Shown piece by piece: positions 1 to 64,000 of a stretch of 64,000 bases of DNA. The stretch comes from a virus. The notes below the pieces were generated by a model. That model was not told the DNA's origin. It was given only the letters and a program-made list of their open reading frames with translations, and made no database searches. The translations under genes were made by a program, and so were the position numbers. Positions within the stretch are counted from its first letter, which is position 1. Each line of letters opens with the position of its first letter. Where the stretch lies: positions 1 to 64,000 of the IMG/VR virus record IMGVR_UViG_3300047316_000072; one strand, 5' to 3'.

Positions 1-111
1 TTCAGCATCCCGCTTGAGACCATGAACGATTACGAACTGCCTGAGATTGGTAGTAACATCTACAATCCGCTCATGATCGAACTACGTAAGAAGGCCGACA
101 AAGATGAGTAA
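1..111 (+). CDS. 3' end of an unidentified gene (cut by window edge)
   Basis: The frame is open from base 1 to a TAA at 109-111 and gives 36 residues ending in the charged tail ELRKKADKDE. Its stop overlaps the start of the next gene in an ATGAGTAA arrangement, typical of translational coupling in this part of the genome. Too little is visible to assign a function. Confidence 0.6.
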   Translation, partial: FSIPLETMNDYELPEIGSNIYNPLMIELRKKADKDE

Positions 112-340
112 GAAACTGGAACTGGAATGTGATGGTTGCCTAAGAACTATCCAAATAACCCAGGAAGAATACGACGGCGACCCACTAGAATGGTCCCGAT
201 GCACCTGTAAAGACCACTGGGGTTGGATGTTGGTAGGAGGTAAGGCATGGCATTACTTCCACGACAACGGTCTCCATCCGATGCGTCAGATCCTGGACGA
301 CATTGGAGAGTTCTACCAGACTCACCTACGTAAGAACTAG
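104..340 (+). CDS. Small cysteine-containing protein, possible zinc ribbon
   Basis: The product has 78 residues. It carries CDGC near residue 9 and a CTC pair near residue 33, which could bind one metal ion, followed by an aromatic stretch (WGWMLVGGKAWHYF). The ATG overlaps the preceding stop. A hairpin terminator follows at 373-396, so it is the last gene of its transcription unit. No family is recognised. Confidence 0.6.
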   Translation: MSKKLELECDGCLRTIQITQEEYDGDPLEWSRCTCKDHWGWMLVGGKAWHYFHDNGLHPMRQILDDIGEFYQTHLRKN

Positions 341-372
341 ATCGGTGCAATCCAGAATTACACACCTGTATC

Positions 373-400
373 TGAGCCCCCGTAAAACGGGGCTCACTTT
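373..400 (+). terminator. Hairpin terminator
   Basis: TGAGCCCC (373-380) pairs with GGGGCTCA (389-396) around an 8-nt loop and is followed by a short T run. It separates the first gene pair from the promoter at 431-486. Confidence 0.6.
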
Positions 401-430
401 ACTCGATCTCAGTCAGACGTACATTAATTT

Positions 431-486
431 GCCCCAAATTTTGACTCTTGCGTTGACTAGCGACATTATAGTATAATAGTATAATA
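431..486 (+). promoter_or_regulatory. Early promoter P1 (family member)
   Basis: TATAAT lies at 472-477, with a TTGCGT -35 at 448-453 (18-bp spacer) and a second overlapping TATAATAG at 480-487. The upstream ATTTTGACTC matches the shared box seen at nine other sites. The copy drives the block starting at 505. Confidence 0.75.
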
Positions 487-504
487 GAAAGGATCCCAAG
501 TAAC

Positions 505-696
505 ATGAACAATACGGTCGAGAACCTAGAAGCCCTCTTGATCCTACAACATCAGCGTACGGCACGTTTGATCCATAGCCTCCAGCCCTTACTGTCTGAC
601 GCGAAAGACGCAGTCAGGAAAGAACCCTACTTCCCCGATGTTGCACTAGACAGGATTAACTCAATCCTACGCATCCTGTCGGAATATACCAAGTAA
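505..696 (+). CDS. Hypothetical protein, 63 aa
   Basis: First gene after promoter P1. The predicted product is mostly helical (leucine- and isoleucine-rich, for example the ILRIL stretch near the C-terminus). AGGATCCC upstream of the ATG could serve as a weak ribosome binding site. No family is recognised. The next gene follows after 14 bases, with a clear GGAG site. Confidence 0.6.
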   Translation: MNNTVENLEALLILQHQRTARLIHSLQPLLSDAKDAVRKEPYFPDVALDRINSILRILSEYTK

Positions 697-710
697 CAAA
701 GGAGCCGAAC

Positions 711-1109
711 ATGAGCACAGAAAGCCTATACACGATCCTAGAGGAAATGGAGGAAGCAGGCGTCCTGGAGGATCGGCGCGAGTACAGCGTCGAAGACCTC
801 ATGGTAGGTTACAGCCTCGACACACAGGAAGCCGAAGACCTCCACTATCTGATCCAAAGAACATTCGACCCATCGTTCCCGAAGGATCCTACTCCAAGTC
901 ACATCCCATCCTGGATCCACAAGGAGTACTATCACGAAGCGTCACACTCGTCCTTTGAAGGGTTTACGGAGCACGAGACCGTCGTGATCCAGAAGTACTA
1001 CGACGATATGTGCCGCTACTGGAAGTACGCGATCAAAGACGAAGGTCGCGATCCCACGACGGGACGGAAGCCCAACACCACGTACGGCAGCGAGAAGGCA
1101 GACCAATAA
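711..1109 (+). CDS. Hypothetical acidic protein, 132 aa
   Basis: AAGGAGCCGAAC precedes the ATG. The product is rich in acidic and aromatic residues (YYHEAS, YYDDMCRYWKYA) and has no membrane segment or clear motif. It belongs to the P1 block and is followed one base later by a 56-residue gene. Function unknown. Confidence 0.7.
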   Translation: MSTESLYTILEEMEEAGVLEDRREYSVEDLMVGYSLDTQEAEDLHYLIQRTFDPSFPKDPTPSHIPSWIHKEYYHEASHSSFEGFTEHETVVIQKYYDDMCRYWKYAIKDEGRDPTTGRKPNTTYGSEKADQ

Positions 1110-1110
1110 C

Positions 1111-1281
1111 ATGCACTTACATCTCTGGTCAGAAACAGATCCTAAGGACGATCCTGACGCGGAAGCGACCCTGAAGCCCAAGGAGATCTATGACGACCAC
1201 ATCCAATGGGTCGGTACTATAATAGTCGACGGGAAAGAGTATCACGTCGAACTTCGTCAACCGTATGACATGAAAGACTAA
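1111..1281 (+). CDS. Small hypothetical protein, 56 aa
   Basis: An open frame begins MHLHLWSETDPKDDPDAE and ends HVELRQPYDMKD before TAA at 1279-1281. It fits exactly between its neighbours (one base after the previous stop, two before the next ATG) and so is very likely translated as part of the P1 operon. The C-terminal half is beta-like. Function unknown. Confidence 0.6.
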   Translation: MHLHLWSETDPKDDPDAEATLKPKEIYDDHIQWVGTIIVDGKEYHVELRQPYDMKD

Positions 1282-1283
1282 CA

Positions 1284-1553
1284 ATGCCAAAGTCCAACAT
1301 TGAAATATTCGAAATTGCCACCGGCATTTGTCAACAAGTGGACAAAGCCATAGTAGGGGACAGCGACACCATCACACCTGTTGAGATGTTGGAGATGGTC
1401 GACGTACTCCTGTGCGCAATGGCTCGGATCACGATCCAGTTCGACGAGCACTTCAAAGAATACAGTGCTCCACGTAAAGAACTCCACGAACGTCTCGATC
1501 ACTGGCTTGACACAGCATCTAACGGTACGGAGGACGAACACGATGTTCATTGA
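1284..1553 (+). CDS. Hypothetical helical protein, 89 aa
   Basis: The ATG follows the preceding TAA by two bases. The product is predicted helical (TPVEMLEMVDVLLCAMARI) with no catalytic motif. Its last 11 bases overlap the next ATG at 1543, suggesting coupled translation. Confidence 0.6.
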   Translation: MPKSNIEIFEIATGICQQVDKAIVGDSDTITPVEMLEMVDVLLCAMARITIQFDEHFKEYSAPRKELHERLDHWLDTASNGTEDEHDVH

Positions 1554-1848
1554 TCTAGCGTACAGTATGACGAACGATTCCAACCCTGACTTTGACGACG
1601 AGTTCCACGAACTCCTGGGCTTCCCAGATCATTCCGGTTACGGGTTTGGTCTGCGCGATCTGCAATGGATGGAGCACGTCAGCAACCAGACACCAGAGCA
1701 GATCCTCCAGTCTGTGAAGGAAATCGCGGGTGGTCATCTGGCGTACATAACCGTATCCCAAGACGATCAGACGATCCTGATCCAGTATGAGGCAGCTTGG
1801 TTCCAACAGAATCCGGCAGATCCAGTTCCTCCAACTCAAGGGCACTAA
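1543..1848 (+). CDS. Hypothetical protein, 101 aa
   Basis: The chosen ATG at 1543 follows a GGAGG-like stretch (1530-1533) and overlaps the end of the previous gene. An ATG further upstream in frame (1381) lies deep inside that gene and is unlikely. The protein begins MFIDLAYSMTNDSNPDFDDE and has an alternating pattern (LAYITVSQDDQTILIQYEAAW) suggesting a beta sheet. Function unknown. Confidence 0.6.
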   Translation: MFIDLAYSMTNDSNPDFDDEFHELLGFPDHSGYGFGLRDLQWMEHVSNQTPEQILQSVKEIAGGHLAYITVSQDDQTILIQYEAAWFQQNPADPVPPTQGH

Positions 1849-1854
1849 GACAAC

Positions 1855-2187
1855 ATGGCAATCGTTACTTGTAGCGGTCTGGGTAGTGGTACGCCTCCCT
1901 ACTCAAAAGACGTTCCGACTGAAGATATGTACGAAAACATGTCAACCCAGGGCGTCCAAATCCTCCTAGACCTCGACGCCTACAAGCGTCTTGTCAATTG
2001 GGCCTCTATGAGTCGGACGATGGATTACGTCCTACGAGCCTTAGAGGAGGCGCCATCGACGAACGATGTCCATCAAGACCATCTGGATGTGGCTCACGAC
2101 GAACTCACCCGAGTGAGAGACGCTCTTGACAAATGCCATCAGGCAGTCCGTCGTCACTGGGCAAATCTACCTCATCAGGTAAAATGA
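1855..2187 (+). CDS. Hypothetical protein, 110 aa
   Basis: Last gene of the P1 block. The product is helical in its second half (DYVLRALEEAP, LTRVRDALDKCHQAVRRHW). No family is recognised. It is followed by promoter P2, so its transcript probably runs on into the next unit; no terminator hairpin was seen in between. Confidence 0.6.
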   Translation: MAIVTCSGLGSGTPPYSKDVPTEDMYENMSTQGVQILLDLDAYKRLVNWASMSRTMDYVLRALEEAPSTNDVHQDHLDVAHDELTRVRDALDKCHQAVRRHWANLPHQVK

Positions 2188-2189
2188 AT

Positions 2190-2240
2190 GGCGACTATCA
2201 TTTTGCCACTAGATTACCATCTAGACCACACTATATAATA
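2190..2240 (+). promoter_or_regulatory. Early promoter P2 (family member)
   Basis: TATAAT lies at 2234-2239 with a TAGATT -35 at 2210-2215 (18-bp spacer). The upstream box GGCGACTATCATTTTG matches the family. It drives the HTH-like gene at 2337 after a leader of about 90 bases with no gene in it. Confidence 0.75.
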
Positions 2241-2336
2241 GGGGTATGAAAAGATCACAAAGTACACACACTGTGGTCCTTTCAACAATCCGGGCGCATC
2301 CGCGACCTGGAAACATCCGTGGTAAGGAGTAAAACC

Positions 2337-3020
2337 ATGGCGCTACACGTAACCAACGGCAACGAGGGCGAGAACCCAGATGCCAACAACCCTCCCACCG
2401 AGACGACGGAGGTTCCCGTGGGTCCAGAGAACCCCACAACTGTTACTTCCGATCCTGTGGCTCCTCCTACTGATCCTGGAGCTCCTACTGAAGAGTTGCC
2501 TACTGCTGCTCAATCGACTCAGTCGGTTGATTCCAACGAGGAAGTGAAAGAGCCTCAGATGGAGTCCCCTCAGGCGACTCAGATCGCACAGGGAATGACT
2601 GGAGACCATCCGAACCAGCAGATGAGTCCTCGGGCTCATACGAGCACAGACTCCTACGTGCCAGCGAGGGATGTCCCGATGCCAGACATCAGACCCTCCT
2701 ATCCGCCGTCAGAGAACCACCAAGCTCTGATCAACAGTCTGCCCAACAAGAGTGCCAAGATCAGGTGGATGCACTCCAGGGGGTACACGACATCCCAGAT
2801 CAGCCGTCACCTGGGGATCCTCTACCAACACGCTCGCAACGTGCTGACTCAACAGACGAAACGTCCAAACCCACTGACGATGAGTCCAATGGGTTACTCC
2901 ACAGTAGTCCAGCTGCCGTTCGCAGCCGATACTACAAAGGCAGCCATCGAGGCCTCCAAGCTCAACATGACTACTGAGGCGTTCCTGGAGATGATCCAGA
3001 AGGTTCAGAAGGTCGCTTAA
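2337..3020 (+). CDS. Putative DNA-binding protein with disordered N-terminus, 227 aa
   Basis: The ATG at 2337 has a good AAGGAG site 7 bases upstream; a GTG at 2319 is possible but lacks one. The first half is a long Pro/Thr/Glu-rich disordered tail. The second half holds a helix-turn-helix-like segment (KIRWMHSRGYTTSQISRHLG, then LYQHARNVL). The same order of motifs appears in the product at 15398, so both look like one family of small phage regulators, each placed directly after a member of the shared promoter family. That it binds DNA is inferred. Confidence 0.65.
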   Translation: MALHVTNGNEGENPDANNPPTETTEVPVGPENPTTVTSDPVAPPTDPGAPTEELPTAAQSTQSVDSNEEVKEPQMESPQATQIAQGMTGDHPNQQMSPRAHTSTDSYVPARDVPMPDIRPSYPPSENHQALINSLPNKSAKIRWMHSRGYTTSQISRHLGILYQHARNVLTQQTKRPNPLTMSPMGYSTVVQLPFAADTTKAAIEASKLNMTTEAFLEMIQKVQKVA

Positions 3021-3038
3021 CAACACTACCAAGGAGAT

Positions 3039-3062
3039 GGGGAGCCGAAAGGCTCCCCTTTC
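3039..3062 (+). terminator. Hairpin terminator
   Basis: GGGGAGCC (3039-3046) and GGCTCCCC (3051-3058) form an 8-bp stem with a GAAA tetraloop, followed by TTT. It ends the P2 transcript. Confidence 0.75.
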
Positions 3063-3069
3063 ACCGCAT

Positions 3070-3459
3070 ATGAGACCAACCACTACATCATGTATGGCAT
3101 TACTCGCCGTACTCCCGATTTCCTGTTGTGCCGGAAGTCATCAACAGTTCACACAACCCGCAGTTCACAGCATCTTCACAGGTGAGCCACTCCCACAGAC
3201 TCAAGACCTCCCGCGGATGCGGAAGAACCCGAGATGGGCTCTCGACTCTCCAGTCGAGTCCAGACACTTAATGCAGTCTGAGGAGAAAGCGGTCTACAAT
3301 CTGGTGTATCAGATCCACGATCTCCGCATCCCGTTCGCTACACGACAGCAATGGGCCAGAGAGTACTCGGACGAAACGCACAGTTTCAATTGCAACCACT
3401 TCCAAACAGAGTGCTCCGACATCGGGAAGTACCCGTGGGAAGCTCCTCGTGAGGATTGA
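3070..3459 (+). CDS. Hypothetical protein with possible signal peptide, 129 aa
   Basis: The ATG at 3070 is preferred because an earlier in-frame start (3037) would place the terminator stem inside the gene. The N-terminus MRPTTTSCMALLAVLPISCC looks like a short signal sequence and could be a lipoprotein signal, although the residue at -3 is not ideal for a lipobox. The rest is soluble and contains two cysteines in SFNCNHFQTEC. The absence of a clear ribosome binding site lowers confidence. Confidence 0.4.
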   Translation: MRPTTTSCMALLAVLPISCCAGSHQQFTQPAVHSIFTGEPLPQTQDLPRMRKNPRWALDSPVESRHLMQSEEKAVYNLVYQIHDLRIPFATRQQWAREYSDETHSFNCNHFQTECSDIGKYPWEAPRED

Positions 3460-3482
3460 TCTAGTAACCGATCAAGTCAAAT

Positions 3483-3537
3483 TTTGGTTGCCTATCATTT
3501 TGACTCTTGATTTGACCGAAGACATTGATGTATAATA
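3483..3537 (+). promoter_or_regulatory. Early promoter P3 (family member)
   Basis: TATAAT lies at 3531-3536 and TTGATT at 3507-3512 (18-bp spacer). The box GGTTGCCTATCATTTTGAC lies directly upstream. It drives the long operon from 3574 to 5467. Confidence 0.8.
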
Positions 3538-3573
3538 GAAAGAAAATACCAACAGCAAAGGAACAAAACCAAA

Positions 3574-3750
3574 ATGCCAAGACGTCTAACGTTCGACGAG
3601 TGGAAGAAGAAGGTAGACGATGTCATCTTCAAGCTGTACGGGCTAACATCCGACGGCTTGCCTGACTTCGACTACCTGCAATGCTACAAGAACAAAGTAA
3701 CACCTGAGACGACTGCCAGACGGGCGATCCGTTGGGCACAGACGTTCTGA
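3574..3750 (+). CDS. Small conserved-type phage protein, 58 aa
   Basis: The open frame begins MPRRLTFDEWKKKVDDVIF, contains GLTSDGLPDFDY and ends RWAQTF. Short proteins with an FxxWxxxVD start and a GLxxDDLPD centre occur in many phages and bacteria without known function; that recollection is the only family link. AAGGAACAAAACCAAA precedes the ATG. First gene after promoter P3. Confidence 0.65.
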   Translation: MPRRLTFDEWKKKVDDVIFKLYGLTSDGLPDFDYLQCYKNKVTPETTARRAIRWAQTF

Positions 3751-3780
3751 CAACCCACGAACAAGTAAAGGACAAATACG

Positions 3781-4086
3781 ATGAATGCTTACTTCCTAGT
3801 TATCCAGGCTGAAGACGGCGAGCACGTACATCGGTACGACACGATTGATCACGCCAAAGCAGGGCTCGAGGAGCAAGTCGGTCGCAAGATTCCGGAAGGT
3901 CAGGAGTTCATGCGGACGATTGACGATTGGGGTCGTACGATGGTGATCGAGGCGTGGCCAACCTGGATGGATGAGGCTACCCGCAGAGAGTACGGCAGAG
4001 CCTACGATGCTCGCGAGTGCGGTACGGCTACCGTAAAACAGCTCAACCTCCTGGCTCGCATCGAGCGCACAGAGGAGTCCAACTAA
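3781..4086 (+). CDS. Hypothetical protein, 101 aa
   Basis: Starts 30 bases after the previous stop with AAAGGAC upstream. It opens with a beta-like segment (YFLVIQAEDGEHVHRYDT) and has no catalytic motif that I recognise. Its TAA shares a base with the next ATG (TAATG), so translation is coupled. Confidence 0.65.
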   Translation: MNAYFLVIQAEDGEHVHRYDTIDHAKAGLEEQVGRKIPEGQEFMRTIDDWGRTMVIEAWPTWMDEATRREYGRAYDARECGTATVKQLNLLARIERTEESN

Positions 4087-4289
4087 TGGCATACCCTCCA
4101 CACTATGACGATAACTTTGGTGAGTACAACATCGAGTCCTCAGAGGACGTCGAGTTCTACCACCAAATGCAGCGTACTAACGTGCGCAAGAAGTGCAGTG
4201 GATGCGGCAACTGGGTAAAGATCCAGCCGCACTACGCGTACTGCAACAGCTGTGCAGATAAGCGCGAGAGGGGTCTTGACTGTGAATAA
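4086..4289 (+). CDS. Small zinc-ribbon-like protein, 67 aa
   Basis: The chosen ATG forms TAATG with the previous stop. The C-terminal half has the pair CSGCG and CNSCADKRERG separated by about 14 residues, a typical four-cysteine zinc ribbon. Proteins like this often bind DNA, RNA or the transcription machinery, but nothing here decides which. The next gene begins inside its last codons. Confidence 0.65.
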   Translation: MAYPPHYDDNFGEYNIESSEDVEFYHQMQRTNVRKKCSGCGNWVKIQPHYAYCNSCADKRERGLDCE

Positions 4290-4566
4290 CACCAACACCA
4301 ACACCAACATAGCCTACACCCCTTCAGTTGCACATCTGAAACAGAGCGACCAGGATCTGATCAAACGTGCGCTAATCACGTACTACGAGATAACTCTGTC
4401 AGCATATCAGAAGGATCCTCGTCACTATCGTGACCTCGATGACCAAATAGAACCCACTGAGATCGAGCTGACGATCATCGAGATAGCCGCAATGTATGGT
4501 GCATTGACTGGCGAAGACATCCCAATGAAAGGAGAAGCACCACGACAGCACGATTCATCAACCTGA
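4282..4566 (+). CDS. Hypothetical protein, 94 aa (GTG start)
   Basis: GTG at 4282 is chosen because GAGAGGGG lies about 8 bases upstream and it overlaps the previous stop. The product starts with Asn-Thr repeats and continues with a helical region (DLIKRALITYYEITLS). An ATG at 4252 in frame would overlap the zinc-ribbon gene by 38 bases. Function unknown. Confidence 0.55.
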   Translation: MNNTNTNTNIAYTPSVAHLKQSDQDLIKRALITYYEITLSAYQKDPRHYRDLDDQIEPTEIELTIIEIAAMYGALTGEDIPMKGEAPRQHDSST

Positions 4567-4763
4567 GTGATGACGAGCTCATCACCCTACTAGGTGCCTT
4601 ACACGACACACGGTGTGGTCTAGAATCATGTTTATCCGATCCTACACTGTCAGACGAGAACTTCAGTGACATGAGCACCGAGCTGGAGAAGATCAACAAC
4701 TTAGACCACAAGCTCAAACCGTACCTAACATCGACACCAGAACAAGAAGGAACAAACAAGTGA
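4563..4763 (+). CDS. Hypothetical acidic protein with unclear start
   Basis: A frame reading LSDDELITLLGALHDTRCG and ending TPEQEGTNK fills the otherwise empty space between its neighbours and ends in a stop that overlaps the next GTG. No ATG, GTG or TTG was found in frame near the expected position. The start could be CTG at 4563, an ATC just before it, the later ATG at 4671, or a -1 shift from the preceding gene, whose stop at 4564 overlaps it. The amino-acid pattern looks coding. Confidence 0.45.
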   Translation: MSDDELITLLGALHDTRCGLESCLSDPTLSDENFSDMSTELEKINNLDHKLKPYLTSTPEQEGTNK

Positions 4764-4972
4764 CTATGAAAGCGACACTGAGACTTGAAGGCGTCACGAA
4801 GGGCGCTGTGAGGTACCAGGAGATCGACAGCAACGGCAACGATCTGAAGATGTTCGATCCGAACACCTTGATCGGAACGCAGTATCTCCGTCAAGGGAAG
4901 TTCAAGAATCTGCGTGACCACTCGACGGGAGAATGGCCGCAGAAGATCATCGTTACTGTCACCACAGAGTAA
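4760..4972 (+). CDS. Hypothetical protein, 70 aa
   Basis: GTG at 4760 overlaps the previous stop and has AGAAGGA 8 bases upstream; an ATG two codons later is the alternative. The sequence suggests a small beta protein (ATLRLEGVTKGAVRYQEID, KIIVTVTTE). Single-domain proteins of this type are common in phages and remain unassigned here. Confidence 0.6.
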   Translation: MTMKATLRLEGVTKGAVRYQEIDSNGNDLKMFDPNTLIGTQYLRQGKFKNLRDHSTGEWPQKIIVTVTTE

Positions 4973-4988
4973 GGAGTAACAACCAACA

Positions 4989-5210
4989 ATGCCTCAATAC
5001 TGGATCTCATTGGAGCCCGAAGAACTCGAAGCACTCAAGACCCTCGTGGAGAAGAAGCTGAAAGGGTGGATGGTAGAGCCCAAAGACAAAGACAAAGAAG
5101 CAGAACTGGCAAATCTGACAAGACAACCCAGGATGCCACAAGTGAGGGACTACGAGGTCTTTGATCGGATCGCCTATGCTCTCCAACAGGTTCAAATAGT
5201 ACAGGAGTAA
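4989..5210 (+). CDS. Small paralogous protein A, 73 aa
   Basis: Begins MPQYWISLEPEELEALKTL and ends in an FDRIAYALQQ helix. It shares start, helix placement and tail with the next gene (MPxYxIxL, then a leucine-rich helix and a YExxxRIxxAL segment), so the two are a tandem duplication. Function unknown. Confidence 0.65.
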   Translation: MPQYWISLEPEELEALKTLVEKKLKGWMVEPKDKDKEAELANLTRQPRMPQVRDYEVFDRIAYALQQVQIVQE

Positions 5211-5218
5211 CAGCACAA

Positions 5219-5467
5219 ATGCCAAAGTACGTCATCCTCCTTACTGCGAAGGACTTCAACGAGCTCCGCGCCTTGACTGACGAGAAGTACGAGGAGCTGA
5301 GCAACGAGGTCAATGAGGCAGAAGACGAAAGTGCTACAGGGACGTCGATGGAATCAGAGGCCGACCCTGATACGGTGGAGCAGTGTGAGGCCTACGAGCG
5401 CATAACCGACGCGCTGAGTAACGCACAAGTGCTCGACGAGCCGGAGACTGAGAAGACAGAAGAGTAA
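5219..5467 (+). CDS. Small paralogous protein B, 82 aa
   Basis: Begins MPKYVILLTAKDFNELRAL and ends in YERITDALSNAQ. It is the paralogue of the preceding gene with a longer acidic middle and tail. It is the last gene before the hairpin at 5486. Confidence 0.65.
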   Translation: MPKYVILLTAKDFNELRALTDEKYEELSNEVNEAEDESATGTSMESEADPDTVEQCEAYERITDALSNAQVLDEPETEKTEE

Positions 5468-5485
5468 CCGGATCAAACTATGATT

Positions 5486-5522
5486 GGGAGGAAGCAGATT
5501 GCGGAAGTCCGCTTCCTCCCTC
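5486..5522 (+). terminator. Hairpin terminator
   Basis: GGGAGGAAGC (5486-5495) pairs with GCTTCCTCCC (5511-5520), a perfect 10-bp stem with a 15-nt loop. The T run is short. It closes the P3 operon; the gene at 5585 would then depend on readthrough or on a start I did not identify. Confidence 0.65.
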
Positions 5523-5584
5523 TCCGGATCGCGGTCGCGCGATACTTCATTCCCAACCCCCGTAAAAGGGAGAACTAGAACCTA

Positions 5585-5830
5585 ATGGCAAAGAACAATC
5601 GAATCATGGGCGATGACATCGCTCGAATGCCGCCTCATATCCAAGCCTCGATCGCTGCACAGCTTGCATCTCAGGGAAGTGCACTCCCTCCAGCTCGCAA
5701 AGCAGTCAGAGTCCCTAAGGGAGAAGTCCACAAGGTCGAACTGAGTCGATCAACCTACATAGCGTTTGGATCCATTACGGCAGGGCTATGGATACTGGCA
5801 GGCATAATGTGGATGATGTATCCGTATTAG
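5585..5830 (+). CDS. Small single-pass membrane protein, 81 aa
   Basis: The first 57 residues are soluble and basic in part (RKAVRVPKGEVHKVELSR). Residues about 58-79 form one strong transmembrane helix (FGSITAGLWILAGIMWMM) that runs to the C-terminus, so the protein is probably tail-anchored with its N-terminus in the cytoplasm. Its role is unknown; it sits alone between a terminator and promoter P4. Confidence 0.6.
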   Translation: MAKNNRIMGDDIARMPPHIQASIAAQLASQGSALPPARKAVRVPKGEVHKVELSRSTYIAFGSITAGLWILAGIMWMMYPY

Positions 5831-5852
5831 ACAGAACACAGCAAAAGAATTT

Positions 5853-5907
5853 TATGGTCGCCCCTCATTTGGACTCTTGATTGACATTATGACCATATAG
5901 TATAATA
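5853..5907 (+). promoter_or_regulatory. Early promoter P4 (family member)
   Basis: TATAAT lies at 5901-5906 and TTGATT at 5877-5882 (18-bp spacer). The upstream box reads GGTCGCCCCTCATTTGGAC. It drives 5953 to 7373 and possibly the PEP-CTERM gene at 7404. Confidence 0.8.
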
Positions 5908-5952
5908 GAAAGAAAATACCAACCTCACATAACCAACAACGACGGGGGACTT

Positions 5953-6183
5953 ATGACTAAGGACTTCCGCTTCGTGGTCACACTAACAGATTGTCATGAT
6001 CATATCATGCGAGGAGACGTTAAGACCAAGATGGAAACACTTCTACAAGCCTTTACCAAGAAGCATTGCGTCAGCGTCAAGGTTAGTCGATACAACCCAA
6101 GTAGCGAGCAGCGAAAGGGTAAGGCAATGCAGAAGTTGGCTCAAGATGTTCTGAACAACAAAGTCAACAAAGGAGGTAAGTGA
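5953..6183 (+). CDS. Hypothetical basic protein, 76 aa
   Basis: First gene after promoter P4, with GGGGGA just upstream of the ATG. The N-terminus is beta-like (DFRFVVTLTDC), the C-terminus basic and helical. No family is recognised. Confidence 0.6.
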   Translation: MTKDFRFVVTLTDCHDHIMRGDVKTKMETLLQAFTKKHCVSVKVSRYNPSSEQRKGKAMQKLAQDVLNNKVNKGGK

Positions 6184-6188
6184 GTAGC

Positions 6189-6608
6189 ATGTCGGACAGC
6201 AACGATGACTCACAAGGCTTTGTGACTCAGTGGAGTAAGATCCCGATCCCAAAGAACCCGCAACGGAAGCGCAAGCTCCAAAGAGCTACCCAGACCCTCA
6301 GTGCCCGCCGAGAGCGATTTAAGCAGTACGTTAAGGAGCAGAATCTGGAGTCCAATGAATTTGTCCAGGAGGTGCTACGTAGAATGCCCACACAACACAA
6401 CGTGAACATGAACCCGAACAATACACCTCGGATCTTCATGTCAGAAGAGGACGCCTTTGAGATGTTGTGTAGCGAATGCCTCCGTCAAGAGAGGTACCCG
6501 CAAGACGTCCTTAACAAAGGCCAAGCTAAGGGTTGGTCGGCTCGAATCAAGATGGCGGCCGAGAAGTGGGGTTGGGATATCCAGATCAGCATTAGGGACA
6601 AACAGTAG
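6189..6608 (+). CDS. Hypothetical basic protein, 139 aa
   Basis: A strong AGGAGG at 6171-6176 lies 12 bases before the ATG at 6189 and only 3 bases before a GTG at 6180; the ATG is preferred but either is possible. The N-terminal third is strongly basic (NPQRKRKLQRATQ) and may bind nucleic acid. The C-terminal half carries two cysteines in MLCSEC. Function unknown. Confidence 0.55.
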   Translation: MSDSNDDSQGFVTQWSKIPIPKNPQRKRKLQRATQTLSARRERFKQYVKEQNLESNEFVQEVLRRMPTQHNVNMNPNNTPRIFMSEEDAFEMLCSECLRQERYPQDVLNKGQAKGWSARIKMAAEKWGWDIQISIRDKQ

Positions 6609-6627
6609 CTAACACGGAGGAAACACA

Positions 6628-6894
6628 ATGTGGTTCAGCGACAAGATAGTCAGTGACGTAGAAGATGTGGCAGTAATCCGTTACGTAGGCTGGGAAGAGG
6701 TAGCCAACTGGAACGAACACCGACGTAAAGGCGAAGTCCGATTGTTCACAGGATGGGCTTGGTTCAGTCGCAAAGACGGACGACATCAGCAAGGTCTGAA
6801 GACCATTAGCGCAGCATACCGTGATGCCTACTACGTCTTAGTCTCCGGACAGGCTACTCCTCGACTGCGTGTAGTAGCTAGGAGGGTTGCATAG
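6628..6894 (+). CDS. Hypothetical protein, 88 aa
   Basis: CGGAGGAAACACA precedes the ATG. The product has aromatic-rich beta-like segments (VIRYVGWEEVANW, LFTGWAWFSR). Its TAG overlaps by one base the GTG of the repressor-like gene, so the two are co-translated. Function unknown. Confidence 0.6.
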   Translation: MWFSDKIVSDVEDVAVIRYVGWEEVANWNEHRRKGEVRLFTGWAWFSRKDGRHQQGLKTISAAYRDAYYVLVSGQATPRLRVVARRVA

Positions 6895-7373
6895 TGCCAG
6901 CAACTCCTATCCAGATTGCCAGATTCGGCCACATAGCGGCAGCGATCCGCGCTGCTATGGAGGCTCAAGGAATGGCTCCCACTGAGTTGACTGCAAAGCT
7001 CGGCATCACGAAGGGACGCACCACTATTTATCCCTGGATTAACGGAACCTCAGCTCCAAGTCCACCCTTTCGTACCAAGCTCATGAAGATCCTCAGCCTA
7101 ACAAAGGCTGAGCTGACAGCAAAAGATCTTGACAACACATCAAATCTACCCGCACTCACTCACACTCATACGAACGCGGTGACAATCGCATCCTCACACT
7201 TACCAAAGCCTCAAGAAGTGCTCCAGTTCACGGTTCTCAACAATGGCCAAGCGCGAATAAGACTTGACGTCATGCTCGAGATCCAAGACGCAATGCCGCT
7301 CATGCGACTCCTTATGGACGCTGAAGCGGTTAAGAATCAACATACCGGATCCCCTCAGCCGGTATCTGAGTAA
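6894..7373 (+). CDS. XRE-like helix-turn-helix repressor candidate, 159 aa
   Basis: Residues about 10-65 resemble a lambda-repressor-type HTH domain: IRAAMEAQGMAPTELTAKLG, then a recognition-helix region TTIYPWINGTSAPSP and a final helix LMKILSL. The rest is a poorly conserved tail with no protease motif (no LexA-type Ser/Lys pair seen), so it may be a short Cro- or repressor-like regulator. The start is GTG at 6894, overlapping the previous stop. It is the best candidate in the window for binding the conserved box of the promoter family, though nothing in the sequence proves this. Confidence 0.6.
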   Translation: MPATPIQIARFGHIAAAIRAAMEAQGMAPTELTAKLGITKGRTTIYPWINGTSAPSPPFRTKLMKILSLTKAELTAKDLDNTSNLPALTHTHTNAVTIASSHLPKPQEVLQFTVLNNGQARIRLDVMLEIQDAMPLMRLLMDAEAVKNQHTGSPQPVSE

Positions 7374-7403
7374 CTCGAGGGAACGAAGGAGTAACTAAAG
7401 CCC

Positions 7404-8162
7404 ATGAGACACAACATCCTGATGGCCACAACGGCTATCACACTGGCGGCGACACTGGGATTAAGTACCCCAGCGAGTGCCGATATCGTCTTCCAACTAG
7501 GGAACCATCCGCAGCAGCCAAGCGAAGAGAACATTCTCTTCACCAATGGTGAGAGCGGCCTTACGTTGACGGACGGTCAAGTGGACCACACCGGTGCGTC
7601 GGTACTCTTTACCACGCTGGGAAGCCCATTACAGGTCCTCGCGCAAGCGAGCGGCGGTCAGGCCAAGATTGAGTGCTTGGCTAACTGCGTTGATAACAAC
7701 CCAATCCACAATCCTGACGACAACCAGCTAAGCTCGATCTCGATGCGTGCTGGTACGTTGAATGGTGCAGCAACAGCTTGGACTGACGCCATCATCGACT
7801 TGACTAACGGTGTTGGTACGGCTCTTGTAACAGTGACGGATAACTTCGGTAACCCGTTCACTTACAGTCTGGGTAATGGCTCGAACTTCCTAACTATGGT
7901 AGCAGTACCAGGGTCAGGCGAGGTGATTACTCGGATCGACGTGACGAACGCCAATCCAGGGCAAGCATTCGGCTTCACGCAGTTTGATCAACCGCGCGTT
8001 TCCGGGCTGTGCACTCTGGTTGGTGCTACTTGCACTACGGTTCCAGTTCCGGAACCTACTGGGTTGCTGATCCTGACAACTTCCGCTCTGGGTCTCCTGT
8101 GGGCGAAGAAGAAGGGTCGCAAGGTCTGCAAGCGTGAAATGACGACCGTAACCGTCGGCTAG
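7404..8162 (+). CDS. Secreted PEP-CTERM protein 1
   Basis: The product has 252 residues. Residues 1-27 form a classical signal peptide (basic MRHN, hydrophobic core, TPASADI cleavage region). The middle is Gly/Asn/Thr-rich and beta-like, with two cysteine pairs (CLANC, CTLVGATC). At residue 216 a PEP motif is followed by a hydrophobic helix and a basic stretch AKKKGRK, which is the tripartite PEP-CTERM sorting signal recognised by exosortases. The tail is longer than usual (about 12 residues after the basic stretch). The protein would be exported and processed by host enzymes and placed on the cell surface. It starts with the same MRHN leader as the next gene. I know no function; surface modification or superinfection exclusion is only inference. 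Confidence 0.75.
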   Translation: MRHNILMATTAITLAATLGLSTPASADIVFQLGNHPQQPSEENILFTNGESGLTLTDGQVDHTGASVLFTTLGSPLQVLAQASGGQAKIECLANCVDNNPIHNPDDNQLSSISMRAGTLNGAATAWTDAIIDLTNGVGTALVTVTDNFGNPFTYSLGNGSNFLTMVAVPGSGEVITRIDVTNANPGQAFGFTQFDQPRVSGLCTLVGATCTTVPVPEPTGLLILTTSALGLLWAKKKGRKVCKREMTTVTVG

Positions 8163-8174
8163 CGCTTACAGGGT

Positions 8175-8206
8175 GGGTGGGGAGAGTCTCCCAGATCTCC
8201 CCACCC
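8175..8206 (+). terminator. Strong hairpin between the two PEP-CTERM genes
   Basis: GGGTGGGGAGA (8175-8185) pairs with TCTCCCCACCC (8196-8206), a perfect 11-bp stem with a 10-nt loop. No T run follows, so it may be a terminator, an RNA-stability element or a way of lowering expression of the second gene. Confidence 0.6.
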
Positions 8207-8256
8207 ATCACTACTCTGACGTGCCTATCAACAGCCACAACACAAAGGCAACTACC

Positions 8257-8925
8257 ATGAGACACAACACTCTGCTGGCAGCAACCGCTCTGGCAGGACT
8301 ACTGAGCCTCACTCCCCTACTCACGGCCAACGCTGCCCTGATCACAGGGTTCTCTCAGGAGCCTACGTCAAACACCGTCACAGCGACGGACAACGGGACG
8401 ACTACCACAATCAGCTACAGCAACGTCCTGACTACGCTCGGCGGCGGTATCTTGGGTAGCATCCCAGGGGCGGTGATGAGCTTGACCGCGACCTCGATCG
8501 ATGCGGCGACCTTGATCGCGGGCAACATCATCCAGCACTACAGTGGCACCTTCTGCATCAGCAGCGTCGCTAGCTGCGGCGGGAACTTCCTCTCTGGGAC
8601 GTTCACGGACGCAGCGTTTGGTGGCAACGGCGGACCTGGCCTGACGGTTAATGTCAACAACCCGCCAGAAAGCTTGACGATGACGAGTAATGTTCTTGCA
8701 GCGAGTGTCTTGATCCCACCGAACTCGTTCAGCCTCGGTTTCAGCAACGTGACTCCGACGCTGCACATCGACGGGACGACCATTGGTGCCTTCACTGCTA
8801 GCTACTCGGGCACGGTATCGTCCGAGGCCGCAGCGGTGCCAGAGCCTATGACCTTGGCCCTTATGGGCGTCGGTCTTCTGGGGCTGACTATGGTCAAGAC
8901 CTTCAGCGGCAAGAAGCAGAGCTAG
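8257..8925 (+). CDS. Secreted PEP-CTERM protein 2
   Basis: The ATG at 8257 (AAAGGCAACTACC upstream) gives 222 residues; it is preferred because the signal peptide then begins exactly as in the first PEP-CTERM protein (MRHNTLLAATALAGLL). Signal cleavage is expected after ANA near residue 26. The body is Gly/Ser/Thr-rich and beta-like with one cysteine pair (CISSVASC). The last 28 residues are PEP, a hydrophobic helix (LALMGVGLLGLTMV) and a basic end (GKKQS), a textbook PEP-CTERM signal. The two genes share leader and sorting signal but little of the body, as expected of different cargo on one export route. Confidence 0.8.
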   Translation: MRHNTLLAATALAGLLSLTPLLTANAALITGFSQEPTSNTVTATDNGTTTTISYSNVLTTLGGGILGSIPGAVMSLTATSIDAATLIAGNIIQHYSGTFCISSVASCGGNFLSGTFTDAAFGGNGGPGLTVNVNNPPESLTMTSNVLAASVLIPPNSFSLGFSNVTPTLHIDGTTIGAFTASYSGTVSSEAAAVPEPMTLALMGVGLLGLTMVKTFSGKKQS

Positions 8926-8941
8926 TCTAACCAGTTAACTC

Positions 8942-9011
8942 AGGGGTACGCATCGTGCAAACTCACAACTACAACCTGCCAACTGTGAGTGGTTCGTACC
9001 CCTCTTTTTCT
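8942..9011 (+). terminator. Long hairpin terminator with T run
   Basis: AGGGGTACG (8942-8950) pairs with CGTACCCCT (8995-9003), and a second stem ACTCACA/TGTGAGT lies inside the loop. CTTTTTCTT follows. It ends the PEP-CTERM unit just before promoter P5. Confidence 0.75.
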
Positions 9012-9066
9012 TATGGTCGACCCTCATTTTGACACTTGATGACCCCAATGCCCTTATGCTATAATA
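9012..9066 (+). promoter_or_regulatory. Early promoter P5 (family member)
   Basis: TATAAT lies at 9060-9065 and TTGATG at 9036-9041 (18-bp spacer). The box GGTCGACCCTCATTTTGAC lies upstream, with a perfect GGTCGACC palindrome. It drives 9100-9905. Confidence 0.8.
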
Positions 9067-9099
9067 CACACATAATGAGCAGAGGAGCAGCAACCACTC

Positions 9100-9462
9100 A
9101 TGGCAACCAAACACTACACTCCAGGTGAGTTCAAACGGGTCACTGTGACAATCACGTTCGATTACAGGTATAAAGACGTCACAAAGGCGACCCTCAGAGA
9201 GTACCTGAAAGAGGCAGTCGAGGTATGGGGCGGTCAGTATGACCCAGGAGACATCAGCAATACAGATTTACATGACGCCGACCCTCTGTTTTACGGATGT
9301 CGTAACGTCAAGGTAGGAGCAATTACAGATGCCGACAAGCCAGAAAGTGTTCAGTTACTACTTCAAGCAGATCCAGCCAAACATGTGGGAGCTAAGCAAG
9401 TTCGCAGGAAGCGAGGGCGGGGACGACCCGGAGCCAGTAGTAGTGTACAAGCTAAAGGGTGA
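9100..9462 (+). CDS. Hypothetical protein, 120 aa
   Basis: First gene after promoter P5. The N-terminus is beta-like (RVTVTITFDYRYKD) followed by a helix (TLREYLKEAVEVW). The C-terminus is basic (RRKRGRGRPG, reminiscent of an AT-hook). The last 134 bases overlap the next gene in another frame, so either the overlap is real or the functional part is the first 75 residues. Confidence 0.55.
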   Translation: MATKHYTPGEFKRVTVTITFDYRYKDVTKATLREYLKEAVEVWGGQYDPGDISNTDLHDADPLFYGCRNVKVGAITDADKPESVQLLLQADPAKHVGAKQVRRKRGRGRPGASSSVQAKG

Positions 9463-9664
9463 TCCGTTCCAATCAGGCAAGTGGGCATGCGATTGTCCAG
9501 CGACGTGGGGAGGGAAGAACCGCAAGCTGGTTGAATGCAAACACGGCGTGTGGCTCCAGCGATGGCTCCAGATCCAACATAACGGAACCCACAAGGGTAA
9601 GGTGATCTACTACAACAACGCAACTAACAGGTTCCACATCCTGAAAGGTCTGGAGACCGAATAG
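9329..9664 (+). CDS. SWIM-type zinc-binding protein candidate, 111 aa
   Basis: AGGAG lies 9 bases before the ATG. The centre reads WACDCPATWGGKNRKLVECKHG, a CxC then CxH arrangement separated by about 14 residues, which matches the SWIM zinc-binding pattern. SWIM domains bind DNA or proteins and occur in transposases, SNF2 proteins and small phage proteins. The start overlaps the preceding gene by 134 bases in another frame. Confidence 0.6.
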   Translation: MPTSQKVFSYYFKQIQPNMWELSKFAGSEGGDDPEPVVVYKLKGDPFQSGKWACDCPATWGGKNRKLVECKHGVWLQRWLQIQHNGTHKGKVIYYNNATNRFHILKGLETE

Positions 9665-9665
9665 T

Positions 9666-9905
9666 ATGGAAGAAGCTGAGCACGTCAAGCAGGGAAGAAG
9701 ACTAGTCGATAAAATGGGCGAGTGGTTTGAGGCTGAAGAGCTCGAAACACCGTACGACATTCTCAGCGTCCTGAGTGTGGCTGTAATGATTACGATGGCA
9801 AGATTATCTCCTGGTATGTCCGTCCTTAGGCAACAGACAGATGCATTCGTAATGTCCCTCAACGATATGTTAAGTACTGTGGAGCAGCAGTGGGAGACTG
9901 AGTAA
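9666..9905 (+). CDS. Hypothetical helical protein, 79 aa
   Basis: Begins one base after the previous stop. The product is acidic and helical with a mildly hydrophobic middle (ILSVLSVAVMITMARL) that is too short and polar-flanked to be called a membrane segment with confidence. Last gene of the P5 unit; function unknown. Confidence 0.55.
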   Translation: MEEAEHVKQGRRLVDKMGEWFEAEELETPYDILSVLSVAVMITMARLSPGMSVLRQQTDAFVMSLNDMLSTVEQQWETE

Positions 9906-9919
9906 CTAGGCAAAAATCT

Positions 9920-9974
9920 TATGGGCAACCATCATTTTGACACTTGTGACATCATTAGACCTTATGCTATAATA
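9920..9974 (+). promoter_or_regulatory. Early promoter P6 (family member)
   Basis: TATAAT lies at 9968-9973 and TTGTGA at 9944-9949 (18-bp spacer). The box GGCAACCATCATTTTGAC lies upstream. It drives 10003-11767. Confidence 0.8.
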
Positions 9975-10002
9975 CATCATAATAGCAGAGGGACCAAAAC
10001 AT

Positions 10003-10287
10003 ATGTACATAATCTACGATGACAACGAGGTCCGTATCCAGCGGGGCAGACCGAAGCCATATCATGAACAAGATGCAGTGGGCAATTGGGCACGACATTA
10101 CGGTAACAGCAAGTACCTCACGTTCTTTGTCCAGAATGAGACGGACTTACAAGACAGACTACGAGCTCAACATGAGCTCACGATCTGCCAAAGGAAGATG
10201 GACTACTGGAAGCGTCACATGAACTGGAACGCCAAAGAAGCAGCGCGCGCCGCAGAGCCAATTGACAAGATGTGGAAAGGGAAGTAA
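10003..10287 (+). CDS. Hypothetical basic protein, 94 aa
   Basis: First gene after promoter P6, with AGAGGGACC upstream of the ATG. The product is rich in Tyr, Trp and basic residues (MDYWKRHMNWNAKEAARAAE). No family is recognised. Confidence 0.6.
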   Translation: MYIIYDDNEVRIQRGRPKPYHEQDAVGNWARHYGNSKYLTFFVQNETDLQDRLRAQHELTICQRKMDYWKRHMNWNAKEAARAAEPIDKMWKGK

Positions 10288-10289
10288 AC

Positions 10290-10469
10290 ATGCCCAATCG
10301 ATTCCTAGTTGCTCTGGTCAGTGCAGTAAACATACTGGAAGATGCAGGCTACCCTAATGAGGCTGCAACTCTTCAGGCCATCATAGACCAGAAGGGCTGT
10401 GAGCACTTTGATCCAGCGTGTGAGGATGGCTCCTTAACCAGCCTGATCGCCATCATTGTGGAGGGATGA
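10290..10469 (+). CDS. Hypothetical protein, 59 aa
   Basis: The ATG at 10290 has GGGAAG upstream and follows the previous stop by two bases. The product is helical with two cysteines near the middle (CEHFDPAC). Function unknown. Confidence 0.55.
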   Translation: MPNRFLVALVSAVNILEDAGYPNEAATLQAIIDQKGCEHFDPACEDGSLTSLIAIIVEG

Positions 10470-10475
10470 CAACCC

Positions 10476-10658
10476 ATGACACTGGAAGAAGCCTGTAAGG
10501 CAATGCTCAACGAACTGCGTGATGAGTACGATATGGGTCCAGGTGATGCCAAGGATCTGTTTGAAGCCATCTGGCACACAATGGTCCAGGACTCCAAAGG
10601 GCAGCAACTCAACAAGTCGATCAACGACGTTGAAGATGAGTTCAACATAGGGCAGTAG
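10476..10658 (+). CDS. Hypothetical acidic protein, 60 aa
   Basis: Starts MTLEEACKAMLNELRDE, six bases after the previous gene, with GGAGGGATG upstream. Acidic and helical; no family is recognised. Confidence 0.55.
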   Translation: MTLEEACKAMLNELRDEYDMGPGDAKDLFEAIWHTMVQDSKGQQLNKSINDVEDEFNIGQ

Positions 10659-10663
10659 CAACA

Positions 10664-10975
10664 ATGGTAAGAGCGCTAATGAGGTACGAAGCGGATCGCT
10701 TGAAACAACACCCACCTAAGCTGGCTCCTGGAGAAACTCTCCCTACCAAGCCAGTCTATTGGTTGATCTGGTTGTTTGACGAGAAGACCAATGTACCCGT
10801 TCACAGCCGGATGACTAACGATAAGCTCCTGACTCCGACAGAAGCCGCTATACAGTGCTACGATATTGCTCCCACAGAGCGTATGCTGTTCTGGAACCTT
10901 ACTAGCCGGGTCACTGAGTGCCGCAAACGGCTCCGGGAGCTCAGCAAGAAGTGGCATGAGGCGGGAGGGAAGTAG
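10664..10975 (+). CDS. Hypothetical protein, 103 aa
   Basis: Follows the previous stop by five bases. It has a central beta-like part (KPVYWLIWLFDEKTNVPVHS) and a helical, basic C-terminus. No family is recognised; it is part of the P6 operon. Confidence 0.6.
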   Translation: MVRALMRYEADRLKQHPPKLAPGETLPTKPVYWLIWLFDEKTNVPVHSRMTNDKLLTPTEAAIQCYDIAPTERMLFWNLTSRVTECRKRLRELSKKWHEAGGK

Positions 10976-10980
10976 AGCGC

Positions 10981-11169
10981 ATGCGACCTAGTGCCTACCG
11001 ACAGACGAAGCTTGATGCGGTCATCACACTGTCAAGAGCTGGCTGGCGATCAGAGCGAATAGCAATGGCAATCAACATATCTCGGGCTACTATAGAGCGC
11101 GTGATAGTTGAACATCTCCGGGAGCGGCGTCTCAATCAGATCGGAGTAGGAATCCAACCACATGAGTGA
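10981..11169 (+). CDS. Small helix-turn-helix protein candidate, 62 aa
   Basis: The segment TLSRAGWRSERIAMAINISRA followed by TIERVIVEHLRERRL has the spacing of a helix-turn-helix of the resolvase or sigma type. The protein is basic and small, so a regulatory or DNA-binding role is likely but inferred. GGAGGGAAGTAGAGC precedes the ATG, and its end overlaps the next gene. Confidence 0.55.
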   Translation: MRPSAYRQTKLDAVITLSRAGWRSERIAMAINISRATIERVIVEHLRERRLNQIGVGIQPHE

Positions 11170-11767
11170 TACAGTACCCCTGAAGCTCAAACTGCACCCC
11201 AAAGCTAAGCAGCTCCTAAACAGTGTACGGAGGTCCCCTGATCAGAGGATCCTGAACGTCTGTGGGACATGTACAGAGTGCTGCCGTGTACTTGCGGTGG
11301 AGGAGATCAGTAAAGCAGAAAACACAACGTGCAAGCATGACTGCAATGGCGGTTGCAAGATCTACAAAACCCGTCCAGGTAGTTGCAAAGGATACACGTG
11401 TGTCTATCACACCTGGATGACTGAGGGAGAACCCGTCCCTCTATCCTTAAGGCCAGACAGATCCAAGGTGATCATTGACTACATGCCACATCTGAAGATG
11501 CATTTTGTCCGGGTAGATACGTTGACTCAAAAGGCCTGGCAAAAGCCTCCCGTCATTAACATCATCACCTCCATGTTGCTTCAGCCGAATGTAGAGATGA
11601 TCCTCATGGTGGACGGTGAGCCCAGAGGCAAGTTCAAGGCAGACACGTTTAAGGGTATGATCCGACCCAACTCAGTCGAGGTCGATACCTCAGAAAAGAT
11701 CCAGAAGCAGTTGACTCATCTGAAGGGCCTAAAAATAACTTTGGGCGACCATCAAAAGCCCTCTTGA
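11162..11767 (+). CDS. YkgJ-type cysteine-cluster protein, 201 aa
   Basis: Residues about 34-82 carry the cluster CGTCTECC, CKHDCNGGC and CKGYTC, which matches the YkgJ family (zinc- or iron-chelating, annotated as possible Fe-S oxidoreductase). The following part is beta-like with no second domain recognised. Family members occur in phages, without an established role. It ends the P6 unit; promoter P7 begins inside its last codons. Confidence 0.65.
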   Translation: MSDTVPLKLKLHPKAKQLLNSVRRSPDQRILNVCGTCTECCRVLAVEEISKAENTTCKHDCNGGCKIYKTRPGSCKGYTCVYHTWMTEGEPVPLSLRPDRSKVIIDYMPHLKMHFVRVDTLTQKAWQKPPVINIITSMLLQPNVEMILMVDGEPRGKFKADTFKGMIRPNSVEVDTSEKIQKQLTHLKGLKITLGDHQKPS

Positions 11768-11794
11768 TTACCCTTGTGTACTTACTATATAATA
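11739..11794 (+). promoter_or_regulatory. Early promoter P7 (family member)
   Basis: TATAAT lies at 11788-11793 and TTGATT at 11764-11769 (18-bp spacer). The box GGGCGACCATCAAAAG is the least conserved at its right end. The -35 overlaps the stop of the preceding gene. Confidence 0.75.
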
Positions 11795-11813
11795 CAACTA
11801 TGAAAGAGGAAAC

Positions 11814-12176
11814 ATGAGAATGCCACCTAAGTACAGAGTGCCAGACATACGCAACGCCACCCTCAGTCACATGATGGACGAGGCTGTGAAGTATCGCCTA
11901 CAGAAGAGCGAGGGCGACTTCTATGACAAGTTCTACTCTACAGCCATCAAGGCCCGCATGGGTAACAAAGACGAGGCTGTAGGAGAGAACTACGTTGCGG
12001 TGCTAACTACGGCTATCTCCACACGTATCAGTGCCGATCTATGCAGAGAATTGCTGGACGCGGAAATGCTAGCGAAGGTCACTGTAGAAGGAGAAGTGGT
12101 CACGCTACGTTTCAGTAAACGAGCAACTGCAGACGCGGTAGCTGCACAGCTGGAGCACTCAACCAATGGAGAATGA
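11814..12176 (+). CDS. Hypothetical protein, 120 aa
   Basis: AGAGGA lies just upstream of the ATG. Small phage proteins with the order 'helix, AxxKARMG, ENYxAxLTxAxxTRIxxxL, short beta C-terminus' are common companions of replication genes, but I know no function. Its end overlaps the next ATG. Confidence 0.6.
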   Translation: MRMPPKYRVPDIRNATLSHMMDEAVKYRLQKSEGDFYDKFYSTAIKARMGNKDEAVGENYVAVLTTAISTRISADLCRELLDAEMLAKVTVEGEVVTLRFSKRATADAVAAQLEHSTNGE

Positions 12177-12606
12177 AATGGATACTAACACTAGCCCCAC
12201 TCCTGACTTGCTGGATGTGGAGACCTTGGGTCTCCTCTCCCCAGCAGTTCGTAACACGACCACTCAAGTGATCACGCCTGAGGACTTCCTACTGCGTGAG
12301 AAGATGCTGTTCCTCCTAACGATCTACCCCAAGCTGACTCCAACGATGTTACACGTTGGTATCGGTCCTCAAGTTCGCCCTCAGACTTGGAGGCCCGTGC
12401 TGGAAGCACTAATCAGGGAGAAGAAGATCAAGAAGGAGTACTTGTCAGTGACAACTCCTAAAGGACAGTACAGGACCTACACTGTCCTATCCCTAGCAAG
12501 TCCTATCTCCATTGAGGAGTGGGAAGAGTTGTTCCGTACTCGAGGTGCCAGCTCCGACATTGCTGAGCAGATTGCAGCAGCTGCTGAAGGTTACAGACTA
12601 GACTAG
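12166..12606 (+). CDS. Hypothetical protein with possible winged helix, 146 aa
   Basis: The segment from about residue 46 to 110 (LLTIYPKLTPTMLHVGIGP, then ALIREKKIKKEYL and a beta pair ending YRTYTVL) has the shape of a winged-helix domain. The start ATG overlaps the previous stop. It precedes the primase-helicase, from which it is separated by a hairpin; it might be a replication accessory or regulator, which is inference. Confidence 0.55.
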   Translation: MENEMDTNTSPTPDLLDVETLGLLSPAVRNTTTQVITPEDFLLREKMLFLLTIYPKLTPTMLHVGIGPQVRPQTWRPVLEALIREKKIKKEYLSVTTPKGQYRTYTVLSLASPISIEEWEELFRTRGASSDIAEQIAAAAEGYRLD

Positions 12607-12623
12607 CCAATCATCCCTCCAAA

Positions 12624-12657
12624 CCTCTAGTCACATCAAATGGAGTGTGGCTAGAGG
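12624..12657 (+). terminator. Hairpin, probable terminator
   Basis: CCTCTAG (12624-12630) pairs with CTAGAGG (12651-12657), extended by CAC/GTG after one unpaired base. No strong T run follows. Confidence 0.5.
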
Positions 12658-12705
12658 TCTGTAGTTAAGATGACAGAAAGATGAATGGGAAGGGAAACCT
12701 GACTT

Positions 12706-15300
12706 ATGTCAGATGAGGGAAGCTCACACGATGATGGGACGGATGCGGATGCAAATAGGGGAACAGCAATTCACGGGTTCTTTCCGGAAGAGGTCCTCAC
12801 TGACTTAAGGAAGTCTGGACTCAGCCCCTCCGACATGAAGATAAGGTTCCTTAGTAGCTCCGAGCGAGCCGCCTGCTTGTGTGGCCGTGCTACAAGGGGT
12901 TATGTCATCCCTTACTTTGACTCTGAGGAAGGGGATCTAACCGACTTCTACCGAGTTAAGGTATTGAACCCTGATGCAGAAAACGGAGCCAAGTACAAGC
13001 AGCCCCATAAGTCAGCTAACCGCGTCTACTTTCCTCTTCACTTCCAGCTTGCTCTCAAAGACTGGATAAGGAAGCACAACGATCACCGCCTGATCGTGAT
13101 CACTGAGGGTGAGAAGAAGGCAACATGCGCCGTAAAGAACCTCATTCCATGTGTAGGGCTGGGAGGAGTTAGCAGCTGGAAGTCTAACAAGATCGAGCTG
13201 TCAGCCAACGATACAGAGCTCTACTATAAGCCCGGCCAAAAGGGAAACGACAAAAAGATAACAGCTACAGTCCATAATATGGACAGGGACAAGCTGTATG
13301 AAGTCCTGAACCAGCTTGCTGAGGGTATAGTAGAGGTAAAGAACATCGCCAACACATACGGTTGTAAGATTGTTATAGTGTTTGACTCGGACAACAAGGG
13401 GGATCTGAAGTCTCAGGTCCAACTAGCAGCTGCATCCCTGGGGTATGGTTTTAAGAGGATGGGAATACCCAGCGGCCGTATTAAACTACTCAAGCTGCCT
13501 AATGCACACCCTGATCTCAAGATGGGGCTGGATGATTACATCCAAACGATAGGTACTAAGAGCCTACAAGACCTCCTAACCAGGATACACGATGAGCCCA
13601 ATGCATTCCCCAGGATGCCCGACGTCAAAGGGTATTTCAGTAGCTCCTTAACGTATCACAGTACCCGACAGCAACACGATCAGATGGCCACCGTAGCAAT
13701 ATGCGAGCTTGACGCAGTGGGCCAACGCATGAGGGAAAGAACTACTCGCCGCCTGTTCTACTTCCATAGGCCTACTAACTCCCTGATGGCTGCAGAGATA
13801 TTTGGCAGCTCACCTGACAGTGCAATCAACAAGCCCTTCAGGGAGTTCATGTACAATGAGTTTGGTCTGAACTCATCAGACCAGAAACTTAACGCCCACA
13901 TAGGGGCACAGTATGCTGGAGAGCCTCCTATACTGGAGGTTAAGCCTAGGCGGGTTCGTTGCCTGATCACGGAAACCGAAGACCCAATGAACCCTTATGG
14001 CCTGGCTATACAAGCCAGCGATGGCAAATATTTTGCAGTCTCACCTAACCCCAAAAGCCCCATCACTCTAGTAGACAATGGGACTAACGGGATACTGTTT
14101 GAGAAAGATCAGGTGGAAGCCATTGACTATGAACGTACCTTAGACCATGTTGACGAGCAGATTAAAGAAGGGCCTCCGTTGGACAACTGGTGGCATCGGG
14201 TCCTGGAAGATACAAACCTAGAGCCACGTATGAGACGATGTGCTTCCCTACTCTTCTACATCAGTCCATGGCTGCTTCGTTGGAACGGCCTACAGCTTCC
14301 TGTAGAGATCATGATAGGCGAAGCAGGAAGCGGCAAGTCGAGTATCTATGAATTGCGTCAGGCTATCCTCACAGGGCGTCCTGTTCTACGTAACGCCCCT
14401 AAGGACTTTAGGGACTGGATTGCGAGCATCACCAGTACGGGCGGCCTTATAGCTTATGACAATGTACACTTTGTCAAGAGCCCTGTCCGTCAGGAGATCA
14501 GCGACGACTTATGCCGGCTTACTACCGAGCGGGATCCTCACGTAGAGAGCCGACAGCTCTATACTACGGCAGACCTTCTGAGGATACCTGTGGATGCGAC
14601 CTTCGCGTTTACTGCCATCCAGCAGATATTCATGAACAGTGACCTTTTCCAGCGCGCCATTATATTTGAACTGACGAAGGATGATCGACCATATGACGGC
14701 TCTTGGGTCCAGACTATGCTGGACAAGTATGAGGGGCGTGAGGCCTGGATGGCCCATCATCTTACCTTCATCCACCGCTTCCTCCGACGTGCGCAGTTTG
14801 AACTCGAGAACTGGAGTAGTAACAGATCCATAGATCTCAGGCTATCCCACTTTGAGAAGGTCCTACGCCTAGCGGGTGATGTGCTTGGCTACACCTCAAC
14901 TGACATGGACGATATCTGCAGTACGATAACAACAACCCAAAAAACGTCCTTTGAGGGGGCAGATTATACCTTCAGCGGCCTAAGAGCATTCTGTGACTAC
15001 CGTCGCCAAAATGATCTTGCAACACCTGATAGGAAATTCCATGCAGGGGAAATTACAGAGTGGGCTATGACGCAGGAAACCTTAGGTGACAATCAGGTCC
15101 TCAACAATTCCAGGAAACTAGGGCTATATATCAAGTCTAACCAGGCACGGTGCCGAAGTGACATAGGCCTTGTCATGTTACCGGGGAAGTATATGAACTC
15201 GTACAGGTACAGAGTAATGTCCAACAATGAAATGGCTTACGAGAAGGAGCATAACCATCTCAAAAAAGAGAATGATGGTCCACCATCGAAAGACCGTTGA
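12706..15300 (+). CDS. Primase-helicase (DUF3854/TOPRIM plus P-loop ATPase)
   Basis: The 864-residue protein has two parts. The N-terminal 300 residues look like a TOPRIM-type primase domain of the DUF3854 class (LIVITEGEKKATCAV, GLGGVSSWKS, then KIVIVFDSDNKGD with the acidic DxD). The C-terminal half has a Walker A motif MIGEAGSGKSS near residue 540, an acidic Walker B-like AYDNVHF, and a helicase-like segment FAFTAIQQIFMNSDLFQRAI, typical of D5/SF3-like phage helicases. It should prime and unwind at the replication fork. GGGAAACCTGACTT precedes the ATG. Promoter P8 begins inside its last codons. Confidence 0.75.
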   Translation: MSDEGSSHDDGTDADANRGTAIHGFFPEEVLTDLRKSGLSPSDMKIRFLSSSERAACLCGRATRGYVIPYFDSEEGDLTDFYRVKVLNPDAENGAKYKQPHKSANRVYFPLHFQLALKDWIRKHNDHRLIVITEGEKKATCAVKNLIPCVGLGGVSSWKSNKIELSANDTELYYKPGQKGNDKKITATVHNMDRDKLYEVLNQLAEGIVEVKNIANTYGCKIVIVFDSDNKGDLKSQVQLAAASLGYGFKRMGIPSGRIKLLKLPNAHPDLKMGLDDYIQTIGTKSLQDLLTRIHDEPNAFPRMPDVKGYFSSSLTYHSTRQQHDQMATVAICELDAVGQRMRERTTRRLFYFHRPTNSLMAAEIFGSSPDSAINKPFREFMYNEFGLNSSDQKLNAHIGAQYAGEPPILEVKPRRVRCLITETEDPMNPYGLAIQASDGKYFAVSPNPKSPITLVDNGTNGILFEKDQVEAIDYERTLDHVDEQIKEGPPLDNWWHRVLEDTNLEPRMRRCASLLFYISPWLLRWNGLQLPVEIMIGEAGSGKSSIYELRQAILTGRPVLRNAPKDFRDWIASITSTGGLIAYDNVHFVKSPVRQEISDDLCRLTTERDPHVESRQLYTTADLLRIPVDATFAFTAIQQIFMNSDLFQRAIIFELTKDDRPYDGSWVQTMLDKYEGREAWMAHHLTFIHRFLRRAQFELENWSSNRSIDLRLSHFEKVLRLAGDVLGYTSTDMDDICSTITTTQKTSFEGADYTFSGLRAFCDYRRQNDLATPDRKFHAGEITEWAMTQETLGDNQVLNNSRKLGLYIKSNQARCRSDIGLVMLPGKYMNSYRYRVMSNNEMAYEKEHNHLKKENDGPPSKDR

Positions 15301-15326
15301 TTTCATCTCAAGGCTCCTATATAATA
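15274..15326 (+). promoter_or_regulatory. Early promoter P8 (family member)
   Basis: TATAAT lies at 15320-15325 and TTGATT at 15297-15302 (17-bp spacer, the only member not at 18). The box GGTCCACCATCGAAAGACC is the most diverged. The -35 overlaps the primase stop codon. Confidence 0.65.
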
Positions 15327-15397
15327 GACGTCAGAGGGAAGAGAAAACAACCCAATCGCCGCTACCCTCTAGCGGCTCAACAACGAGGTACACTACC

Positions 15398-15769
15398 ATG
15401 TCAGATACGAATCCTACCGTCTCCGAAGCCGAAGTACAGGCGATCCAGGAGAAGGCGGCTGCCGAGATGGCTGCAAAGGCGGCTGCTGCTCAGGCGGCTG
15501 CTGTGACGGCAACGGAGGGAGGCTCCAAGGACGGAGCGAAGATCCTCCTGAAGAACGGCCAGTCGCGGATTGACTACATCCGCGGTCGCTGGCGGCAGGG
15601 CATCAGCCGTGGGCAGATCACGAAGGAAGTGAACATGCTCAAGGTGGATGGCTCGAAGGACGTGCCTTACCAGATCATCTTCTCCGCCACCAAGGATGTT
15701 CCTGGTGGTCCTGCGAAGCCGGTTTCTGCAGAGCAGCCTGTCCCTACTGAGCAGGCGGCTGCTGAGTAA
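15398..15769 (+). CDS. Putative DNA-binding protein, 123 aa
   Basis: An Ala-rich helix (residues about 15-36) is followed by RIDYIRGRWRQGISRGQITK and VPYQIIFSATK. The order matches the KIRWMHSRGYTTSQISRHLG and YQHARNVLTQQTK segments of the gene at 2337, so the two are likely related HTH regulators. The ATG at 15398 is chosen because an upstream in-frame ATG (15227) lies inside the primase gene and the promoter. CAACGAGGTACACTACC precedes it. Confidence 0.6.
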   Translation: MSDTNPTVSEAEVQAIQEKAAAEMAAKAAAAQAAAVTATEGGSKDGAKILLKNGQSRIDYIRGRWRQGISRGQITKEVNMLKVDGSKDVPYQIIFSATKDVPGGPAKPVSAEQPVPTEQAAAE

Positions 15770-15784
15770 TATCGACACCTAACG

Positions 15785-16315
15785 GTGATCAGCTTCGCTG
15801 AGCTGCACCAGAACCGTATGGAGCGTCTCTCAATACGGGACGCTCCAGCGGTTCTCTTGTGTCTTGATCCTGGACAGACTACAGGCTGTTGTGTCTTCAA
15901 ACATACCCAGCTAGTACATACAAGTCACCTGCCAACCGGTGACCCTAACATAGCGCAGAAATCTCTCCAGCGCGTGCTTGAAGCCTTCCTCCCTACTGAG
16001 GTAGTGATGGAGGACTATAGAGTTTACGCCCATCGAGTCCAGCAACACATGGGATCGGCCCTCCTAACGCCCCGTCTGATAGGAGCGATTGAGAACATGT
16101 GCATCACCATCGGCATCCCATATCACAAGCAGATGGCTGGTGAGGCCAAACAGTTTGTCACCGATGTCAAGTTGAAAAGCTGGGGTATGTATCCAGCAGG
16201 ACTAAAGCACGCTCGTGATGCTATCCGGCATGGATGTTACTACATCATCTTCCCGCCGAAGGTAATGTACAGCCAGCGGCTGACCTACGAATCCAAAGGA
16301 CGACATGTAGGATAA
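15785..16315 (+). CDS. RuvC-like Holliday junction resolvase
   Basis: The protein has an RNase H fold signature: CLDPGQTTGCC (first acidic residue, DxGxxTG), VVMEDYRVY (second acidic residue) and a C-terminal HARDAIRHGCYY (DxxxA-type helix). Phage RuvC-like enzymes cut branched DNA before packaging and are often next to replication genes, as here. The start is GTG at 15785 or ATG at 15818; neither has a strong ribosome binding site. Confidence 0.7.
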   Translation: MISFAELHQNRMERLSIRDAPAVLLCLDPGQTTGCCVFKHTQLVHTSHLPTGDPNIAQKSLQRVLEAFLPTEVVMEDYRVYAHRVQQHMGSALLTPRLIGAIENMCITIGIPYHKQMAGEAKQFVTDVKLKSWGMYPAGLKHARDAIRHGCYYIIFPPKVMYSQRLTYESKGRHVG

Positions 16316-16325
16316 GGCAACAACA

Positions 16326-16910
16326 ATGACGCGCAAGCTCGAAGGGACGTTCATTGGCTTCTGCGGTGCAGGAGGTACTGGAAAGACCACCACGGCTACC
16401 CTCCTAGCAAAGCGACTGAAGTACGGCTTCTTACCGAGCGCCTCGCGTGACGTGTTTAAGAACATGGGGTTTCAACGGGAGACCGATCAGGACAAACTAT
16501 CATCCCTAGAGAGGTGGATCCTACAACGTAACATCCAGGTAGCCCACATTACCCAGATGTCCGACTCCTTTGAGCGGCCTATGATCACAGATCGGACCCA
16601 GATCGACCAACATGCTTATGCCCTTCAGTATTGCTCCTCTGCTCTGTCCGCCGAGGACCTGAAGTGGCTAGCTAACCTGGTGGATCGGGCCTTACAGTTC
16701 TACAAGGTCATCTTCTACTTCCCGCTACACACCTTCCTGTCGCACGACGATGGAATGAGGACCTCGAGACTTGCCGAGCGGCTAACGTTTGACTTTATCC
16801 TACGTGGCCTGTTGCAGTACTTCGAAGTCCCTACTACCTATGTCCCCATCATGTCCCCGGAGGACCGTTGTAAGCACATCGAAAGCCACGTAAAGAACTG
16901 GATCTCCTGA
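16326..16910 (+). CDS. P-loop kinase-like protein (AAA/NadR or dNMP kinase type)
   Basis: The 194-residue product starts with a beta strand and Walker A motif FCGAGGTGKTT, and continues with TDRTQIDQHAYAL and an arginine-containing lid region MRTSRLAERL. This pattern fits small phage kinases of the thymidylate-kinase/NadR-like superfamily, which phosphorylate nucleotides or nucleosides. Substrate cannot be read from the sequence. It could prepare nucleotides for the modified DNA predicted below, which is inference. Confidence 0.6.
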   Translation: MTRKLEGTFIGFCGAGGTGKTTTATLLAKRLKYGFLPSASRDVFKNMGFQRETDQDKLSSLERWILQRNIQVAHITQMSDSFERPMITDRTQIDQHAYALQYCSSALSAEDLKWLANLVDRALQFYKVIFYFPLHTFLSHDDGMRTSRLAERLTFDFILRGLLQYFEVPTTYVPIMSPEDRCKHIESHVKNWIS

Positions 16911-16967
16911 GTGCTCCACACCTGTCTTCTTGGCCCCGTAACACGGGTTCACTGTTCCCAAAGAATT

Positions 16968-17033
16968 TTTTGTGCGACCATCATTTTGACTCTAGATTAC
17001 CTAAAGAACCTTATGATATAATATGGTATAATA
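16968..17033 (+). promoter_or_regulatory. Early promoter P9 (family member, double -10)
   Basis: TATAAT lies at 17017-17022 with TAGATT at 16993-16998 (18-bp spacer), and a second TATAAT at 17027-17032. The box GTGCGACCATCATTTTGAC is one of the best matches. A weak CCCGT/ACGGG hairpin at 16935-16947 precedes it. Confidence 0.8.
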
Positions 17034-17061
17034 GCGAAGCGACCAACAAGAGGAGACAATC

Positions 17062-17298
17062 ATGGAGCCGGGCAGAAAGGAATTTAGCGTGTGCCAGTTC
17101 TTCGAGGATGGCAGCTACGAGTACATCATCAGGTTCACCGACGCAAAGGTTGCAATGAACAAGGCTGTCGACTATACTACTAACGTTGCAGCTAAGGTCG
17201 GGATCACCAAGCGGGTCATCATCACTGACGGTGGTGACTGCATTTGCTTTGAATGGAAGCACGGCGAGGGGGTTACATTCCCTCAGGAGGCAGCTTAA
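17062..17298 (+). CDS. Hypothetical protein, 78 aa
   Basis: AGAGGAGACAATC precedes the ATG. The product alternates strands and one helix (FSVCQFFEDGSYEYIIRF, VAMNKAVDYTTNVAAK) and contains three cysteines without a zinc pattern. First gene after promoter P9; the next starts two bases after its stop. Confidence 0.6.
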   Translation: MEPGRKEFSVCQFFEDGSYEYIIRFTDAKVAMNKAVDYTTNVAAKVGITKRVIITDGGDCICFEWKHGEGVTFPQEAA

Positions 17299-17300
17299 CA

Positions 17301-18596
17301 ATGCTCAAGTACGGATGCCCATTCTGCGGGGAGATCGCAGGTCTAAAGTCTACATCCACCTACGTACAGTGTAGGAGATGTGGGGCTGTAGGTCCTTACA
17401 TCACAGCGTCCACAGAACCCGTTGAGATGTGGAACCAAAGGAAGGCACTAGACGACATCCTGATTAGGATGTCAAGGGATGAACTGCTAGCAGCCCAAGG
17501 TGCATACAGGAGAGTGGATGGTCTGGTAGAGGGAGCCAAGAGAACTGAATTCTGTATCGTTGTTCCTTGCACAGCTCTGAAGACAGAGTTGCCTAACCTA
17601 GAGGTAACCCTCTCTGCAATGAAGCCGCTACCGCAGGACGACCTGCAGAAGGAATGGCTCACTCGTATCTCAGATGAGCCTGCCAGAGTGTCAGCACGTA
17701 ATATGTACTCAGGGCGATCAGTCAGGATCCTAGCTCCACTGGCGATGTCTAACGATGCCGAGATGTATATCGTCTCGACAGGCGTAGGGCTAACGCCAGC
17801 AGATCAACCCATTCCTGCATACGACCTCACACTGCATCGGGATGATGACTCAAGCCTCTACAGGAAGATTATTGGTCCAATCAACCCACGTAAGTGGTGG
17901 AAGGGAATGCAAGAGTCTCCGTTCAACCTTCCTCTGAGCAAGATTGTTCAGGACGAGAAAGGCATTATTGTCCTAGCGCTGACAGACGATTTCGTGGACA
18001 TGCTGTATGACGATCTGCTAGAGATCAGCCTAATGGGTCCAGAGGTAACGAACAGACTGAGGATCTTTACCATTGGGCTGCTCCCTGAAGGTCTGCAAAA
18101 GTGTATCCTCCCTTACACAGAGACAGGCACTAAGAACCTTCTCAGATCAGGATCTCGTCTGGACTTCCTGTATCGGATAGCCTACCACTATATCTCCAAC
18201 AGGCTGCTACACAGTGAAGTAGATCCTCAGGATCTGGAAAGTTGCGTTGCTTGGGTTAAGGCGATAACTCCCGGCGATTCACCTGACTCCCCCACACAAA
18301 TGACACCAGGAGTCAGGAGAGGGCCAGGAAGGCCTCCAGGTAGCGGACGGAAGCTTCCTCAGTACGCAGACCCCGAAGGAAGGGAAGAGGGGGAAATGGG
18401 GATCAGAAACTACCCCTCTGGAGCAGGAAGACCTCTAGTCTTTGGTGACGATCAAATCCTGAACATGATCAAGGAAAAGGGCCTTGCTCGGGTAGCAGTT
18501 GTCACAGGTCTGCACTCGCTCAGAGAGCAGGGTATCTCGTGCTCCAATGCTAGGTACACCAGGCTTGTTGATATTGCCAGGAGAGACTTCAACTGA
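17301..18596 (+). CDS. Lar-type zinc finger joined to a DUF6884/YaaA-like domain
   Basis: The ATG at 17301 is chosen (CAGGAGGCAGC upstream); an ATG at 17253 would overlap the previous gene. Residues 5-40 match the Lar restriction-alleviation zinc finger: CPFCGE, CRRCGAVGP and EPVEMWNQR. Residues about 80-210 resemble DUF6884/YaaA-like proteins: IVVPCTALK, then ARNMYSGR, YIVSTGVGL and IPAYDLTL, in the right order. Near residue 350 an AT-hook-like RRGPGRPPGSGRK is followed by a C-terminal region with a repeat GAGRPLVFGD. The domain calls are from memory of family patterns. The mix of DNA binding and anti-restriction features suggests a role in DNA modification or protection. Confidence 0.55.
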   Translation: MLKYGCPFCGEIAGLKSTSTYVQCRRCGAVGPYITASTEPVEMWNQRKALDDILIRMSRDELLAAQGAYRRVDGLVEGAKRTEFCIVVPCTALKTELPNLEVTLSAMKPLPQDDLQKEWLTRISDEPARVSARNMYSGRSVRILAPLAMSNDAEMYIVSTGVGLTPADQPIPAYDLTLHRDDDSSLYRKIIGPINPRKWWKGMQESPFNLPLSKIVQDEKGIIVLALTDDFVDMLYDDLLEISLMGPEVTNRLRIFTIGLLPEGLQKCILPYTETGTKNLLRSGSRLDFLYRIAYHYISNRLLHSEVDPQDLESCVAWVKAITPGDSPDSPTQMTPGVRRGPGRPPGSGRKLPQYADPEGREEGEMGIRNYPSGAGRPLVFGDDQILNMIKEKGLARVAVVTGLHSLREQGISCSNARYTRLVDIARRDFN

Positions 18597-18868
18597 TGAG
18601 GTGCCGCAACGGACACTTGCTGACAGAGAAGAACACAACACTCGTCACTCATACCCAATCAGGTAGAACGTGGAAGCGGTGTTTGATCTGTCATAGCATC
18701 CGCCAACAGAAGGTGAGGGACACCCATGGAGATGGATTACTACGACCCGGAGGAGCCAGAGTGGGAAACGTGCAAGCGCCAGTTAACTCCGATGTGCGAG
18801 CAGCTGGTAGACCCCAGACGGTGGGCTCTTGGGATTCATTGGTGTCTGAGTTGCGCAGACGGTCGTAA
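18596..18868 (+). CDS. Small Cys/His protein, possible zinc finger, 90 aa
   Basis: Begins MRCRNGHLLTEKN and continues with WKRCLICHSIRQQK, so two Cys/His groups about 25 residues apart could bind zinc, a common pattern in small phage proteins and in HNH-type zinc sites. The ATG overlaps the previous stop. The last 143 bases overlap the next gene in another frame, so the end may be shorter in function. Confidence 0.5.
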   Translation: MRCRNGHLLTEKNTTLVTHTQSGRTWKRCLICHSIRQQKVRDTHGDGLLRPGGARVGNVQAPVNSDVRAAGRPQTVGSWDSLVSELRRRS

Positions 18869-18965
18869 GTACTACCCAAGCATGCAAATGCACAAATCGA
18901 ACGCCGTACTGATCACAAGTAAAGCTCAGGCGAAGTACACTGGGTCAAAGACACCAAGGGAGTGA
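18726..18965 (+). CDS. Hypothetical protein, 79 aa
   Basis: GGTGAGGGACACCC precedes the ATG. It contains four cysteines (ETCKRQLTPMCEQL, WCLSC) that might form a metal site. It overlaps the preceding gene in another frame. Function unknown. Confidence 0.5.
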   Translation: MEMDYYDPEEPEWETCKRQLTPMCEQLVDPRRWALGIHWCLSCADGRKYYPSMQMHKSNAVLITSKAQAKYTGSKTPRE

Positions 18966-18971
18966 CAGCCG

Positions 18972-19223
18972 ATGATAAGAGCAATGGCTAAAGGTCCCGA
19001 TGGCAGACAGATTCTTGTCATAGGGCTCAGCTTCGACAACCTTGACAAGCTCCGCAAGCATCCGCGCGACTCCTTCATTCGGATCAACGGTAAAAATACT
19101 GGAGGCCTGTCGATCGACGTTATGATCTTCTCGGTGGAGACCGAGGCACACGGCGCTGAGATGATGGCAGAGTTCCTAGGCCCAGACTCTGAGGTCTACG
19201 TCAGTGATAAGCTCAAGTCGTGA
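18972..19223 (+). CDS. Hypothetical protein, 83 aa
   Basis: A small alpha/beta protein (ILVIGLSFDNLDKLRKH, IDVMIFSVETEAHGAEMMAE). Its TGA overlaps the GTG of the next gene by four bases. No family is recognised. Confidence 0.6.
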   Translation: MIRAMAKGPDGRQILVIGLSFDNLDKLRKHPRDSFIRINGKNTGGLSIDVMIFSVETEAHGAEMMAEFLGPDSEVYVSDKLKS

Positions 19224-19723
19224 TCAAGAAGCCTCCCCGTAAAAACTCTAAGGCCGACCTGCGAAAGCGGACGTACACCAGCTGGAACAACATGTTGCAG
19301 CGGTGCTACAACCCTAAGCATGTCAGCTACTCAGAGTACGGCGGGCGTGGGATCATTGTGTACGCTCTATGGCGTCCTGACTTCTATACCGCTCTACCTA
19401 TAGAACAGCGGAGGAAAGCAGCATATGCAGCATTTCTTAACCGCGTCGGCGTTAAGCCAACTTGGCGCCACACTCTTGATCGCATCAGCGCTCATGAACA
19501 TTATGTCCCTAGCAACGTTAAGTGGTCGACTCCGGCTGAGCAAGGTATCCACAAGCGCAATACTCACTTTGTCAAGCATCCTCGCACTGGCGAGCGCATA
19601 TGTGCTAGTCTGCTTGCTCAAGAACTGAAGATGACTTACCAGAGACTACGTGCCAGGATGATGAAGGATGGCTCCTGGTATGTACTTAGTTTTGAATCCG
19701 TCCCTAAGGAGCACACAGAATGA
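19220..19723 (+). CDS. HNH-like endonuclease candidate, 167 aa
   Basis: The protein follows a pattern frequent in phage proteins annotated as HNH or homing endonucleases: TYTSWNNMLQRCYNP, YSEYGGRGIIVYALW, then TLDRISAHEHYVPSNVKW and EQGIHKRNT. The conserved Y-GGRGI and LDRI..H.HY..SN.KW segments are the recognisable parts. A basic C-terminal half may bind DNA. It might be a mobile homing-type gene; no intron or target was seen. The start is GTG at 19220. Confidence 0.55.
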   Translation: MIKKPPRKNSKADLRKRTYTSWNNMLQRCYNPKHVSYSEYGGRGIIVYALWRPDFYTALPIEQRRKAAYAAFLNRVGVKPTWRHTLDRISAHEHYVPSNVKWSTPAEQGIHKRNTHFVKHPRTGERICASLLAQELKMTYQRLRARMMKDGSWYVLSFESVPKEHTE

Positions 19724-20655
19724 CAACTGAGACAACAAAACCCTTTCGTCCCATGCTAGCGTTTGATGCCGATGAATCCTACTACGCCGAGAGACTGGAG
19801 CTCACTGGAAAAGCTCTGTGGGTATCAGGCAAGATGGATGGCATCAGAGCCATAGTCAAAGATGGCAAACTGCTGTCCAGAACAATGAAGCCAATCAGGA
19901 ACAAGTACACTCAGGAGCTGTTTGGTAACCCGCTATACGAAGGTCTGGATGGCGAACTGGTAGTAGGAGAGCCAAGCGGATTAAACGTGTTCGCAAGGAC
20001 ATCCTCAGGGGTAATGTCAGCCGACGGAACTCCAGACGTTAGGTTCTATACGTTCGATGACATCACATCCGCAGATCGGTTTGTAGAACGCCAAAGGAAG
20101 CTCCACACTAGACGGATCTACGACTTCCCAGCAGGGGCAGGCAACCGTATTGAAATCGTCCAGCAATGTATCATCACCACCCCTGAAGAGCTCATGAGGG
20201 CTGAAGGGGCATTCGTGACTCTGGGATATGAGGGAGTCATCATTCGAGATCCGCACGCACCCTATAAACAAGGGAGGAGTACCCCAAAGGAAGGCTACAT
20301 GGGGAAGTTGAAGCGCTTTGCCGACTCTGAAGCTATCATCCAAGGCTTTGAGGAGTTGATGCACAATGACAATCCCGCCACTCGAGACGCCAGAGGGTTT
20401 ACCGTCAGAAGCTCACACCTTGCTGGTCAACGTCCTGCAGGAATGCTTGGCACTCTGCGAGTACAAGATGCCACCAATGAAGCCTGGGTTTTTGGAATTG
20501 GGAGTGGATTTGACCATGAGCTCAGGCAAAAGATATGGGCTAACCGTGAAGCTTATACCGGAAAAATCGTTCGGTATAAGTATCTTCCGGTTGGCACAAT
20601 AGATGCTCCAAGACACCCAATCTTCAGTGGGTTCAGGGATGCGGATGATATGTAA
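19720..20655 (+). CDS. ATP-dependent DNA ligase
   Basis: The 311-residue protein has the ligase motifs in order: KMDGIRA with the adenylated Lys at residue 38, LDGELVVGE (motif III), EGVIIRDPHAPYKQ (motif IV) and YMGKLKRF (motif V). It lacks extra domains and matches the short T7-type ligases. It seals nicks in replicated or recombined phage DNA. The ATG overlaps the preceding stop. Confidence 0.85.
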   Translation: MTTETTKPFRPMLAFDADESYYAERLELTGKALWVSGKMDGIRAIVKDGKLLSRTMKPIRNKYTQELFGNPLYEGLDGELVVGEPSGLNVFARTSSGVMSADGTPDVRFYTFDDITSADRFVERQRKLHTRRIYDFPAGAGNRIEIVQQCIITTPEELMRAEGAFVTLGYEGVIIRDPHAPYKQGRSTPKEGYMGKLKRFADSEAIIQGFEELMHNDNPATRDARGFTVRSSHLAGQRPAGMLGTLRVQDATNEAWVFGIGSGFDHELRQKIWANREAYTGKIVRYKYLPVGTIDAPRHPIFSGFRDADDM

Positions 20656-22038
20656 ATGATGCAAACTCCATGGCCATCACAAACCGAGGCAGCTGAATGG
20701 GCTGTTAAGGTCGCGAAGGGGCGCGCGATCATTGCCGACGAGATGGGACTAGGTAAGACAGGGGAAGTCTACCTCTCGTGGCGTGCACTCGACTGCCCAA
20801 CTCCTTGCATCATCATAGCAGGTGTCAATGCCCAAGTTGCGTGGATCAGACAAGCTCATGATTGGGGTGTCCCTGCTCCTATTCGCATATACGGTACCGC
20901 AGCTCAACGTAGACAGCTCTGGATCAATCACGGAACTAACTTCGTCATCATCACCCGTGAGAGCCTTCGAAACGACATTGCTAGCGGCTGGTGCAATCCT
21001 ACCTTATACCGTTGCGTCATTAGCGACGAGGCTCATAAGGACTCTAACAGAAAGACCAAGAACTTCCGTCAGCTCAAGGCGTTCACACGAGGTGCCCACT
21101 ATATCTTCCTTGCAACCGGGAGTGGGATGCGAAAAGGCCCTCCAGGGCTTTGGGGGCTGCTCAACTGTATCACCCCTTCCAAGTATAGCTCCTACTGGAG
21201 GTTTGTAGAACAGTACTGCATTGTGGATAAGGAGGGTATCTTTGGCTGGGAGATCATTGGGACTAAGGACGAACAACTCTTTAAGAGCGACATGCATAAT
21301 GTTATGATTGCCCGTACCAAGAAAGACGTTAGACCTCAGATGCCCCAAAAAATACGGGACCTGAACAGTAATGTACTCCAACTTCAGCCAGCACAGCTCA
21401 AGTTGTACAACAAAATCGCCACTGACATGATGGTAGCTCTTCCGACCCAAGGAATCCTCACAGCGCAGAATGTGCTCACTCAGCTCTTACGTCTGAGGCA
21501 GATCCTTGTAACCCCTAAGATACTGGATCCTGATCTTGAGTACGGTTCGGCGATTGAAAGGCTTATCGAACTCCTCGACGATTCCTCGGACCAGCACATG
21601 GTTGTCTTCTCTCCATTCACTGCGGCCCTGCCTCATATACGCAGCCGCCTCGTGCAGGGAGGATTTGATCCTAGAACTATCATACAGCTCTCCGGCGGAT
21701 TGTCCTTTACGGAGCTCATGCAACGAGTTACTCACTTCCGGGAAGTACGTGGAATCGCTTTATGTAGCATCCGATATGCTGAGTCGTTCGATCTCACGCC
21801 AGCCACTTGGGGAGTCTTCCTGGGTTACGAATGGGATGCATGGGACAACCTGCAGGCTGAAGATCGACTACATCGGGGTGAGATTACTGATCCCATAAAC
21901 ATCTACTACCTACGTCACAACGGCGGAGTAGACTCTGAGCTGATGATCCCAGCTCTAGACACCAAGGTCAACAATGCAATGTCTTTCCTGACTGACATCG
22001 ACAAAGTGCGTAAGGCGCTACAAGCCGCCAAAGGATAA
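20656..22038 (+). CDS. SNF2-type DNA helicase/translocase
   Basis: The 460-residue protein shows helicase motifs: IIADEMGLGKT (motif I, near residue 27), VISDEAHKDSN (motif II, DEAH), FLATGSGM (motif III), VFSPF and a C-terminal LQAEDRLHRG (motif VI, with Q-x-D-R-x-H-R spacing). Short SNF2-like helicases are common in phages next to ligase and recombination genes. It acts on DNA and may help replication or recombination. It starts directly after the ligase stop. Confidence 0.8.
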   Translation: MMQTPWPSQTEAAEWAVKVAKGRAIIADEMGLGKTGEVYLSWRALDCPTPCIIIAGVNAQVAWIRQAHDWGVPAPIRIYGTAAQRRQLWINHGTNFVIITRESLRNDIASGWCNPTLYRCVISDEAHKDSNRKTKNFRQLKAFTRGAHYIFLATGSGMRKGPPGLWGLLNCITPSKYSSYWRFVEQYCIVDKEGIFGWEIIGTKDEQLFKSDMHNVMIARTKKDVRPQMPQKIRDLNSNVLQLQPAQLKLYNKIATDMMVALPTQGILTAQNVLTQLLRLRQILVTPKILDPDLEYGSAIERLIELLDDSSDQHMVVFSPFTAALPHIRSRLVQGGFDPRTIIQLSGGLSFTELMQRVTHFREVRGIALCSIRYAESFDLTPATWGVFLGYEWDAWDNLQAEDRLHRGEITDPINIYYLRHNGGVDSELMIPALDTKVNNAMSFLTDIDKVRKALQAAKG

Positions 22039-22039
22039 C

Positions 22040-22111
22040 GGCGTGGCAGGTTCGCGAGCCTAGGTCTTACAGCCAGACGGCTCGCCGGTTCGATTCCGGC
22101 ACACGCCCCCA
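22040..22111 (+). tRNA. tRNA-like gene, identity uncertain
   Basis: A 72-base stretch begins GGCGTGG and ends ACACGCC + C + CCA. The acceptor ends pair over six of seven positions, a perfect 5-bp T arm (GCCGG, TTCGATT, CCGGC) is present, and CCA is encoded. The D arm is short, and the middle is abnormal: the loop containing TCTTACAGCC cannot be folded into a regular 5-bp anticodon arm with U33. A 7-bp pairing of GCGAGCC with GGCTCGC would compete. It could be an atypical or degraded tRNA (a Val TAC anticodon is possible) or a tRNA mimic. It lies between the helicase and a micro-ORF. Confidence 0.45.
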
Positions 22112-22125
22112 AACTAGGAGGCCCA

Positions 22126-22215
22126 ATGTGGTACTGCATCTTAATCTGGACCATTCTTATCCTGATTGGCCTGACAAGCAGCACATCTACTCCCCTCACA
22201 GATGATGAGCTGTAA
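22126..22215 (+). CDS. Membrane micro-protein, 29 aa
   Basis: A strong AGGAGG ribosome binding site lies six bases before an ATG, giving MWYCILIWTILILIGLTSST and a short acidic tail ending DDEL. It would form one transmembrane helix. Such tiny hydrophobic ORFs are usually missed. It is isolated, between the tRNA-like element and promoter P10; function unknown. Confidence 0.5.
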   Translation: MWYCILIWTILILIGLTSSTSTPLTDDEL

Positions 22216-22237
22216 ATGTGCTACCATTGCAAAATTA

Positions 22238-22295
22238 TTTTATAGTCGACCATCATTTGGACACTTGATTCCCTTGTATGCCTTATGATATAATG
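22238..22295 (+). promoter_or_regulatory. Early promoter P10 (family member)
   Basis: TATAAT lies at 22289-22294 and TTGATT at 22265-22270 (18-bp spacer). The box AGTCGACCATCATTTGGAC lies upstream. It drives the nuclease-Sak4-ssDNA-binding unit and perhaps, by readthrough, the preQ0 genes. Confidence 0.8.
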
Positions 22296-22326
22296 TTGCT
22301 ATCAATGAGGGAACAGAAGGTATAAG

Positions 22327-23529
22327 ATGGACGACGTCCAGGACTTCCAGGAAACCTTCTCTGAGCCAGTTAAGGGACTAAGCTTCCCTGATAGAGTGGC
22401 CATTGTGCGGACTAGCGACCGCATGACCTTCAGGCGTTGCAGACGTAAGTTCAACTGGTGGTATGTCCATCGTAACAACCTGACTAAGAAAGAGACGCCA
22501 GGGTACTTCTGGTTTGGAACGGGCTTCCACTTTGCCTTGGAAGATTATCATGGCTACCGTCGGTTCCCATCCCCGAGCGATGCCTTCATGGCTTTCACAG
22601 ACGCTTGCAGACGTACTCCAGGATTCCCAATTCCACAGGACTACGATGAGCTAGTCGAGCTGGGCCAGGGAATGATGGCGTATTACGAGGAGTGGCTAGA
22701 AACTAGGGACCCCCTAGTCACATTGGAGATTGACGGTGTCCCTCAGGTGGAGGTTAACTTCCAGATCCCAATTCCTATTGATCCTGACCTGCTACGTAGT
22801 TGGGGTTACGACCGTGCTGTATACGTTGGTACGATTGATCGGGTGGTTATTGATGACCTTGGACAACTATGGCCAGGGGATTACAAGACCGCCAAAATAA
22901 TCCAAACGTCACACATTGATACTGACCCACAGATCTCAGCCTACTGCTGGGCTATGAGACACATTTACAACATGCCTGTCGGCGGCTTCTTCTACATGCA
23001 GTTCAAGAAGACCGTACCACATGAGCCAGCCTTCCTAAAGTCCACATCCTCCTTCAGTGTGGCCAAGAATCAGAATACTACGTACGCCTTATACCGTAAG
23101 GCTCTACAGAACGCATACGGCGATGTCAATCGAGCGCCGACGCCTAACATCCAGTACCTCAATTACCTGCAAAGTCAGGAGACTGAAAAGGCCGACTCGC
23201 TGATCCGCTTTGACACGATCGAACGGAACCAGAACCAAATAGAAAGTGAGGGCCTAAAGATCCTCCAGGAGACACTGGAGATGCTGAATCCGGACCTGCC
23301 GCTATACCCGAATCCTACCAGGGACTGCTCCTGGGATTGCGGGTTCCGTGAAGCTTGCATAGGCATGGATAGCGGCCTTGACTGGGAACATGAGCTTGAG
23401 CTCACCACAGTAGACAGAGAAGAGGAAGTCACGTCATGGCGTCAGAGAGTACGTTACCCGGAGACGGCGCACCACCTGCCGCGTCTTCGACAGATCAGGC
23501 CAAAGCGCAGAATCCAATTCCGGCCTTGA
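22327..23529 (+). CDS. Cas4/RecB-like PD-(D/E)XK exonuclease
   Basis: The protein begins with a RecB-type signature MTFRRCRRKFNWWYVH, followed by FWFGTGFHFALEDYH, GTIDRVVIDDLGQLWPGDYKTAK (D..., then DxK of the nuclease core) and QISAYCWAMRH. C-terminal cysteines (CSWDCGFREAC) resemble the Cas4-type Fe-S site, though the first cysteine is C39 only by position. It likely degrades double-stranded ends for recombination. The last 94 bases overlap the next gene in another frame. Confidence 0.7.
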   Translation: MDDVQDFQETFSEPVKGLSFPDRVAIVRTSDRMTFRRCRRKFNWWYVHRNNLTKKETPGYFWFGTGFHFALEDYHGYRRFPSPSDAFMAFTDACRRTPGFPIPQDYDELVELGQGMMAYYEEWLETRDPLVTLEIDGVPQVEVNFQIPIPIDPDLLRSWGYDRAVYVGTIDRVVIDDLGQLWPGDYKTAKIIQTSHIDTDPQISAYCWAMRHIYNMPVGGFFYMQFKKTVPHEPAFLKSTSSFSVAKNQNTTYALYRKALQNAYGDVNRAPTPNIQYLNYLQSQETEKADSLIRFDTIERNQNQIESEGLKILQETLEMLNPDLPLYPNPTRDCSWDCGFREACIGMDSGLDWEHELELTTVDREEEVTSWRQRVRYPETAHHLPRLRQIRPKRRIQFRP

Positions 23530-24566
23530 TGCCCGGAGCGAACATCAAAGCTGCAGGAGGCCAACCTGTGTCCACTAGCGCTCCAGCAAGTAGCGGACAA
23601 GTCAACAGACCTACTAATGTTTCTGGTACTGCTACTGGTACTAATACTCCTACTACGGCAACAATAACACAACCAGCAGGGACTCCACAACGCCCAGCAT
23701 TCATCATCCCCACCAGGCGGCCACTACTGCCGTACATCAAGGGGTTGTTCTACGGTGAGTATGGTGCGGGGAAGACTTACCTCTGTGGCACATCAGTCTC
23801 AGTACCCGAGATGAATGACGTGCTGATGATCAGCGCTGAAGGAGGTGATCTGACTCTACACGATCCAGAAGGGATCCACGACTTCACGAAGATTGACGTT
23901 GTGAAGGCTACGGACTACAAGACAGTTGCTCGCATCTACGATTACCTGAAGGCTCATTGTGCTATAAGGGACGACGCAAGCGACGAAGCCCAGCTGCGCT
24001 TGAAGCGGCTGCAGAAGATCGTCATGCCTGATATGGAGGACTCGGACAAAGTACGACACTACAGAACGGTGATCATCGACTCTCTGACAGAGACAGAGAT
24101 CTACTGCATGAACCAACTGACAGGAGTAACCAACGACACTCGGATGGACGAGGAGGTAACGCCAGCTGAGTGGGCTCAGTATCGTCAACAGCACGTGATG
24201 ATCCAGAGGATGATCCGTAACTTCCGTGATCTGCCAATGCACATCTTGTTCACGGCGGCGCGCGGGTATGTACAAGACGAACTGAAGCGCCAGCTGTTCA
24301 GTCCCATGATGACGGGAAAGCTTAGCTCCCAGATACAAGGCTTCATGGATGTGGTAGGCTACCTTGTTCTAGGGACAGCAGAAACGGACGACGCGCCTGC
24401 GCCGCGGAGACTGTACGTCCGTCCCTCCACTCGCTACGCAGCGAAGTGTAGGTTAACACCGTTCCGCGGTAACTACTTTGACAACCCTACCATGCTCGAT
24501 ATCCTAACCAAGACGGGGCTGTTGAAGCAACCAACTACCTCAGCAGTGAGAGTTGCTGCTGAGTAA
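23436..24566 (+). CDS. Sak4/RecA-like P-loop recombinase
   Basis: After about 90 disordered, Pro/Thr/Ala-rich residues comes a RecA-fold ATPase: GLFYGEYGAGKTYLCGT (Walker A), DVLMISAEGGDL, TVIIDSLTETEI (Walker B) and HILFTAARGY. Phage nucleotide-binding proteins of this type (AAA_24, Sak4) anneal or pair single-stranded DNA, often next to a Cas4-like nuclease and an ssDNA-binding protein, exactly as found here. The ATG lies in the tail of the nuclease gene, with GAGGAAGTCACGTC upstream. Confidence 0.7.
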   Translation: MASESTLPGDGAPPAASSTDQAKAQNPIPALMPGANIKAAGGQPVSTSAPASSGQVNRPTNVSGTATGTNTPTTATITQPAGTPQRPAFIIPTRRPLLPYIKGLFYGEYGAGKTYLCGTSVSVPEMNDVLMISAEGGDLTLHDPEGIHDFTKIDVVKATDYKTVARIYDYLKAHCAIRDDASDEAQLRLKRLQKIVMPDMEDSDKVRHYRTVIIDSLTETEIYCMNQLTGVTNDTRMDEEVTPAEWAQYRQQHVMIQRMIRNFRDLPMHILFTAARGYVQDELKRQLFSPMMTGKLSSQIQGFMDVVGYLVLGTAETDDAPAPRRLYVRPSTRYAAKCRLTPFRGNYFDNPTMLDILTKTGLLKQPTTSAVRVAAE

Positions 24567-24618
24567 CTGTAACCTCTAAGGCTAGGCCTGAACGGCGCTA
24601 GCAAAGGAGCAACATACC

Positions 24619-25122
24619 ATGAGTGGTACTGGTACGTTTGAAGAAGACAGCTTTGGAATGGGGACGGAGGCGACTGGCGACACCCTGTATGTGAGTCTGG
24701 GTGAAGTCGACGACTCCGGCTTCAAGCCGGTGCCCAGGGGGCTGTACGACGTTGCGTTGGCACAGCTGGACTTTGGATTCAGCCAGCGGTCCAACAACCC
24801 CATGTGGACGTGGATCTGGGAGGTGGAAGACGGAGAGCACTCCGGCAGGAAGTTCTTCTACCACACGGTGTTCAACGAGGGCGGGTTCCCAAGGGTCAAG
24901 CGGACCCTTGCGCGGATCAAGACGGACGATGGGTACGAGGCAGAGCTCCTTGCTGCCCCGCGCTTCTCGCCCGAGCAGGTAGCCAACGAAGGAAGGCTGC
25001 TTGGTGCCCGTGCACGGATCCGCGTTGACATCCGCAAGTACGAGGGCCAGAACAGGAACAACGTGAGGGACATCCTGCCTCCTGGCGGTGGCTCAGAAGC
25101 TCCTGGCTTCTCCGGCGTCTAA
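24619..25122 (+). CDS. DUF669-like ssDNA-binding protein candidate, 167 aa
   Basis: The N-terminus is acidic; the core has GLYDVALAQLDFGF and WTWIWEVEDGEHSGRKFFY, the usual pattern of DUF669-like phage proteins placed beside Sak-type recombinases. The C-terminus contains IRVDIRKYEGQNRNNVRDIL. It probably binds single-stranded DNA for the recombinase upstream, by family analogy. AAAGGAGCAACATACC precedes the ATG. A terminator follows. Confidence 0.6.
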   Translation: MSGTGTFEEDSFGMGTEATGDTLYVSLGEVDDSGFKPVPRGLYDVALAQLDFGFSQRSNNPMWTWIWEVEDGEHSGRKFFYHTVFNEGGFPRVKRTLARIKTDDGYEAELLAAPRFSPEQVANEGRLLGARARIRVDIRKYEGQNRNNVRDILPPGGGSEAPGFSGV

Positions 25123-25137
25123 GGCTAACCTACAACT

Positions 25138-25168
25138 GGAGCCGTCGAAAGGCGGCTCCTTTCTTTTT
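25138..25168 (+). terminator. Rho-independent terminator before the preQ0 genes
   Basis: GGAGCCGTC (25138-25146) and GGCGGCTCC (25151-25159) form a 9-bp stem with a GAAA tetraloop, followed by TTTCTTTTT. It separates the recombination genes from queC. No family promoter was found between it and queC, so the modification operon would need readthrough or an unrecognised promoter. Confidence 0.85.
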
Positions 25169-25185
25169 ACCTGGAGGAAGACAAA

Positions 25186-25890
25186 ATGATGACGGCAACG
25201 CACCGTGCATATGTTCTCCACAGCGGCGGGCTCGATAGCTCTACTGCTCTTGTGAAAGCATTCCAGGACAGCGGCTTGGAAGAAGAGGTCATCTCCGTCA
25301 GTATCAACTACGGACAACGTCACCTGAAGGAGACGGACTACGCCAAGCGGCTCTGTGATCACTACAGCATTGAGCACATCATCGCAGACATTGTTGCACC
25401 ACCAAAAAGCATGCTGACTGACATACATGCAACAGTCCCTCACATGTCATACTCCGATATGTCCCAAGGTATATCTCCTACCTACGTTCCGTTCAGGAAC
25501 GGACAACTTCTCAGTCGGATCACTAGTATAGCCCAAGCATGGATTATGAAGGGCGACCTTGATGAACGAACTGCCACAGTCTGGTTTGGAGCGCATGCTG
25601 AAGATGCCCATAATTGGGCATATCCCGATTGTACTCCAGAGTTTATCGGGGCTATGGCTAACGCTATTTACATTGGCACTTATCACAAAGTACGCCTGGT
25701 AGCTCCATTCGTCCACAGCACTAAGAGCCAAATCATAACTGAAGGCTACGATCTTAAAGTACCTTACGACATGACGTGGAGCTGTTACAAAGGGGAAGAG
25801 AAGCATTGCGGCGAGTGCCCCACCTGTATCGCTCGTAAGGAGGCGTTCATCAAAGCCGACGTCTACGACCCGACGGAGTACGCAGCATGA
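25186..25890 (+). CDS. queC: 7-cyano-7-deazaguanine (preQ0) synthase QueC
   Basis: The 234-residue enzyme makes preQ0 from 7-carboxy-7-deazaguanine with ATP and ammonia. The ATP-pyrophosphatase loop SGGLDSS lies at residues 13-19. The zinc site is complete: C200, C208, C211 and C214 (CYKGEEKHCGECPTC). Length is normal for the family. GGAGGAAGACAAA precedes the ATG. It opens the preQ0 cluster after a terminator and its stop overlaps the start of a small hypothetical gene. Confidence 0.9.
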   Translation: MMTATHRAYVLHSGGLDSSTALVKAFQDSGLEEEVISVSINYGQRHLKETDYAKRLCDHYSIEHIIADIVAPPKSMLTDIHATVPHMSYSDMSQGISPTYVPFRNGQLLSRITSIAQAWIMKGDLDERTATVWFGAHAEDAHNWAYPDCTPEFIGAMANAIYIGTYHKVRLVAPFVHSTKSQIITEGYDLKVPYDMTWSCYKGEEKHCGECPTCIARKEAFIKADVYDPTEYAA

Positions 25891-26087
25891 CACCAGAGCA
25901 AGAACCACTTCTGCAGTTCTTTGAGTTCGACCATCTGAGAGAAGACCTGAAAGCCGTCTCCATGCAGTTCGGCCAAGTAGCCCACTGGATGGTTAACGTG
26001 CTGCCCAGAAATCCTGAACGTACAGCGGGGCTCAGAAAGCTCCTGGAGGCGAAGGACTGTGCAGTGAGGGCAAAGATCTACAAGTAA
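25887..26087 (+). CDS. Small hypothetical protein in preQ0 cluster, 66 aa
   Basis: The ATG lies inside the end of queC. The product is helical (QFFEFDHLREDLKAVSMQFG, EARDCAVRAK-like end) with no cysteine motif. Its position between queC and queD suggests a linked job, but it may be a passenger. No family is recognised. Confidence 0.6.
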   Translation: MTPEQEPLLQFFEFDHLREDLKAVSMQFGQVAHWMVNVLPRNPERTAGLRKLLEAKDCAVRAKIYK

Positions 26088-26098
26088 CAGGGGGCAAC

Positions 26099-26641
26099 AT
26101 GTTCAGCATCCGTCGGACGATAGAGATCGACATGGGTCATCGTGTATCCACGCATGGCTCCAAGTGTTGGAACCTGCACGGTCACAGATACGTGATTGAG
26201 GCAGAGGTCAGATCGGACGAACTGAAAAAGAGCGGGCACGAAAGCGGCATGGTGATGGACTTCGGGTTCCTGAAGTCCTTCATGATGAACCAGATCCATG
26301 ACTTCTGTGATCACGGGCTCTGCCTCTACGCAGAAGACCCCATACTGTCGGCCTTTGTGACGGCAGCTAACCTGTACACTGCTCAGCACATCTGCCGAGA
26401 AGAGGGGTTTAACTTCATCCCTGAAGTTAAAGACCGCAACCAAATGAAGATACTCATCGTCCCCTTCATCCCAACTGCAGAGCACCTTGCTGAGTTCTGG
26501 TTCCACAGACTCGCCAAGCCCATCAAGCAACAGCACCCTAACGTCACCCTAACAAAACTGTATGTTTGGGAGACGCCAAATAGCGTGGCCATTTTCCCTA
26601 CCCCGAGCAACAACACTGGTGTCGGAGGTACCGATGCCTGA
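26099..26641 (+). CDS. queD: 6-carboxytetrahydropterin synthase QueD
   Basis: QueD turns dihydroneopterin triphosphate (from FolE) into 6-carboxytetrahydropterin. The zinc ligands H14 (DMGHRV), H27 and H29 (LHGH) and the nucleophile C23 are present, as are MVMDFGFLKS, FCDHGLCL and PTAEHL. At 180 residues it is somewhat longer than the usual 120-150. CAGGGGGCAAC precedes the ATG. The stop overlaps the queE start by eight bases. Confidence 0.9.
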   Translation: MFSIRRTIEIDMGHRVSTHGSKCWNLHGHRYVIEAEVRSDELKKSGHESGMVMDFGFLKSFMMNQIHDFCDHGLCLYAEDPILSAFVTAANLYTAQHICREEGFNFIPEVKDRNQMKILIVPFIPTAEHLAEFWFHRLAKPIKQQHPNVTLTKLYVWETPNSVAIFPTPSNNTGVGGTDA

Positions 26642-27359
26642 GAAGTTCCTCGTGTCCGAGATATTCGGACCCACGATCCAAGGCGAGGGCGCTCTCATTG
26701 GACAGACGAGTCACTTCATACGCTTCGCCGGGTGCTCTTACAGATGCTCTTGGTGCGACTCAATGCATGCTGTGGATCCGGACCTCATACACAACAACTC
26801 CCAACGGCTGGACGAGGACGAGATACTAAACACACTCAGCAACTTACCAAACAGTGCTTATGCCAAATGGGTGACCCTCAGTGGAGGCGATCCTCTCCAC
26901 TGGGAGCTCTACGAGCTGGTCAAAAGGCTCCAAGCCGACGACTTCATGGTGACTGTTGAAACACAGGGAGCGTTCTGGAAAGGCTGGCTACACAGCTGTG
27001 ACAGAGTCACGTGTTCACCAAAGCCTCCAAGCTCGGGCATGTCATCCCAAATATCCTACCCTACACTAGACTGGTACTTGACATTGAGAGACAAGCTCAA
27101 CTTCAAGGTCGTGATCTTCACAGAGGATGATCTTGACTTTGCTGAGCACATTCATCGCAAGTACCCCATGGTACGGCTGTTCCTCTCTGCAGGGACTCCT
27201 GTGATGCCGAGCGGCACCTCTCCGTTCCTCATGACCCACGAAGTCATGAAGAGCTACACGTGGCTTGTTGATGAAACGCTGAAACGTCCCGAGCTTGTCA
27301 ACGCAACCACATTGCCACAGCTGCATGCTATGCTCTGGGGGAATCAGAAAGGGAAGTAA
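26634..27359 (+). CDS. queE: 7-carboxy-7-deazaguanine synthase QueE
   Basis: QueE is a radical-SAM enzyme that contracts carboxytetrahydropterin to 7-carboxy-7-deazaguanine. C34, C38 and C41 form the CxxxCxxC cluster site (CSYRCSWC), preceded by GPTIQGEG and followed by SGGDPL. The ATG at 26634 is chosen (CGGAGGTACCG upstream); an in-frame ATG at 26562 lies inside queD. About 241 residues, a usual size. Confidence 0.9.
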   Translation: MPEKFLVSEIFGPTIQGEGALIGQTSHFIRFAGCSYRCSWCDSMHAVDPDLIHNNSQRLDEDEILNTLSNLPNSAYAKWVTLSGGDPLHWELYELVKRLQADDFMVTVETQGAFWKGWLHSCDRVTCSPKPPSSGMSSQISYPTLDWYLTLRDKLNFKVVIFTEDDLDFAEHIHRKYPMVRLFLSAGTPVMPSGTSPFLMTHEVMKSYTWLVDETLKRPELVNATTLPQLHAMLWGNQKGK

Positions 27360-27369
27360 GGTGACCACT

Positions 27370-27990
27370 ATGGATGACGTAAACATCACATTCACAACCC
27401 ATCCGGGACCGGGAGTTCCTCGACACGGAGCCGAAGAGGACATTAGGTCACTGCTGAAGTTTGTCTACGGAGACAACCTCTCACCGGAGGCTTATGAGAA
27501 GACTCCAAGAAGAGTACTCAGGTATCTGCAGGAGTTCAATCAGCCATTCTCAGCCTCAGAAATACTGGGCGAGATGTTTGAGGGTCCATCAGCCGAAGGT
27601 ATCCACGGCCTTGTGGTGCAATCCAATATCCCCTTCAGGATGATGTGTGAGCACCATCTATTGCCTGCGACAGGGTCGGCCTTCTTAGGGTACATCCCCG
27701 ATGGTAAGGTGGTAGGGCTCTCCAAGCTCGCCCGTCTTGTTGATGCTGTCAGTACCTCCAAACCCTCAATGCAAGAGCGCATATGCGAGACTATCGCGGA
27801 TACTCTGAACGTGCATACCAAAGCCAAGGGCGTCATCTGCGTGATCGACTCGATGCACACCTGCATGGCGTGCCGAGGTATCAACACACCAGAAGTAGTT
27901 TCCACTACTTCCTGCGTACGCGGGGTATTCAGGGATGTCCCAGCTGCCCGGTCGGAGTTCTTCAGCATCATCAACCGCAACAGGAGGTAA
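27370..27990 (+). CDS. folE: GTP cyclohydrolase I
   Basis: FolE converts GTP to dihydroneopterin triphosphate, the entry step of preQ0 synthesis. The zinc-site motif CEHHLLP lies at residues 93-99, with SKLARLV, QERICETIADTL and CMACRGI (third zinc ligand) in order and CVRGVF near the end. The ATG at 27370 is preferred; GTG at 27361 is possible and neither has a textbook ribosome binding site. With this gene the phage encodes the full route from GTP to preQ0. Confidence 0.9.
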   Translation: MDDVNITFTTHPGPGVPRHGAEEDIRSLLKFVYGDNLSPEAYEKTPRRVLRYLQEFNQPFSASEILGEMFEGPSAEGIHGLVVQSNIPFRMMCEHHLLPATGSAFLGYIPDGKVVGLSKLARLVDAVSTSKPSMQERICETIADTLNVHTKAKGVICVIDSMHTCMACRGINTPEVVSTTSCVRGVFRDVPAARSEFFSIINRNRR

Positions 27991-27999
27991 ACAACCCCA

Positions 28000-28182
28000 A
28001 TGAAGAGCGATCTGGTTGACATTAGCGGTGAGCTAGTAGTACCGTATGAGACCAAACTAGCCTACCACTTCTACGACGGTGCCAGAGAGGTCTGGTTGCC
28101 TAAGAGTCAGTGCGAGTGGGACGAGAACTCAAAGGAAATGACGATGCCCATGTGGCTCGCCAAAGAAAAGGAACTGATCTAG
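28000..28182 (+). CDS. Small hypothetical protein, 60 aa
   Basis: AGGAGGTAAACAACCCC precedes the ATG. The product is a short beta protein (SGELVVPYETKLAYHFYDGA, VWLPKSQCEWDE) with acidic and aromatic content. It ends two bases before the DpdA-like gene. Function unknown. Confidence 0.6.
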   Translation: MKSDLVDISGELVVPYETKLAYHFYDGAREVWLPKSQCEWDENSKEMTMPMWLAKEKELI

Positions 28183-28184
28183 TC

Positions 28185-29015
28185 ATGGCCCAGTTTGCTC
28201 CTGTAGCCCCACCACAAGTCCTACGGTCGCTCCGCGAGTTAGGTGAACAAGTTGTTGGACGGTATCATCTTCTGCTTGCTCATGACGTCGTTGATAAGCC
28301 TCATGAATATAAGGATCTCCTACCCCGAGGTGCCTTTGTTATTATGGACAACTCTATCATTGAGCTTGGCCACCCTGTTGATGCTCGTACAATGCGTCGC
28401 GCACTTGAGATCGTTCCTTCCAACGTCGTTGTACTCCCAGATGTGATCCGTGAGTTTGACTACACGTTGGAGCTGAGCTTTACCGCTGCTGAGCAATACA
28501 GAGAGTTCATTGACTTCCACAAGACCACATACATGGCTGTACCACAGGGCACCACAATGGACGAGCTCATGAAGAGTGCGTGGGAGCTACGACACATCGA
28601 AGGCGTAGGCTGTTGGGGGATCCCTAGACACATCGTAGAGCTGCTGGGGTCGCGCATCGAATTCACGAGGTGGATCTGGGATACCCTTGATATGCACTTG
28701 GCGTATCGGAAGCACGGACCGTTTATCCATCTACTGGGGTTCAGCGACGATATGGAGGATGATCTGGAGTGCTGCCATCTGCCCGGGGTGTTAGGGATTG
28801 ACTCAGCGGTCCCAATCCGTATGGGACAGCACCGTCAACAGATCAGCAAAGTACAGAAGACTCATGTACCACGGCTTGATTGGTGGGCCGGCGCCACATC
28901 CCACATCCATCCTGAGACTCTGGCCAACTTGATGTTAGTGCGGAATTGGACACAGTTCTCACCAGTACAAACATCTCGGAAGGATGCTGCCCTCCAGATT
29001 CCACATGCTTCTTAG
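28185..29015 (+). CDS. dpdA: DpdA-like DNA 7-deazaguanine transglycosylase
   Basis: This 276-residue protein belongs to the queuine tRNA-ribosyltransferase superfamily and is expected to swap guanine for a 7-deazaguanine in DNA. Recognisable parts are VIMDNSIIELG (D55), VVVLPDVIRE (D86), a GIPRH loop and LGIDSAVP (D206), the expected acid of the nucleophile. No C-terminal tRNA-binding PUA-type domain is seen, as in phage DpdA. The ATG at 28185 follows the previous stop by two bases; an earlier ATG at 28110 lies inside the preceding gene. It sits directly after the preQ0 genes. Confidence 0.8.
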   Translation: MAQFAPVAPPQVLRSLRELGEQVVGRYHLLLAHDVVDKPHEYKDLLPRGAFVIMDNSIIELGHPVDARTMRRALEIVPSNVVVLPDVIREFDYTLELSFTAAEQYREFIDFHKTTYMAVPQGTTMDELMKSAWELRHIEGVGCWGIPRHIVELLGSRIEFTRWIWDTLDMHLAYRKHGPFIHLLGFSDDMEDDLECCHLPGVLGIDSAVPIRMGQHRQQISKVQKTHVPRLDWWAGATSHIHPETLANLMLVRNWTQFSPVQTSRKDAALQIPHAS

Positions 29016-29050
29016 GCTCCCGTAACATGAAACCCTCTTTTACGGGGGCT
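29014..29050 (+). terminator. Hairpin terminator after dpdA
   Basis: AGGCTCCCGTAA (29014-29025) pairs with TTACGGGGGCT (29040-29050) with one bulged base and a GT wobble. It separates the modification operon from the polymerase gene. No T run follows the stem; a TTTT lies at its 3' base. Confidence 0.55.
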
Positions 29051-29113
29051 GAAAGACAGGTGGGGACCACTCAGGAGAGCTAGATCTTTACGTCATTTTC
29101 TTCCGGAGGAAAC

Positions 29114-31786
29114 ATGAAACTGGCTGGACCGCCAATCGTATATCCGACAGAACGCCCTCAGTGCCCTAACTGCCCTTACGGTGGACCAAAGGTAGGCTCA
29201 CGAGGCAACCCACAAAGCCCTATAGTCTTCATCGGCGAAGCTCCAGGAGCACAGGAGATCCAACATGGGATCCCACTTGTAGGGCCATCAGGAGAAGTGT
29301 TCTGGCAGACTCTAGCAAAGGAGATGCCACAATGGGATCCGCAGGACGTACTAATTCTCAACGCATGTCAGTGCCTACCCCCTCGGACGAAGGACACACA
29401 AAAGAATCTCGCCACCGTCCAAAGAGCCGCTCAAGCCTGCTCAATGCGATTACGCGAGCAGGTGTTACAATTCCCCCGCCGTTTAGTGATTGCGATGGGG
29501 AACTTTGCATTACGCTCACTGACTGGGAACTATGGCTACAAGATCACGCAAATACGTGGGCAGCTCTTAAGGAGCGACCTTTCATCGCGTGGGCTGTTGC
29601 CTGTCATCCACCCGGCAGCACTTCTGAGGGGTACTGGAAACTATCGTCTGTACAAAGAGGACATCCGCTACGCCTCGCAGTTATTGGACGGTGGACCTCA
29701 AAGACGCGAGATAACGCCAAGGTGGCTCGTGATAAGAAACAAGTTCCAAATATCGCAGATGTGTAACCTATTGAAACACAACAAGTTTATAGCGTGCGAT
29801 TCGGAAACAGGGGGCTTCAATCACCTCACTGATGAAGTGCTGGCTGTTGGCCTTTGCAGCGACCCCTCGCTGGTGTATATCGTTCCAGGCGAGCTGGTCA
29901 AGTATCTAGCTCCGCTATTCCGTGAGAAGGGGCCCAGGTTCATATGGCACAACGGTAAGTTCGACATGCGGTTCATGCGACGTGAAATAGGGAAAGAGGC
30001 AAGGTGTGATGATGATACAATGCTCCTGTCTTACACAATTGATGAGCAAGGCGGAATCCATGATCTCGAGCAACTCGGGAACGATCTTCTCGGTGCGCCC
30101 GACTACAAGCACATGCTCAAACCATGGCTGCCTAATCGGAAGACTAGCTTCAGGGTCGTTCCCAGGCCAGTGCTCTATCACTACCTTGCACTCGATACAA
30201 GCAATACCCTACAAATCTTCGGAGTCATGCGAGGTCGAGTGGCTGCTGACCCTATCATGGAAAAGCTCTATACCAAAACCCTGATGCCAGCAGCTGAGTT
30301 CCTCTATCAGGTAGAGATGAGAGGGATGATGGTATGCAAGAATAGGATGGAGCATCAGTCCACAGTATTGCAGCTAGACATCAATCAGGCCTATACAGTC
30401 ATGCAGGCAGTAGCGGCAAGAGCTGGACTCAATGGTGAGATCAACCCAAACAGTCCACTACAGCTAGCACACCTCTTCTGGGATGTCCTGAAGATCAAGC
30501 AGCCGAAGGCCGGGGACAGGAGTACCAGACGGGAAGTGCTGGATATGCTTCCCAACCACCCAGCGGTCAGCGCGTTGAAGTCATTCCGGAAGGCGTCGAA
30601 GGCAAAGAGTACCTATGTGACCAGTCTAGAAAGGAACCTCAATGTCGACGGAAGAGTTCACCCAACATTTCTACTTCATGGAACTAGGACAGGACGGCTC
30701 TCAAGTCGCGGTCCCAATATGCAAAACATCCCCCGAGGTACTCAGATTAGAGGAATGTACATGGCTCAGCCAGGCCATGTATTTATTAAGGCTGATCTCA
30801 ACCAGGCAGAGCTCCGGTCCCTTGCCGTACTATCCGGAGATGATTACCTGCTTGGAGTGTATGCGCCTGGTAGCCGACGCAAGCTCCACCATGAGACGGC
30901 CGAAGAGTTCTATCCGGGGTGGATCGCTCGTGGTAGGGACAAGACCTACGAAGGATATGAGCAGATCATCAGAGCAAAGGCTGTCAACTTTGGCATTGTG
31001 TATGGTCGTCAGGCACCTTCCATAGCTGATGAGTTCAACCTACCTATGAGGGTAGCACAGGGCTTCATTGACAAGTGGTCTCATAGGAGCCCTAAGGCTT
31101 GGGCATTCATGGAGAAGTGTAGGAACGCTCCGGTGAAGGGACAGAACCTAGTTACTATTTTTGGCCGCAGAAAACGGCACTGGCTTGTAACCAGGGAGAA
31201 CCTGAATAGCCTACAAAATGAGGCATCAAATTTTCCTCACCAGTCCATCTCGCATGACATTTGCATGCACGGTGGAATGAAGGCAGCTCCCATACTACAG
31301 CCATACGGAGTGTACCCGTGCAATGAAGTACACGATGAGGTCATGTTCGAGTGTCCAGACATCCCTGAGCTGATAAGCTTCAGCAAATACGTAATAGTCA
31401 GATGCCTGGAATCTATCGCGCCATCATGGGGCCTAACGCAGATACCGTTCCTAGCTGAGGCCGATGTGGGCAGGCGCTGGAGTATCTATCGCAACCCAAA
31501 GGAGTTCCCCTATGACTACCGCCCTGATAGTGAAACGGAGTGGCATGTACCTAACAGCGCCGTGCTTGATGCGATCAGAGTTAGCAGGTACAACCTTGAG
31601 TTACTGGCATCTAAGCCGGAGTTGCTTCCACCCGGAAATGGAATGGGAACGTCCACGAGTGACGTACGTACTGTCGCAGATCCTGTCGATGCTTCAATTG
31701 ATGCAGACTGGGCAGAAACAGAACCTGAGGCTGTATGGGGTCCTTTGCCAGCTTCAGAACTTGATCGTAGGGACCTCACACCATAA
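29114..31786 (+). CDS. Uracil-DNA glycosylase domain fused to family A DNA polymerase
   Basis: Residues 1-195 look like a family-4-type uracil-DNA glycosylase: GEAPGAQE at 41-48, HPAALLR at 166-172 and cysteines C17, C20, C85 or C87 and C109 suited to a 4Fe-4S cluster. Residues about 205-380 are a 3'-5' exonuclease (ACDSETGGF with D229/E231, WHNGKFDMRF, YHYLALDTSN). The rest is a PolA-type polymerase: KADLNQAELRS (motif A, about 558), KAVNFGIVYG (motif B, about 620) and EVHDEVMFE (motif C, about 740). The last 90 residues form an acidic extension. It is the replicative polymerase. UDG-polymerase fusions are known in a few phages (SPO1-type), as I recall. Confidence 0.85.
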   Translation: MKLAGPPIVYPTERPQCPNCPYGGPKVGSRGNPQSPIVFIGEAPGAQEIQHGIPLVGPSGEVFWQTLAKEMPQWDPQDVLILNACQCLPPRTKDTQKNLATVQRAAQACSMRLREQVLQFPRRLVIAMGNFALRSLTGNYGYKITQIRGQLLRSDLSSRGLLPVIHPAALLRGTGNYRLYKEDIRYASQLLDGGPQRREITPRWLVIRNKFQISQMCNLLKHNKFIACDSETGGFNHLTDEVLAVGLCSDPSLVYIVPGELVKYLAPLFREKGPRFIWHNGKFDMRFMRREIGKEARCDDDTMLLSYTIDEQGGIHDLEQLGNDLLGAPDYKHMLKPWLPNRKTSFRVVPRPVLYHYLALDTSNTLQIFGVMRGRVAADPIMEKLYTKTLMPAAEFLYQVEMRGMMVCKNRMEHQSTVLQLDINQAYTVMQAVAARAGLNGEINPNSPLQLAHLFWDVLKIKQPKAGDRSTRREVLDMLPNHPAVSALKSFRKASKAKSTYVTSLERNLNVDGRVHPTFLLHGTRTGRLSSRGPNMQNIPRGTQIRGMYMAQPGHVFIKADLNQAELRSLAVLSGDDYLLGVYAPGSRRKLHHETAEEFYPGWIARGRDKTYEGYEQIIRAKAVNFGIVYGRQAPSIADEFNLPMRVAQGFIDKWSHRSPKAWAFMEKCRNAPVKGQNLVTIFGRRKRHWLVTRENLNSLQNEASNFPHQSISHDICMHGGMKAAPILQPYGVYPCNEVHDEVMFECPDIPELISFSKYVIVRCLESIAPSWGLTQIPFLAEADVGRRWSIYRNPKEFPYDYRPDSETEWHVPNSAVLDAIRVSRYNLELLASKPELLPPGNGMGTSTSDVRTVADPVDASIDADWAETEPEAVWGPLPASELDRRDLTP

Positions 31787-31803
31787 CGCAGCGTAGAAAA
31801 AGA

Positions 31804-31830
31804 GGGAGCGCTAATCTGACTAGCGCTCCC
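31804..31830. terminator. Bidirectional terminator between convergent blocks
   Basis: GGGAGCGCTA (31804-31813) and TAGCGCTCCC (31821-31830) form a perfect 10-bp stem with a 7-nt loop. An A run at 31797-31801 gives a T tract for the minus-strand transcript of the late genes; the plus side has only TTAGTTG. Confidence 0.8.
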
Positions 31831-31950
31831 TTAGTTGTAGCACGTCTGGGCTCTCGCCCCGCAGATCAGTCCAGCGAGGTGACCGGACAGACCTACGTTG
31901 TAACCCCATTAGGGAGGAAACAAACCAATGGGGCTACCTCTGGAGAGTCA

Positions 31951-34362
31951 TCAAGTACAGACCCATAACCAACCGTCTGACGAGACTGGAGCGGCCAAGC
32001 TGACCCAATGCTCGACAGAAACCTGCGTGACCGTCTCTCTTGTAGGGATCGAAGTAACTGTTGCCCAGTGCTCCAAGGACACCTGAGTAAGTGCCTCAGC
32101 CGGCCGGACACCGCTTATGAGAAAGTGTTCTACGCTTACCTGCGTGACTGAAGCAATAGGCAGGCCTGCAGCCCAGTGTTCGACTCCTACCTGTGTAACC
32201 TGATCCTGAGTAGCGGAGAGCGAGATTGCGCGAGGTCTGCTCTGAGTACCTGCCTGGACTCGAGCTAAGATGTCTGTGTAGGCAGATGTAAGTGTAGCTG
32301 TTCCACGAGCTTTGCTGCCCGCTCCTACACGGGCACGGATATCGGTATAACCCGACGGTACACTGACGATTACTTCAATGCCACTGAAGGCACCAACCAC
32401 TCCAGCATTATACGTCGCGACATACGAAGGCGTAGGGACCGAGCCTGGCTGAACGTCTCCTAGCCAGATCATGTTACCTGTGTTGGCGGAGCCTTGACCT
32501 ACTAGTGTCGCAGGCGTGACAATCGTTCCACCACTTGTAGCACTCTGGTAAGTGACTAGAACATAATTGCTAGGACTAGCTGGAGTTGCGGGGAGTAGCG
32601 TAGCAGTAAAGGGAGATGACCCAGTACCTGCAGCAGTAAGTACCTGATCTAGCGTGACGCCAGAAGTATTGACAGCACGGATACAGACTGTAGAGGTAGT
32701 GGTGTTGACTGTGCCTGAATTGGTATAGACAGGGTCAGCATCGCCAGCTGCATAGATCTTAGTGAAGAGGTAGGCGCCATTGATGAGAGCTGACCGGGTG
32801 TATCCTGCAGGTGTAGTGATAGTTGTACCTGCTGCAGGGATAGCGAAGGTGCAGACTAGGTCACCAGTACGTGCACCTAGACGGCTGAGAGGGATTGTAG
32901 TACTGGCTACACTGCCCGTGGTACCATAAGCTGCACCCCAGGTAGCAGGTGTTGACTGAGGAGTTGCAACTGTGTCAGGAGCGTACTTGATGGCAATCTG
33001 TACGCCAGTGTAGAGAACACCACCAGTGCCTGACCAGGTTGCAAACTGATTCCCTGTTAGTCCAGTTCCTACAAGCGTTCTATCGGCAGCAATAATCCCC
33101 TGACCGTTAGTGAATGCTCTCTGAACGAATCCTGTCGGTAATGTTGGCACACCTGGGAACGTAGTACTGATCATCCATATCCCAACCAGCTTGTCGTTGG
33201 GATACTTAGGAGCTACTGATGGAGCGTTGTAGTAACCAGCAAAGGTGCCGCTGGCAGCCTGAGAGGCTATGCAGTTATTGCTAACGTCGATAGGATTGGT
33301 CTGATCAACGTTGAAATACCTGAGCGCGCACGACGCCCATGTGTTACTAATGGTGGAGGTAAGTGTGATGCTAGTCGGATCGCCGGCTTGAACAAGCCTA
33401 TAGATGGCTCCTTGACCATTGACGTTGAAGAGAGTAGTCCAGCCTGCCGGAGGCGTAACTACTGGACCTGGAACGGTTCCTATAGCAACGGTCTGAGTGT
33501 AGCCGACAATGATTAGGTCACCAAGCACTCCTCCTGGTAGTGCGATGACGTTTGTTGTGGAGTTAGTTGTTGGTCCTAGTGTTGAACTGCGGAACTGGAC
33601 ACCCTCAACAGGGACCCATTCCTCGATCGAACTTTGCGTGACACGGGCATAGTTGAGAGCAGGGTCGATGATCCCCCACTCTTCAATGGACGACTGTGTG
33701 ACAACGGCAGTTACGTTAGCATCTGAAGGAGCACCCCATTCCTCGATTGAGGACTGCGTAACGATGTTGCTAGTCGCTGGCCCCAGCCCTGATGTAAAGC
33801 CGCTAGTGAAGCCGGATGGGACAGTTCCACTGAACGCAGTGTCACCAAAGTTAGCTGTACATGCATCCGAGGCTGCCGAGAATTCAGTTACTGGGAGGAA
33901 GCCAATAGGACCACCAGCTACAGTACCAACCGCGAGTCCTCCAACTCCGGTTGCAGGATTTGCAGTGCCGCTACCATTCCAGTTACCGGCAGGAGCAACT
34001 CGGATCCAGAGGAGTCCTGCGGACGCATCCAGCGCAAAGGACATAGTAGCGCCAGACGTAGTCCCAGTCAGTCCAGTAGCAATCTGGGTCCCTGACCGAT
34101 AGACTGTAGCGTTGTTAAATACCGCTACAAGATTGGTGGCGTTCCAAACGTTAGGAGTGGAGCTAGCATTAGTAAGGCCAATGCCTGTGTTGCCGTTGAC
34201 CCAGGCAGACATAAGAACTTCCCAGTAGAACTTTCCACTGGCGATGTTGTCTATAGTACGTACCCAGGCGCCTGCTCCAGAGGCGGTAGCAGTCAGATTG
34301 TTCGTACCGCTCAACGTAACGTTGGCGGTCTTATCCGTTGTACTCCAAGTGGTGTTGGCCAC
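31951..34362 (-). CDS. Large repetitive tail or adhesin protein, 803 aa
   Basis: Last gene of the late operon. The N-terminal 150 residues resemble a SPRY-like beta sandwich (GKFYWEVLMSAWVNGNTGIG, GTVAGGPIGFLP). Three copies of a VTQSSIEEW repeat follow near residues 200-255, then beta-rich domains with VTPPAGWTTLFN and TTPAGYTRSALI segments, and four more repeats (VTQVGVEHW-type) near the C-terminus. A linker DIRARVGAGSKARG occurs twice in variant form. Phage tail adhesins often carry such short repeats between beta domains. It is probably a host-binding fibre, but no receptor is known. Confidence 0.6.
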   Translation of the reverse strand: MANTTWSTTDKTANVTLSGTNNLTATASGAGAWVRTIDNIASGKFYWEVLMSAWVNGNTGIGLTNASSTPNVWNATNLVAVFNNATVYRSGTQIATGLTGTTSGATMSFALDASAGLLWIRVAPAGNWNGSGTANPATGVGGLAVGTVAGGPIGFLPVTEFSAASDACTANFGDTAFSGTVPSGFTSGFTSGLGPATSNIVTQSSIEEWGAPSDANVTAVVTQSSIEEWGIIDPALNYARVTQSSIEEWVPVEGVQFRSSTLGPTTNSTTNVIALPGGVLGDLIIVGYTQTVAIGTVPGPVVTPPAGWTTLFNVNGQGAIYRLVQAGDPTSITLTSTISNTWASCALRYFNVDQTNPIDVSNNCIASQAASGTFAGYYNAPSVAPKYPNDKLVGIWMISTTFPGVPTLPTGFVQRAFTNGQGIIAADRTLVGTGLTGNQFATWSGTGGVLYTGVQIAIKYAPDTVATPQSTPATWGAAYGTTGSVASTTIPLSRLGARTGDLVCTFAIPAAGTTITTPAGYTRSALINGAYLFTKIYAAGDADPVYTNSGTVNTTTSTVCIRAVNTSGVTLDQVLTAAGTGSSPFTATLLPATPASPSNYVLVTYQSATSGGTIVTPATLVGQGSANTGNMIWLGDVQPGSVPTPSYVATYNAGVVGAFSGIEVIVSVPSGYTDIRARVGAGSKARGTATLTSAYTDILARVQAGTQSRPRAISLSATQDQVTQVGVEHWAAGLPIASVTQVSVEHFLISGVRPAEALTQVSLEHWATVTSIPTRETVTQVSVEHWVSLAAPVSSDGWLWVCT

Positions 34363-34375
34363 TGACTATACTACA

Positions 34376-35893
34376 CTACGCAATTACAGTGGGACCGAAC
34401 TGGACTGCGTCTACAGCTGCAGTGGTCCACGGAGCGCTTGTATTTGGGTCATTCAAGTAGTTGGCTGCTGACCAGTTCCAGCCGGTTGTAAGAGTAATTG
34501 TTGGAGCAGCTACCGTAGTGGCACCGCTCTTGAGCTGTGTAGCAGCCTGTCTGAATCCAGCATCTGACTTCTGCATGTAAGATCTGACTGTCACAGCAAT
34601 CACTGACGAGGGCGGAGTCACTCCACTCAGAGGCGAGAGGCCGTAGAAGTCTGCATGACCTACAGTACTGTCGTACACGTATGTAGTCAAGGCGGTCTGA
34701 GGAGCATCACTAACAAGGAATGCATTCAGAGGTACCACGTTGCAGAACAAGTAAGTCCACCCAGTACGAGGTGTTACTGCAGCTGCACCTGCAGCAGAGG
34801 AGGGGAAGCTTCCAGTATAGGTCTGTGCTAACGTATACATGCCTGCAGAGACAGTATTAGGCCCTTGTAGAGCCATTGCAACGTCACTATTCAGAGCAGC
34901 ATAGTAGGAGCCTCCTCTAGTTAGAACAGGAGGCGTGGCGAAAGTGTATACGACATTACCTGCAAGGGGATTGGTTACAGCAGTAGCTGTACCGTTAGTG
35001 ACCAGATTACCTGGTGCTCCTCCAGTTCCCGTAGAATCGTAGATCGCCATGTTTGCATGGCCTGTCACATTGCTATTTATGCTGTTGACCAGAGATAATA
35101 TAGCTCCCGTGGTGTTAGTTGGACATGTGAAAGGAACGAAGAGGATGGTATTGATCGTTGTAGCTGGGACAACACCAGACACTCCGTTAAGTATGACCTG
35201 AACGGATGACTGACCTCTGGAGAACTGAACTGTCTGATCAATAGTAGGCATCCGAGTGTAGCATCGTACATCACCAATCCAGGGTACGCTGGTAGGATCT
35301 GATCGCCATAGGAAATCGTCGATGAAGAAGTTGCTTACAAAAGCTCCTGCTCCAAGAGCTATCCTGTTAGCGTAGTTGTTTGCGCTGCCCGCTCTGGTGT
35401 TCAAGCCTGTAGCGCTAAAACTGTTGCTGGGACTGCCGTTAGCCCTGACTATAAAGCTCCCTGTCGTATTATTGATCACTACCTCGATCTCATAGGAGTA
35501 CCAAGCACTAGGAGCTGTGAAAGCTCCTGTATAAGTGGCCAGTACAGTACCTCCAGCTGCTCCCGAACACAAGGTGATAGCCCCGTCAGTTCGGAACTGT
35601 ACGGTGCATTGAACAGCTGCAACGTCGCTAATCTGGATGATGAAACCATTTGTTGAACCGCTTACGGTAGCGGTCTGCATGTAGGCTACATTAAAGTGAT
35701 GGACAGCATCATTAGCGCCCGAGCTCTTGTACAGTCCGGCTCCCGTACCACCGCCTGATGCTAGAGACTGGCCAACTCCAAATCTGCTAGCTGCGTTCTG
35801 GTTGAAGTTGTTGCTTATCAGGTTGCCGTCCCAGTAGCCCTGAGCATCTGCATCATCGTTGTACAGATCAAAGCCGTCTCCAAATACTTGCAT
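34376..35893 (-). CDS. Adhesin-like virion protein, paralogue 1, 505 aa
   Basis: Begins MQVFGDGFDLYNDDADAQGY and has a LamG-like first half (VHHFNVAYM, CTVQFRTDGAITLCSG, GSFIVRANG, FFIDDFLWRSD) ending VPWVGDVRCYTRMP; a second beta domain contains NMAIYDSTGTGGAPGNLVTN. It is closely similar to the next gene and more distantly to the one at 44138, so a three-copy family of exposed tail proteins is present. It likely binds carbohydrate on the host surface, which is inference. Confidence 0.65.
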   Translation of the reverse strand: MQVFGDGFDLYNDDADAQGYWDGNLISNNFNQNAASRFGVGQSLASGGGTGAGLYKSSGANDAVHHFNVAYMQTATVSGSTNGFIIQISDVAAVQCTVQFRTDGAITLCSGAAGGTVLATYTGAFTAPSAWYSYEIEVVINNTTGSFIVRANGSPSNSFSATGLNTRAGSANNYANRIALGAGAFVSNFFIDDFLWRSDPTSVPWIGDVRCYTRMPTIDQTVQFSRGQSSVQVILNGVSGVVPATTINTILFVPFTCPTNTTGAILSLVNSINSNVTGHANMAIYDSTGTGGAPGNLVTNGTATAVTNPLAGNVVYTFATPPVLTRGGSYYAALNSDVAMALQGPNTVSAGMYTLAQTYTGSFPSSAAGAAAVTPRTGWTYLFCNVVPLNAFLVSDAPQTALTTYVYDSTVGHADFYGLSPLSGVTPPSSVIAVTVRSYMQKSDAGFRQAATQLKSGATTVAAPTITLTTGWNWSAANYLNDPNTSAPWTTAAVDAVQFGPTVIA

Positions 35894-35908
35894 GACGTTC
35901 CCTCTTTG

Positions 35909-37414
35909 TCAGGCTACAACTGTTGGGCCTACTTGTAAGTTATTGACTGCAGTAGGAGTCCATGCTGTGCTGGTGGCAGGATCAACAGTGTCAGTCCTCC
36001 ACACCCACTGCCATCCGTTAGTGAGGTTAAGTGAAGGGGTGGCTACTGTGGTACTGCCGCTTTTCATCTGGATCGCTCCCTGCCTAAACCCTGCATCGCT
36101 CTTCTGCATGAACCCTCTGACTGTAACGCAGATAGTACTTGTAGGCGTAATAGAGATAGCGCCTATACTATAGAAGTCTGAGTCACCCACGTTGTTATCA
36201 TATACGTAGGTTGTGGCACCGTCCTGATGGGCTTCAGATACCAGCGAAGCGTTCATAGGAACTGCCGAGATGTAGATGCTGGTGTAGCCGATCGGAGACC
36301 CTCCTATAACAGTAGCAGCAGATGCACTCGCAGGAAAAGCACCTGTGTACGTTTGGGCCAACTGATAGATAGGGTTTGCAGGAGGATTGTCTCCCATCCA
36401 GTTAGGACCAATATCTCCAGTCATTGCGGCGTAGTATCGGGTACCTGGAGTCAGAGTTGGAGGAGTAGCAAAGGTATACGTTCTGTACCCACCTCCTGGA
36501 TTGGTTAGAGCAGTTGCCGTACCATTAGTAAGAAGGTTGCCCGGAGCCCCTCCAGTACCTGTAGCATCGTAGATTGCCATGTTTATATGACCGGTCTGAG
36601 AAGTAAACGCTCTGCACTGAAAGTTCAGTAACGGCCCTGCTATGTTTAAAGGCGCTGTGAACGGAGAGAAGACAATGAGGTTAGCACCCGAGCCACCACT
36701 GTTCCCCTCTCCTGCACCTACGTTGTATGTGATTGCAGCAGGCGACTTGGAGAACTGGACTGTTACATCTTGGAAGGGCATCCTTGTGTAGCATCGGACA
36801 TCTCCTACCCACGGTACTGTTGCTGCATCTGAGCGCCACAGAAGGTCATCCATGTAGCACTGGTTAAAGTTCAGTCCACCAACCCATAGACGGTTGGCGT
36901 AGTTGTTCGCCGTACCTCCTCGTGTATTAAGGCCTCCTAAGGTGAAGTCGTTACTGGGATTGCCGTTCTTTCTGACCGTGAAGCTCCCAGTAGTGTTGTT
37001 GATCACCACTTCTATTTCAAAGGCGTACCACACGCTTGAGACAGTGAACGCGCCCGTATAGGTTGCTAAAATAGCTCCTCCCGGACCTCCGGTACATAAC
37101 AGGATTGCACCGTCAGTTCGGAACTCTACAGTACATTGAGCAGTGGCCCCGTCAGATAAAGTCAAGCATAGTGGGAGGGCTGCCCCTCCAATTCCTCCTG
37201 GAAGTAGGAATGACAGTACTAAGTGATGCACCGCATCATTGACGTTACTAGCCTTAGTAAGGACCGTACCGTTCAAGTTGTACACGTTCAGACCCTGACT
37301 GCCTGCAAAGCGACCCGCGACGAAACCTAGACCTCCGCCGGTATCCCAATAGCCCGCGAACTCATCGGCCGCAGCTGTGTATACATCAAAACCGTCACCA
37401 AAGGTCCAGGCCAT
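35909..37414 (-). CDS. Adhesin-like virion protein, paralogue 2, 501 aa
   Basis: Begins MAWTFGDGFDVYTAAADEFA and follows the architecture of its neighbour: LamG-like half, the WVGDVRCYTRMP junction, and a beta domain with NMAIYDATGTGGAPGNLLTN. The ends also match (NNLQVGPTVVA versus DAVQFGPTVIA). It arose by duplication, with substitutions spread along the length. Role as above. Confidence 0.65.
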   Translation of the reverse strand: MAWTFGDGFDVYTAAADEFAGYWDTGGGLGFVAGRFAGSQGLNVYNLNGTVLTKASNVNDAVHHLVLSFLLPGGIGGAALPLCLTLSDGATAQCTVEFRTDGAILLCTGGPGGAILATYTGAFTVSSVWYAFEIEVVINNTTGSFTVRKNGNPSNDFTLGGLNTRGGTANNYANRLWVGGLNFNQCYMDDLLWRSDAATVPWVGDVRCYTRMPFQDVTVQFSKSPAAITYNVGAGEGNSGGSGANLIVFSPFTAPLNIAGPLLNFQCRAFTSQTGHINMAIYDATGTGGAPGNLLTNGTATALTNPGGGYRTYTFATPPTLTPGTRYYAAMTGDIGPNWMGDNPPANPIYQLAQTYTGAFPASASAATVIGGSPIGYTSIYISAVPMNASLVSEAHQDGATTYVYDNNVGDSDFYSIGAISITPTSTICVTVRGFMQKSDAGFRQGAIQMKSGSTTVATPSLNLTNGWQWVWRTDTVDPATSTAWTPTAVNNLQVGPTVVA

Positions 37415-37426
37415 CTATGAGCTTCC

Positions 37427-38077
37427 TTACGCTTGAGTCAATTGAAGGGCGCCAGGAGCCCCTCCGGCAAGACGGAGAGTTACCGCTGAGCCTACTGTGA
37501 TAGCTCCTACCTTCCTTACGCTCCCACTTCCAGTGCCTGTAGTATTGACGCCCGCAGTGAAAGTGTCAGCAGTCCCTCCAGCTACGGTAAGCAAGCCCGT
37601 CCAGCTGCCTGCAGTAGCAGGTAGGATGCCTCCATACTCGTTACTCACTACCACAGTATCACCGTTCCCGTATCCGTGTACAGGAGCTGTAATGACACCA
37701 GGAGATGCCAACGTGCACGTGAATGGCAGCCAGGAGAAGAGTCCCAGATAGTCCCACCACAGTAAGGTGCCGGCAGTGCTAGCATCAAATGCTCCCGCGG
37801 CTACAATTGATCCCCAGGATGCTGTTGATGGAGGGAAGATGATGTCTCCTACATTACTCACCGTGCTAGGGGCGCTAGCTCCTGCTGCATTCCATGTTGC
37901 GCCTGTTGTAGCGACGCGCGCATAGGAGCCTCCAGTGACTTCTGTAAAGCCTGTTCCAGCATCTATACCGGCAACTGTAAACAGCCCAATATAGATGGTA
38001 GGCAGAGTGCCGATGCTAGTCTTGCCAGTAGAATGATCGAGGACCCTTCTGGCCCAGTTATCTGTGAAGCCAGTCAT
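37427..38077 (-). CDS. Tail fibre-like virion protein, 216 aa
   Basis: Begins MTGFTDNWARRVLDHSTGK, with YIGLFTV and ARVATTGATWNAA, a pattern seen in small phage tail fibre proteins of siphoviruses with similar tail tips. The C-terminal part is beta-rich (NGDTVVVSNEY, TGSGSVRKVGAITV). It lies between the J-like tip protein and the adhesins and probably joins them. Confidence 0.6.
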   Translation of the reverse strand: MTGFTDNWARRVLDHSTGKTSIGTLPTIYIGLFTVAGIDAGTGFTEVTGGSYARVATTGATWNAAGASAPSTVSNVGDIIFPPSTASWGSIVAAGAFDASTAGTLLWWDYLGLFSWLPFTCTLASPGVITAPVHGYGNGDTVVVSNEYGGILPATAGSWTGLLTVAGGTADTFTAGVNTTGTGSGSVRKVGAITVGSAVTLRLAGGAPGALQLTQA

Positions 38078-38081
38078 GTGC

Positions 38082-41039
38082 CTACCTTAGTCCCTCTAGG
38101 GAGAAGTTGAACCCTTGGAATCCGGTGTCAGGAGATGCAGGGGCTACCACAGACAGCTCGTCACCTGCAACATAACTGACAATAAGTCCGCCTGCTGTAC
38201 TGAAAGTGGCCAGGTTTCGTCCAACGGTCCCTGAAGGGTACGTGACAGTTCCTACAGAGACACCGTTCTTACGGACATCCAGATTGACGACCGCTGTAGC
38301 TGCCGTACCGTCAACATCACCACGGCTGCCGCTGAAGTTGGCAGAGAACTGAACGCTGAAGTCGATCGGGATGCTGAACAGAATTTCGTTGGCAGCAGGC
38401 TTACGAGCTTGCAGGCTGTAGTACGGAGTGAACTTGTTCTGGAATACAGGTATTGTAACTGTAGCATTCACTCCACTACCATGGCCCGATTCACCCGATC
38501 CGTTCACGGAGGACAGGAAGTACGTCCACGTCGATCCGCCGGCTAGACCTGAGTCAGTGTATGTCAGAGTCCCTCCAGCAACAGTTGCTAATAGTACAGC
38601 AGCTGAAAACGGCTGGCCTAGCCCGGTAGCTCTGTACAGCTTATAGGAGATGACACCTTGAGATGGCGGGTTAGCACTCCAGGTCAAGATTATCTGGTTA
38701 GTACCAGGAACGGCTACTAGTGTAGTAGGAGTGCTTGGAACTGCTACACCTGCACCAAGAGCTCCTGAGTTAACTACAGCAGTCATTGCCCAAGTACTTG
38801 ATGCTAGGCCACTTTGTGAGATAGCTCTTACACGCGCCTGGTAATTTGTGCTAGCCACCGCTGGTTCAAGACGCCAAGTTGTGGCACTCGGCCCCGTAGT
38901 AACGTCAGAAGCAGTCCAAGTAGCACCGCTGTCGTTGGACATCTGCACTTCATAACTGCCAACCATTGGGCCTATTGAACCTACCCAAGAGGTGTCCATG
39001 TGAAGCAGGATAGTACCATCTGATTGGACTATGCTACCAACAGTGAGTGTAGCCGAGGTAGGAGGTGCAATGTTGTAAGCTATTCCTACAGGAGTGTATG
39101 TGTAGGCTGTAACGCCACTGATATCCTGCAAGCCGTGACCAAAGTTGTTGAAGCTAGTTAGCTTCACGTATAGTGTGACACCTACCCAGTCTGCAGGTAG
39201 AGTGTACTTAACTACAGCCGACGGATCAATGCGGCTCATTATGGAGCCTGATGGGTGGTCAGCTGGAGATGTACTGTACGTCCCTCGCCGCAAATAAGAC
39301 AGGTTGGAAGTATATATTCCTGTCGCTGATACCGCTCCGTAGCAGAGCACCTCATCGTTAATTACAAGTGCCGTTGTGAAAGCGTCCGCGTCTGCGTGTG
39401 ACACAGCAGTGGATATAGACTCCTGACTCATTGTAGTGTCTACAGACAGGACATCGGTTGTATCTGGATCTGCATGTGGAGGCAGATCGGCAGTGAGAGT
39501 ACCCTGTAGAGTAGGTGTTTCAATGACGCCTGCTTGAACGTAGTTGACACCATCACGGCTGATATAGACTCTCGCACCTCCCCAGTTTGGACTTGCGCCG
39601 CTAGCCCCAATCCATACTTGAGGCTGTCCAGCAGTAACAGTTGGACTAGGCTCAATGATCATAGGCGGATTGACGTCGCCAGGATCGCCATACATATCCG
39701 GGCCAGCATTTTGTATGGCACTTGTTGTCGCATACACAGCTGGAATGCCTATTCCAGTAGGGAACTCCTCTGCCTTGACATCCAGGTTCCCTTTGTCGTC
39801 TTCTGAGATGTCCGTGATTCTAACCGGAAACCTATCGAGCCCCATGTTAGGCTCTGTAAGAGTGACTACGTCTCCTGGCTCCAGCAGGACGTATGCATAG
39901 CCCAGCTTGAATGAATACGTATTGCGGACAGCCATCGAACGCTTGCCAATGAGGTTGGCTATCACCTGTCCTACAATAGGGTCACAGATGTCGCTCGCCC
40001 CAGATACTATCTGAGATTGCAACGACCCGTAGTCTGTGAATGAAGCCAGATCCTCAAAGTACTGAGGGTTGGAGTCATAGTAGTTATTGCGGTCCAGACA
40101 GTCTACCTCAACCCGGTTATAACTGTCACGGGGGTCAGAACGTTCAAACGTGATGGGATCTTGGTCTGGAGACGTAGAATCAAAGACAAAGTCGTCATAA
40201 GATAGATCATATTCAGGAGCTAGAGGGGGTGTATATGTTACCAGACCGTCAGTAACGGATGAGTCAATTAGCGGTACAAACTTCACTCTTGTGCCTGCCC
40301 AAAAGACCCAGGCGTTAGTGATAGCAGCCCATCTCTGTATGACAGTTAACGCCTGGTCCTGAGTGTCAATCATGGGGCTGCCAATGAGGGACTGAGCCTG
40401 ACAGTACGTATGGTAACCGTTCCAGCTATCATCGTCAATGAACGGCATCATAGACGGATCCACACCGTAACGCGGATTGCCTATGAAGTCCTTCATGATG
40501 TCAGCAAAGTTCGCGTCATGAGACCGGTCAAACCCGTCTGGCGTGTTAGGGACCGTCCCTGCGAATGCTCCTACTATCTCAAAGTTGATTGCAGGTAACG
40601 TAGCAGCCGACCCAAGGTCCAGGTATGCATGGGCAGCATAAGCAGTGTTAGCGTAAGCCTCTGCCTGACCATGTTCAAGGAAAGTAAAAGGTCCCTGATC
40701 AGGAGTACCAAGCAGGATAACAAAGCCTATGGCAGCCATGGAGGTCACTGTCGAGTTCATAAAGACACGAGCGGACCCCTGAACAGGACCCTCACACAGT
40801 CCTAGAACTACCGAAGCGTGATAAGTTACGCCACCGCTCTTACCTCCAAACATCCCTCCCTTGCCACCCTTACCACTCTTACTCCTAATGAAGTTGCCCT
40901 CCCAGATCAGATTGCCTGCCAGCTTATTAGTTCCCCACAGTAGAGTAATAGGGATACCAGCAGTACTGGTCTGGACCTGAATAGTCGTATAGTCAGGCTG
41001 AGCTTGGGACTTAGAAGTTGTACCAAACAGTCCGGCCAT
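38082..41039 (-). CDS. J-like tail tip / host specificity protein, 985 aa
   Basis: The N-terminus (QVQTSTAGIPITLLWGTNKL, GGVTYHASVVLGLCEGPVQG) is typical of tail-tip proteins of the phage J or GTA host-specificity type. A middle part (RFPVRITDISEDDKGNLDVKAEEF) is followed by a beta-rich region, and residues about 760-870 include a fibronectin type III-like domain (PTTLVAVPGTNQIILTWSAN). It forms the tip that contacts the receptor. Its ATG overlaps the stop of the NlpC/P60 gene. Confidence 0.75.
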   Translation of the reverse strand: MAGLFGTTSKSQAQPDYTTIQVQTSTAGIPITLLWGTNKLAGNLIWEGNFIRSKSGKGGKGGMFGGKSGGVTYHASVVLGLCEGPVQGSARVFMNSTVTSMAAIGFVILLGTPDQGPFTFLEHGQAEAYANTAYAAHAYLDLGSAATLPAINFEIVGAFAGTVPNTPDGFDRSHDANFADIMKDFIGNPRYGVDPSMMPFIDDDSWNGYHTYCQAQSLIGSPMIDTQDQALTVIQRWAAITNAWVFWAGTRVKFVPLIDSSVTDGLVTYTPPLAPEYDLSYDDFVFDSTSPDQDPITFERSDPRDSYNRVEVDCLDRNNYYDSNPQYFEDLASFTDYGSLQSQIVSGASDICDPIVGQVIANLIGKRSMAVRNTYSFKLGYAYVLLEPGDVVTLTEPNMGLDRFPVRITDISEDDKGNLDVKAEEFPTGIGIPAVYATTSAIQNAGPDMYGDPGDVNPPMIIEPSPTVTAGQPQVWIGASGASPNWGGARVYISRDGVNYVQAGVIETPTLQGTLTADLPPHADPDTTDVLSVDTTMSQESISTAVSHADADAFTTALVINDEVLCYGAVSATGIYTSNLSYLRRGTYSTSPADHPSGSIMSRIDPSAVVKYTLPADWVGVTLYVKLTSFNNFGHGLQDISGVTAYTYTPVGIAYNIAPPTSATLTVGSIVQSDGTILLHMDTSWVGSIGPMVGSYEVQMSNDSGATWTASDVTTGPSATTWRLEPAVASTNYQARVRAISQSGLASSTWAMTAVVNSGALGAGVAVPSTPTTLVAVPGTNQIILTWSANPPSQGVISYKLYRATGLGQPFSAAVLLATVAGGTLTYTDSGLAGGSTWTYFLSSVNGSGESGHGSGVNATVTIPVFQNKFTPYYSLQARKPAANEILFSIPIDFSVQFSANFSGSRGDVDGTAATAVVNLDVRKNGVSVGTVTYPSGTVGRNLATFSTAGGLIVSYVAGDELSVVAPASPDTGFQGFNFSLEGLR

Positions 41040-41650
41040 TAGAGGTTCTCACTCCCACGCGACCGCCGTAGTGGTATTGGATTATGCTCGCGCAAGCGTG
41101 CCCAAATGTCAAAGAACTTACGAGGACGGAGAGTCTTACCGTCCTTCATGAACTTCAGCCAAGGCTCATCAAGGCTTGCTATGTAAGTAGTCTTGTGTGC
41201 CATTGAAGCCTGAACTACACGGGTCTTACTGATCATGATCCCACCATGACTGAAGCACCTGCCAAACCTCCAGCAGACTACGTCTCCCGCGCGTGGATGC
41301 TCCACTTCAACACCTACTGTCTGAAGCCATTCGAGGTACAGTTCTTCATCACGATGCAGGTGCCAGCTGGGCGAATATGGACGTGGATCGAAAGGCTTTA
41401 CTACGCCTGTATCAACCCAGCACCTCACTAGGATCATTGAACAGTCAATGCACCCGCTCGGCCCCTTGATGTCACCTTGCTGTAAGTAGGGCGTGCCAAC
41501 CCAGCTCTTGGCTTCCTCCACAACCAACTCACGCTGGTACTCCTCCATCTCTAGAGTGAGCGGAAGCATCAAAGGCTCCATCGCCGGCAAATGCGGAGGC
41601 GGTTGTCCTTCTATCTTAGCTGTTCTGGGTGGTGCGATTCCAACGGCCAT
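41039..41650 (-). CDS. NlpC/P60 tail-tip peptidase, 203 aa
   Basis: The segment EAKSWVGTPYLQQGDIKGPSGCIDCSMIL carries the NlpC/P60 catalytic cysteine in a GCIDC context, and GDVVCWRFGRCFSHGGIMI carries the histidine. Such enzymes sit in the tail tip of GTA-like siphoviruses and open peptidoglycan during DNA entry. The N-terminus is Pro-rich. Start: ATG at 41650. Confidence 0.75.
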   Translation of the reverse strand: MAVGIAPPRTAKIEGQPPPHLPAMEPLMLPLTLEMEEYQRELVVEEAKSWVGTPYLQQGDIKGPSGCIDCSMILVRCWVDTGVVKPFDPRPYSPSWHLHRDEELYLEWLQTVGVEVEHPRAGDVVCWRFGRCFSHGGIMISKTRVVQASMAHKTTYIASLDEPWLKFMKDGKTLRPRKFFDIWARLREHNPIPLRRSRGSENL

Positions 41651-41664
41651 GTCGAGTTTTCCTC

Positions 41665-42528
41665 TCAGATAGCGAATACTGGTGGTGGGATGTAAGGGAA
41701 CCCTCTGAAGTTCTGCTGGTTGTTAAAGAACCCGCATCCATGAGCACCTTCAGTCTTGTCGCATCCTAATGTCACCCAGAAGGTGTCTCCGTTAGCAGGC
41801 TCGGTATACAGATTGGTAGATAGCATGACGCCTCCGCCGTCTGCCCAATCTATAGCTCGCTTCTGGCCGACTGCGGCCCCCATGTAGAATGTCGCGTACC
41901 CTTGAGCTAGCTGATCCGGAAAGCCAGGAGTAGGATCACCTGTCCAGTGAATGAATCTACCGTCAGCGTGATCCACCGTAGCGTTCCATGTGAACGCACT
42001 CGCCAAACGGGTGCATCCTACGGAGTACAGGGGCCACAGACACTTGATCTTGTACCTATTCTTGGGCATTTGTTGGAGCATGTTCGCGTTCCGACTACTC
42101 CAAGTAATCTCAACTCCCCGGGCTCCTCCAGTAACCTTACCTCCCATACCCTCCCACAGATCAATCAACCCTAAGGACGTATCTCCCGGAGTAGGCATCA
42201 CAGCCCGCTGCAGTGTGATGAATGAATTGTCTAGCAGCCCTTCATGGATCATCTGCTTGATGTTGCCTGGGTTCCAGTCAGCTCCGGACGACATCAGTTT
42301 AACAGTGAGCTGGGAGACCTCCATCGTGTTCTTCACTGCCCATCCAGTACGTGTTAACATCGGCCCCTGAGCTAACCACGTGGTAGGACCGAAGATAACA
42401 TCGGTATCAAAGCTGGTCATATACAGACTCAGACCGTAGCCAGGCATCTGTATACTAAACAGGTCAGCAATGAAGAAGGGCTCCTTACTGTTCAGGTAGG
42501 CAATCATAGTTGTAGTAGCACTACGCAT
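41665..42528 (-). CDS. DUF2163-type tail assembly protein, 287 aa
   Basis: Pattern of the BR0599/DUF2163 family of GTA-like tails: an N-terminal LFSIQMPGYGLSLYMTSFD region, WNPGNIKQMIHEGLLDNS, then KIKCLWPLYSVGCTRLASAF and a C-terminal DKTEGAHGCGFFNNQQNFRG, with a conserved Cys pattern. It builds the distal tail/baseplate between the DUF2460 proteins and the NlpC/P60 protein. Its start overlaps the previous stop. Confidence 0.75.
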   Translation of the reverse strand: MRSATTTMIAYLNSKEPFFIADLFSIQMPGYGLSLYMTSFDTDVIFGPTTWLAQGPMLTRTGWAVKNTMEVSQLTVKLMSSGADWNPGNIKQMIHEGLLDNSFITLQRAVMPTPGDTSLGLIDLWEGMGGKVTGGARGVEITWSSRNANMLQQMPKNRYKIKCLWPLYSVGCTRLASAFTWNATVDHADGRFIHWTGDPTPGFPDQLAQGYATFYMGAAVGQKRAIDWADGGGVMLSTNLYTEPANGDTFWVTLGCDKTEGAHGCGFFNNQQNFRGFPYIPPPVFAI

Positions 42529-43171
42529 TGATCTGGTCCTTCAAGCTCATCAAGGTAACCTTCTTGACTGACCATAGCCTATGGGAGAACTTCTCAAACT
42601 CCAGGCTGCCATCCTTAAACCGAACAATGTAGTAGTAGTACATGTCCACAGAAACAATCACCCCCGGACCTGGAGGGGTATCAAAGTTGAGCTTCTGGAG
42701 ATACGTGATTGTTGCATCAAGAGCTACACCGCTTGTCTGGAGAACGCCGTCCAGGTAGACGTTAAAGGGATGGCCTTCGTTGACAAGCCCAATAGGCTCC
42801 CACGTACTAAACCCTCCTGCACCGTAAGTACGGTTAATGATGAACTGTGTGTTTATCCCATCTCCAGTACCAATCCCCATATGATATACCTGATTATCGT
42901 CGGGATCCTCATACAGGAACGGGTGAAGTATTCCTACCTGACCGTACAGGCCCATTATCGTCTTGATGTCAGATATGGTCTTGCCTGACTGCCAGCCTCC
43001 TGAATCATCGGGCAAGTACTCATACGTTAGGTCCCACTCCCACATGGGGAACGTCCAATAGCTGACACGTGTCTCACGGCCGCTGGCGGCCTGAGTAACG
43101 CCAGCGCCAGTGAGAGACCGCTTGATTACACTGAACCCTACGTTCAGATCGGGATAGATAGGTAGAGTCAT
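42521..43171 (-). CDS. DUF2460-type tail protein (second copy), 216 aa
   Basis: The core GFSVIKRSLTGAGVTQAASG, RVSYWTFPMWEWDLTYEYLP and PFLYEDPDDNQVYHMGIGTG matches DUF2460 of GTA-like and siphovirus distal tails. It is a paralogue of the next protein (KRPTTNSGVYQGPSG, QWDLHYEYLP, FTFYDPDDNQVVGTRIG) without the repeat-bearing N-terminus. Its start overlaps the previous stop by a few bases. Confidence 0.75.
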   Translation of the reverse strand: MTLPIYPDLNVGFSVIKRSLTGAGVTQAASGRETRVSYWTFPMWEWDLTYEYLPDDSGGWQSGKTISDIKTIMGLYGQVGILHPFLYEDPDDNQVYHMGIGTGDGINTQFIINRTYGAGGFSTWEPIGLVNEGHPFNVYLDGVLQTSGVALDATITYLQKLNFDTPPGPGVIVSVDMYYYYIVRFKDGSLEFEKFSHRLWSVKKVTLMSLKDQINA

Positions 43172-44064
43172 CTGACGTATGACCTCATTGACTCGAGGGT
43201 GATCTTCTGTGCTGACCAGACCTTATTGATGAACTCTTCAAAGTCATAGATCAGATCGGCAAACCGAGTGAAGAACACAAAGTGGAAGTCCATTGTAATC
43301 AGCCCACTAACCGGAGGCTGATGGAACCGGAGTGTCTGCTTGCCCAGCTCATTGCGTATGATTTCGTAAGTCAACGGATCGACTACCACATTGTCTAAGT
43401 ACACTACTGGCTGATTAGGAGGAGCTGGCTCAGGACCGTACGGTACTTGATAAGAATTGGGAGGAGTGTAGCTGAGATAACCCACAGGCTCAACTTCCTT
43501 CCACTCTGCGCCGTACTCTCTGGTTATTACCCACTCCTGCGTGACACCATCTGCTTCCCCAATACGAGTTCCAACCACCTGATTGTCGTCAGGGTCATAA
43601 AACGTGAAGGGTAGCTGGCCTCCACGCGTCTGCTGGAAGAAAGCCACTAGTGTGTGGAAGTCACTCTCAGTAGTCCCCGGATTGACTTGAGTAGGATCAT
43701 CGGGCAAGTACTCATAGTGAAGGTCCCATTGCCAGATGATTGCATCGTAGTATAGGACTCTGATCTCCCGGCCAGAGGGACCTTGATACACACCTGAGTT
43801 TGTAGTAGGTCGCTTGAACACTGTATAACTGAACCCCATCAGCTGCGGAGCAGCTGCAAAATCCCCTGGAGGTAGAGTTGTATTAGGAGGAGCAGGATAC
43901 AACGGGATCAAGACACGAGGATCGGACGGAATCAGCACCTCAGCAAAGATCTGTGAGCAGTACGTCCTATCTGTAGGAGGGGTATAGAAGAGAACCTCAG
44001 CAAAGACCTGACCCGCGTAGGTTATAGATACGTTAATGACCTCCACCCAGGCTTCAAAGAACAT
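43168..44064 (-). CDS. DUF2460-type tail protein (first copy) with repeat N-terminus
   Basis: From the ATG at 44064 the protein has 298 residues with a DUF2460 core and, at the N-terminus, QVFAEVLF and QIFAEVLIP repeats. In the same frame upstream the sequence remains open to a TAG at 44158-44160 and reads GYRISGARATQ just before the ATG. That completes a third repeat unit (ARATQMFFEAWVE), so translation probably starts earlier. No ATG, GTG or TTG lies in that stretch; ATA at 44134-44136 has a GGAG 7 bases upstream. Either a rare start or a frameshift from the preceding gene is involved. Confidence 0.6.
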   Translation of the reverse strand: MFFEAWVEVINVSITYAGQVFAEVLFYTPPTDRTYCSQIFAEVLIPSDPRVLIPLYPAPPNTTLPPGDFAAAPQLMGFSYTVFKRPTTNSGVYQGPSGREIRVLYYDAIIWQWDLHYEYLPDDPTQVNPGTTESDFHTLVAFFQQTRGGQLPFTFYDPDDNQVVGTRIGEADGVTQEWVITREYGAEWKEVEPVGYLSYTPPNSYQVPYGPEPAPPNQPVVYLDNVVVDPLTYEIIRNELGKQTLRFHQPPVSGLITMDFHFVFFTRFADLIYDFEEFINKVWSAQKITLESMRSYVR

Positions 44065-44137
44065 CTGAGTAGCGCGGGCACCAGATATCCTGTACCCTAA
44101 CGGCTCATGAACAATCTGTGATGATCTGGATGTTATG

Positions 44138-45694
44138 TCACGTCTCCAGCTTGTAACCTATCTTGATGTTGTTGGCGCCTGACACAGTCCAATTACTTCC
44201 TGTGTCAGGATCGAGTATATAGATGTCTGACGTGTAGAACCAGCTGGAGTTCAGAGTGAACACAGTACCTGCAGCGTCTGTTGCCCCGCTCCTAAGATGC
44301 TGAGTCATTGTATGTGGGTTGGCATCGTCCTTCTTGTACGCTCCAATCACCTGAATGCCGATGATGTTCAGAGTACTTGGAATAGTGGAGTCACAATTGA
44401 ACAGATCCTCTTGCCCTGGAGTGATCGACGTGTTGTATGTCATGTCCCCATCAAAGACTACTTCATTCACGTTCTGAGCGTTCATCGTGGAGATCATACC
44501 GATGCCGGGACTTCCAATCCCGTTATACGCACCACCTCCTGCTGCCGATGCTGGGAAAGACCCTGTGTATGCAACACCAAACTGCTCAGCTGCTCTAACG
44601 TAGCTTACGTCACCAAAGCCTCCCAGAGATACACCCACGTCAGAATGAATAGCCGTCCAGTATACAGTACCTTTAACGATTGTCATCCCACTAATAGGTA
44701 TGTATAAGTCTCCAGCAGTAGGATTCACTACTTCCGTCCCTTGGACTAGTAAGTTATCAGGGTTGCCTCCCGAGTCAGTGTAAAGAGCCGCGTTTATTCG
44801 AGCTATAGTATCTGTCATCACAAACACGTGGATGCTTGTAAGGGTACCAGTATGTGCAGCTCTCATCGCGACATAGTTAATGACGTGGCTGCTCCCTCCT
44901 CCAGGTCCCCAGCTGCCTCCTGGAATGTATGGAGTGGCATAGTCAAAGTAGGGCATGTGAGGATTGGTCCACTGGACCGAAAAGTCAGATGACGGGTACA
45001 ACGTTAGAGCTCGGGTGTCTCCTACCCATGAATTATTAGCGTAAGCACCTGGGTCTGAATCTGTAGTGCTATTGACGTGGAGATCGTCGATCGTCGCATA
45101 CCCTCCAGCTATGATAAACCTGTTGAATGACATAGCTGCAGGAGGAGTCGATGGAGGGTTTCCTGGATCGTGGAAGTTACCCGGAACGTCGATCATGCCT
45201 AGTATGGGCTGGTTGTTGATCCTGACGGAGACCTTACCGCCGCCTGCAGCCGATCCTACCGTAACCATGATCTCTAAGTAGAACCATGAATTGGAGGCAA
45301 AGATTCCATTGACGGTGGAAGCTACTATGTGGTTCTGGTAGTCGGCAATGTAAATCTGGCCGCTCCCACCTGTGAACCCTACAGTAGCTACGTTTCTTGG
45401 ATTGGTAGGGTTACTAAAGGTATCCTGAAACTGTACTGACAGGTCTGTACTCACGCCCGTGTCCAGCTTTGCCGCGAAGCCTACTACTCCTCCAGCAAGG
45501 TTCACATTGACATGACCGTAAAGGGATGCAATGCTCGACAAGTACAGAGCCTGCCCGTAATTGAATCTGGTGTCAGTACCATCCACGAAGTTGCTAAAGC
45601 TGAAGCCTCCTGACCACTTCAGTCTCCCCTCGCGGAGGAGCATATCGTCAATGCTACCATAATGGTCAAAGCTTTCAAAGCAGATAAGGCTCAT
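44138..45694 (-). CDS. Adhesin-like virion protein, paralogue 3, 518 aa
   Basis: Begins MSLICFESFDHYGSIDDMLL and repeats the plan of the two adhesin paralogues in more diverged form: a LamG-like first half, WVGDTRALTLYP, and a beta domain with INAALYTDSGGNPDNLLVQG. The end (WTVSGANNIKIGYKLET) matches their ends too. It sits right after the tape measure protein, an unusual place for an adhesin. Its stop TGAC is preceded by GGAG, and the next reading frame opens without a normal start. Confidence 0.6.
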   Translation of the reverse strand: MSLICFESFDHYGSIDDMLLREGRLKWSGGFSFSNFVDGTDTRFNYGQALYLSSIASLYGHVNVNLAGGVVGFAAKLDTGVSTDLSVQFQDTFSNPTNPRNVATVGFTGGSGQIYIADYQNHIVASTVNGIFASNSWFYLEIMVTVGSAAGGGKVSVRINNQPILGMIDVPGNFHDPGNPPSTPPAAMSFNRFIIAGGYATIDDLHVNSTTDSDPGAYANNSWVGDTRALTLYPSSDFSVQWTNPHMPYFDYATPYIPGGSWGPGGGSSHVINYVAMRAAHTGTLTSIHVFVMTDTIARINAALYTDSGGNPDNLLVQGTEVVNPTAGDLYIPISGMTIVKGTVYWTAIHSDVGVSLGGFGDVSYVRAAEQFGVAYTGSFPASAAGGGAYNGIGSPGIGMISTMNAQNVNEVVFDGDMTYNTSITPGQEDLFNCDSTIPSTLNIIGIQVIGAYKKDDANPHTMTQHLRSGATDAAGTVFTLNSSWFYTSDIYILDPDTGSNWTVSGANNIKIGYKLET

Positions 45695-48681
45695 CCCATT
45701 CGGCTCCCCGGCAACATCACAGTACCATTCCTATACACGTTCCTCATGTACCCGTACATCTGCTGAGAGGCGTGTGCCATGATGTTCTGGACTGAGTTGC
45801 GGCTAAGCCCAGTGTTACCAGTCATAGAGATGTTAGGTTGGAAGTTCAACGCAATGGGATTGTGAGGTCCTGTACCTTGTAATTGCCCTCTGAGCCCGCT
45901 TGCAAAGTCAGCAGGAACAACCATCTCGTTCTTATGGATCTGAGCCACCATGTCTCGAGGGACATTCCATGCACCAACATCCATCGCGGCCATAGCCACA
46001 TACGGCTGGAGTGCTGCGACCGTAGAGGCTGCTGCTGCAGGGGCTGCGGCTGCTCCTGCGATAGGAATGGCAGCGACAGATGCAGCAGCTCCCGTAGCGG
46101 CCACGCCTACCTGAGACTCCGCCCTTGCCACGTCAGTTGTTGACGTTGCCATGGCAGTTTCGGCATCAGCTCCTGACTGTTCAGTTGTTCTAGTTGCAGT
46201 CCCTGCCGTTGTAGCTCCCGTCATCCCAAGTTCAGTGGCAATCCACTTGAACAGTCTGAACAGGAATCCTCCAGTCTCCTTAGAAGTTGCAGCTGCCTGA
46301 ATGCCGGTTCGGGCTGTCGTACCTGCAGCCGTAGCAGCTGTCTTACCTGCCTCAGCCGTGCTGGTAGCAGTTACCTCCTTCAGACGGTCGATGATCCAGT
46401 GGCCGAGCATCTTCAAGGACCACGTGATGATCTTGTTCATCGTGGCTTCAATGACCGACCCTATACTCCTCATGGCGCTCTGCTGACCGGTGACCATCTT
46501 GGTAATGCTAGTACCAAGCTCGGTTGCAATTGAGTCTGATACTGACTGCCAGGCTCTCTTGACTGCAGTAGCTTCCTGGAGCTGGATCTTCTGCGTCTCC
46601 TCCGCAAAAGACTGCATCTCCTTCTTCTCAGCGTCAAGGGCTGCCGCCATACTACGAGGGTTGACAGCATCTTCCTGCTGCTTCTTAATCGCAGTCATAG
46701 CCTCTTCGTGAGACTCTTTGACCTGATTAAGCTGCTCTTCGAAGGCGCTAGTATCCGCTGAGCTGAACCCTAACAGATCCAGTAGGCTGAACTTAGTACC
46801 TCCGGTTTGGAATGACCGGAGCCTTGCCGCCATACGGTCTACTGACCGTGTAATAGCCTCCTGTGTCCTAGCTGCGTCGGCAGCAATCGCAGCCTCTTGC
46901 TTAGCCTCCCTGTTGGCTATTTCAATCCGCTTCAGAGCCTCTGCTTGGTACTGCTTGCTACGCTCACCGTACTTCTGCTTCAGGTAAGCAAGGAGCTGAT
47001 CTTCAAGCGCCAGCTGCTCTTTGTAGTTACCGTCTGCTGCCGCTATCTGTTGGCGGAGACCCTCCTTAGTCATATCAACGCCAGCAGCTGTATGCCGGTG
47101 GAGGAGCTCCTCACGCTTCAGAAGGACTGACTGGTACTGTGTTGAGTCCACATCATAGAGGGCCTTAGTGTCTGCCAGCCACTGCTCGTAGATTGCCTTT
47201 TGCTTACTTACGTTCCCTTTTGCATCTACAATCTGCTGCTCGTACTTCAGACTCTGAATGCGGTACGACTCAGTAGCCGCCGCATGCTCAGCCTCTGCAA
47301 CTTTATGGACGGCTGCGACTGCTTCAGCACTACCCTCATGGTAGTACGCAAGAGTCTCAGCAAGGTTCCTCCGTGCTATCTCTACCTTATCTTTGGCAGT
47401 CTTAGCAGTAGCTTCTGCCAGATCTATCTCTGCCTGCTTCGCACGGTGAGCAACAGTTTCCGTAGTCAGATGTACTTCATTCAGCTTCTGCTCAGCAGTA
47501 GCTACAGCTTCCGTTGCCGCAGCAATCGCCGCCTCGTTGCCATCCTTCTGAGCACGGTTCAGAGCTGCCTTAGCATCCTCAAGCTCCATTGTAAGCTGTC
47601 GACGCTTATTCAAACCTACGTTCAGCTTGTCGACAGCATTCTGCTCTTGTTGAATCTGAGGATCGAGCTTGAGATCAGGCATCTTGGGCAGCTCGGGCAT
47701 AGGTGCCAGAGGAGCACCGCCCTCCCCAAGCATGGCCTGATCTCTCATCCATTGCCGAAGTGCTATGTCGGCGTTGATGATCGCCCTACCGTACTCTCCA
47801 AACCTCCTTGCGGCTGCCTGAATGACAGCGTCAAACACCGCCTGGTCATGTCCAGCCGCAGCAGCATCAGCAACGTACTGCTTGAGACTTTGACCTGAGG
47901 CAGTTGTTTGATTGTCTAGCAGGTGGTACTTATTAGCCCACTCTTCAGTAGCTTTACTCCCCTTCGCAAAGACCTCAACAAGCTTCTCGGTAGTCTTGCC
48001 TACATCCTGTTTGTTTAGCTTGGCAAATTCAACGCCAAGGTCTTGGATCTTTGTCCTGAATTGCTCAGCAGCAGGAGGCAGATTACCTAGAGCCCTCTCT
48101 ACATCCCGGGTCTCGCCGGGCCACAGATCCAACTCTTCGCGTGAGTGCTTGATACTAGCATTGATCCGCTCAATGGCATCGGTACCGGCAGTACCCATGA
48201 TGACCATTTCATTAGCGGTCACCTTGATTGCGTTGGTAGTAGCAATCCACTCGTACGCCAGATACGCGACTGCACCTGCCGCAGCACCGGCAGCTACAAC
48301 CATCCCTCCGAGTGCAGCGTTAGCCGCCAGCATCTTGGTAACGACGGATGCCAACGTACCATCAAACTGACGCCAGCGTCCTGCTAACGTCTCGTCAAGC
48401 ATAGCTGACAGCTTCCTAGCTGCCAAGTCAGCGCTAATCCCAAGACCGCCAATCTTGCTCGCAAGGCCGCCAGCTGCAGTCCCAGCAGCTGTAGCTCCAT
48501 GAGTTACAGCAGCACCAGCCCTAGTAGCAGCAGCACCAGTAGCGTTGAACGCAGCCTGAGCCTGAGCTTGGGACGCTGTAACACCAGCAGCAAACGACTG
48601 AGCTGCCTGAGCAGCCTGGTTCATTGCAGCTTGGAAGGCAGCAATGTCAGCAGTTAAGGTAGCGTTTACGTTCCCAGACAT
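45691..48681 (-). CDS. Tape measure protein, 996 aa
   Basis: The largest protein of the tail block has an Ala-rich coiled-coil N-terminus, a hydrophobic segment near residue 130 (VVAAGAAAGAVAYLAYEWIA) and a long helical middle with many Ala/Glu/Lys repeats. A tail-protein-like C-terminus (DRLKEVTATSTAEAGKTA, MAAMDVGAWNVPRDMVAQIH) completes it. It sets tail length and enters the cell with the DNA. It starts 11 bases after the chaperone frameshift product. Confidence 0.75.
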   Translation of the reverse strand: MSGNVNATLTADIAAFQAAMNQAAQAAQSFAAGVTASQAQAQAAFNATGAAATRAGAAVTHGATAAGTAAGGLASKIGGLGISADLAARKLSAMLDETLAGRWRQFDGTLASVVTKMLAANAALGGMVVAAGAAAGAVAYLAYEWIATTNAIKVTANEMVIMGTAGTDAIERINASIKHSREELDLWPGETRDVERALGNLPPAAEQFRTKIQDLGVEFAKLNKQDVGKTTEKLVEVFAKGSKATEEWANKYHLLDNQTTASGQSLKQYVADAAAAGHDQAVFDAVIQAAARRFGEYGRAIINADIALRQWMRDQAMLGEGGAPLAPMPELPKMPDLKLDPQIQQEQNAVDKLNVGLNKRRQLTMELEDAKAALNRAQKDGNEAAIAAATEAVATAEQKLNEVHLTTETVAHRAKQAEIDLAEATAKTAKDKVEIARRNLAETLAYYHEGSAEAVAAVHKVAEAEHAAATESYRIQSLKYEQQIVDAKGNVSKQKAIYEQWLADTKALYDVDSTQYQSVLLKREELLHRHTAAGVDMTKEGLRQQIAAADGNYKEQLALEDQLLAYLKQKYGERSKQYQAEALKRIEIANREAKQEAAIAADAARTQEAITRSVDRMAARLRSFQTGGTKFSLLDLLGFSSADTSAFEEQLNQVKESHEEAMTAIKKQQEDAVNPRSMAAALDAEKKEMQSFAEETQKIQLQEATAVKRAWQSVSDSIATELGTSITKMVTGQQSAMRSIGSVIEATMNKIITWSLKMLGHWIIDRLKEVTATSTAEAGKTAATAAGTTARTGIQAAATSKETGGFLFRLFKWIATELGMTGATTAGTATRTTEQSGADAETAMATSTTDVARAESQVGVAATGAAASVAAIPIAGAAAAPAAAASTVAALQPYVAMAAMDVGAWNVPRDMVAQIHKNEMVVPADFASGLRGQLQGTGPHNPIALNFQPNISMTGNTGLSRNSVQNIMAHASQQMYGYMRNVYRNGTVMLPGSRMG

Positions 48682-48691
48682 CGTCTAACCC

Positions 48692-49395
48692 TTACCCTCT
48701 GACCACACCACCGTGTGCACTGATGAACTCGAACAACTCTTTGCCCCTGATAGCCTTAACAGCAGCACCGGTGCTCATGCCTACAGATTTACCCTGCTCC
48801 CTCATGTGACCGAGGAAGCCATGACTAGCAGCGAGTATAACGCTAGCAGGAGGCACCTTCCGCCAGTACTCACGGAGCGACATGAGCCTGGGAAGGGTGA
48901 TCGATTCTTCAACACGATCCCAGTCCCCTCCACAGATCCCCAGCGCCGTCAGTTCGGCCGTAATGCTGTCCCAGTCTCCGTCGAAACCAACGGGGTCACT
49001 ATCACTGGTGTCAGTATCTGACCCGCCGCCCCGTTCGGCGGGATCTCTTCCCCCGCGAGGAAGCCCGATATCCCGAGGTACTGATTGAATTTGTTCGTGA
49101 GGTCTTCGACTTGCTCACGCGTCATGTTGTCTTCTGCTTCCTGCACCTTGATGCCTGCAGCAGTACACAACAGCTCTACAATAGCGTCGATCCGCTCTGT
49201 ATGGATCTGCATGAACGCTTCATTGCCGGCTTTCTCAGCACTGCCAGCATCTCTGATCAGCTCCTGCATTCTGGTTGCTGCGTTGGTGATCTTAGGCAGC
49301 ATTGCCCAGATCTTCTTCAGCATCTTCAGAGGTGCTGGCTTGATCTCGTACTTCTTTTCACCTACCTCTAGGATTAACGTGCTACTACCGCTCAT
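48692..49395 (-). CDS. Tail assembly chaperone, -1 frameshift product (gpGT analogue)
   Basis: A -1 shift at the heptamer G GGG GAA (49054-49048) would leave the chaperone frame and continue RDPAERGGGSDTDTSDSDPV, then GDWDSITAELTALGICGGDW and LPRLMSLREYWRKVPPAS to a stop at 48692. This extension contains the Trp/Leu-rich patch and REYW..PP segment that I associate with the T part of gpGT. The frame is open over the whole region with no start of its own that makes sense (an ATG at 48881 is deep inside). It links capsid-proximal tail assembly to the tape measure protein directly downstream. Confidence 0.7.
48949..49395 (-). CDS. Tail assembly chaperone, unshifted product (gpG analogue), 148 aa
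   Basis: The ATG at 49395 has AGGAG 7 bases upstream; an in-frame ATG at 49446 lies before this site and is less likely. The product (MSGSSTLILEVGEKKYEIKP, LKKIWAMLPKIT, AGIKVQEAEDNMTREQVED) fits tail assembly chaperones between major tail and tape measure genes. It should assemble with its shifted form and coat the tape measure protein. Confidence 0.7.
   Translation of the reverse strand: MSGSSTLILEVGEKKYEIKPAPLKMLKKIWAMLPKITNAATRMQELIRDAGSAEKAGNEAFMQIHTERIDAIVELLCTAAGIKVQEAEDNMTREQVEDLTNKFNQYLGISGFLAGEEIPPNGAAGQILTPVIVTPLVSTETGTALRPN
49048..49054 (-). promoter_or_regulatory. Slippery heptamer for -1 ribosomal frameshift
   Basis: On the minus strand the bases are GGGGGAA with codon phase GCG GGG GAA, so P-site GGG can re-pair exactly after a -1 slip. 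It is one of the heptamers I recall from phage tail chaperone frameshifts. The following GC-rich stretch with CCCGCC and GGCGGG may fold into a stimulatory hairpin. Confidence 0.65.
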
Positions 49396-49534
49396 TTTTA
49401 TTCTCCTATCAACACAACCTGCCCGTATTTCGGGGGTGAAACTCATGTCGCGGGACGCGGCCAGGAGGGCAGCATCCTACGGGTATTCAGACGAGGGCCT
49501 CCTCCAGGCCCTGTCCAGTAGTTGTGCCTCCTGT

Positions 49535-50266
49535 TTACTGTGACGTGCTGAACTGATAAACCTGTCCACCACCTGTCGCATAGGCAGTAAAGTCAAGTTC
49601 GGGGATCATGTAGTCATCCAGCTTGGAAGCAAACCCCAGCTTGGTACTCGCACAGGCGTACAAGACCAACGTCATCGTGTTGTTCTCGTACTTCTCCGTG
49701 AAGATCGCCTGGAATCGGGGACTGAAGCCCATCAATTGGTTCTGAACCAAGATGGTCTGCCCTCCCGTGGTACTTGAATACGCGTAGTCAAAGAGCATAG
49801 GTTTCCCACTATCCCCTGAGAAGAACGTATAAACACCTCCAGTGGCTACCTGATAGGTCCCTACCACAGTAGGCGCCACGGCCACTAAGTTCAACGGGAA
49901 TCCAGTGCTCTGATACCTCACGCCGAGGTCAAAGAGGAAGTTGGTGCCATTGGCCGCGGTATAGGAGGTAGCTACCGGCGTACCCACCTCATCGTTGGCA
50001 ATCAGAGTCTGTCCGACGGTAGGAGTGGTACCGAAGAACAGGTTGCTGAACTGGACCGCGCTGATCTGGGCCAGCTTAGCCTTTCCTACAATCTTCGTCT
50101 TGCCTCTCGCCGTGTCAATAGGGAACGTGTACTGTGAGAACAGCTCTTTCTGCTCACCATCAAAGTCAATGGTGACATCTTGGAGTGCACCAAACCTTAC
50201 AGGAGTGGCGTTGGCTACGTCTGTCCGGAGGCCCCACAGGAGTCCGGAACCAAAAGCGAACTGCAT
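49535..50266 (-). CDS. Major tail protein, 243 aa
   Basis: The protein begins MQFAFGSGLLWGLRTDVANA and continues QDVTIDFDGEQKELFSQYTF and ARGKTKIVGKAKLAQISAV, a pattern of siphovirus tail tube proteins. It lies between connector genes and the chaperone, the standard place. The C-terminal part includes AIFTEKYENNTMTLVLYACA. It is the tube subunit that assembles around the tape measure protein. Confidence 0.7.
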   Translation of the reverse strand: MQFAFGSGLLWGLRTDVANATPVRFGALQDVTIDFDGEQKELFSQYTFPIDTARGKTKIVGKAKLAQISAVQFSNLFFGTTPTVGQTLIANDEVGTPVATSYTAANGTNFLFDLGVRYQSTGFPLNLVAVAPTVVGTYQVATGGVYTFFSGDSGKPMLFDYAYSSTTGGQTILVQNQLMGFSPRFQAIFTEKYENNTMTLVLYACASTKLGFASKLDDYMIPELDFTAYATGGGQVYQFSTSQ

Positions 50267-50281
50267 CTGTTTATCCTTTCC

Positions 50282-50539
50282 TTACTTGCCTGGTACCAGA
50301 GCCTTCAGGTCTCTCGCGAGTACAGCGAGCCTCAAGTGTAGGTAGTTGAACGCCTCAGTGTCCCGACTGAGGATGGAATTGTAGACGTTCTGGACTTCCC
50401 ACTTACGGATACACTCGTCAACGGGGTCCATCGGGTCCAGTTCGCCTAACTGAGACGCACCTAGTGCAGCAGCGTCTTTCGAGATGTCCTTTACAGGCGC
50501 CATCTGCTCAGCATTGTTTGGATCGGGCGGCTTTGCCAT
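50282..50539 (-). CDS. Small hypothetical protein, 85 aa
   Basis: Located between the tail terminator-like gene and the major tail gene. The product starts with a Pro/Asn-rich tail and ends in a helical region (NYLHLRLAVLARDLKALVPG). Function unknown; possibly a minor tail or accessory component by position. Confidence 0.6.
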   Translation of the reverse strand: MAKPPDPNNAEQMAPVKDISKDAAALGASQLGELDPMDPVDECIRKWEVQNVYNSILSRDTEAFNYLHLRLAVLARDLKALVPGK

Positions 50540-50556
50540 TTAACGTGCTCCTGTGT

Positions 50557-51078
50557 TTACGGCGCAAGGATCCGGATAGGATAGAGCGCTAGCGCTTGTC
50601 CTTCCAGATCTCCTGGGTCTTTACGGATCTGCCCTTCGACGTAAATACGGTACACGTTACCGTTCAGGTCGAGGTTATTCTCCAGCTGATCGTGGATCTG
50701 TAACACACCTTCCACAGCATCAATCAGGTTATTGAGGATCACACTTCCTAGGAGTTCATCGGTATCCGCTCGGGCATAGATGAACAGCATGATGTCCCAC
50801 TCGGCCCTACGTGGAAGGCCCAGGCCCACATTGAGCGCGCGTTCAGTATGTTCAACCATGTACAGTGCTGGCTGCATCTCTGGAGGGACTTCATCCCACA
50901 GTTTGAGCTTCCTGCTCATCAGATTGAACGGGCCAGTAGGAGCCAACAACGTCTGCAGGATGCCAAACAATCCGCTCATCACCAGCTCACGTGACGGCGG
51001 AGGGAAGTTCTGGGCTCCTCCACGTCGCGGTGAAGCGGCTGGCCTCAGATCTGGCCTGATGGGGACTGAGTTACTCAC
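50557..51078 (-). CDS. Tail terminator/completion-type protein, 173 aa
   Basis: Position (after the HK97 gp10-like gene, before the major tail gene) and size fit a tail terminator. Visible segments are LMSRKLKLWDEVPPEMQPAL, YMVEHTERALNVGLGLP and EWDIMLFIYARADTDELLGS, a pattern seen in such proteins. The N-terminus is basic and Pro-rich. Its start overlaps the end of the preceding gene. Confidence 0.6.
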   Translation of the reverse strand: MSNSVPIRPDLRPAASPRRGGAQNFPPPSRELVMSGLFGILQTLLAPTGPFNLMSRKLKLWDEVPPEMQPALYMVEHTERALNVGLGLPRRAEWDIMLFIYARADTDELLGSVILNNLIDAVEGVLQIHDQLENNLDLNGNVYRIYVEGQIRKDPGDLEGQALALYPIRILAP

Positions 51079-51559
51079 TGAGGGAATCCACTTCTGCCTG
51101 CTTGCATATTGCTAGGAACTCTGCTCTGTGTTGCTGTAGAGTCCCCAGGATAAAATGCTTACCGTGGATTGTGGCTCCTGGCCAGAACACACTGGCAAAG
51201 TAGTCACCGCCTATCGATCCACGCGCTCCAAAGGCAAACTGTAGTGCAGTTCCCTTGACAGGAAGGATCTGATGACCTGGGATAGACCCACCAAACTCCT
51301 GGATTGCCGCGTACTCCACGCCTGAAGTCTGCAGCCTAACTACTACTGACTTCTCTCCTCCACTGACAGTAGCCGTGATGCTTTCTGCTAACCTTCCAGA
51401 ACGTCTCCCTGCTGCTGCTGCAGCAAGGTTACGCATCTCGTTAGCCCACGTCTGTAGGCGAGTCCTGAGCAGAGTAGCCAACTTGACATTGGCCTGATTG
51501 AACCTAGCAATCAGCTTGTCTTGGCCAGTCAGAGTAATCCTGAAGTTGAAGTCGCTCAT
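51071..51559 (-). CDS. HK97 gp10-like head-tail joining protein, 162 aa
   Basis: The sequence LTGQDKLIARFNQANVKL, GRRSGRLAESITATVSGGE, VEYAAIQEFGG and HFILGTLQQHRAEF fits the HK97 gp10 family, which binds the neck or tail. The conserved GRL/ES and AxxxEFGG patterns are the basis. It overlaps both neighbours slightly. Confidence 0.7.
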   Translation of the reverse strand: MSDFNFRITLTGQDKLIARFNQANVKLATLLRTRLQTWANEMRNLAAAAAGRRSGRLAESITATVSGGEKSVVVRLQTSGVEYAAIQEFGGSIPGHQILPVKGTALQFAFGARGSIGGDYFASVFWPGATIHGKHFILGTLQQHRAEFLAICKQAEVDSLSE

Positions 51560-52446
51560 TCTGGAATCACATTCTTGTAGGGCGCAAGGGCCTCAGTCAC
51601 ATATGATGGAAGCCCCGATCCCGGAGCTCCTCCTCCTCCGCCGCCGCTAAGATCGTACGTCACTGATTCCTGTGCGGCAAGAGATCGACTACGCTGTCCT
51701 GGATGTTGGCGTCTGCTGTAACTCAGAGCTACCATCTCCCACGTAGCCTGCTCTATGCCAGCAGGGACATAACTGTAGCTGATGGTGACGACTCGTCCTG
51801 CATCGACCACTGCAAACTGGTAACCGCCTACTACAAGAGGATCAAGATAGTAAGTGCCACTAGCAACAGGAGGAGTGACAGTAACAGGTGTGAGATGATT
51901 CCCTGTATCGACAAACGTGACGCCGCCGTCCGCAATCCACGCACCATACGGCTGCTGAGTAACATGAGTTGCGCCTGTGGCATCGATGGTGTACGTCTCG
52001 GTCACAAGATAGCCCGCGACATAGTCAATCTGGCAGTTCAAGTGACCCCTTCGGTAGACAAAACTGTTTAACGCCACACTCTGGTGACGCCCTGGAGGGA
52101 TACCGTTCCACGGTTCAAATACCCAGCCCGCACTCGGTGCAGCTCCTGAGTCTGCCGTCATAGGTGCAGGCTGCTGAGATTGCACAGGAGGGATGACCAT
52201 GTTGTCCACCTGGACATTGAGCACGCTAGTCACTGGCCAGTATCTGGGAAAGCGATGCTGACTGTTCTCCCCGTTGAAGATGTCCTTGTAGGGCTGACTG
52301 ATGAACGAGCCCCTCTCCAGGTAGGCCATGATGTTGCTGCTGGCTGAGTTGATGAACATAGTCAGAGTTGCATCCGTCTGGGGATTAGTAGGAGACGGGA
52401 TCCCCATGTAGTCCTTCATTCTCTGCAATGTCGTCAGACCAGCCAT
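51556..52446 (-). CDS. Head-tail connector protein (gp6-like), 296 aa
   Basis: The ATG at 52446 (MAGLTTLQRMKDYMGI) is preferred, with GGAG six bases upstream; an in-frame ATG at 52563 would start within the end of the capsid gene. The N-terminal 90 residues (TLTMFINSASSNIMAYLERG) match the gp6-like connector helical bundle. The remaining part is beta-rich (YAGYLVTETYTIDATGA, YSYVPAGIEQATWEMV) and longer than in HK97. It joins portal and tail. Confidence 0.65.
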   Translation of the reverse strand: MAGLTTLQRMKDYMGIPSPTNPQTDATLTMFINSASSNIMAYLERGSFISQPYKDIFNGENSQHRFPRYWPVTSVLNVQVDNMVIPPVQSQQPAPMTADSGAAPSAGWVFEPWNGIPPGRHQSVALNSFVYRRGHLNCQIDYVAGYLVTETYTIDATGATHVTQQPYGAWIADGGVTFVDTGNHLTPVTVTPPVASGTYYLDPLVVGGYQFAVVDAGRVVTISYSYVPAGIEQATWEMVALSYSRRQHPGQRSRSLAAQESVTYDLSGGGGGGAPGSGLPSYVTEALAPYKNVIPE

Positions 52447-52543
52447 TCGGCGCTCCGTAGTGGTAGTGATTGTGAAGTGGAAGTGGGCCCCATTTGCTTG
52501 GGAGGCTATGGGACCCACCCCCTCATCACGTAGAAGCCGACGT

Positions 52544-54106
52544 TTACGTGATGGAGTTGGCAAGGTTCGAGATCACGCCCATGGAGAACGGTGCATACAC
52601 TGCAAGCACCTCTTCCATGTAGACCCCGTACTCACGCTGTCTGGTGCGCAGTGGCCAGTCAACGCGATAGTAGTCCCGTCGCAGCAACATCTCTGCCACG
52701 TTCGGGATTTCATTGGACTGGTACCAGGGCGGCAGCTTCTCACAGTACCCCAAGATCGTCCCAGGCGGGACATCCGGATGCAACTTAACCGGCAGCTTGT
52801 AACCGCCGTCCGTTGCAAACGGGTTGTAGTAGTAGTCGATCACGCCACCCGCGACGATGCCATAGGCTTCGCCCGGTGTGGTAGGCGCCTGGTAGCGCAG
52901 CAGTGGCCCACTCGCGCTGGTCAAGCAGCCAGCCGTGATGTTCTTCTGCTCTTGGCTGTTCACGTACAGAACAGTCGGTCCCAGATTGAACTGATCCCAC
53001 ATGTACTGCAGCATGACGTCGATCTCGTTGATCGAGCCACGCCCACTGGAGTGCAGTCCCTGACCAGCCGTCACGTAGTTGACGTACGGGTTGGACGCAG
53101 CCTGACCTGAGATCAGGAACGGATCGCTTCCGTTCAAGGCCACAGTAAGCAGTCCGTCAAAGCCCAGAGTCGCGTTGCGGCTGTTGTCAGCAGTCACCGC
53201 AGTTGCGTTCTGACGACCGCCTGCAAGCGGAGCGATGATCGCGACCTGAGAGCTTCCAGTGATTGCCTGGAGAGTCTCGTTACCAGCACCCACTCCAAGG
53301 TACCAAGCCCACGCTACTGCACCCTGAATGGGAGCAACAGTCGCAGTCAGGATCTGGCCAAGCGTCACCGCCTGGGAGCCCGCTGCACTCTTCATGCCGC
53401 TGCCGCCAGACAAGGTGTACGTCTTGCCATCCGCGCCCGTGACGGACTTGGATGTCGCCACTCCGTTAGCGAGTGAGCTGTTCTTGTAGCCTTCCAGAGT
53501 CAGAGGAACGGCAATCACTGAGTAAGTAGCTGCGGGAAGGGTCCCCGTAGTGCCAGCTACTGCCAGTGTTGGTGCTGCTGCAGGAGTCCCAAGGAGGAGA
53601 GTGGAGTTGCCACCAAGAATGGCAATCTCTTCCTTGCGCATGGTCTTCTGCAACAGACGGAAGGTGACCATGGCGTTCTCGTCTTCAAACCCCTCAGCCG
53701 CAGCTTCGGCTTCAAAGGTCAGGAAGTCTTCCTCGCCAAGGGTGACATAGGAGGCGGCGCAGTTTGCGGTCTGATATGACATCGTCCCGCTACGCTGACC
53801 TTCTGGCACCCACCCCATCGAATCCCAGCCGGATCCCACGAGCTGTGTGATCCGCTTCCATCGTGCCGCGTCACCAGGATCTGGCCGCTTTACACGAGGA
53901 ACCGAGTTGCGGAGAGGAGTGATCGTAGGATAGATGTTCTTCGCAGGTGCCATCAAGTCGTACCATGTCAAACCAGTTGACATGGTTACGCCCTTCTGCA
54001 GGCTTCGTCCAAAGCGATCGGTCGGTGTGCCCAGTGAACCCTTCATCATTGCCAGGGTTTCCTGAGTGACCGACATCCCGCCCAATTGACTCCAAGGGTC
54101 AGGCAT
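52544..54106 (-). CDS. Major capsid protein with inserted domain, 520 aa
   Basis: The N-terminal region (MMKGSLGTPTDRFGRSLQKG, LTWYDLMAPAKNIYPTITPL, RWKRITQLVGSGWDSMGWVP) and the helix FEDENAMVTFRLLQKTMRKE fit HK97-fold capsids of larger siphoviruses. Residues about 175-310 are a Thr/Ala/Gly-rich insertion (TLPAATYSVIAVPLTLEGYK, ATVAPIQGAVAWAWYLGVG) resembling an Ig-like surface domain. The C-terminal part (NEIDVMLQYMWDQFNLGPT) closes the fold. The identification is by position and pattern. The ATG is preceded by AAAGG. Confidence 0.7.
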   Translation of the reverse strand: MPDPWSQLGGMSVTQETLAMMKGSLGTPTDRFGRSLQKGVTMSTGLTWYDLMAPAKNIYPTITPLRNSVPRVKRPDPGDAARWKRITQLVGSGWDSMGWVPEGQRSGTMSYQTANCAASYVTLGEEDFLTFEAEAAAEGFEDENAMVTFRLLQKTMRKEEIAILGGNSTLLLGTPAAAPTLAVAGTTGTLPAATYSVIAVPLTLEGYKNSSLANGVATSKSVTGADGKTYTLSGGSGMKSAAGSQAVTLGQILTATVAPIQGAVAWAWYLGVGAGNETLQAITGSSQVAIIAPLAGGRQNATAVTADNSRNATLGFDGLLTVALNGSDPFLISGQAASNPYVNYVTAGQGLHSSGRGSINEIDVMLQYMWDQFNLGPTVLYVNSQEQKNITAGCLTSASGPLLRYQAPTTPGEAYGIVAGGVIDYYYNPFATDGGYKLPVKLHPDVPPGTILGYCEKLPPWYQSNEIPNVAEMLLRRDYYRVDWPLRTRQREYGVYMEEVLAVYAPFSMGVISNLANSIT

Positions 54107-54168
54107 TGTCGTATACCTTTCAGGTTAAGTTACACTGCGTATTGTCCGTGAGAGATTGCCGTCCCCGG

Positions 54169-56268
54169 TCACTCCACACGAAACACTGGCTGAGCCAACG
54201 AAAGCTTGATCAGTTCTTTTGCCCGTTGCGTCTCGTCCATCTTACTCAGACGGTCGTTGTACGCCGCTACAATAGCCTGATCATCAGGTGACAGTTGGCT
54301 ATAGTCACCTGTATTCCCCACGTCTTGCCCCTTGGCAACCGTGGTGTATTTCTGCACGCCCTTGCCAGGCATTGGCATGTCTTTCAATGCTTTCACCTGC
54401 TTGACAAGGTCGCTAACAGTGGTGCCTACGTTGTTCAGCTGGAACTCCAGTCCACTCGTCTTACCGATGAGTTTCTGAACTGCAGGAGGCAGGTTGGGGT
54501 TGTCGATAGTCAGATCAGCATCCGTCAGGTCGTTCCAACCCTTCTTGAGGGGTGAGTGGCTGCTGAATGCCATCTTGGCCGCAGCACAGCTAGCACCCAT
54601 CGCACCGAGGTGATCGTGGACAACCTTAGCGCGTGCCTTATCGGCAGCTGCCAACTTGCCCATATCATCTCCGTTCCCGTTACAAGCATCACCTCCGCTC
54701 AGTGCAGCAACATGATCATGAGCTGACTGCAGATGCATCATCTGTTCGTCACTCATCTTCTTATTCGCCTTGCTGAGCTCGTCCAAGAAAGCCTCAGGCA
54801 GATCTGCGATCCGTCGTAGGCTCTTGCGGTAGTCGACGTTCATGTCCTTCGCCACGTTGGCGATGACTGTGATCAACGGCATGTCGCCTTCCTGGACATC
54901 CGTGTTGGACATGACTTCAGCTATCTCCTCCTGAACCATCTTCAGGAGGAATGTGCACAGAGTGTCCAGAGCCTTCGCCGCTAGGGCTGGGAGTTCGCTG
55001 TCAGTATCCTGCTCAAGGAACTGCTCAACGAAGATCCCTTCCTTCACCCACTTCAGCTCGTCGATGATGCAGGCTACACGACCGATGTCGTACAGCGTCT
55101 TCTCTATCTGCTCGGTCCAGGAGAGGTCTTTCTTTACAGGGACGTCGTCTCCTGTGGCCTGCTTGGCTTGGGTTGTATCAACCGTATCTCCGTTGCCGTT
55201 CCCTGTCCTGTTGCGTTTGATAGGTACTTTTGTAGTCCCGGTCCCAGCCGTGTGCGCAGTGTCGGAGGGATCTGCGCTAGCAGCTGCCTTATTCGCCTTC
55301 CCTGTGAGGAGGAGGTGGAGCTCGTCAACAGCCGCGTGAGCTCCACTGGCAGCTTTGTTGACGTCGTTGTCAATGTCGAGTTGCTGATTGTGGCGTATTG
55401 CATCAGCCTTACGAGTGTGGGTTGAACCGTCCTTCGCTTTCCAGACCTGCTCAACTTCCGCACCGCCTAGTCCCTCCGCTCCTTCGCCCGCGTTAGTCTG
55501 AGCTTCATCTTTGCGCACGTTTCCCGGAGGAGACGCTTGAGCGCTAAAGCCCACGTCCACATCTTTGTTGTGCTCCCCTGGATCAACGTTGGTGGGACTC
55601 AGTGTGGCTGGATTTGTACCAGGATCTTCCGCCTTACGGTTGTCTACGTAGGAGCCCGTCTTGTCTGCGTGCTCGGGCCTATGCGTCCCTACAGGCGGAT
55701 CCTTAGGCTGAATTTCGCCCTTCTTCAAACTGTCATCTGGAGGGTCAGTTAAAGCGGGTGCGGCACTCTTGAACGCGCGGTCCTCGAACGCCCCGTCCAT
55801 CTTGACAAACTGGAACGTAGCGCCCGGTACACACGGGAGGTCGACAAGAGACACCTCAGATGGCTCCGCAGTATACCTGATGAGCTTGGGATTATCACGA
55901 TCCGTCCAACGTTTGACGTAACGGCCGCCGACGGAGAAGCCCGTGTAAACACCCTCCTCCACTTTCCGCCATTCGTCGTCGTCAATAATCCGTGCGAGAC
56001 CACCAATGACTCGCCCGTGGTCATCGAAGTCCAAGGGCTGGCATACCAAACCAGCGGCGATATTCTTGTGCATCGCCCTGATGTTGCCATAGTTCTTGCC
56101 TCCTGATGCTCCGTACATGTCCTCCGACCATTTCTGGAAGAGGGGTTTGGAGGAGCCGTAGTCCATGATTTCGCCGCTACGGTCACCTTGCTCCTCGGTG
56201 AACTTCCCGTACACCGTCCGGTTGACCGCGTCCACCTTCGTGATTGGCAGGAAGACACTGAGGTTCAT
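54169..56268 (-). CDS. Prohead protease with long scaffold-like C-terminus, 699 aa
   Basis: The first 175 residues (NIRAMHKNIAAGLVCQPLDF, VIGGLARIIDDDEWRKVEEG, YTGFSVGGRYV, AEPSEVSLVDLPCVPGATF) match XkdF/phage serine protease-type prohead proteases, with H near residue 67 and the serine in GFSVGG. The following 500 residues are disordered and helical (Asp/Lys/Ala-rich, with a coiled-coil-like region and repeated VKKDLS, AKA segments), typical of scaffolds. Protease and scaffold appear fused in one gene. It precedes the capsid gene. Confidence 0.7.
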   Translation of the reverse strand: MNLSVFLPITKVDAVNRTVYGKFTEEQGDRSGEIMDYGSSKPLFQKWSEDMYGASGGKNYGNIRAMHKNIAAGLVCQPLDFDDHGRVIGGLARIIDDDEWRKVEEGVYTGFSVGGRYVKRWTDRDNPKLIRYTAEPSEVSLVDLPCVPGATFQFVKMDGAFEDRAFKSAAPALTDPPDDSLKKGEIQPKDPPVGTHRPEHADKTGSYVDNRKAEDPGTNPATLSPTNVDPGEHNKDVDVGFSAQASPPGNVRKDEAQTNAGEGAEGLGGAEVEQVWKAKDGSTHTRKADAIRHNQQLDIDNDVNKAASGAHAAVDELHLLLTGKANKAAASADPSDTAHTAGTGTTKVPIKRNRTGNGNGDTVDTTQAKQATGDDVPVKKDLSWTEQIEKTLYDIGRVACIIDELKWVKEGIFVEQFLEQDTDSELPALAAKALDTLCTFLLKMVQEEIAEVMSNTDVQEGDMPLITVIANVAKDMNVDYRKSLRRIADLPEAFLDELSKANKKMSDEQMMHLQSAHDHVAALSGGDACNGNGDDMGKLAAADKARAKVVHDHLGAMGASCAAAKMAFSSHSPLKKGWNDLTDADLTIDNPNLPPAVQKLIGKTSGLEFQLNNVGTTVSDLVKQVKALKDMPMPGKGVQKYTTVAKGQDVGNTGDYSQLSPDDQAIVAAYNDRLSKMDETQRAKELIKLSLAQPVFRVE

Positions 56269-56293
56269 GTTAGTCGTCCTTTGCTATCTTGTA

Positions 56294-56983
56294 TTACCGC
56301 ACCCGCCTGGAGCAGATATACCCTTTAGCAGTCAAGAGCCCTGAACCGCCAAGAGTTGTCTGCGCCACGAGATAGAGGTCGATAGGGGTGCTTGAGTTGG
56401 AGCGGCACTGACCGGTCATAAGCATCTGACGCTGACCAGTAGTAAGGGCACTAGTCGTGATCATATTCAGGATGCCTACGCCGGTCATCAGATCGTCGTC
56501 GGTTGGGAGGGCATCGGGATGCACGCTCACCGATGCAGCGACCATGTTCGGGCTGACACCAGCGGCCGGCTGGAAGTCGACAGCGCCCCAGATCTCAAAG
56601 TCTCCCGGCGTGAGATTGAGTGAGCAGAGCTGTGTTGGTACGTTCGAAGGTAAGGTAACGCCAGAGGTGTTGCTCACGACTTGGTACGCACCCACTTCTC
56701 CTTCAGGAGCCTCAGAGCCGTCAGTTACTCCGTAGACGTTAGCCTTCAAATTGTCGACAGCGTCAACGTAGTGCTTGGTCGTAGCCTGTAGCGGGTTATC
56801 TCCAGCAGGATCGGCCTCGAGGAATAAGGGCCCTTCCATGCTGCCGCCACCCTTTGGCATAGCCATAGCTACCGCTGCCTGAAGTTCAGTGATCTCGTCA
56901 GCAGCAGTTTGGAAGTTGCCCCGAACGGGCTGCGTCTCCGCATCGCCCTCTGCAGGATGCTTAGGATCAATATTGCTGGCCAT
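56294..56983 (-). CDS. Collagen-free paralogue of the collagen-like protein, 229 aa
   Basis: The ATG at 56983 starts MASNIDPKHPAEGDAETQPV; a longer frame from 57091 overlaps the neighbour and lacks this start. The first 40 residues and the last 100 (VPTQLCSLNLTPGDFEIWGA, QPAAGVSPNMVAASVSVHP, GYICSRRVR) match the collagen-like neighbour, but there are no GXY repeats. It is likely a virion decoration or short fibre protein. Confidence 0.65.
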   Translation of the reverse strand: MASNIDPKHPAEGDAETQPVRGNFQTAADEITELQAAVAMAMPKGGGSMEGPLFLEADPAGDNPLQATTKHYVDAVDNLKANVYGVTDGSEAPEGEVGAYQVVSNTSGVTLPSNVPTQLCSLNLTPGDFEIWGAVDFQPAAGVSPNMVAASVSVHPDALPTDDDLMTGVGILNMITTSALTTGQRQMLMTGQCRSNSSTPIDLYLVAQTTLGGSGLLTAKGYICSRRVR

Positions 56984-56993
56984 CTGTGGTTGT

Positions 56994-58163
56994 TTACCTC
57001 GCTCGTCTGGCAGACATGTAGCCAGTCGCGGTGCAGGTACCTGTGAAGGTACCCTGTGCTGCCAGATAGATAGTGGCCGCCGCACTGACATTCACGCGAG
57101 TTGGGCCAGTCTGCATGGTCTGGATTTGGGCACTGGTGAAGGTCAGTCGGTATTGTGTCATGTTGCCTGTACCGGCGGCAATCTGAGCAGCCGTTGGCAA
57201 CGTTGCTGATATCGTAGCGACGGCTGCAGCCAGAGCGGAGGGCGCCGCTGAAGGCGTGAAGACGATAACACCCGCTACCACCCAATCGCCTGGAGTGAGA
57301 GGCAACGAACCAAGGTTCACAGTCGTATTGGTGGTGAGCGAAACCGGAGTGGTGATGCTGACAGCGAGTTGCTCGCCAGTGTTACCGGCAGCTGCATTGT
57401 CTGCTGCGACTGTGCCAACGACTGGTGCACGAGAGGTATCTACAGGGTGGACGTGATCGCCGCGAGCATAGGTAGTAGCTACACCCGCATTCGCGGCCCC
57501 GTCCATAGCAGGAGCGGTAGACGAGGGCGTCTGCGGTGCTCCTGCAGGGCCCGTTGCGCCAGTAGGTCCAGTAGCACCCGTAGTACCCGTAGCACCCTGA
57601 AGACCTTGAGGTCCGGTAGCACCCGCAGATCCCTGAATCCCTTGAGGTCCTGGAGGTCCTGGAACCGTCGAAGCGGCTCCTGTTGGACCCGTAGCTCCTG
57701 TTGCACCTGCCGCACCTGGGTCGCCTTTAGGACCCATTGGACCTTGAGGCCCCGGTACTACAGAGGCAGAGCCTGCTGGTCCTGTAGGGCCAGTTTGGCC
57801 AGCAGGTCCTGGAGGACCTGGTACAGTTGAGGCTAAACCCTCTGGGCCTGTTAGTCCTTGAGGACCCGCTGCACCTGTGGCTCCCTGAGGGCCAGGGACG
57901 GTCGAAGTTGCTCCTTGAGCGCCAGTATCACCTTTAGGGCCAGGAAGACCTACAGGACCTGGAGCTCCTTGAGGTCCAGGCTCTCCCTGGACACCTTGGA
58001 TGCCTTGAGGTCCAGGAACACCTTGTGGACCTTGAAGGCCTCCCTCGCTAACGGCAGCCTGTAGAGTAGTGATCTCGTCATGCGCGGCCTGGAAATTGTC
58101 GCGCGTGGACTGACTAGACGCATCGCCGTATGCAGGTTGCGTAGGGTCGATCCTGCTAGCCAT
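56994..58163 (-). CDS. Collagen-like virion fibre protein, 389 aa
   Basis: The N-terminus [20 protein letters not shown] anchors the protein. It is followed by a long Gly-X-Y tract (residues about 55-210: [16 protein letters not shown] and similar) and a beta C-terminal domain ([19 protein letters not shown], ending GYMSARRAR). This is the layout of collagen-like phage fibres and head fibres: the tract trimerises, the ends bind the particle and the outside world. It lies among head genes, so a head fibre is likely. Confidence 0.8.
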
Positions 58164-58960
58164 TAGCGTGATCCGGGCTTTGTGTTTGACGGGTTTGGAG
58201 TTGCCGGTTTTGTTGCTGCCGCCGGTGCTGGCTTCTCTAGCTCGGCAGCCTCAGCATCTCTAGCCTCATCTGCCTTAGCTATCTGGTTGTGCTGATCTTC
58301 GACCTGCTGCTCCCTCATTGCCCGCTGGTCCCAAGTCGTCTGCCCGCCGTCCCACGTGGTCCGGCCTTGGTCCCAAACTGTCCCAGCGACAGCTACGGGA
58401 ACAGGCATACCGATATTTGGCCAGTAGATATCGGCGTATACGTACAGGTCTACTTTACACCCATCAGGCGCAGGAGTTGCAACGTTCACGTAGAAGTTGT
58501 TGTCGCTCCCCTCACTCCAATGGATTGCAGTCATGCCGCTCAAAAGGGGTAGCGACACGACTGTATCAGGAGTAGAACAACCCACAGCTCCTGCCAAGTC
58601 GCATACTTGGACTCCTGCCATGTTTGGTTGGGAGAAGACTTTGCCTACTACTCCTGTCGGAGTACTGCTGGCATTTATCGCCATGACACGAGTGACTCTG
58701 AACTTCACGCCCGTAGGAATACGCACAGGAAGAGGCTGGTCTCCCGAGATGGACAGATCCATCATGCAGACGTGACCTACGTGCGAGACAGCATAAGTCA
58801 GGCACCCCATAGACAGTAGGTCTAGCTTATCCGGCGTAGGAATAGCCTGAGTCTCGGTCGTAAGGAACCCTTGAGCGTTAGCATGGTACGTACGGCCGCT
58901 ACTACACGTAAGGATCGATCCTGCTTGCGGTGCTAGTATAAAGATGGTGTTGGGTGTCAT
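58163..58960 (-). CDS. Virion-associated hypothetical protein, 265 aa
   Basis: Located between portal and the collagen-like protein. The N-terminal part is beta-rich ([38 protein letters not shown]). Near residue 200 a short repeat [19 protein letters not shown] is followed by a helical, Ala/Pro/Lys-rich tail. It could be a head decoration or a fibre base. No family is recognised. Confidence 0.55.
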
Positions 58961-58963
58961 GGG

Positions 58964-60733
58964 TTATCTCCTCGCGGTACTACTCGTAGTACCTGTTGCC
59001 CCGGGGGATGTAGGTTCCGCAAACTTCGGTGAGACACGTCCCTGTCCACCACCTCTAGGCTGACCGAATGCAAGTGGCTTAGGCTTGCCGTCGCCACTGC
59101 CTGCATCAGAGCTATCGTCTCCGCCATCGCCTGGAGGTTGAGCTGCTGCACCTGCTGCTGCCACGTCCAGTGGATTCTGGCTAATTGGCACATAGCCGCT
59201 AGTGGTAGCGAGCATAGGCTCCTCTGCAGCTCCTCCCACGGGCAGTTTGCCTCTAGCCTTCCGGACCTCATCAATAGCGTAGATCCCTGACTTGACGTAT
59301 CCAGTGTCAATCTCCATCTGGGCCTTCGGATCCTGCTCGCGGTCTTCTAGGAAGACAAACTCCAGTTCAGGATGCTTCAGGTCAAAACGGATAATCATAT
59401 CCATCAGACCCTTCCACCAGCGCTGAGAAGGGATAAGACCCTCTTCCAGCGCACGCGACCGCGCAGTGCCAGCAGTAGCACGATTGAGATGAGTAACAAA
59501 CGGCTCAGGAGAGATTGAGAAGATGAAGCAGATGACCCGCGCCAACCATTCATCGTAGTCATCCTTGAGAGGCGGCTCCTTCGTCTCCACGTACTTGAAC
59601 TGACCGGGCATGAACCGCACCTTACGGCGATTCATGAGGTTACCTGACATCAATCCGTCAAACCAGCTTTGAAAGTCACGGATGTTTTGTATGTTCCAGG
59701 CTTCTGGCAGTCCCACGAATGCGTCGGGAGTGCTTCCGGCCAGGTAGTAGTCGAGCTGGTAGACAGCCCTTCTGATAGCCGTGTTAACCGTGACAACAAC
59801 CTGCTCAACTGGAGACAGACCATAGACCCGGTCACTACGGATATTGCGAGGCATATAAAGGAGCTCACTAGCAGTGTAGTCGGCTGCAGGTACTCCATGA
59901 AGTATTTGTTGGTAAGAAGGCTCACCAGGATCAGTAGGACGACGACCTGTAGCATCAAGGAGAGGGAAGATAGTAGCACCATCAATAGGCTCCAGCGCAT
60001 ACAGCTCTCCTCCGCGCGTCTGCCGCCTGTAGAGGCATGCCGCATCAATTACAAACATGTCCTCATTTACACAGCGCATCCACTGATCCCACGTATGCTC
60101 CTTGTCAGGATACATGAGGAAGTCAGTTACTTCCCGGATGTCCTTCTTGGTCTTGTCGGGCAACTCCAGTGTATTCAGTTCGCTACGCTGTACGGACGGC
60201 TGCTTGTTACCGCTAGGGATGCCAAACTTTGGACCGTTGGACTGTCCGTTAGGAGGACCTCCGTTGCCCCCTCCGTTCCCGTTCTTTGTAGGAGGGAATG
60301 CTTTGGTTGAGAAGGTTGTAGTACCAGGATCGCCCGAGTGCTCCTCAGGAGCCCCCTCTTCTCCAAGCGCTTCTCGCGGCCTGATTGCCCAATCTAATGC
60401 TGCGATTTGGTCCTTGCGCGCCTCAATTACGCCTCTTAAAATGTCACAGTTCTGAGCTAGAGCTCTCAGGTCGGCGAATGAGATGGCCTCCTGAGTACGA
60501 GGGTTGTAGTTGAGGTTGTAGCCTGTCTGATAGTCGAACCGTCTCCCTTTAACACCGGCATCTTCGCCCTGATCTGCAAACGGCTGGAGAGGTTGCCATG
60601 GACCGAACCAGTTGTTTGGACCTACGCCACTTACTACAAAGCGCGTAGCAGCCTTCACACGCTGTACAAAGCTTGGTACAACGGGAACAATTTGCCCTGT
60701 TGGGCCGTTAGGACCTACTGGAAGACTCGGCAC
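58964..60733 (-). CDS. Portal protein, 589 aa
   Basis: Pattern of siphovirus portal proteins: RTQEAISFADLRALAQNCDI, LRGVIEARKDQIAALDWAIR near the start, KKDIREVTDFLMYPDKEHTW, PVEQVVVTVNTAIRRAVYQL in the middle, and FIFSISPEPFVTHLNRATAG with IDEVRKARGKLPVGG near the end. The C-terminus is disordered and Gly/Ser-rich. It forms the DNA entry ring of the head. Confidence 0.8.
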   Translation of the reverse strand: MPSLPVGPNGPTGQIVPVVPSFVQRVKAATRFVVSGVGPNNWFGPWQPLQPFADQGEDAGVKGRRFDYQTGYNLNYNPRTQEAISFADLRALAQNCDILRGVIEARKDQIAALDWAIRPREALGEEGAPEEHSGDPGTTTFSTKAFPPTKNGNGGGNGGPPNGQSNGPKFGIPSGNKQPSVQRSELNTLELPDKTKKDIREVTDFLMYPDKEHTWDQWMRCVNEDMFVIDAACLYRRQTRGGELYALEPIDGATIFPLLDATGRRPTDPGEPSYQQILHGVPAADYTASELLYMPRNIRSDRVYGLSPVEQVVVTVNTAIRRAVYQLDYYLAGSTPDAFVGLPEAWNIQNIRDFQSWFDGLMSGNLMNRRKVRFMPGQFKYVETKEPPLKDDYDEWLARVICFIFSISPEPFVTHLNRATAGTARSRALEEGLIPSQRWWKGLMDMIIRFDLKHPELEFVFLEDREQDPKAQMEIDTGYVKSGIYAIDEVRKARGKLPVGGAAEEPMLATTSGYVPISQNPLDVAAAGAAAQPPGDGGDDSSDAGSGDGKPKPLAFGQPRGGGQGRVSPKFAEPTSPGATGTTSSTARR

Positions 60734-60751
60734 CTCAAACTCCCACGCCGT

Positions 60752-61366
60752 TCAGTTCGTAGCTAGCTTCTTAGCAATCTCACGTGCTGCTCCTACAGCA
60801 ACGTTCTCGTTACTCAAGTCGTCTGGAGTAGTCCAGGCTAGATAGATAACCCCAACAAAACTCTCCGGGTTCGGAGGAATTGGTATTGCACAACCTCGTT
60901 TCATCCCTCTTTCGTAGAGCCTTCGAGCCAGTGGAGATCCTGTAGGGGTTAGATTGACGCAAGTAGGGTGACCTTCCATAACATCTATCAGTGTCTTGAC
61001 GTCAGATCCGGTAACTATGATCGGTAGGCGTCGTGGACTCGGTATAACTGGACGTTCACCGTCGTGCCTCCTAGCACCTAGGAACCATTGTGAGTTCTTC
61101 TCCAAGTCTACTGCCCAGATTTGTACGATATCGGCATCTGTCTCTGCAGCCAGCTTGGATAGCGCATCAGGCACGTCAGCCGTCTTCAGCTCGGGTTGAT
61201 CAGGGGTAAGCCAAGCCTCAAACAGCTCGTTACGCTGCTCATAGACAATCCACCCAGAGAACGCCAGTACAGCCAGTCCACCGATGGCGAAGGCCTTCCA
61301 CGGCTTATCTATAAACCGCAGGATGCGATCGAGTATCCCCGATATGCCACCATTAGGCGACGCCAT
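60752..61366 (-). CDS. Membrane protein with GAF-like domain, 204 aa
   Basis: Residues about 25-45 form one transmembrane helix (AFAIGGLAVLAFSGWIVYE). The rest resembles a GAF-like sensory domain (ETDADIVQIWAVDLEKNSQW, GMKRGCAIPIPP, SFVGVIYLAW). It sits next to the lysis genes; phage membrane proteins of this size are sometimes holins, but the large soluble domain is unusual. Function unknown. Confidence 0.55.
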   Translation of the reverse strand: MASPNGGISGILDRILRFIDKPWKAFAIGGLAVLAFSGWIVYEQRNELFEAWLTPDQPELKTADVPDALSKLAAETDADIVQIWAVDLEKNSQWFLGARRHDGERPVIPSPRRLPIIVTGSDVKTLIDVMEGHPTCVNLTPTGSPLARRLYERGMKRGCAIPIPPNPESFVGVIYLAWTTPDDLSNENVAVGAAREIAKKLATN

Positions 61367-61745
61367 CGTCTACGGGCTCAATCACGTAGAACTGATCCCC
61401 ATCGTTCGCTGCTCCTCCGTCTCCTTTCCCACCTCTGAAACGAATTGTACGCTGTTGAACAGGCTGACCGACCCACTGATCCCATACTAACAGCCCGTCC
61501 GTATTAACTGCGACCAGCACTGCCGCGTGAGACCTTTTGTCCGTATGGTTTCCGTACTTGCCGTTGGGGTCGAACGTAGCAATAGCGGTGCCTGATGCGA
61601 GGCCCCTCGACTCCCGCACCAGAGCACCTCTCCGCCAGTATGAAGTTGGCGGAGCTCCCGTCACCTCACGGACATAGGCAACGCAGTGCCCATTGGGCAC
61701 TACGCTTCCGACGAGCCTCTCATGTCCGGTGGCAACGAAAGCCAT
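61353..61745 (-). CDS. BPSL0067-like peptidoglycan hydrolase candidate, 130 aa
   Basis: The segments NGHCVAYVREVTGAPPTSYW, GTAIATFDPNGKYGNHTDKR, SHAAVLVAVNTDGLLVWDQW and QQRTIRF match the BPSL0067 family, a NlpC/CHAP-like fold with Cys at residue 21 and His in SHAAV. By position beside membrane proteins it is the best endolysin candidate. It overlaps the neighbour at its C-terminus. Confidence 0.65.
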   Translation of the reverse strand: MAFVATGHERLVGSVVPNGHCVAYVREVTGAPPTSYWRRGALVRESRGLASGTAIATFDPNGKYGNHTDKRSHAAVLVAVNTDGLLVWDQWVGQPVQQRTIRFRGGKGDGGAANDGDQFYVIEPVDDGVA

Positions 61746-61936
61746 CAGTCCGGATCCTTGTCCTTCAGAGCCATCATAGCCTCGATAGACGATACTGCTT
61801 GCAACCCTAGATGCTTGACAACCTGAGTCATCAGCATCTTCAGGTGCTGGAGCTCCGCCTCGATCTTCCTGAGACGGTCGCCGACAGGGATTTCATGCAA
61901 GTCAGCCCTATCGCTTGTCCGCATTTGCTCACTCAA
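61745..61936 (-). CDS. Small helical protein in lysis region
   Basis: The helical segment LRKIEAELQHLKMLMTQVVK is probably a coiled coil. The start is TTG at 61936 (GGAGG 9 bases upstream, overlapping the previous stop) or ATG at 61924. Function unknown; a lysis accessory role is possible by position only. Confidence 0.5.
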   Translation of the reverse strand: MSEQMRTSDRADLHEIPVGDRLRKIEAELQHLKMLMTQVVKHLGLQAVSSIEAMMALKDKDPD

Positions 61937-62100
61937 TAGATGCGTCCTCCCCCAAACAGCAACACCAGGACTAGGATCAACAAGATCACCCCAATGATGC
62001 CGAAGCCCTGAGGACCGTAGTAACCACCGCGGTAGCCGTAGAACCCGCCAAAACCGCCAAACAGGATCACGATGATGATGATCAGCAGTAGCAGGTTCAT
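61933..62100 (-). CDS. DUF3309-like small membrane protein, 55 aa
   Basis: Two hydrophobic helices (NLLLLIIIIIVILFGG and GVILLILVLVLLFGGGRIY) flank a Gly/Tyr-rich loop (GFYGYRGGYYGPQGFG). This plan is like DUF3309 proteins. Its ATG overlaps the previous gene's TGA (ATGA), so the two are translated together. A holin or membrane partner in lysis is possible. Confidence 0.6.
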   Translation of the reverse strand: MNLLLLIIIIVILFGGFGGFYGYRGGYYGPQGFGIIGVILLILVLVLLFGGGRIY

Positions 62101-62279
62101 GGCAGTAACCAGCCCGCCTTACCAAGATTGACCAGTATGACGATCAGACACACAAGCACAATGATGAGCTTGAGTATCGGGTCAATCAGTACTGGTCCGC
62201 GTGCAACGATGATCACGAGATCAACTAGCCAGCACGCGAGCCACGCTACGACAAAGTAGACAATGGCTTTCTCTTGCAT
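62097..62279 (-). CDS. Small membrane protein, holin candidate, 60 aa
   Basis: Two transmembrane helices (AIVYFVVAWLACWLVDLVIIV, LKLIIVLVCLIVILVNLG) with a short basic N-terminus and no other domain. Length and helix count suit a class II holin. It is coupled to the DUF3309-like gene downstream and lies close to the hydrolase gene. Holin activity is inferred. Confidence 0.55.
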   Translation of the reverse strand: MQEKAIVYFVVAWLACWLVDLVIIVARGPVLIDPILKLIIVLVCLIVILVNLGKAGWLLP

Positions 62280-62291
62280 CGGACTGCTCCG

Positions 62292-62882
62292 TTACGCAGG
62301 CTTTGGAGTAGCCTCAGTAGGTGGAACACGCTCCGGCACCTCCACCGTAAACGTCACACGTTGGCCCTGATAGTAGACCACCAAGTGTGCTTTGCCGTCT
62401 GCTCCTGGTACGATAGCCTCAGGCGGAATGACGATTGGCGGTGTGGGACGTGGATCGTTCGGACCCCACATGCCGAGAGGCGGCCCGCCAGGAGCAATCG
62501 GATGAGACGGGAACGGAGGCAGCCCCTGGTCCGGGTAGATCGGGAGAACGATTGGATGCGTTGGCACTCCCGGAGCCACTGCATCCGGCGGGATCACGAT
62601 AGGATGACTGGGGTAGACTGGCAGGTAGATCGGGTGAGTTGGTACACCAGGAGCCAGACCATCCGGCGGAATCACGATTGGATGGGATGGATACACCGGG
62701 AGGAAGATCGGATGTGTCGGTACACCCGGCGCAATCGCATCAGGTGGGATCACGATCGGGTTCGTTGGTCTCGGGTCACCAGGGCCCCAGATACCCAGCG
62801 GGGGCTGAGGTACGGGCAGAGTGTTATCGGGGTGCTCGCCACCACCGGTACCAGTGATCCAGTGAATGTATGCTAGAGGCAT
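62292..62882 (-). CDS. Proline-rich tandem-repeat protein, 196 aa
   Basis: The ATG at 62882 (AAGGAG upstream) starts MPLAYIHWITGTGGGEHPDN; an earlier in-frame ATG at 62945 has no site. Three 26-residue repeats of the type HPIVIPPDAxAPGVPTHPIF follow, then related Pro-rich segments (PNDPRPTPPIVIPPEAIVPG). The C-terminus is a small beta part (AHLVVYYQGQRVTFTVEVPE). It may form an extended stalk or a virion-bound linker. No family is recognised. Confidence 0.6.
   Translation of the reverse strand: MPLAYIHWITGTGGGEHPDNTLPVPQPPLGIWGPGDPRPTNPIVIPPDAIAPGVPTHPIFLPVYPSHPIVIPPDGLAPGVPTHPIYLPVYPSHPIVIPPDAVAPGVPTHPIVLPIYPDQGLPPFPSHPIAPGGPPLGMWGPNDPRPTPPIVIPPEAIVPGADGKAHLVVYYQGQRVTFTVEVPERVPPTEATPKPA
62529..62762 (-). 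repeat. Three tandem 78-bp repeats
   Basis: The repeat encodes HPIVIPPDxxAPGVPTHPI followed by FLPVYPS and its variants three times in a row. Units differ by several silent and coding changes, so they are old or under selection for the peptide. Confidence 0.75.
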
Positions 62883-62896
62883 GTCGGCTCCTTTGG

Positions 62897-63115
62897 TTAG
62901 CTGTTGCCTAGATTGCGTACGATTAACCCGCCTGTCGGGTCGCAAACTAGATCTTCCAGGTTTTCACTGAACTGTTCGAACTCACGTAAGCTCAGCGGTC
63001 GTCCGTCCTTGAAGGCCTCTCTCATTGCATGCCAGGCCTTCAATCCAGTGATGTTGCCTCCCAGTGCTGCGTCAACCACAATCACAACCTGCTCAGTAGT
63101 GACGCAACCATGCAT
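62897..63115 (-). CDS. Hypothetical protein, 72 aa
   Basis: The ATG at 63115 has AGGGA eight bases upstream; an in-frame ATG at 63136 lacks a site and overlaps the terminase end. The product starts MHGCVTTEQVVIVVDAALGG and is helical in the middle. Function unknown. Confidence 0.55.
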   Translation of the reverse strand: MHGCVTTEQVVIVVDAALGGNITGLKAWHAMREAFKDGRPLSLREFEQFSENLEDLVCDPTGGLIVRNLGNS

Positions 63116-63116
63116 G

Positions 63117-64000
63117 TTATCTGTCCCTATACACATCTAGCGGTGAAGGGGCAGGATTTGTGTTAGGGACGTAGGGACCTCGAATGGTTTGCCTAGCCCG
63201 TTCGCGTGCAGCAGCCTCCGCACGTTTGAGTTCATCTTGGTAGAACATGAGGAATCCCTGACCTGGGATCGCCGGCTGTGCAAACGCGTTCACAACAGCG
63301 TCACCTTTGTCAGGAGATCTCCCAAGCCTGTCCTTGACCTTCTTCTTCTCCTCTACCTGGATTCCACGGGCAGACAGAGCCCAACGAGGAGCAGCAAGAT
63401 CAGCAGCCAGTTCGCTATCGGGAGGCAGAGCAATCTCCAGACCAAGTTGCGGATCCAGAGCCTCTCTAAATAGCCAAAACCACTCACTGCGCGAATTCGC
63501 GAACTGTAACGACCCCGACCGGTCCGTCGCAACTGACTTATCCGCCCCGTTCATTGCCACAACTTCGATGCCCTTGAGCTTCCCCACGTCGACGGGGGAC
63601 GATCCGACCCCGACGACATCGATCTTGATTCGCCAGTCTCGGAAGCCGAATTCGATGATCTTGTCAATGACAGCTGGACCATCAGGAGTATCAGCGCCAG
63701 ATACAAGACGAAGACTAGCAAACCAACTACCACGTCTCTCGCTAAAGACCGTCTTGTCACGGCCACCACGAGACACGTCAACGCCCACATCCCTACTACC
63801 AGGTAGGTCAGTATCGAAGCCTTTAGTGATGTCCAGATTCCCGTAGGCATTGTAGTTGAGCTTCTTCTGGTCACCACTGAACAGCTGGGATGTGTCTACA
63901 CCTACTCCTGCCTGCTTGAAGAACTCCTCAAGGTTCCTAGGGACGGGCTTAGGGATGTCAATATCGGGTAAGTCGTCTGGCCTGAGCGCTTTCTTCGACT
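63117..64000 (-). CDS. Large terminase subunit, C-terminal part (cut by window edge)
   Basis: The frame is open to the right window edge. The visible part holds the RNase H-type nuclease domain: DVGVDVSRGGRDKTVFSERR with the first catalytic Asp, IKIDVVGVGSSPVDV with the second, and a C-terminal DRLGRSPDKGDAVVNAFA, where the acidic residue fits the third position. The ATPase domain must lie beyond 64000. It cuts and packages DNA into the head and marks the upstream side of the late operon. Confidence 0.8.
   Translation of the reverse strand, partial: SKKALRPDDLPDIDIPKPVPRNLEEFFKQAGVGVDTSQLFSGDQKKLNYNAYGNLDITKGFDTDLPGSRDVGVDVSRGGRDKTVFSERRGSWFASLRLVSGADTPDGPAVIDKIIEFGFRDWRIKIDVVGVGSSPVDVGKLKGIEVVAMNGADKSVATDRSGSLQFANSRSEWFWLFREALDPQLGLEIALPPDSELAADLAAPRWALSARGIQVEEKKKVKDRLGRSPDKGDAVVNAFAQPAIPGQGFLMFYQDELKRAEAAARERARQTIRGPYVPNTNPAPSPLDVYRDR

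Follow-up and report, generated by a model that had tools for sequence, protein, structure and literature searches.

So far, exosortase sorting has been viewed as a trait of cells that form biofilms and flocs. The PEP-CTERM/exosortase (EpsH/Xrt) system was reportedly set out for Gram-negative bacteria by Haft and colleagues in 2006 (BMC Biol 4:29). In this bacterial system a signal peptide is combined with a C-terminal PEP motif, a hydrophobic helix and a basic end, and unrelated protein bodies share the tail, an arrangement that is also found in the two phage genes analysed here, A and B. The phage locus differs from the bacterial system in that the substrates are encoded by the phage, with no exosortase scoring over the cut-off in the phage records, and in that the bodies of A and B have neither an NCBIfam PEP-CTERM match nor a cellular relative that we could find. 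The same tail type and secretion logic are seen in PepA of floc-forming bacteria (NF033554; PMC9850573). Protein B, however, is not a member of this family (30.9 bits; cut-off 80), and once the signal peptides and tails were removed the A and B bodies matched none of the NCBIfam PEP-CTERM families, PepA included.

Phage morons and superinfection-exclusion envelope proteins likewise represent accessory genes swapped among phages, with products located at the host envelope; unlike them, the A/B pair lies in a phage in which no lysogeny module was found. We know of no moron or superinfection-exclusion protein that uses exosortase sorting. Proteins of the TIGR03118 family are named in one sentence on genes acquired by viruses of Yellowstone hot springs (PMC11003980). 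Like A and B these are virus-encoded and have a putative C-terminal exosortase signal, although they belong to another family, and that sentence speaks neither of a cassette or pairing nor of shuffling or a tail-class pattern. Apart from it, the open-licence literature yielded no description of phage PEP-CTERM proteins, in agreement with the first-pass annotation, which had known of no described phage system using PEP-CTERM sorting; such an absence is not proof.

Two adjacent phage genes with exosortase-type tails

The DNA analysed (the window, 64,000 nucleotides) comes from a 69,982-bp virus record of a tailed phage with genes for TerL, portal, tail, polymerase and ligase. The plus strand of this phage encodes a ligase, a helicase, an exonuclease, a Sak4-like protein and a DNA polymerase, after which come structural genes on the minus strand (tail, head protease, portal) and a large terminase. 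A and B sit consecutively among small genes of the early region, well away from the opposite-strand structural block. The features of the locus are as follows.

7404-8162, plus strand: gene A, a 252-aa predicted secreted protein with a PEP-CTERM tail (ORF; TIGR02595 19.8 bits in a six-frame search; body relatives in L003, G037 and G045)
7404-7481, plus strand: signal peptide of A, MRHNILMATTAITLAATLGLSTPASA (from the sequence; leader common to protein Y of the sister phage G037, z 7.9)
8046-8159, plus strand: PEP-CTERM tail of A, VPEPTGLLILTTSALGLLWAKKKGRKVCKREMTTVTVG (TIGR02595; close match to the tail of protein X in G037, the body of which is unrelated, z 23)
8170-8212, plus strand: strong RNA hairpin between A and B, without a U-run (-30.5 kcal/mol, z -4.55)
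8257-8925, plus strand: gene B, a 222-aa predicted secreted protein with a PEP-CTERM tail (ORF; TIGR02595 23.3 bits; relatives in 55 viral contigs; family alignment)
8257-8334, plus strand: signal peptide of B, MRHNTLLAATALAGLLSLTPLLTANA (from the sequence; signal peptide scored in all complete family members)
8836-8922, plus strand: PEP-CTERM tail of B, VPEPMTLALMGVGLLGLTMVKTFSGKKQS (TIGR02595; AlphaFold2 helix 198-216; tail in 34 of 35 distinct relatives)
8942-9013, plus strand: terminator-like hairpin with a U-rich run 3' of B (-23.6 kcal/mol, z -3.55; missed by a simple consensus scan)

In both proteins a basic n-region and a hydrophobic stretch lead up to an A-x-A site (ASA|D in A, ANA|A in B), and the C-terminus consists of the PEP motif, then a hydrophobic segment and basic residues. 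Signal peptides were called by n-region charge, hydropathy and AxA criteria, which A, B and all complete family members satisfied. For B the start is most likely the ATG at 8257, since the family leaders align there, the GTG at 8173 being less likely. The earlier description of two adjacent genes with a signal peptide and a tripartite PEP-CTERM tail was borne out, as both ORFs are real and both exceeded the TIGR02595 cut-off of 16 when the phage record was searched in six frames. The other domain scores were more divided: in the whole-protein hmmscan B passed TIGR02595 (17.5), while A scored 15.5, 0.5 under the cut-off, which makes A borderline under this model, and neither reached the PF07589 gathering score of 20.7 (A, 16.3; B, 20.2, a narrow miss). 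The PF07589 miss reflects the score threshold and not a structural feature, and membership is claimed only through TIGR02595 and the architecture. No other named PEP-CTERM family gave A or B a score above its own cut-off. The tail of A runs on past the basic cluster in an odd extension that calls for caution, yet the same extension is present in the X tail of the sister phage.

As the first-pass annotation had also noted, the bodies of A and B are unlike each other (z 0.1), and an A/B profile alignment covers the tail only, ruling out a pair of diverged duplicates. Two of the 106 ORFs in the window combine a signal peptide with such a tail, and these are A and B, whereas a shuffled-tail control gave none among 2,021 ORFs. 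The AlphaFold2 model of B (mean pLDDT 75) comprises a beta-rich, barrel-like domain followed by a C-terminal helix (residues 198-216). B had no sequence relative among solved structures, and as its best structural match reached a Z of 9.0, with none outstanding, we read no function from the fold. The confidence of the fold predicted for A was too low for use.

The unit had been described as closed by terminators. This applies to its end, where a hairpin is followed by a U-rich run; the hairpin between A and B is the stronger of the two, but with no U-run after it, it cannot clearly be called a terminator. Inverted repeats of different sequence were also seen between and after the gene pair of the sister phage, one of them at the same intergenic place; folding energies were computed for the inverted repeats of the window only.

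Elsewhere in the window we observed a 447-aa protein (17253-18596) with an N-terminal stretch resembling Lar restriction alleviation proteins, under the Pfam cut-off; three phrog_2448 paralogues, function unassigned, in the structural block (34376-35893, 35909-37414 and 44138-45694); and a proline-rich repeat protein (62292-62945; NPIVIPPDAIAPGVPTHPI) that belongs to no Pfam family and is matched in G001, G003 and G037. In other phages, PEP-CTERM genes have similar proline-rich proteins in their vicinity. When the portal, polymerase and tail protein are compared, the closest cultured phages are ones that infect Brevundimonas; because TerL points elsewhere, we do not claim this genus as the host.

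Exchange of bodies and tails among related phages

Relatives of this phage were recovered by a portal-based search, and none by a search with a primase-like protein. The closest near-complete relative, the sister phage G037 (67,273 bp), is collinear with this phage along its whole length and has a 127-bp terminal direct repeat, indicating that it is probably complete and that the locus therefore lies inside a probably complete phage genome. Since the sister phage holds the pair within this collinear genome with terminal repeats, we rule out host DNA mis-binned as virus.

At the locus of A and B the sister phage has two PEP-CTERM genes, X followed by Y, the two-gene locus thus being kept in place in both phages while its parts have been exchanged. 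The body of X is unrelated to those of A and B, and its tail is that of A, odd extension included (z 23). Y has a body of the A type (~35% identical, z 28) with an MRHN leader and a B-like tail (z 15). In a more distant relative, G039, the site is empty, without PEP-CTERM genes. The contig L003 encodes an A body mostly identical to that of this phage, but with another leader and another tail, and flanked by two other PEP-CTERM genes. An otherwise different phage with different structural genes, G045, has an A-family and a B-family gene adjacent in the reverse order, so the two families can travel together. Taken at the level of sequence, A and B are best read as a mobile cassette of phage proteins whose bodies are shuffled.

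The same comparisons bear on the proposal that the pair, lying behind a repressor-like gene, is moron or lysogenic-conversion cargo. The idea of movable cargo stands. Lysogenic conversion is unsupported, because no tyrosine integrase or resolvase (PF00589, PF00239) was found in this phage (G000), G037, G039 or G045 and because no homologue of the repressor-like HTH gene was detected in the sister phage, though the PEP-CTERM pair is kept there; a mode of lysogeny other than these may nevertheless apply. Among the tested B-family records, G002 was the only one with an integrase.

The B family is widespread among viruses

Relatives of B were found in 55 viral contigs of otherwise different gene content, presumably from soil and rhizosphere samples, as we take it from the IMG sample numbers, and these B-family phages have almost nothing else in common with this phage. 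Their neighbouring genes encode terminase, portals from two different families, major head protein, endolysin and helicase-primase; in several phages the B-family gene is near the terminase genes, and its genome position varies between phages. In the alignment of 35 distinct B members, with an overall identity to B of 44-67%, the tail is kept in 34, with the xEP motif, helix and basic end present in every member except L023, the sole tail-less one, and with the E and P of the motif nearly invariant. Of 17 B-family phage records, 14 had tails passing TIGR02595, as did all 16 further viral records. The dN/dS values (~0.24 for the body and ~0.37 for the tail), which are rough as synonymous sites are near saturation, point to visible purifying selection on the B family.

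Several features of individual contigs were also recorded. In L023 (9998-10567), L024 and L028 the B-family allele stops straight after the body (SASAVPGR, then stop) and has no sorting tail, being in effect a natural secreted, untethered version. In L006, L025, L029, L039, L042 and L047 the first P of the motif is swapped (GEP, AEP, NEP, SEP, KEP, TEP) and EP is retained. Further PEP-CTERM families occur in other viral contigs, often in tandem, and in L114 a transposase-like gene (phrog_4285; 4963-5979) directly follows a tandem pair of the PEPxxWA type, a possible movement route. A right-handed beta-helix protein adjoins or lies near PEP-CTERM genes in several different phages (L041:11587-12801, L102:4337-5485, L037:8612-9634, L040:11504-12499, L010:10846-11616 and L143:2244-3509), with PF13229 over its cut-off in L041 and L102 and the others alike in sequence.

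Outside these viral contigs, two pattern scans of 84,980 genomes gave no cellular relative of A or B, with the limit that such scans require short near-exact peptides and could miss distant relatives. A tblastn search of 50,697 cultured-phage records found no relative of A or B; two further phage PEP-CTERM proteins likewise had none among cultured phages, and no relative of B was found among plasmids.

One tail class per phage

Some of the phage tails are of the PEPxxWA type, which NCBIfam keeps as a separate sorting signal, and score above the cut-off of that model. The tail subclass (PEPxxW/Y or not) was uniform within all 23 contigs that hold two or three PEP-CTERM genes, a uniformity reached in 0 of 20,000 label shuffles; the test is generous in that some of the contigs are related, and the bodies within one contig mostly differ. 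The simple reading of this pattern is that the host enzyme dictates the tail. As none of 36 phage records gave an exosortase hit over the cut-off, the host would have to supply the enzyme. Together with the shuffled-tail control and the exchange of parts in the sister phage, the uniform tail class rules out a chance match.

Proposed function and alternative explanations

The reading that we prefer, with a probability of roughly two in three, is that A and B are phage-made substrates of a predicted host exosortase, delivered to the envelope or surface of the infected cell, which they may alter. Anatomy, conservation, mobility, body exchange between conserved leaders and tails, and the uniform tail class are apparent from the sequences themselves; against this reading we counted the PF07589 misses, the tail-less allele of L023, L024 and L028, and the xEP tails. 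During infection the proteins would leave the cytoplasm through the general secretory pathway and be retained in the inner membrane by means of the tail helix; the host exosortase would then cut them at the PEP motif, after which they would pass to the outer surface or the extracellular matrix. There they might, with less certainty, mask or block receptors against competing phages, or change the matrix or aggregation. In Aquincola, pepA overexpression rescued flocs, indicating that a lone PEP-CTERM protein can change aggregation (PMC9850573), a precedent that makes an effect on the matrix plausible.

A signal peptide and a C-terminal helix would also give the topology expected if the tails were ordinary membrane anchors and the proteins remained in the inner membrane, where they might, for instance, aid lysis or block injection, the PEP match being incidental, and the members with GEP, AEP, NEP, SEP, KEP or TEP could be taken in this sense. 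The nearly invariant E and P of the motif speak against it, as do tails that fit known sorting subclasses (PEPxxWA over its cut-off in other phages) and are uniform per phage, and we consider simple anchoring unlikely. Also rather unlikely is that the proteins are decoys with which the phage floods the host exosortase, leaving host PEP-CTERM matrix and adhesion proteins unsorted, so that the matrix is loosened and release or spread helped. Several different bodies per phage with one tail class, and bodies that appear exchangeable, would suit such a role; purifying selection, however, is stronger on the bodies than on the tails, and unrelated phages carry the A body family together with the B body family, which weakens a pure decoy reading, since a conserved body would be needless for a decoy.

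The first-pass annotation had also considered a particle-associated protein, and a gene that is near the terminase genes in several phages could encode virion proteins that assemble at the envelope or cross it. This suggestion is unsupported: the same family occurs in phages with different portals, terminases and genome positions, here the genes are in the early small-gene region far from the opposite-strand structural block, and they are absent from the matching place in the related G039, making a virion role very improbable. We see equally little chance that A and B are passenger host genes with no phage role. PEP-CTERM proteins belong to cells, and phages do acquire host genes, but the scans of 84,980 genomes gave no cellular relative, the family is under apparent purifying selection, and the two-gene locus stays put in this phage and its sister.

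Returning to the exosortase-substrate reading, the swapping of bodies while tails stay suggests that these viruses use the host sorting machinery to repaint infected cells, and surface decoration or a block to superinfection is the most likely function that we infer. Body shuffling fits an arms race, for instance one in which other phages are blocked, and may represent diversification against a changing set of targets. More tentatively, and with somewhat less than even odds in our estimate, the cassette could be a diversifying phage surface display, in which the leader is fixed, the exosortase tail is matched to the host and the bodies between them are interchangeable, the proteins being delivered by the host's sorting enzyme to the infected cell surface to counter rival phages.

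If the tails are matched to the sorting class, a widespread cassette of this kind would show that phages exploit the exosortase pathway. The tail class would then hint, from sequence, at the exosortase type that the host of an uncultured phage possesses, and the phage cassette would offer natural substrates with which the roles of PEP-CTERM proteins at the surface may be tested.
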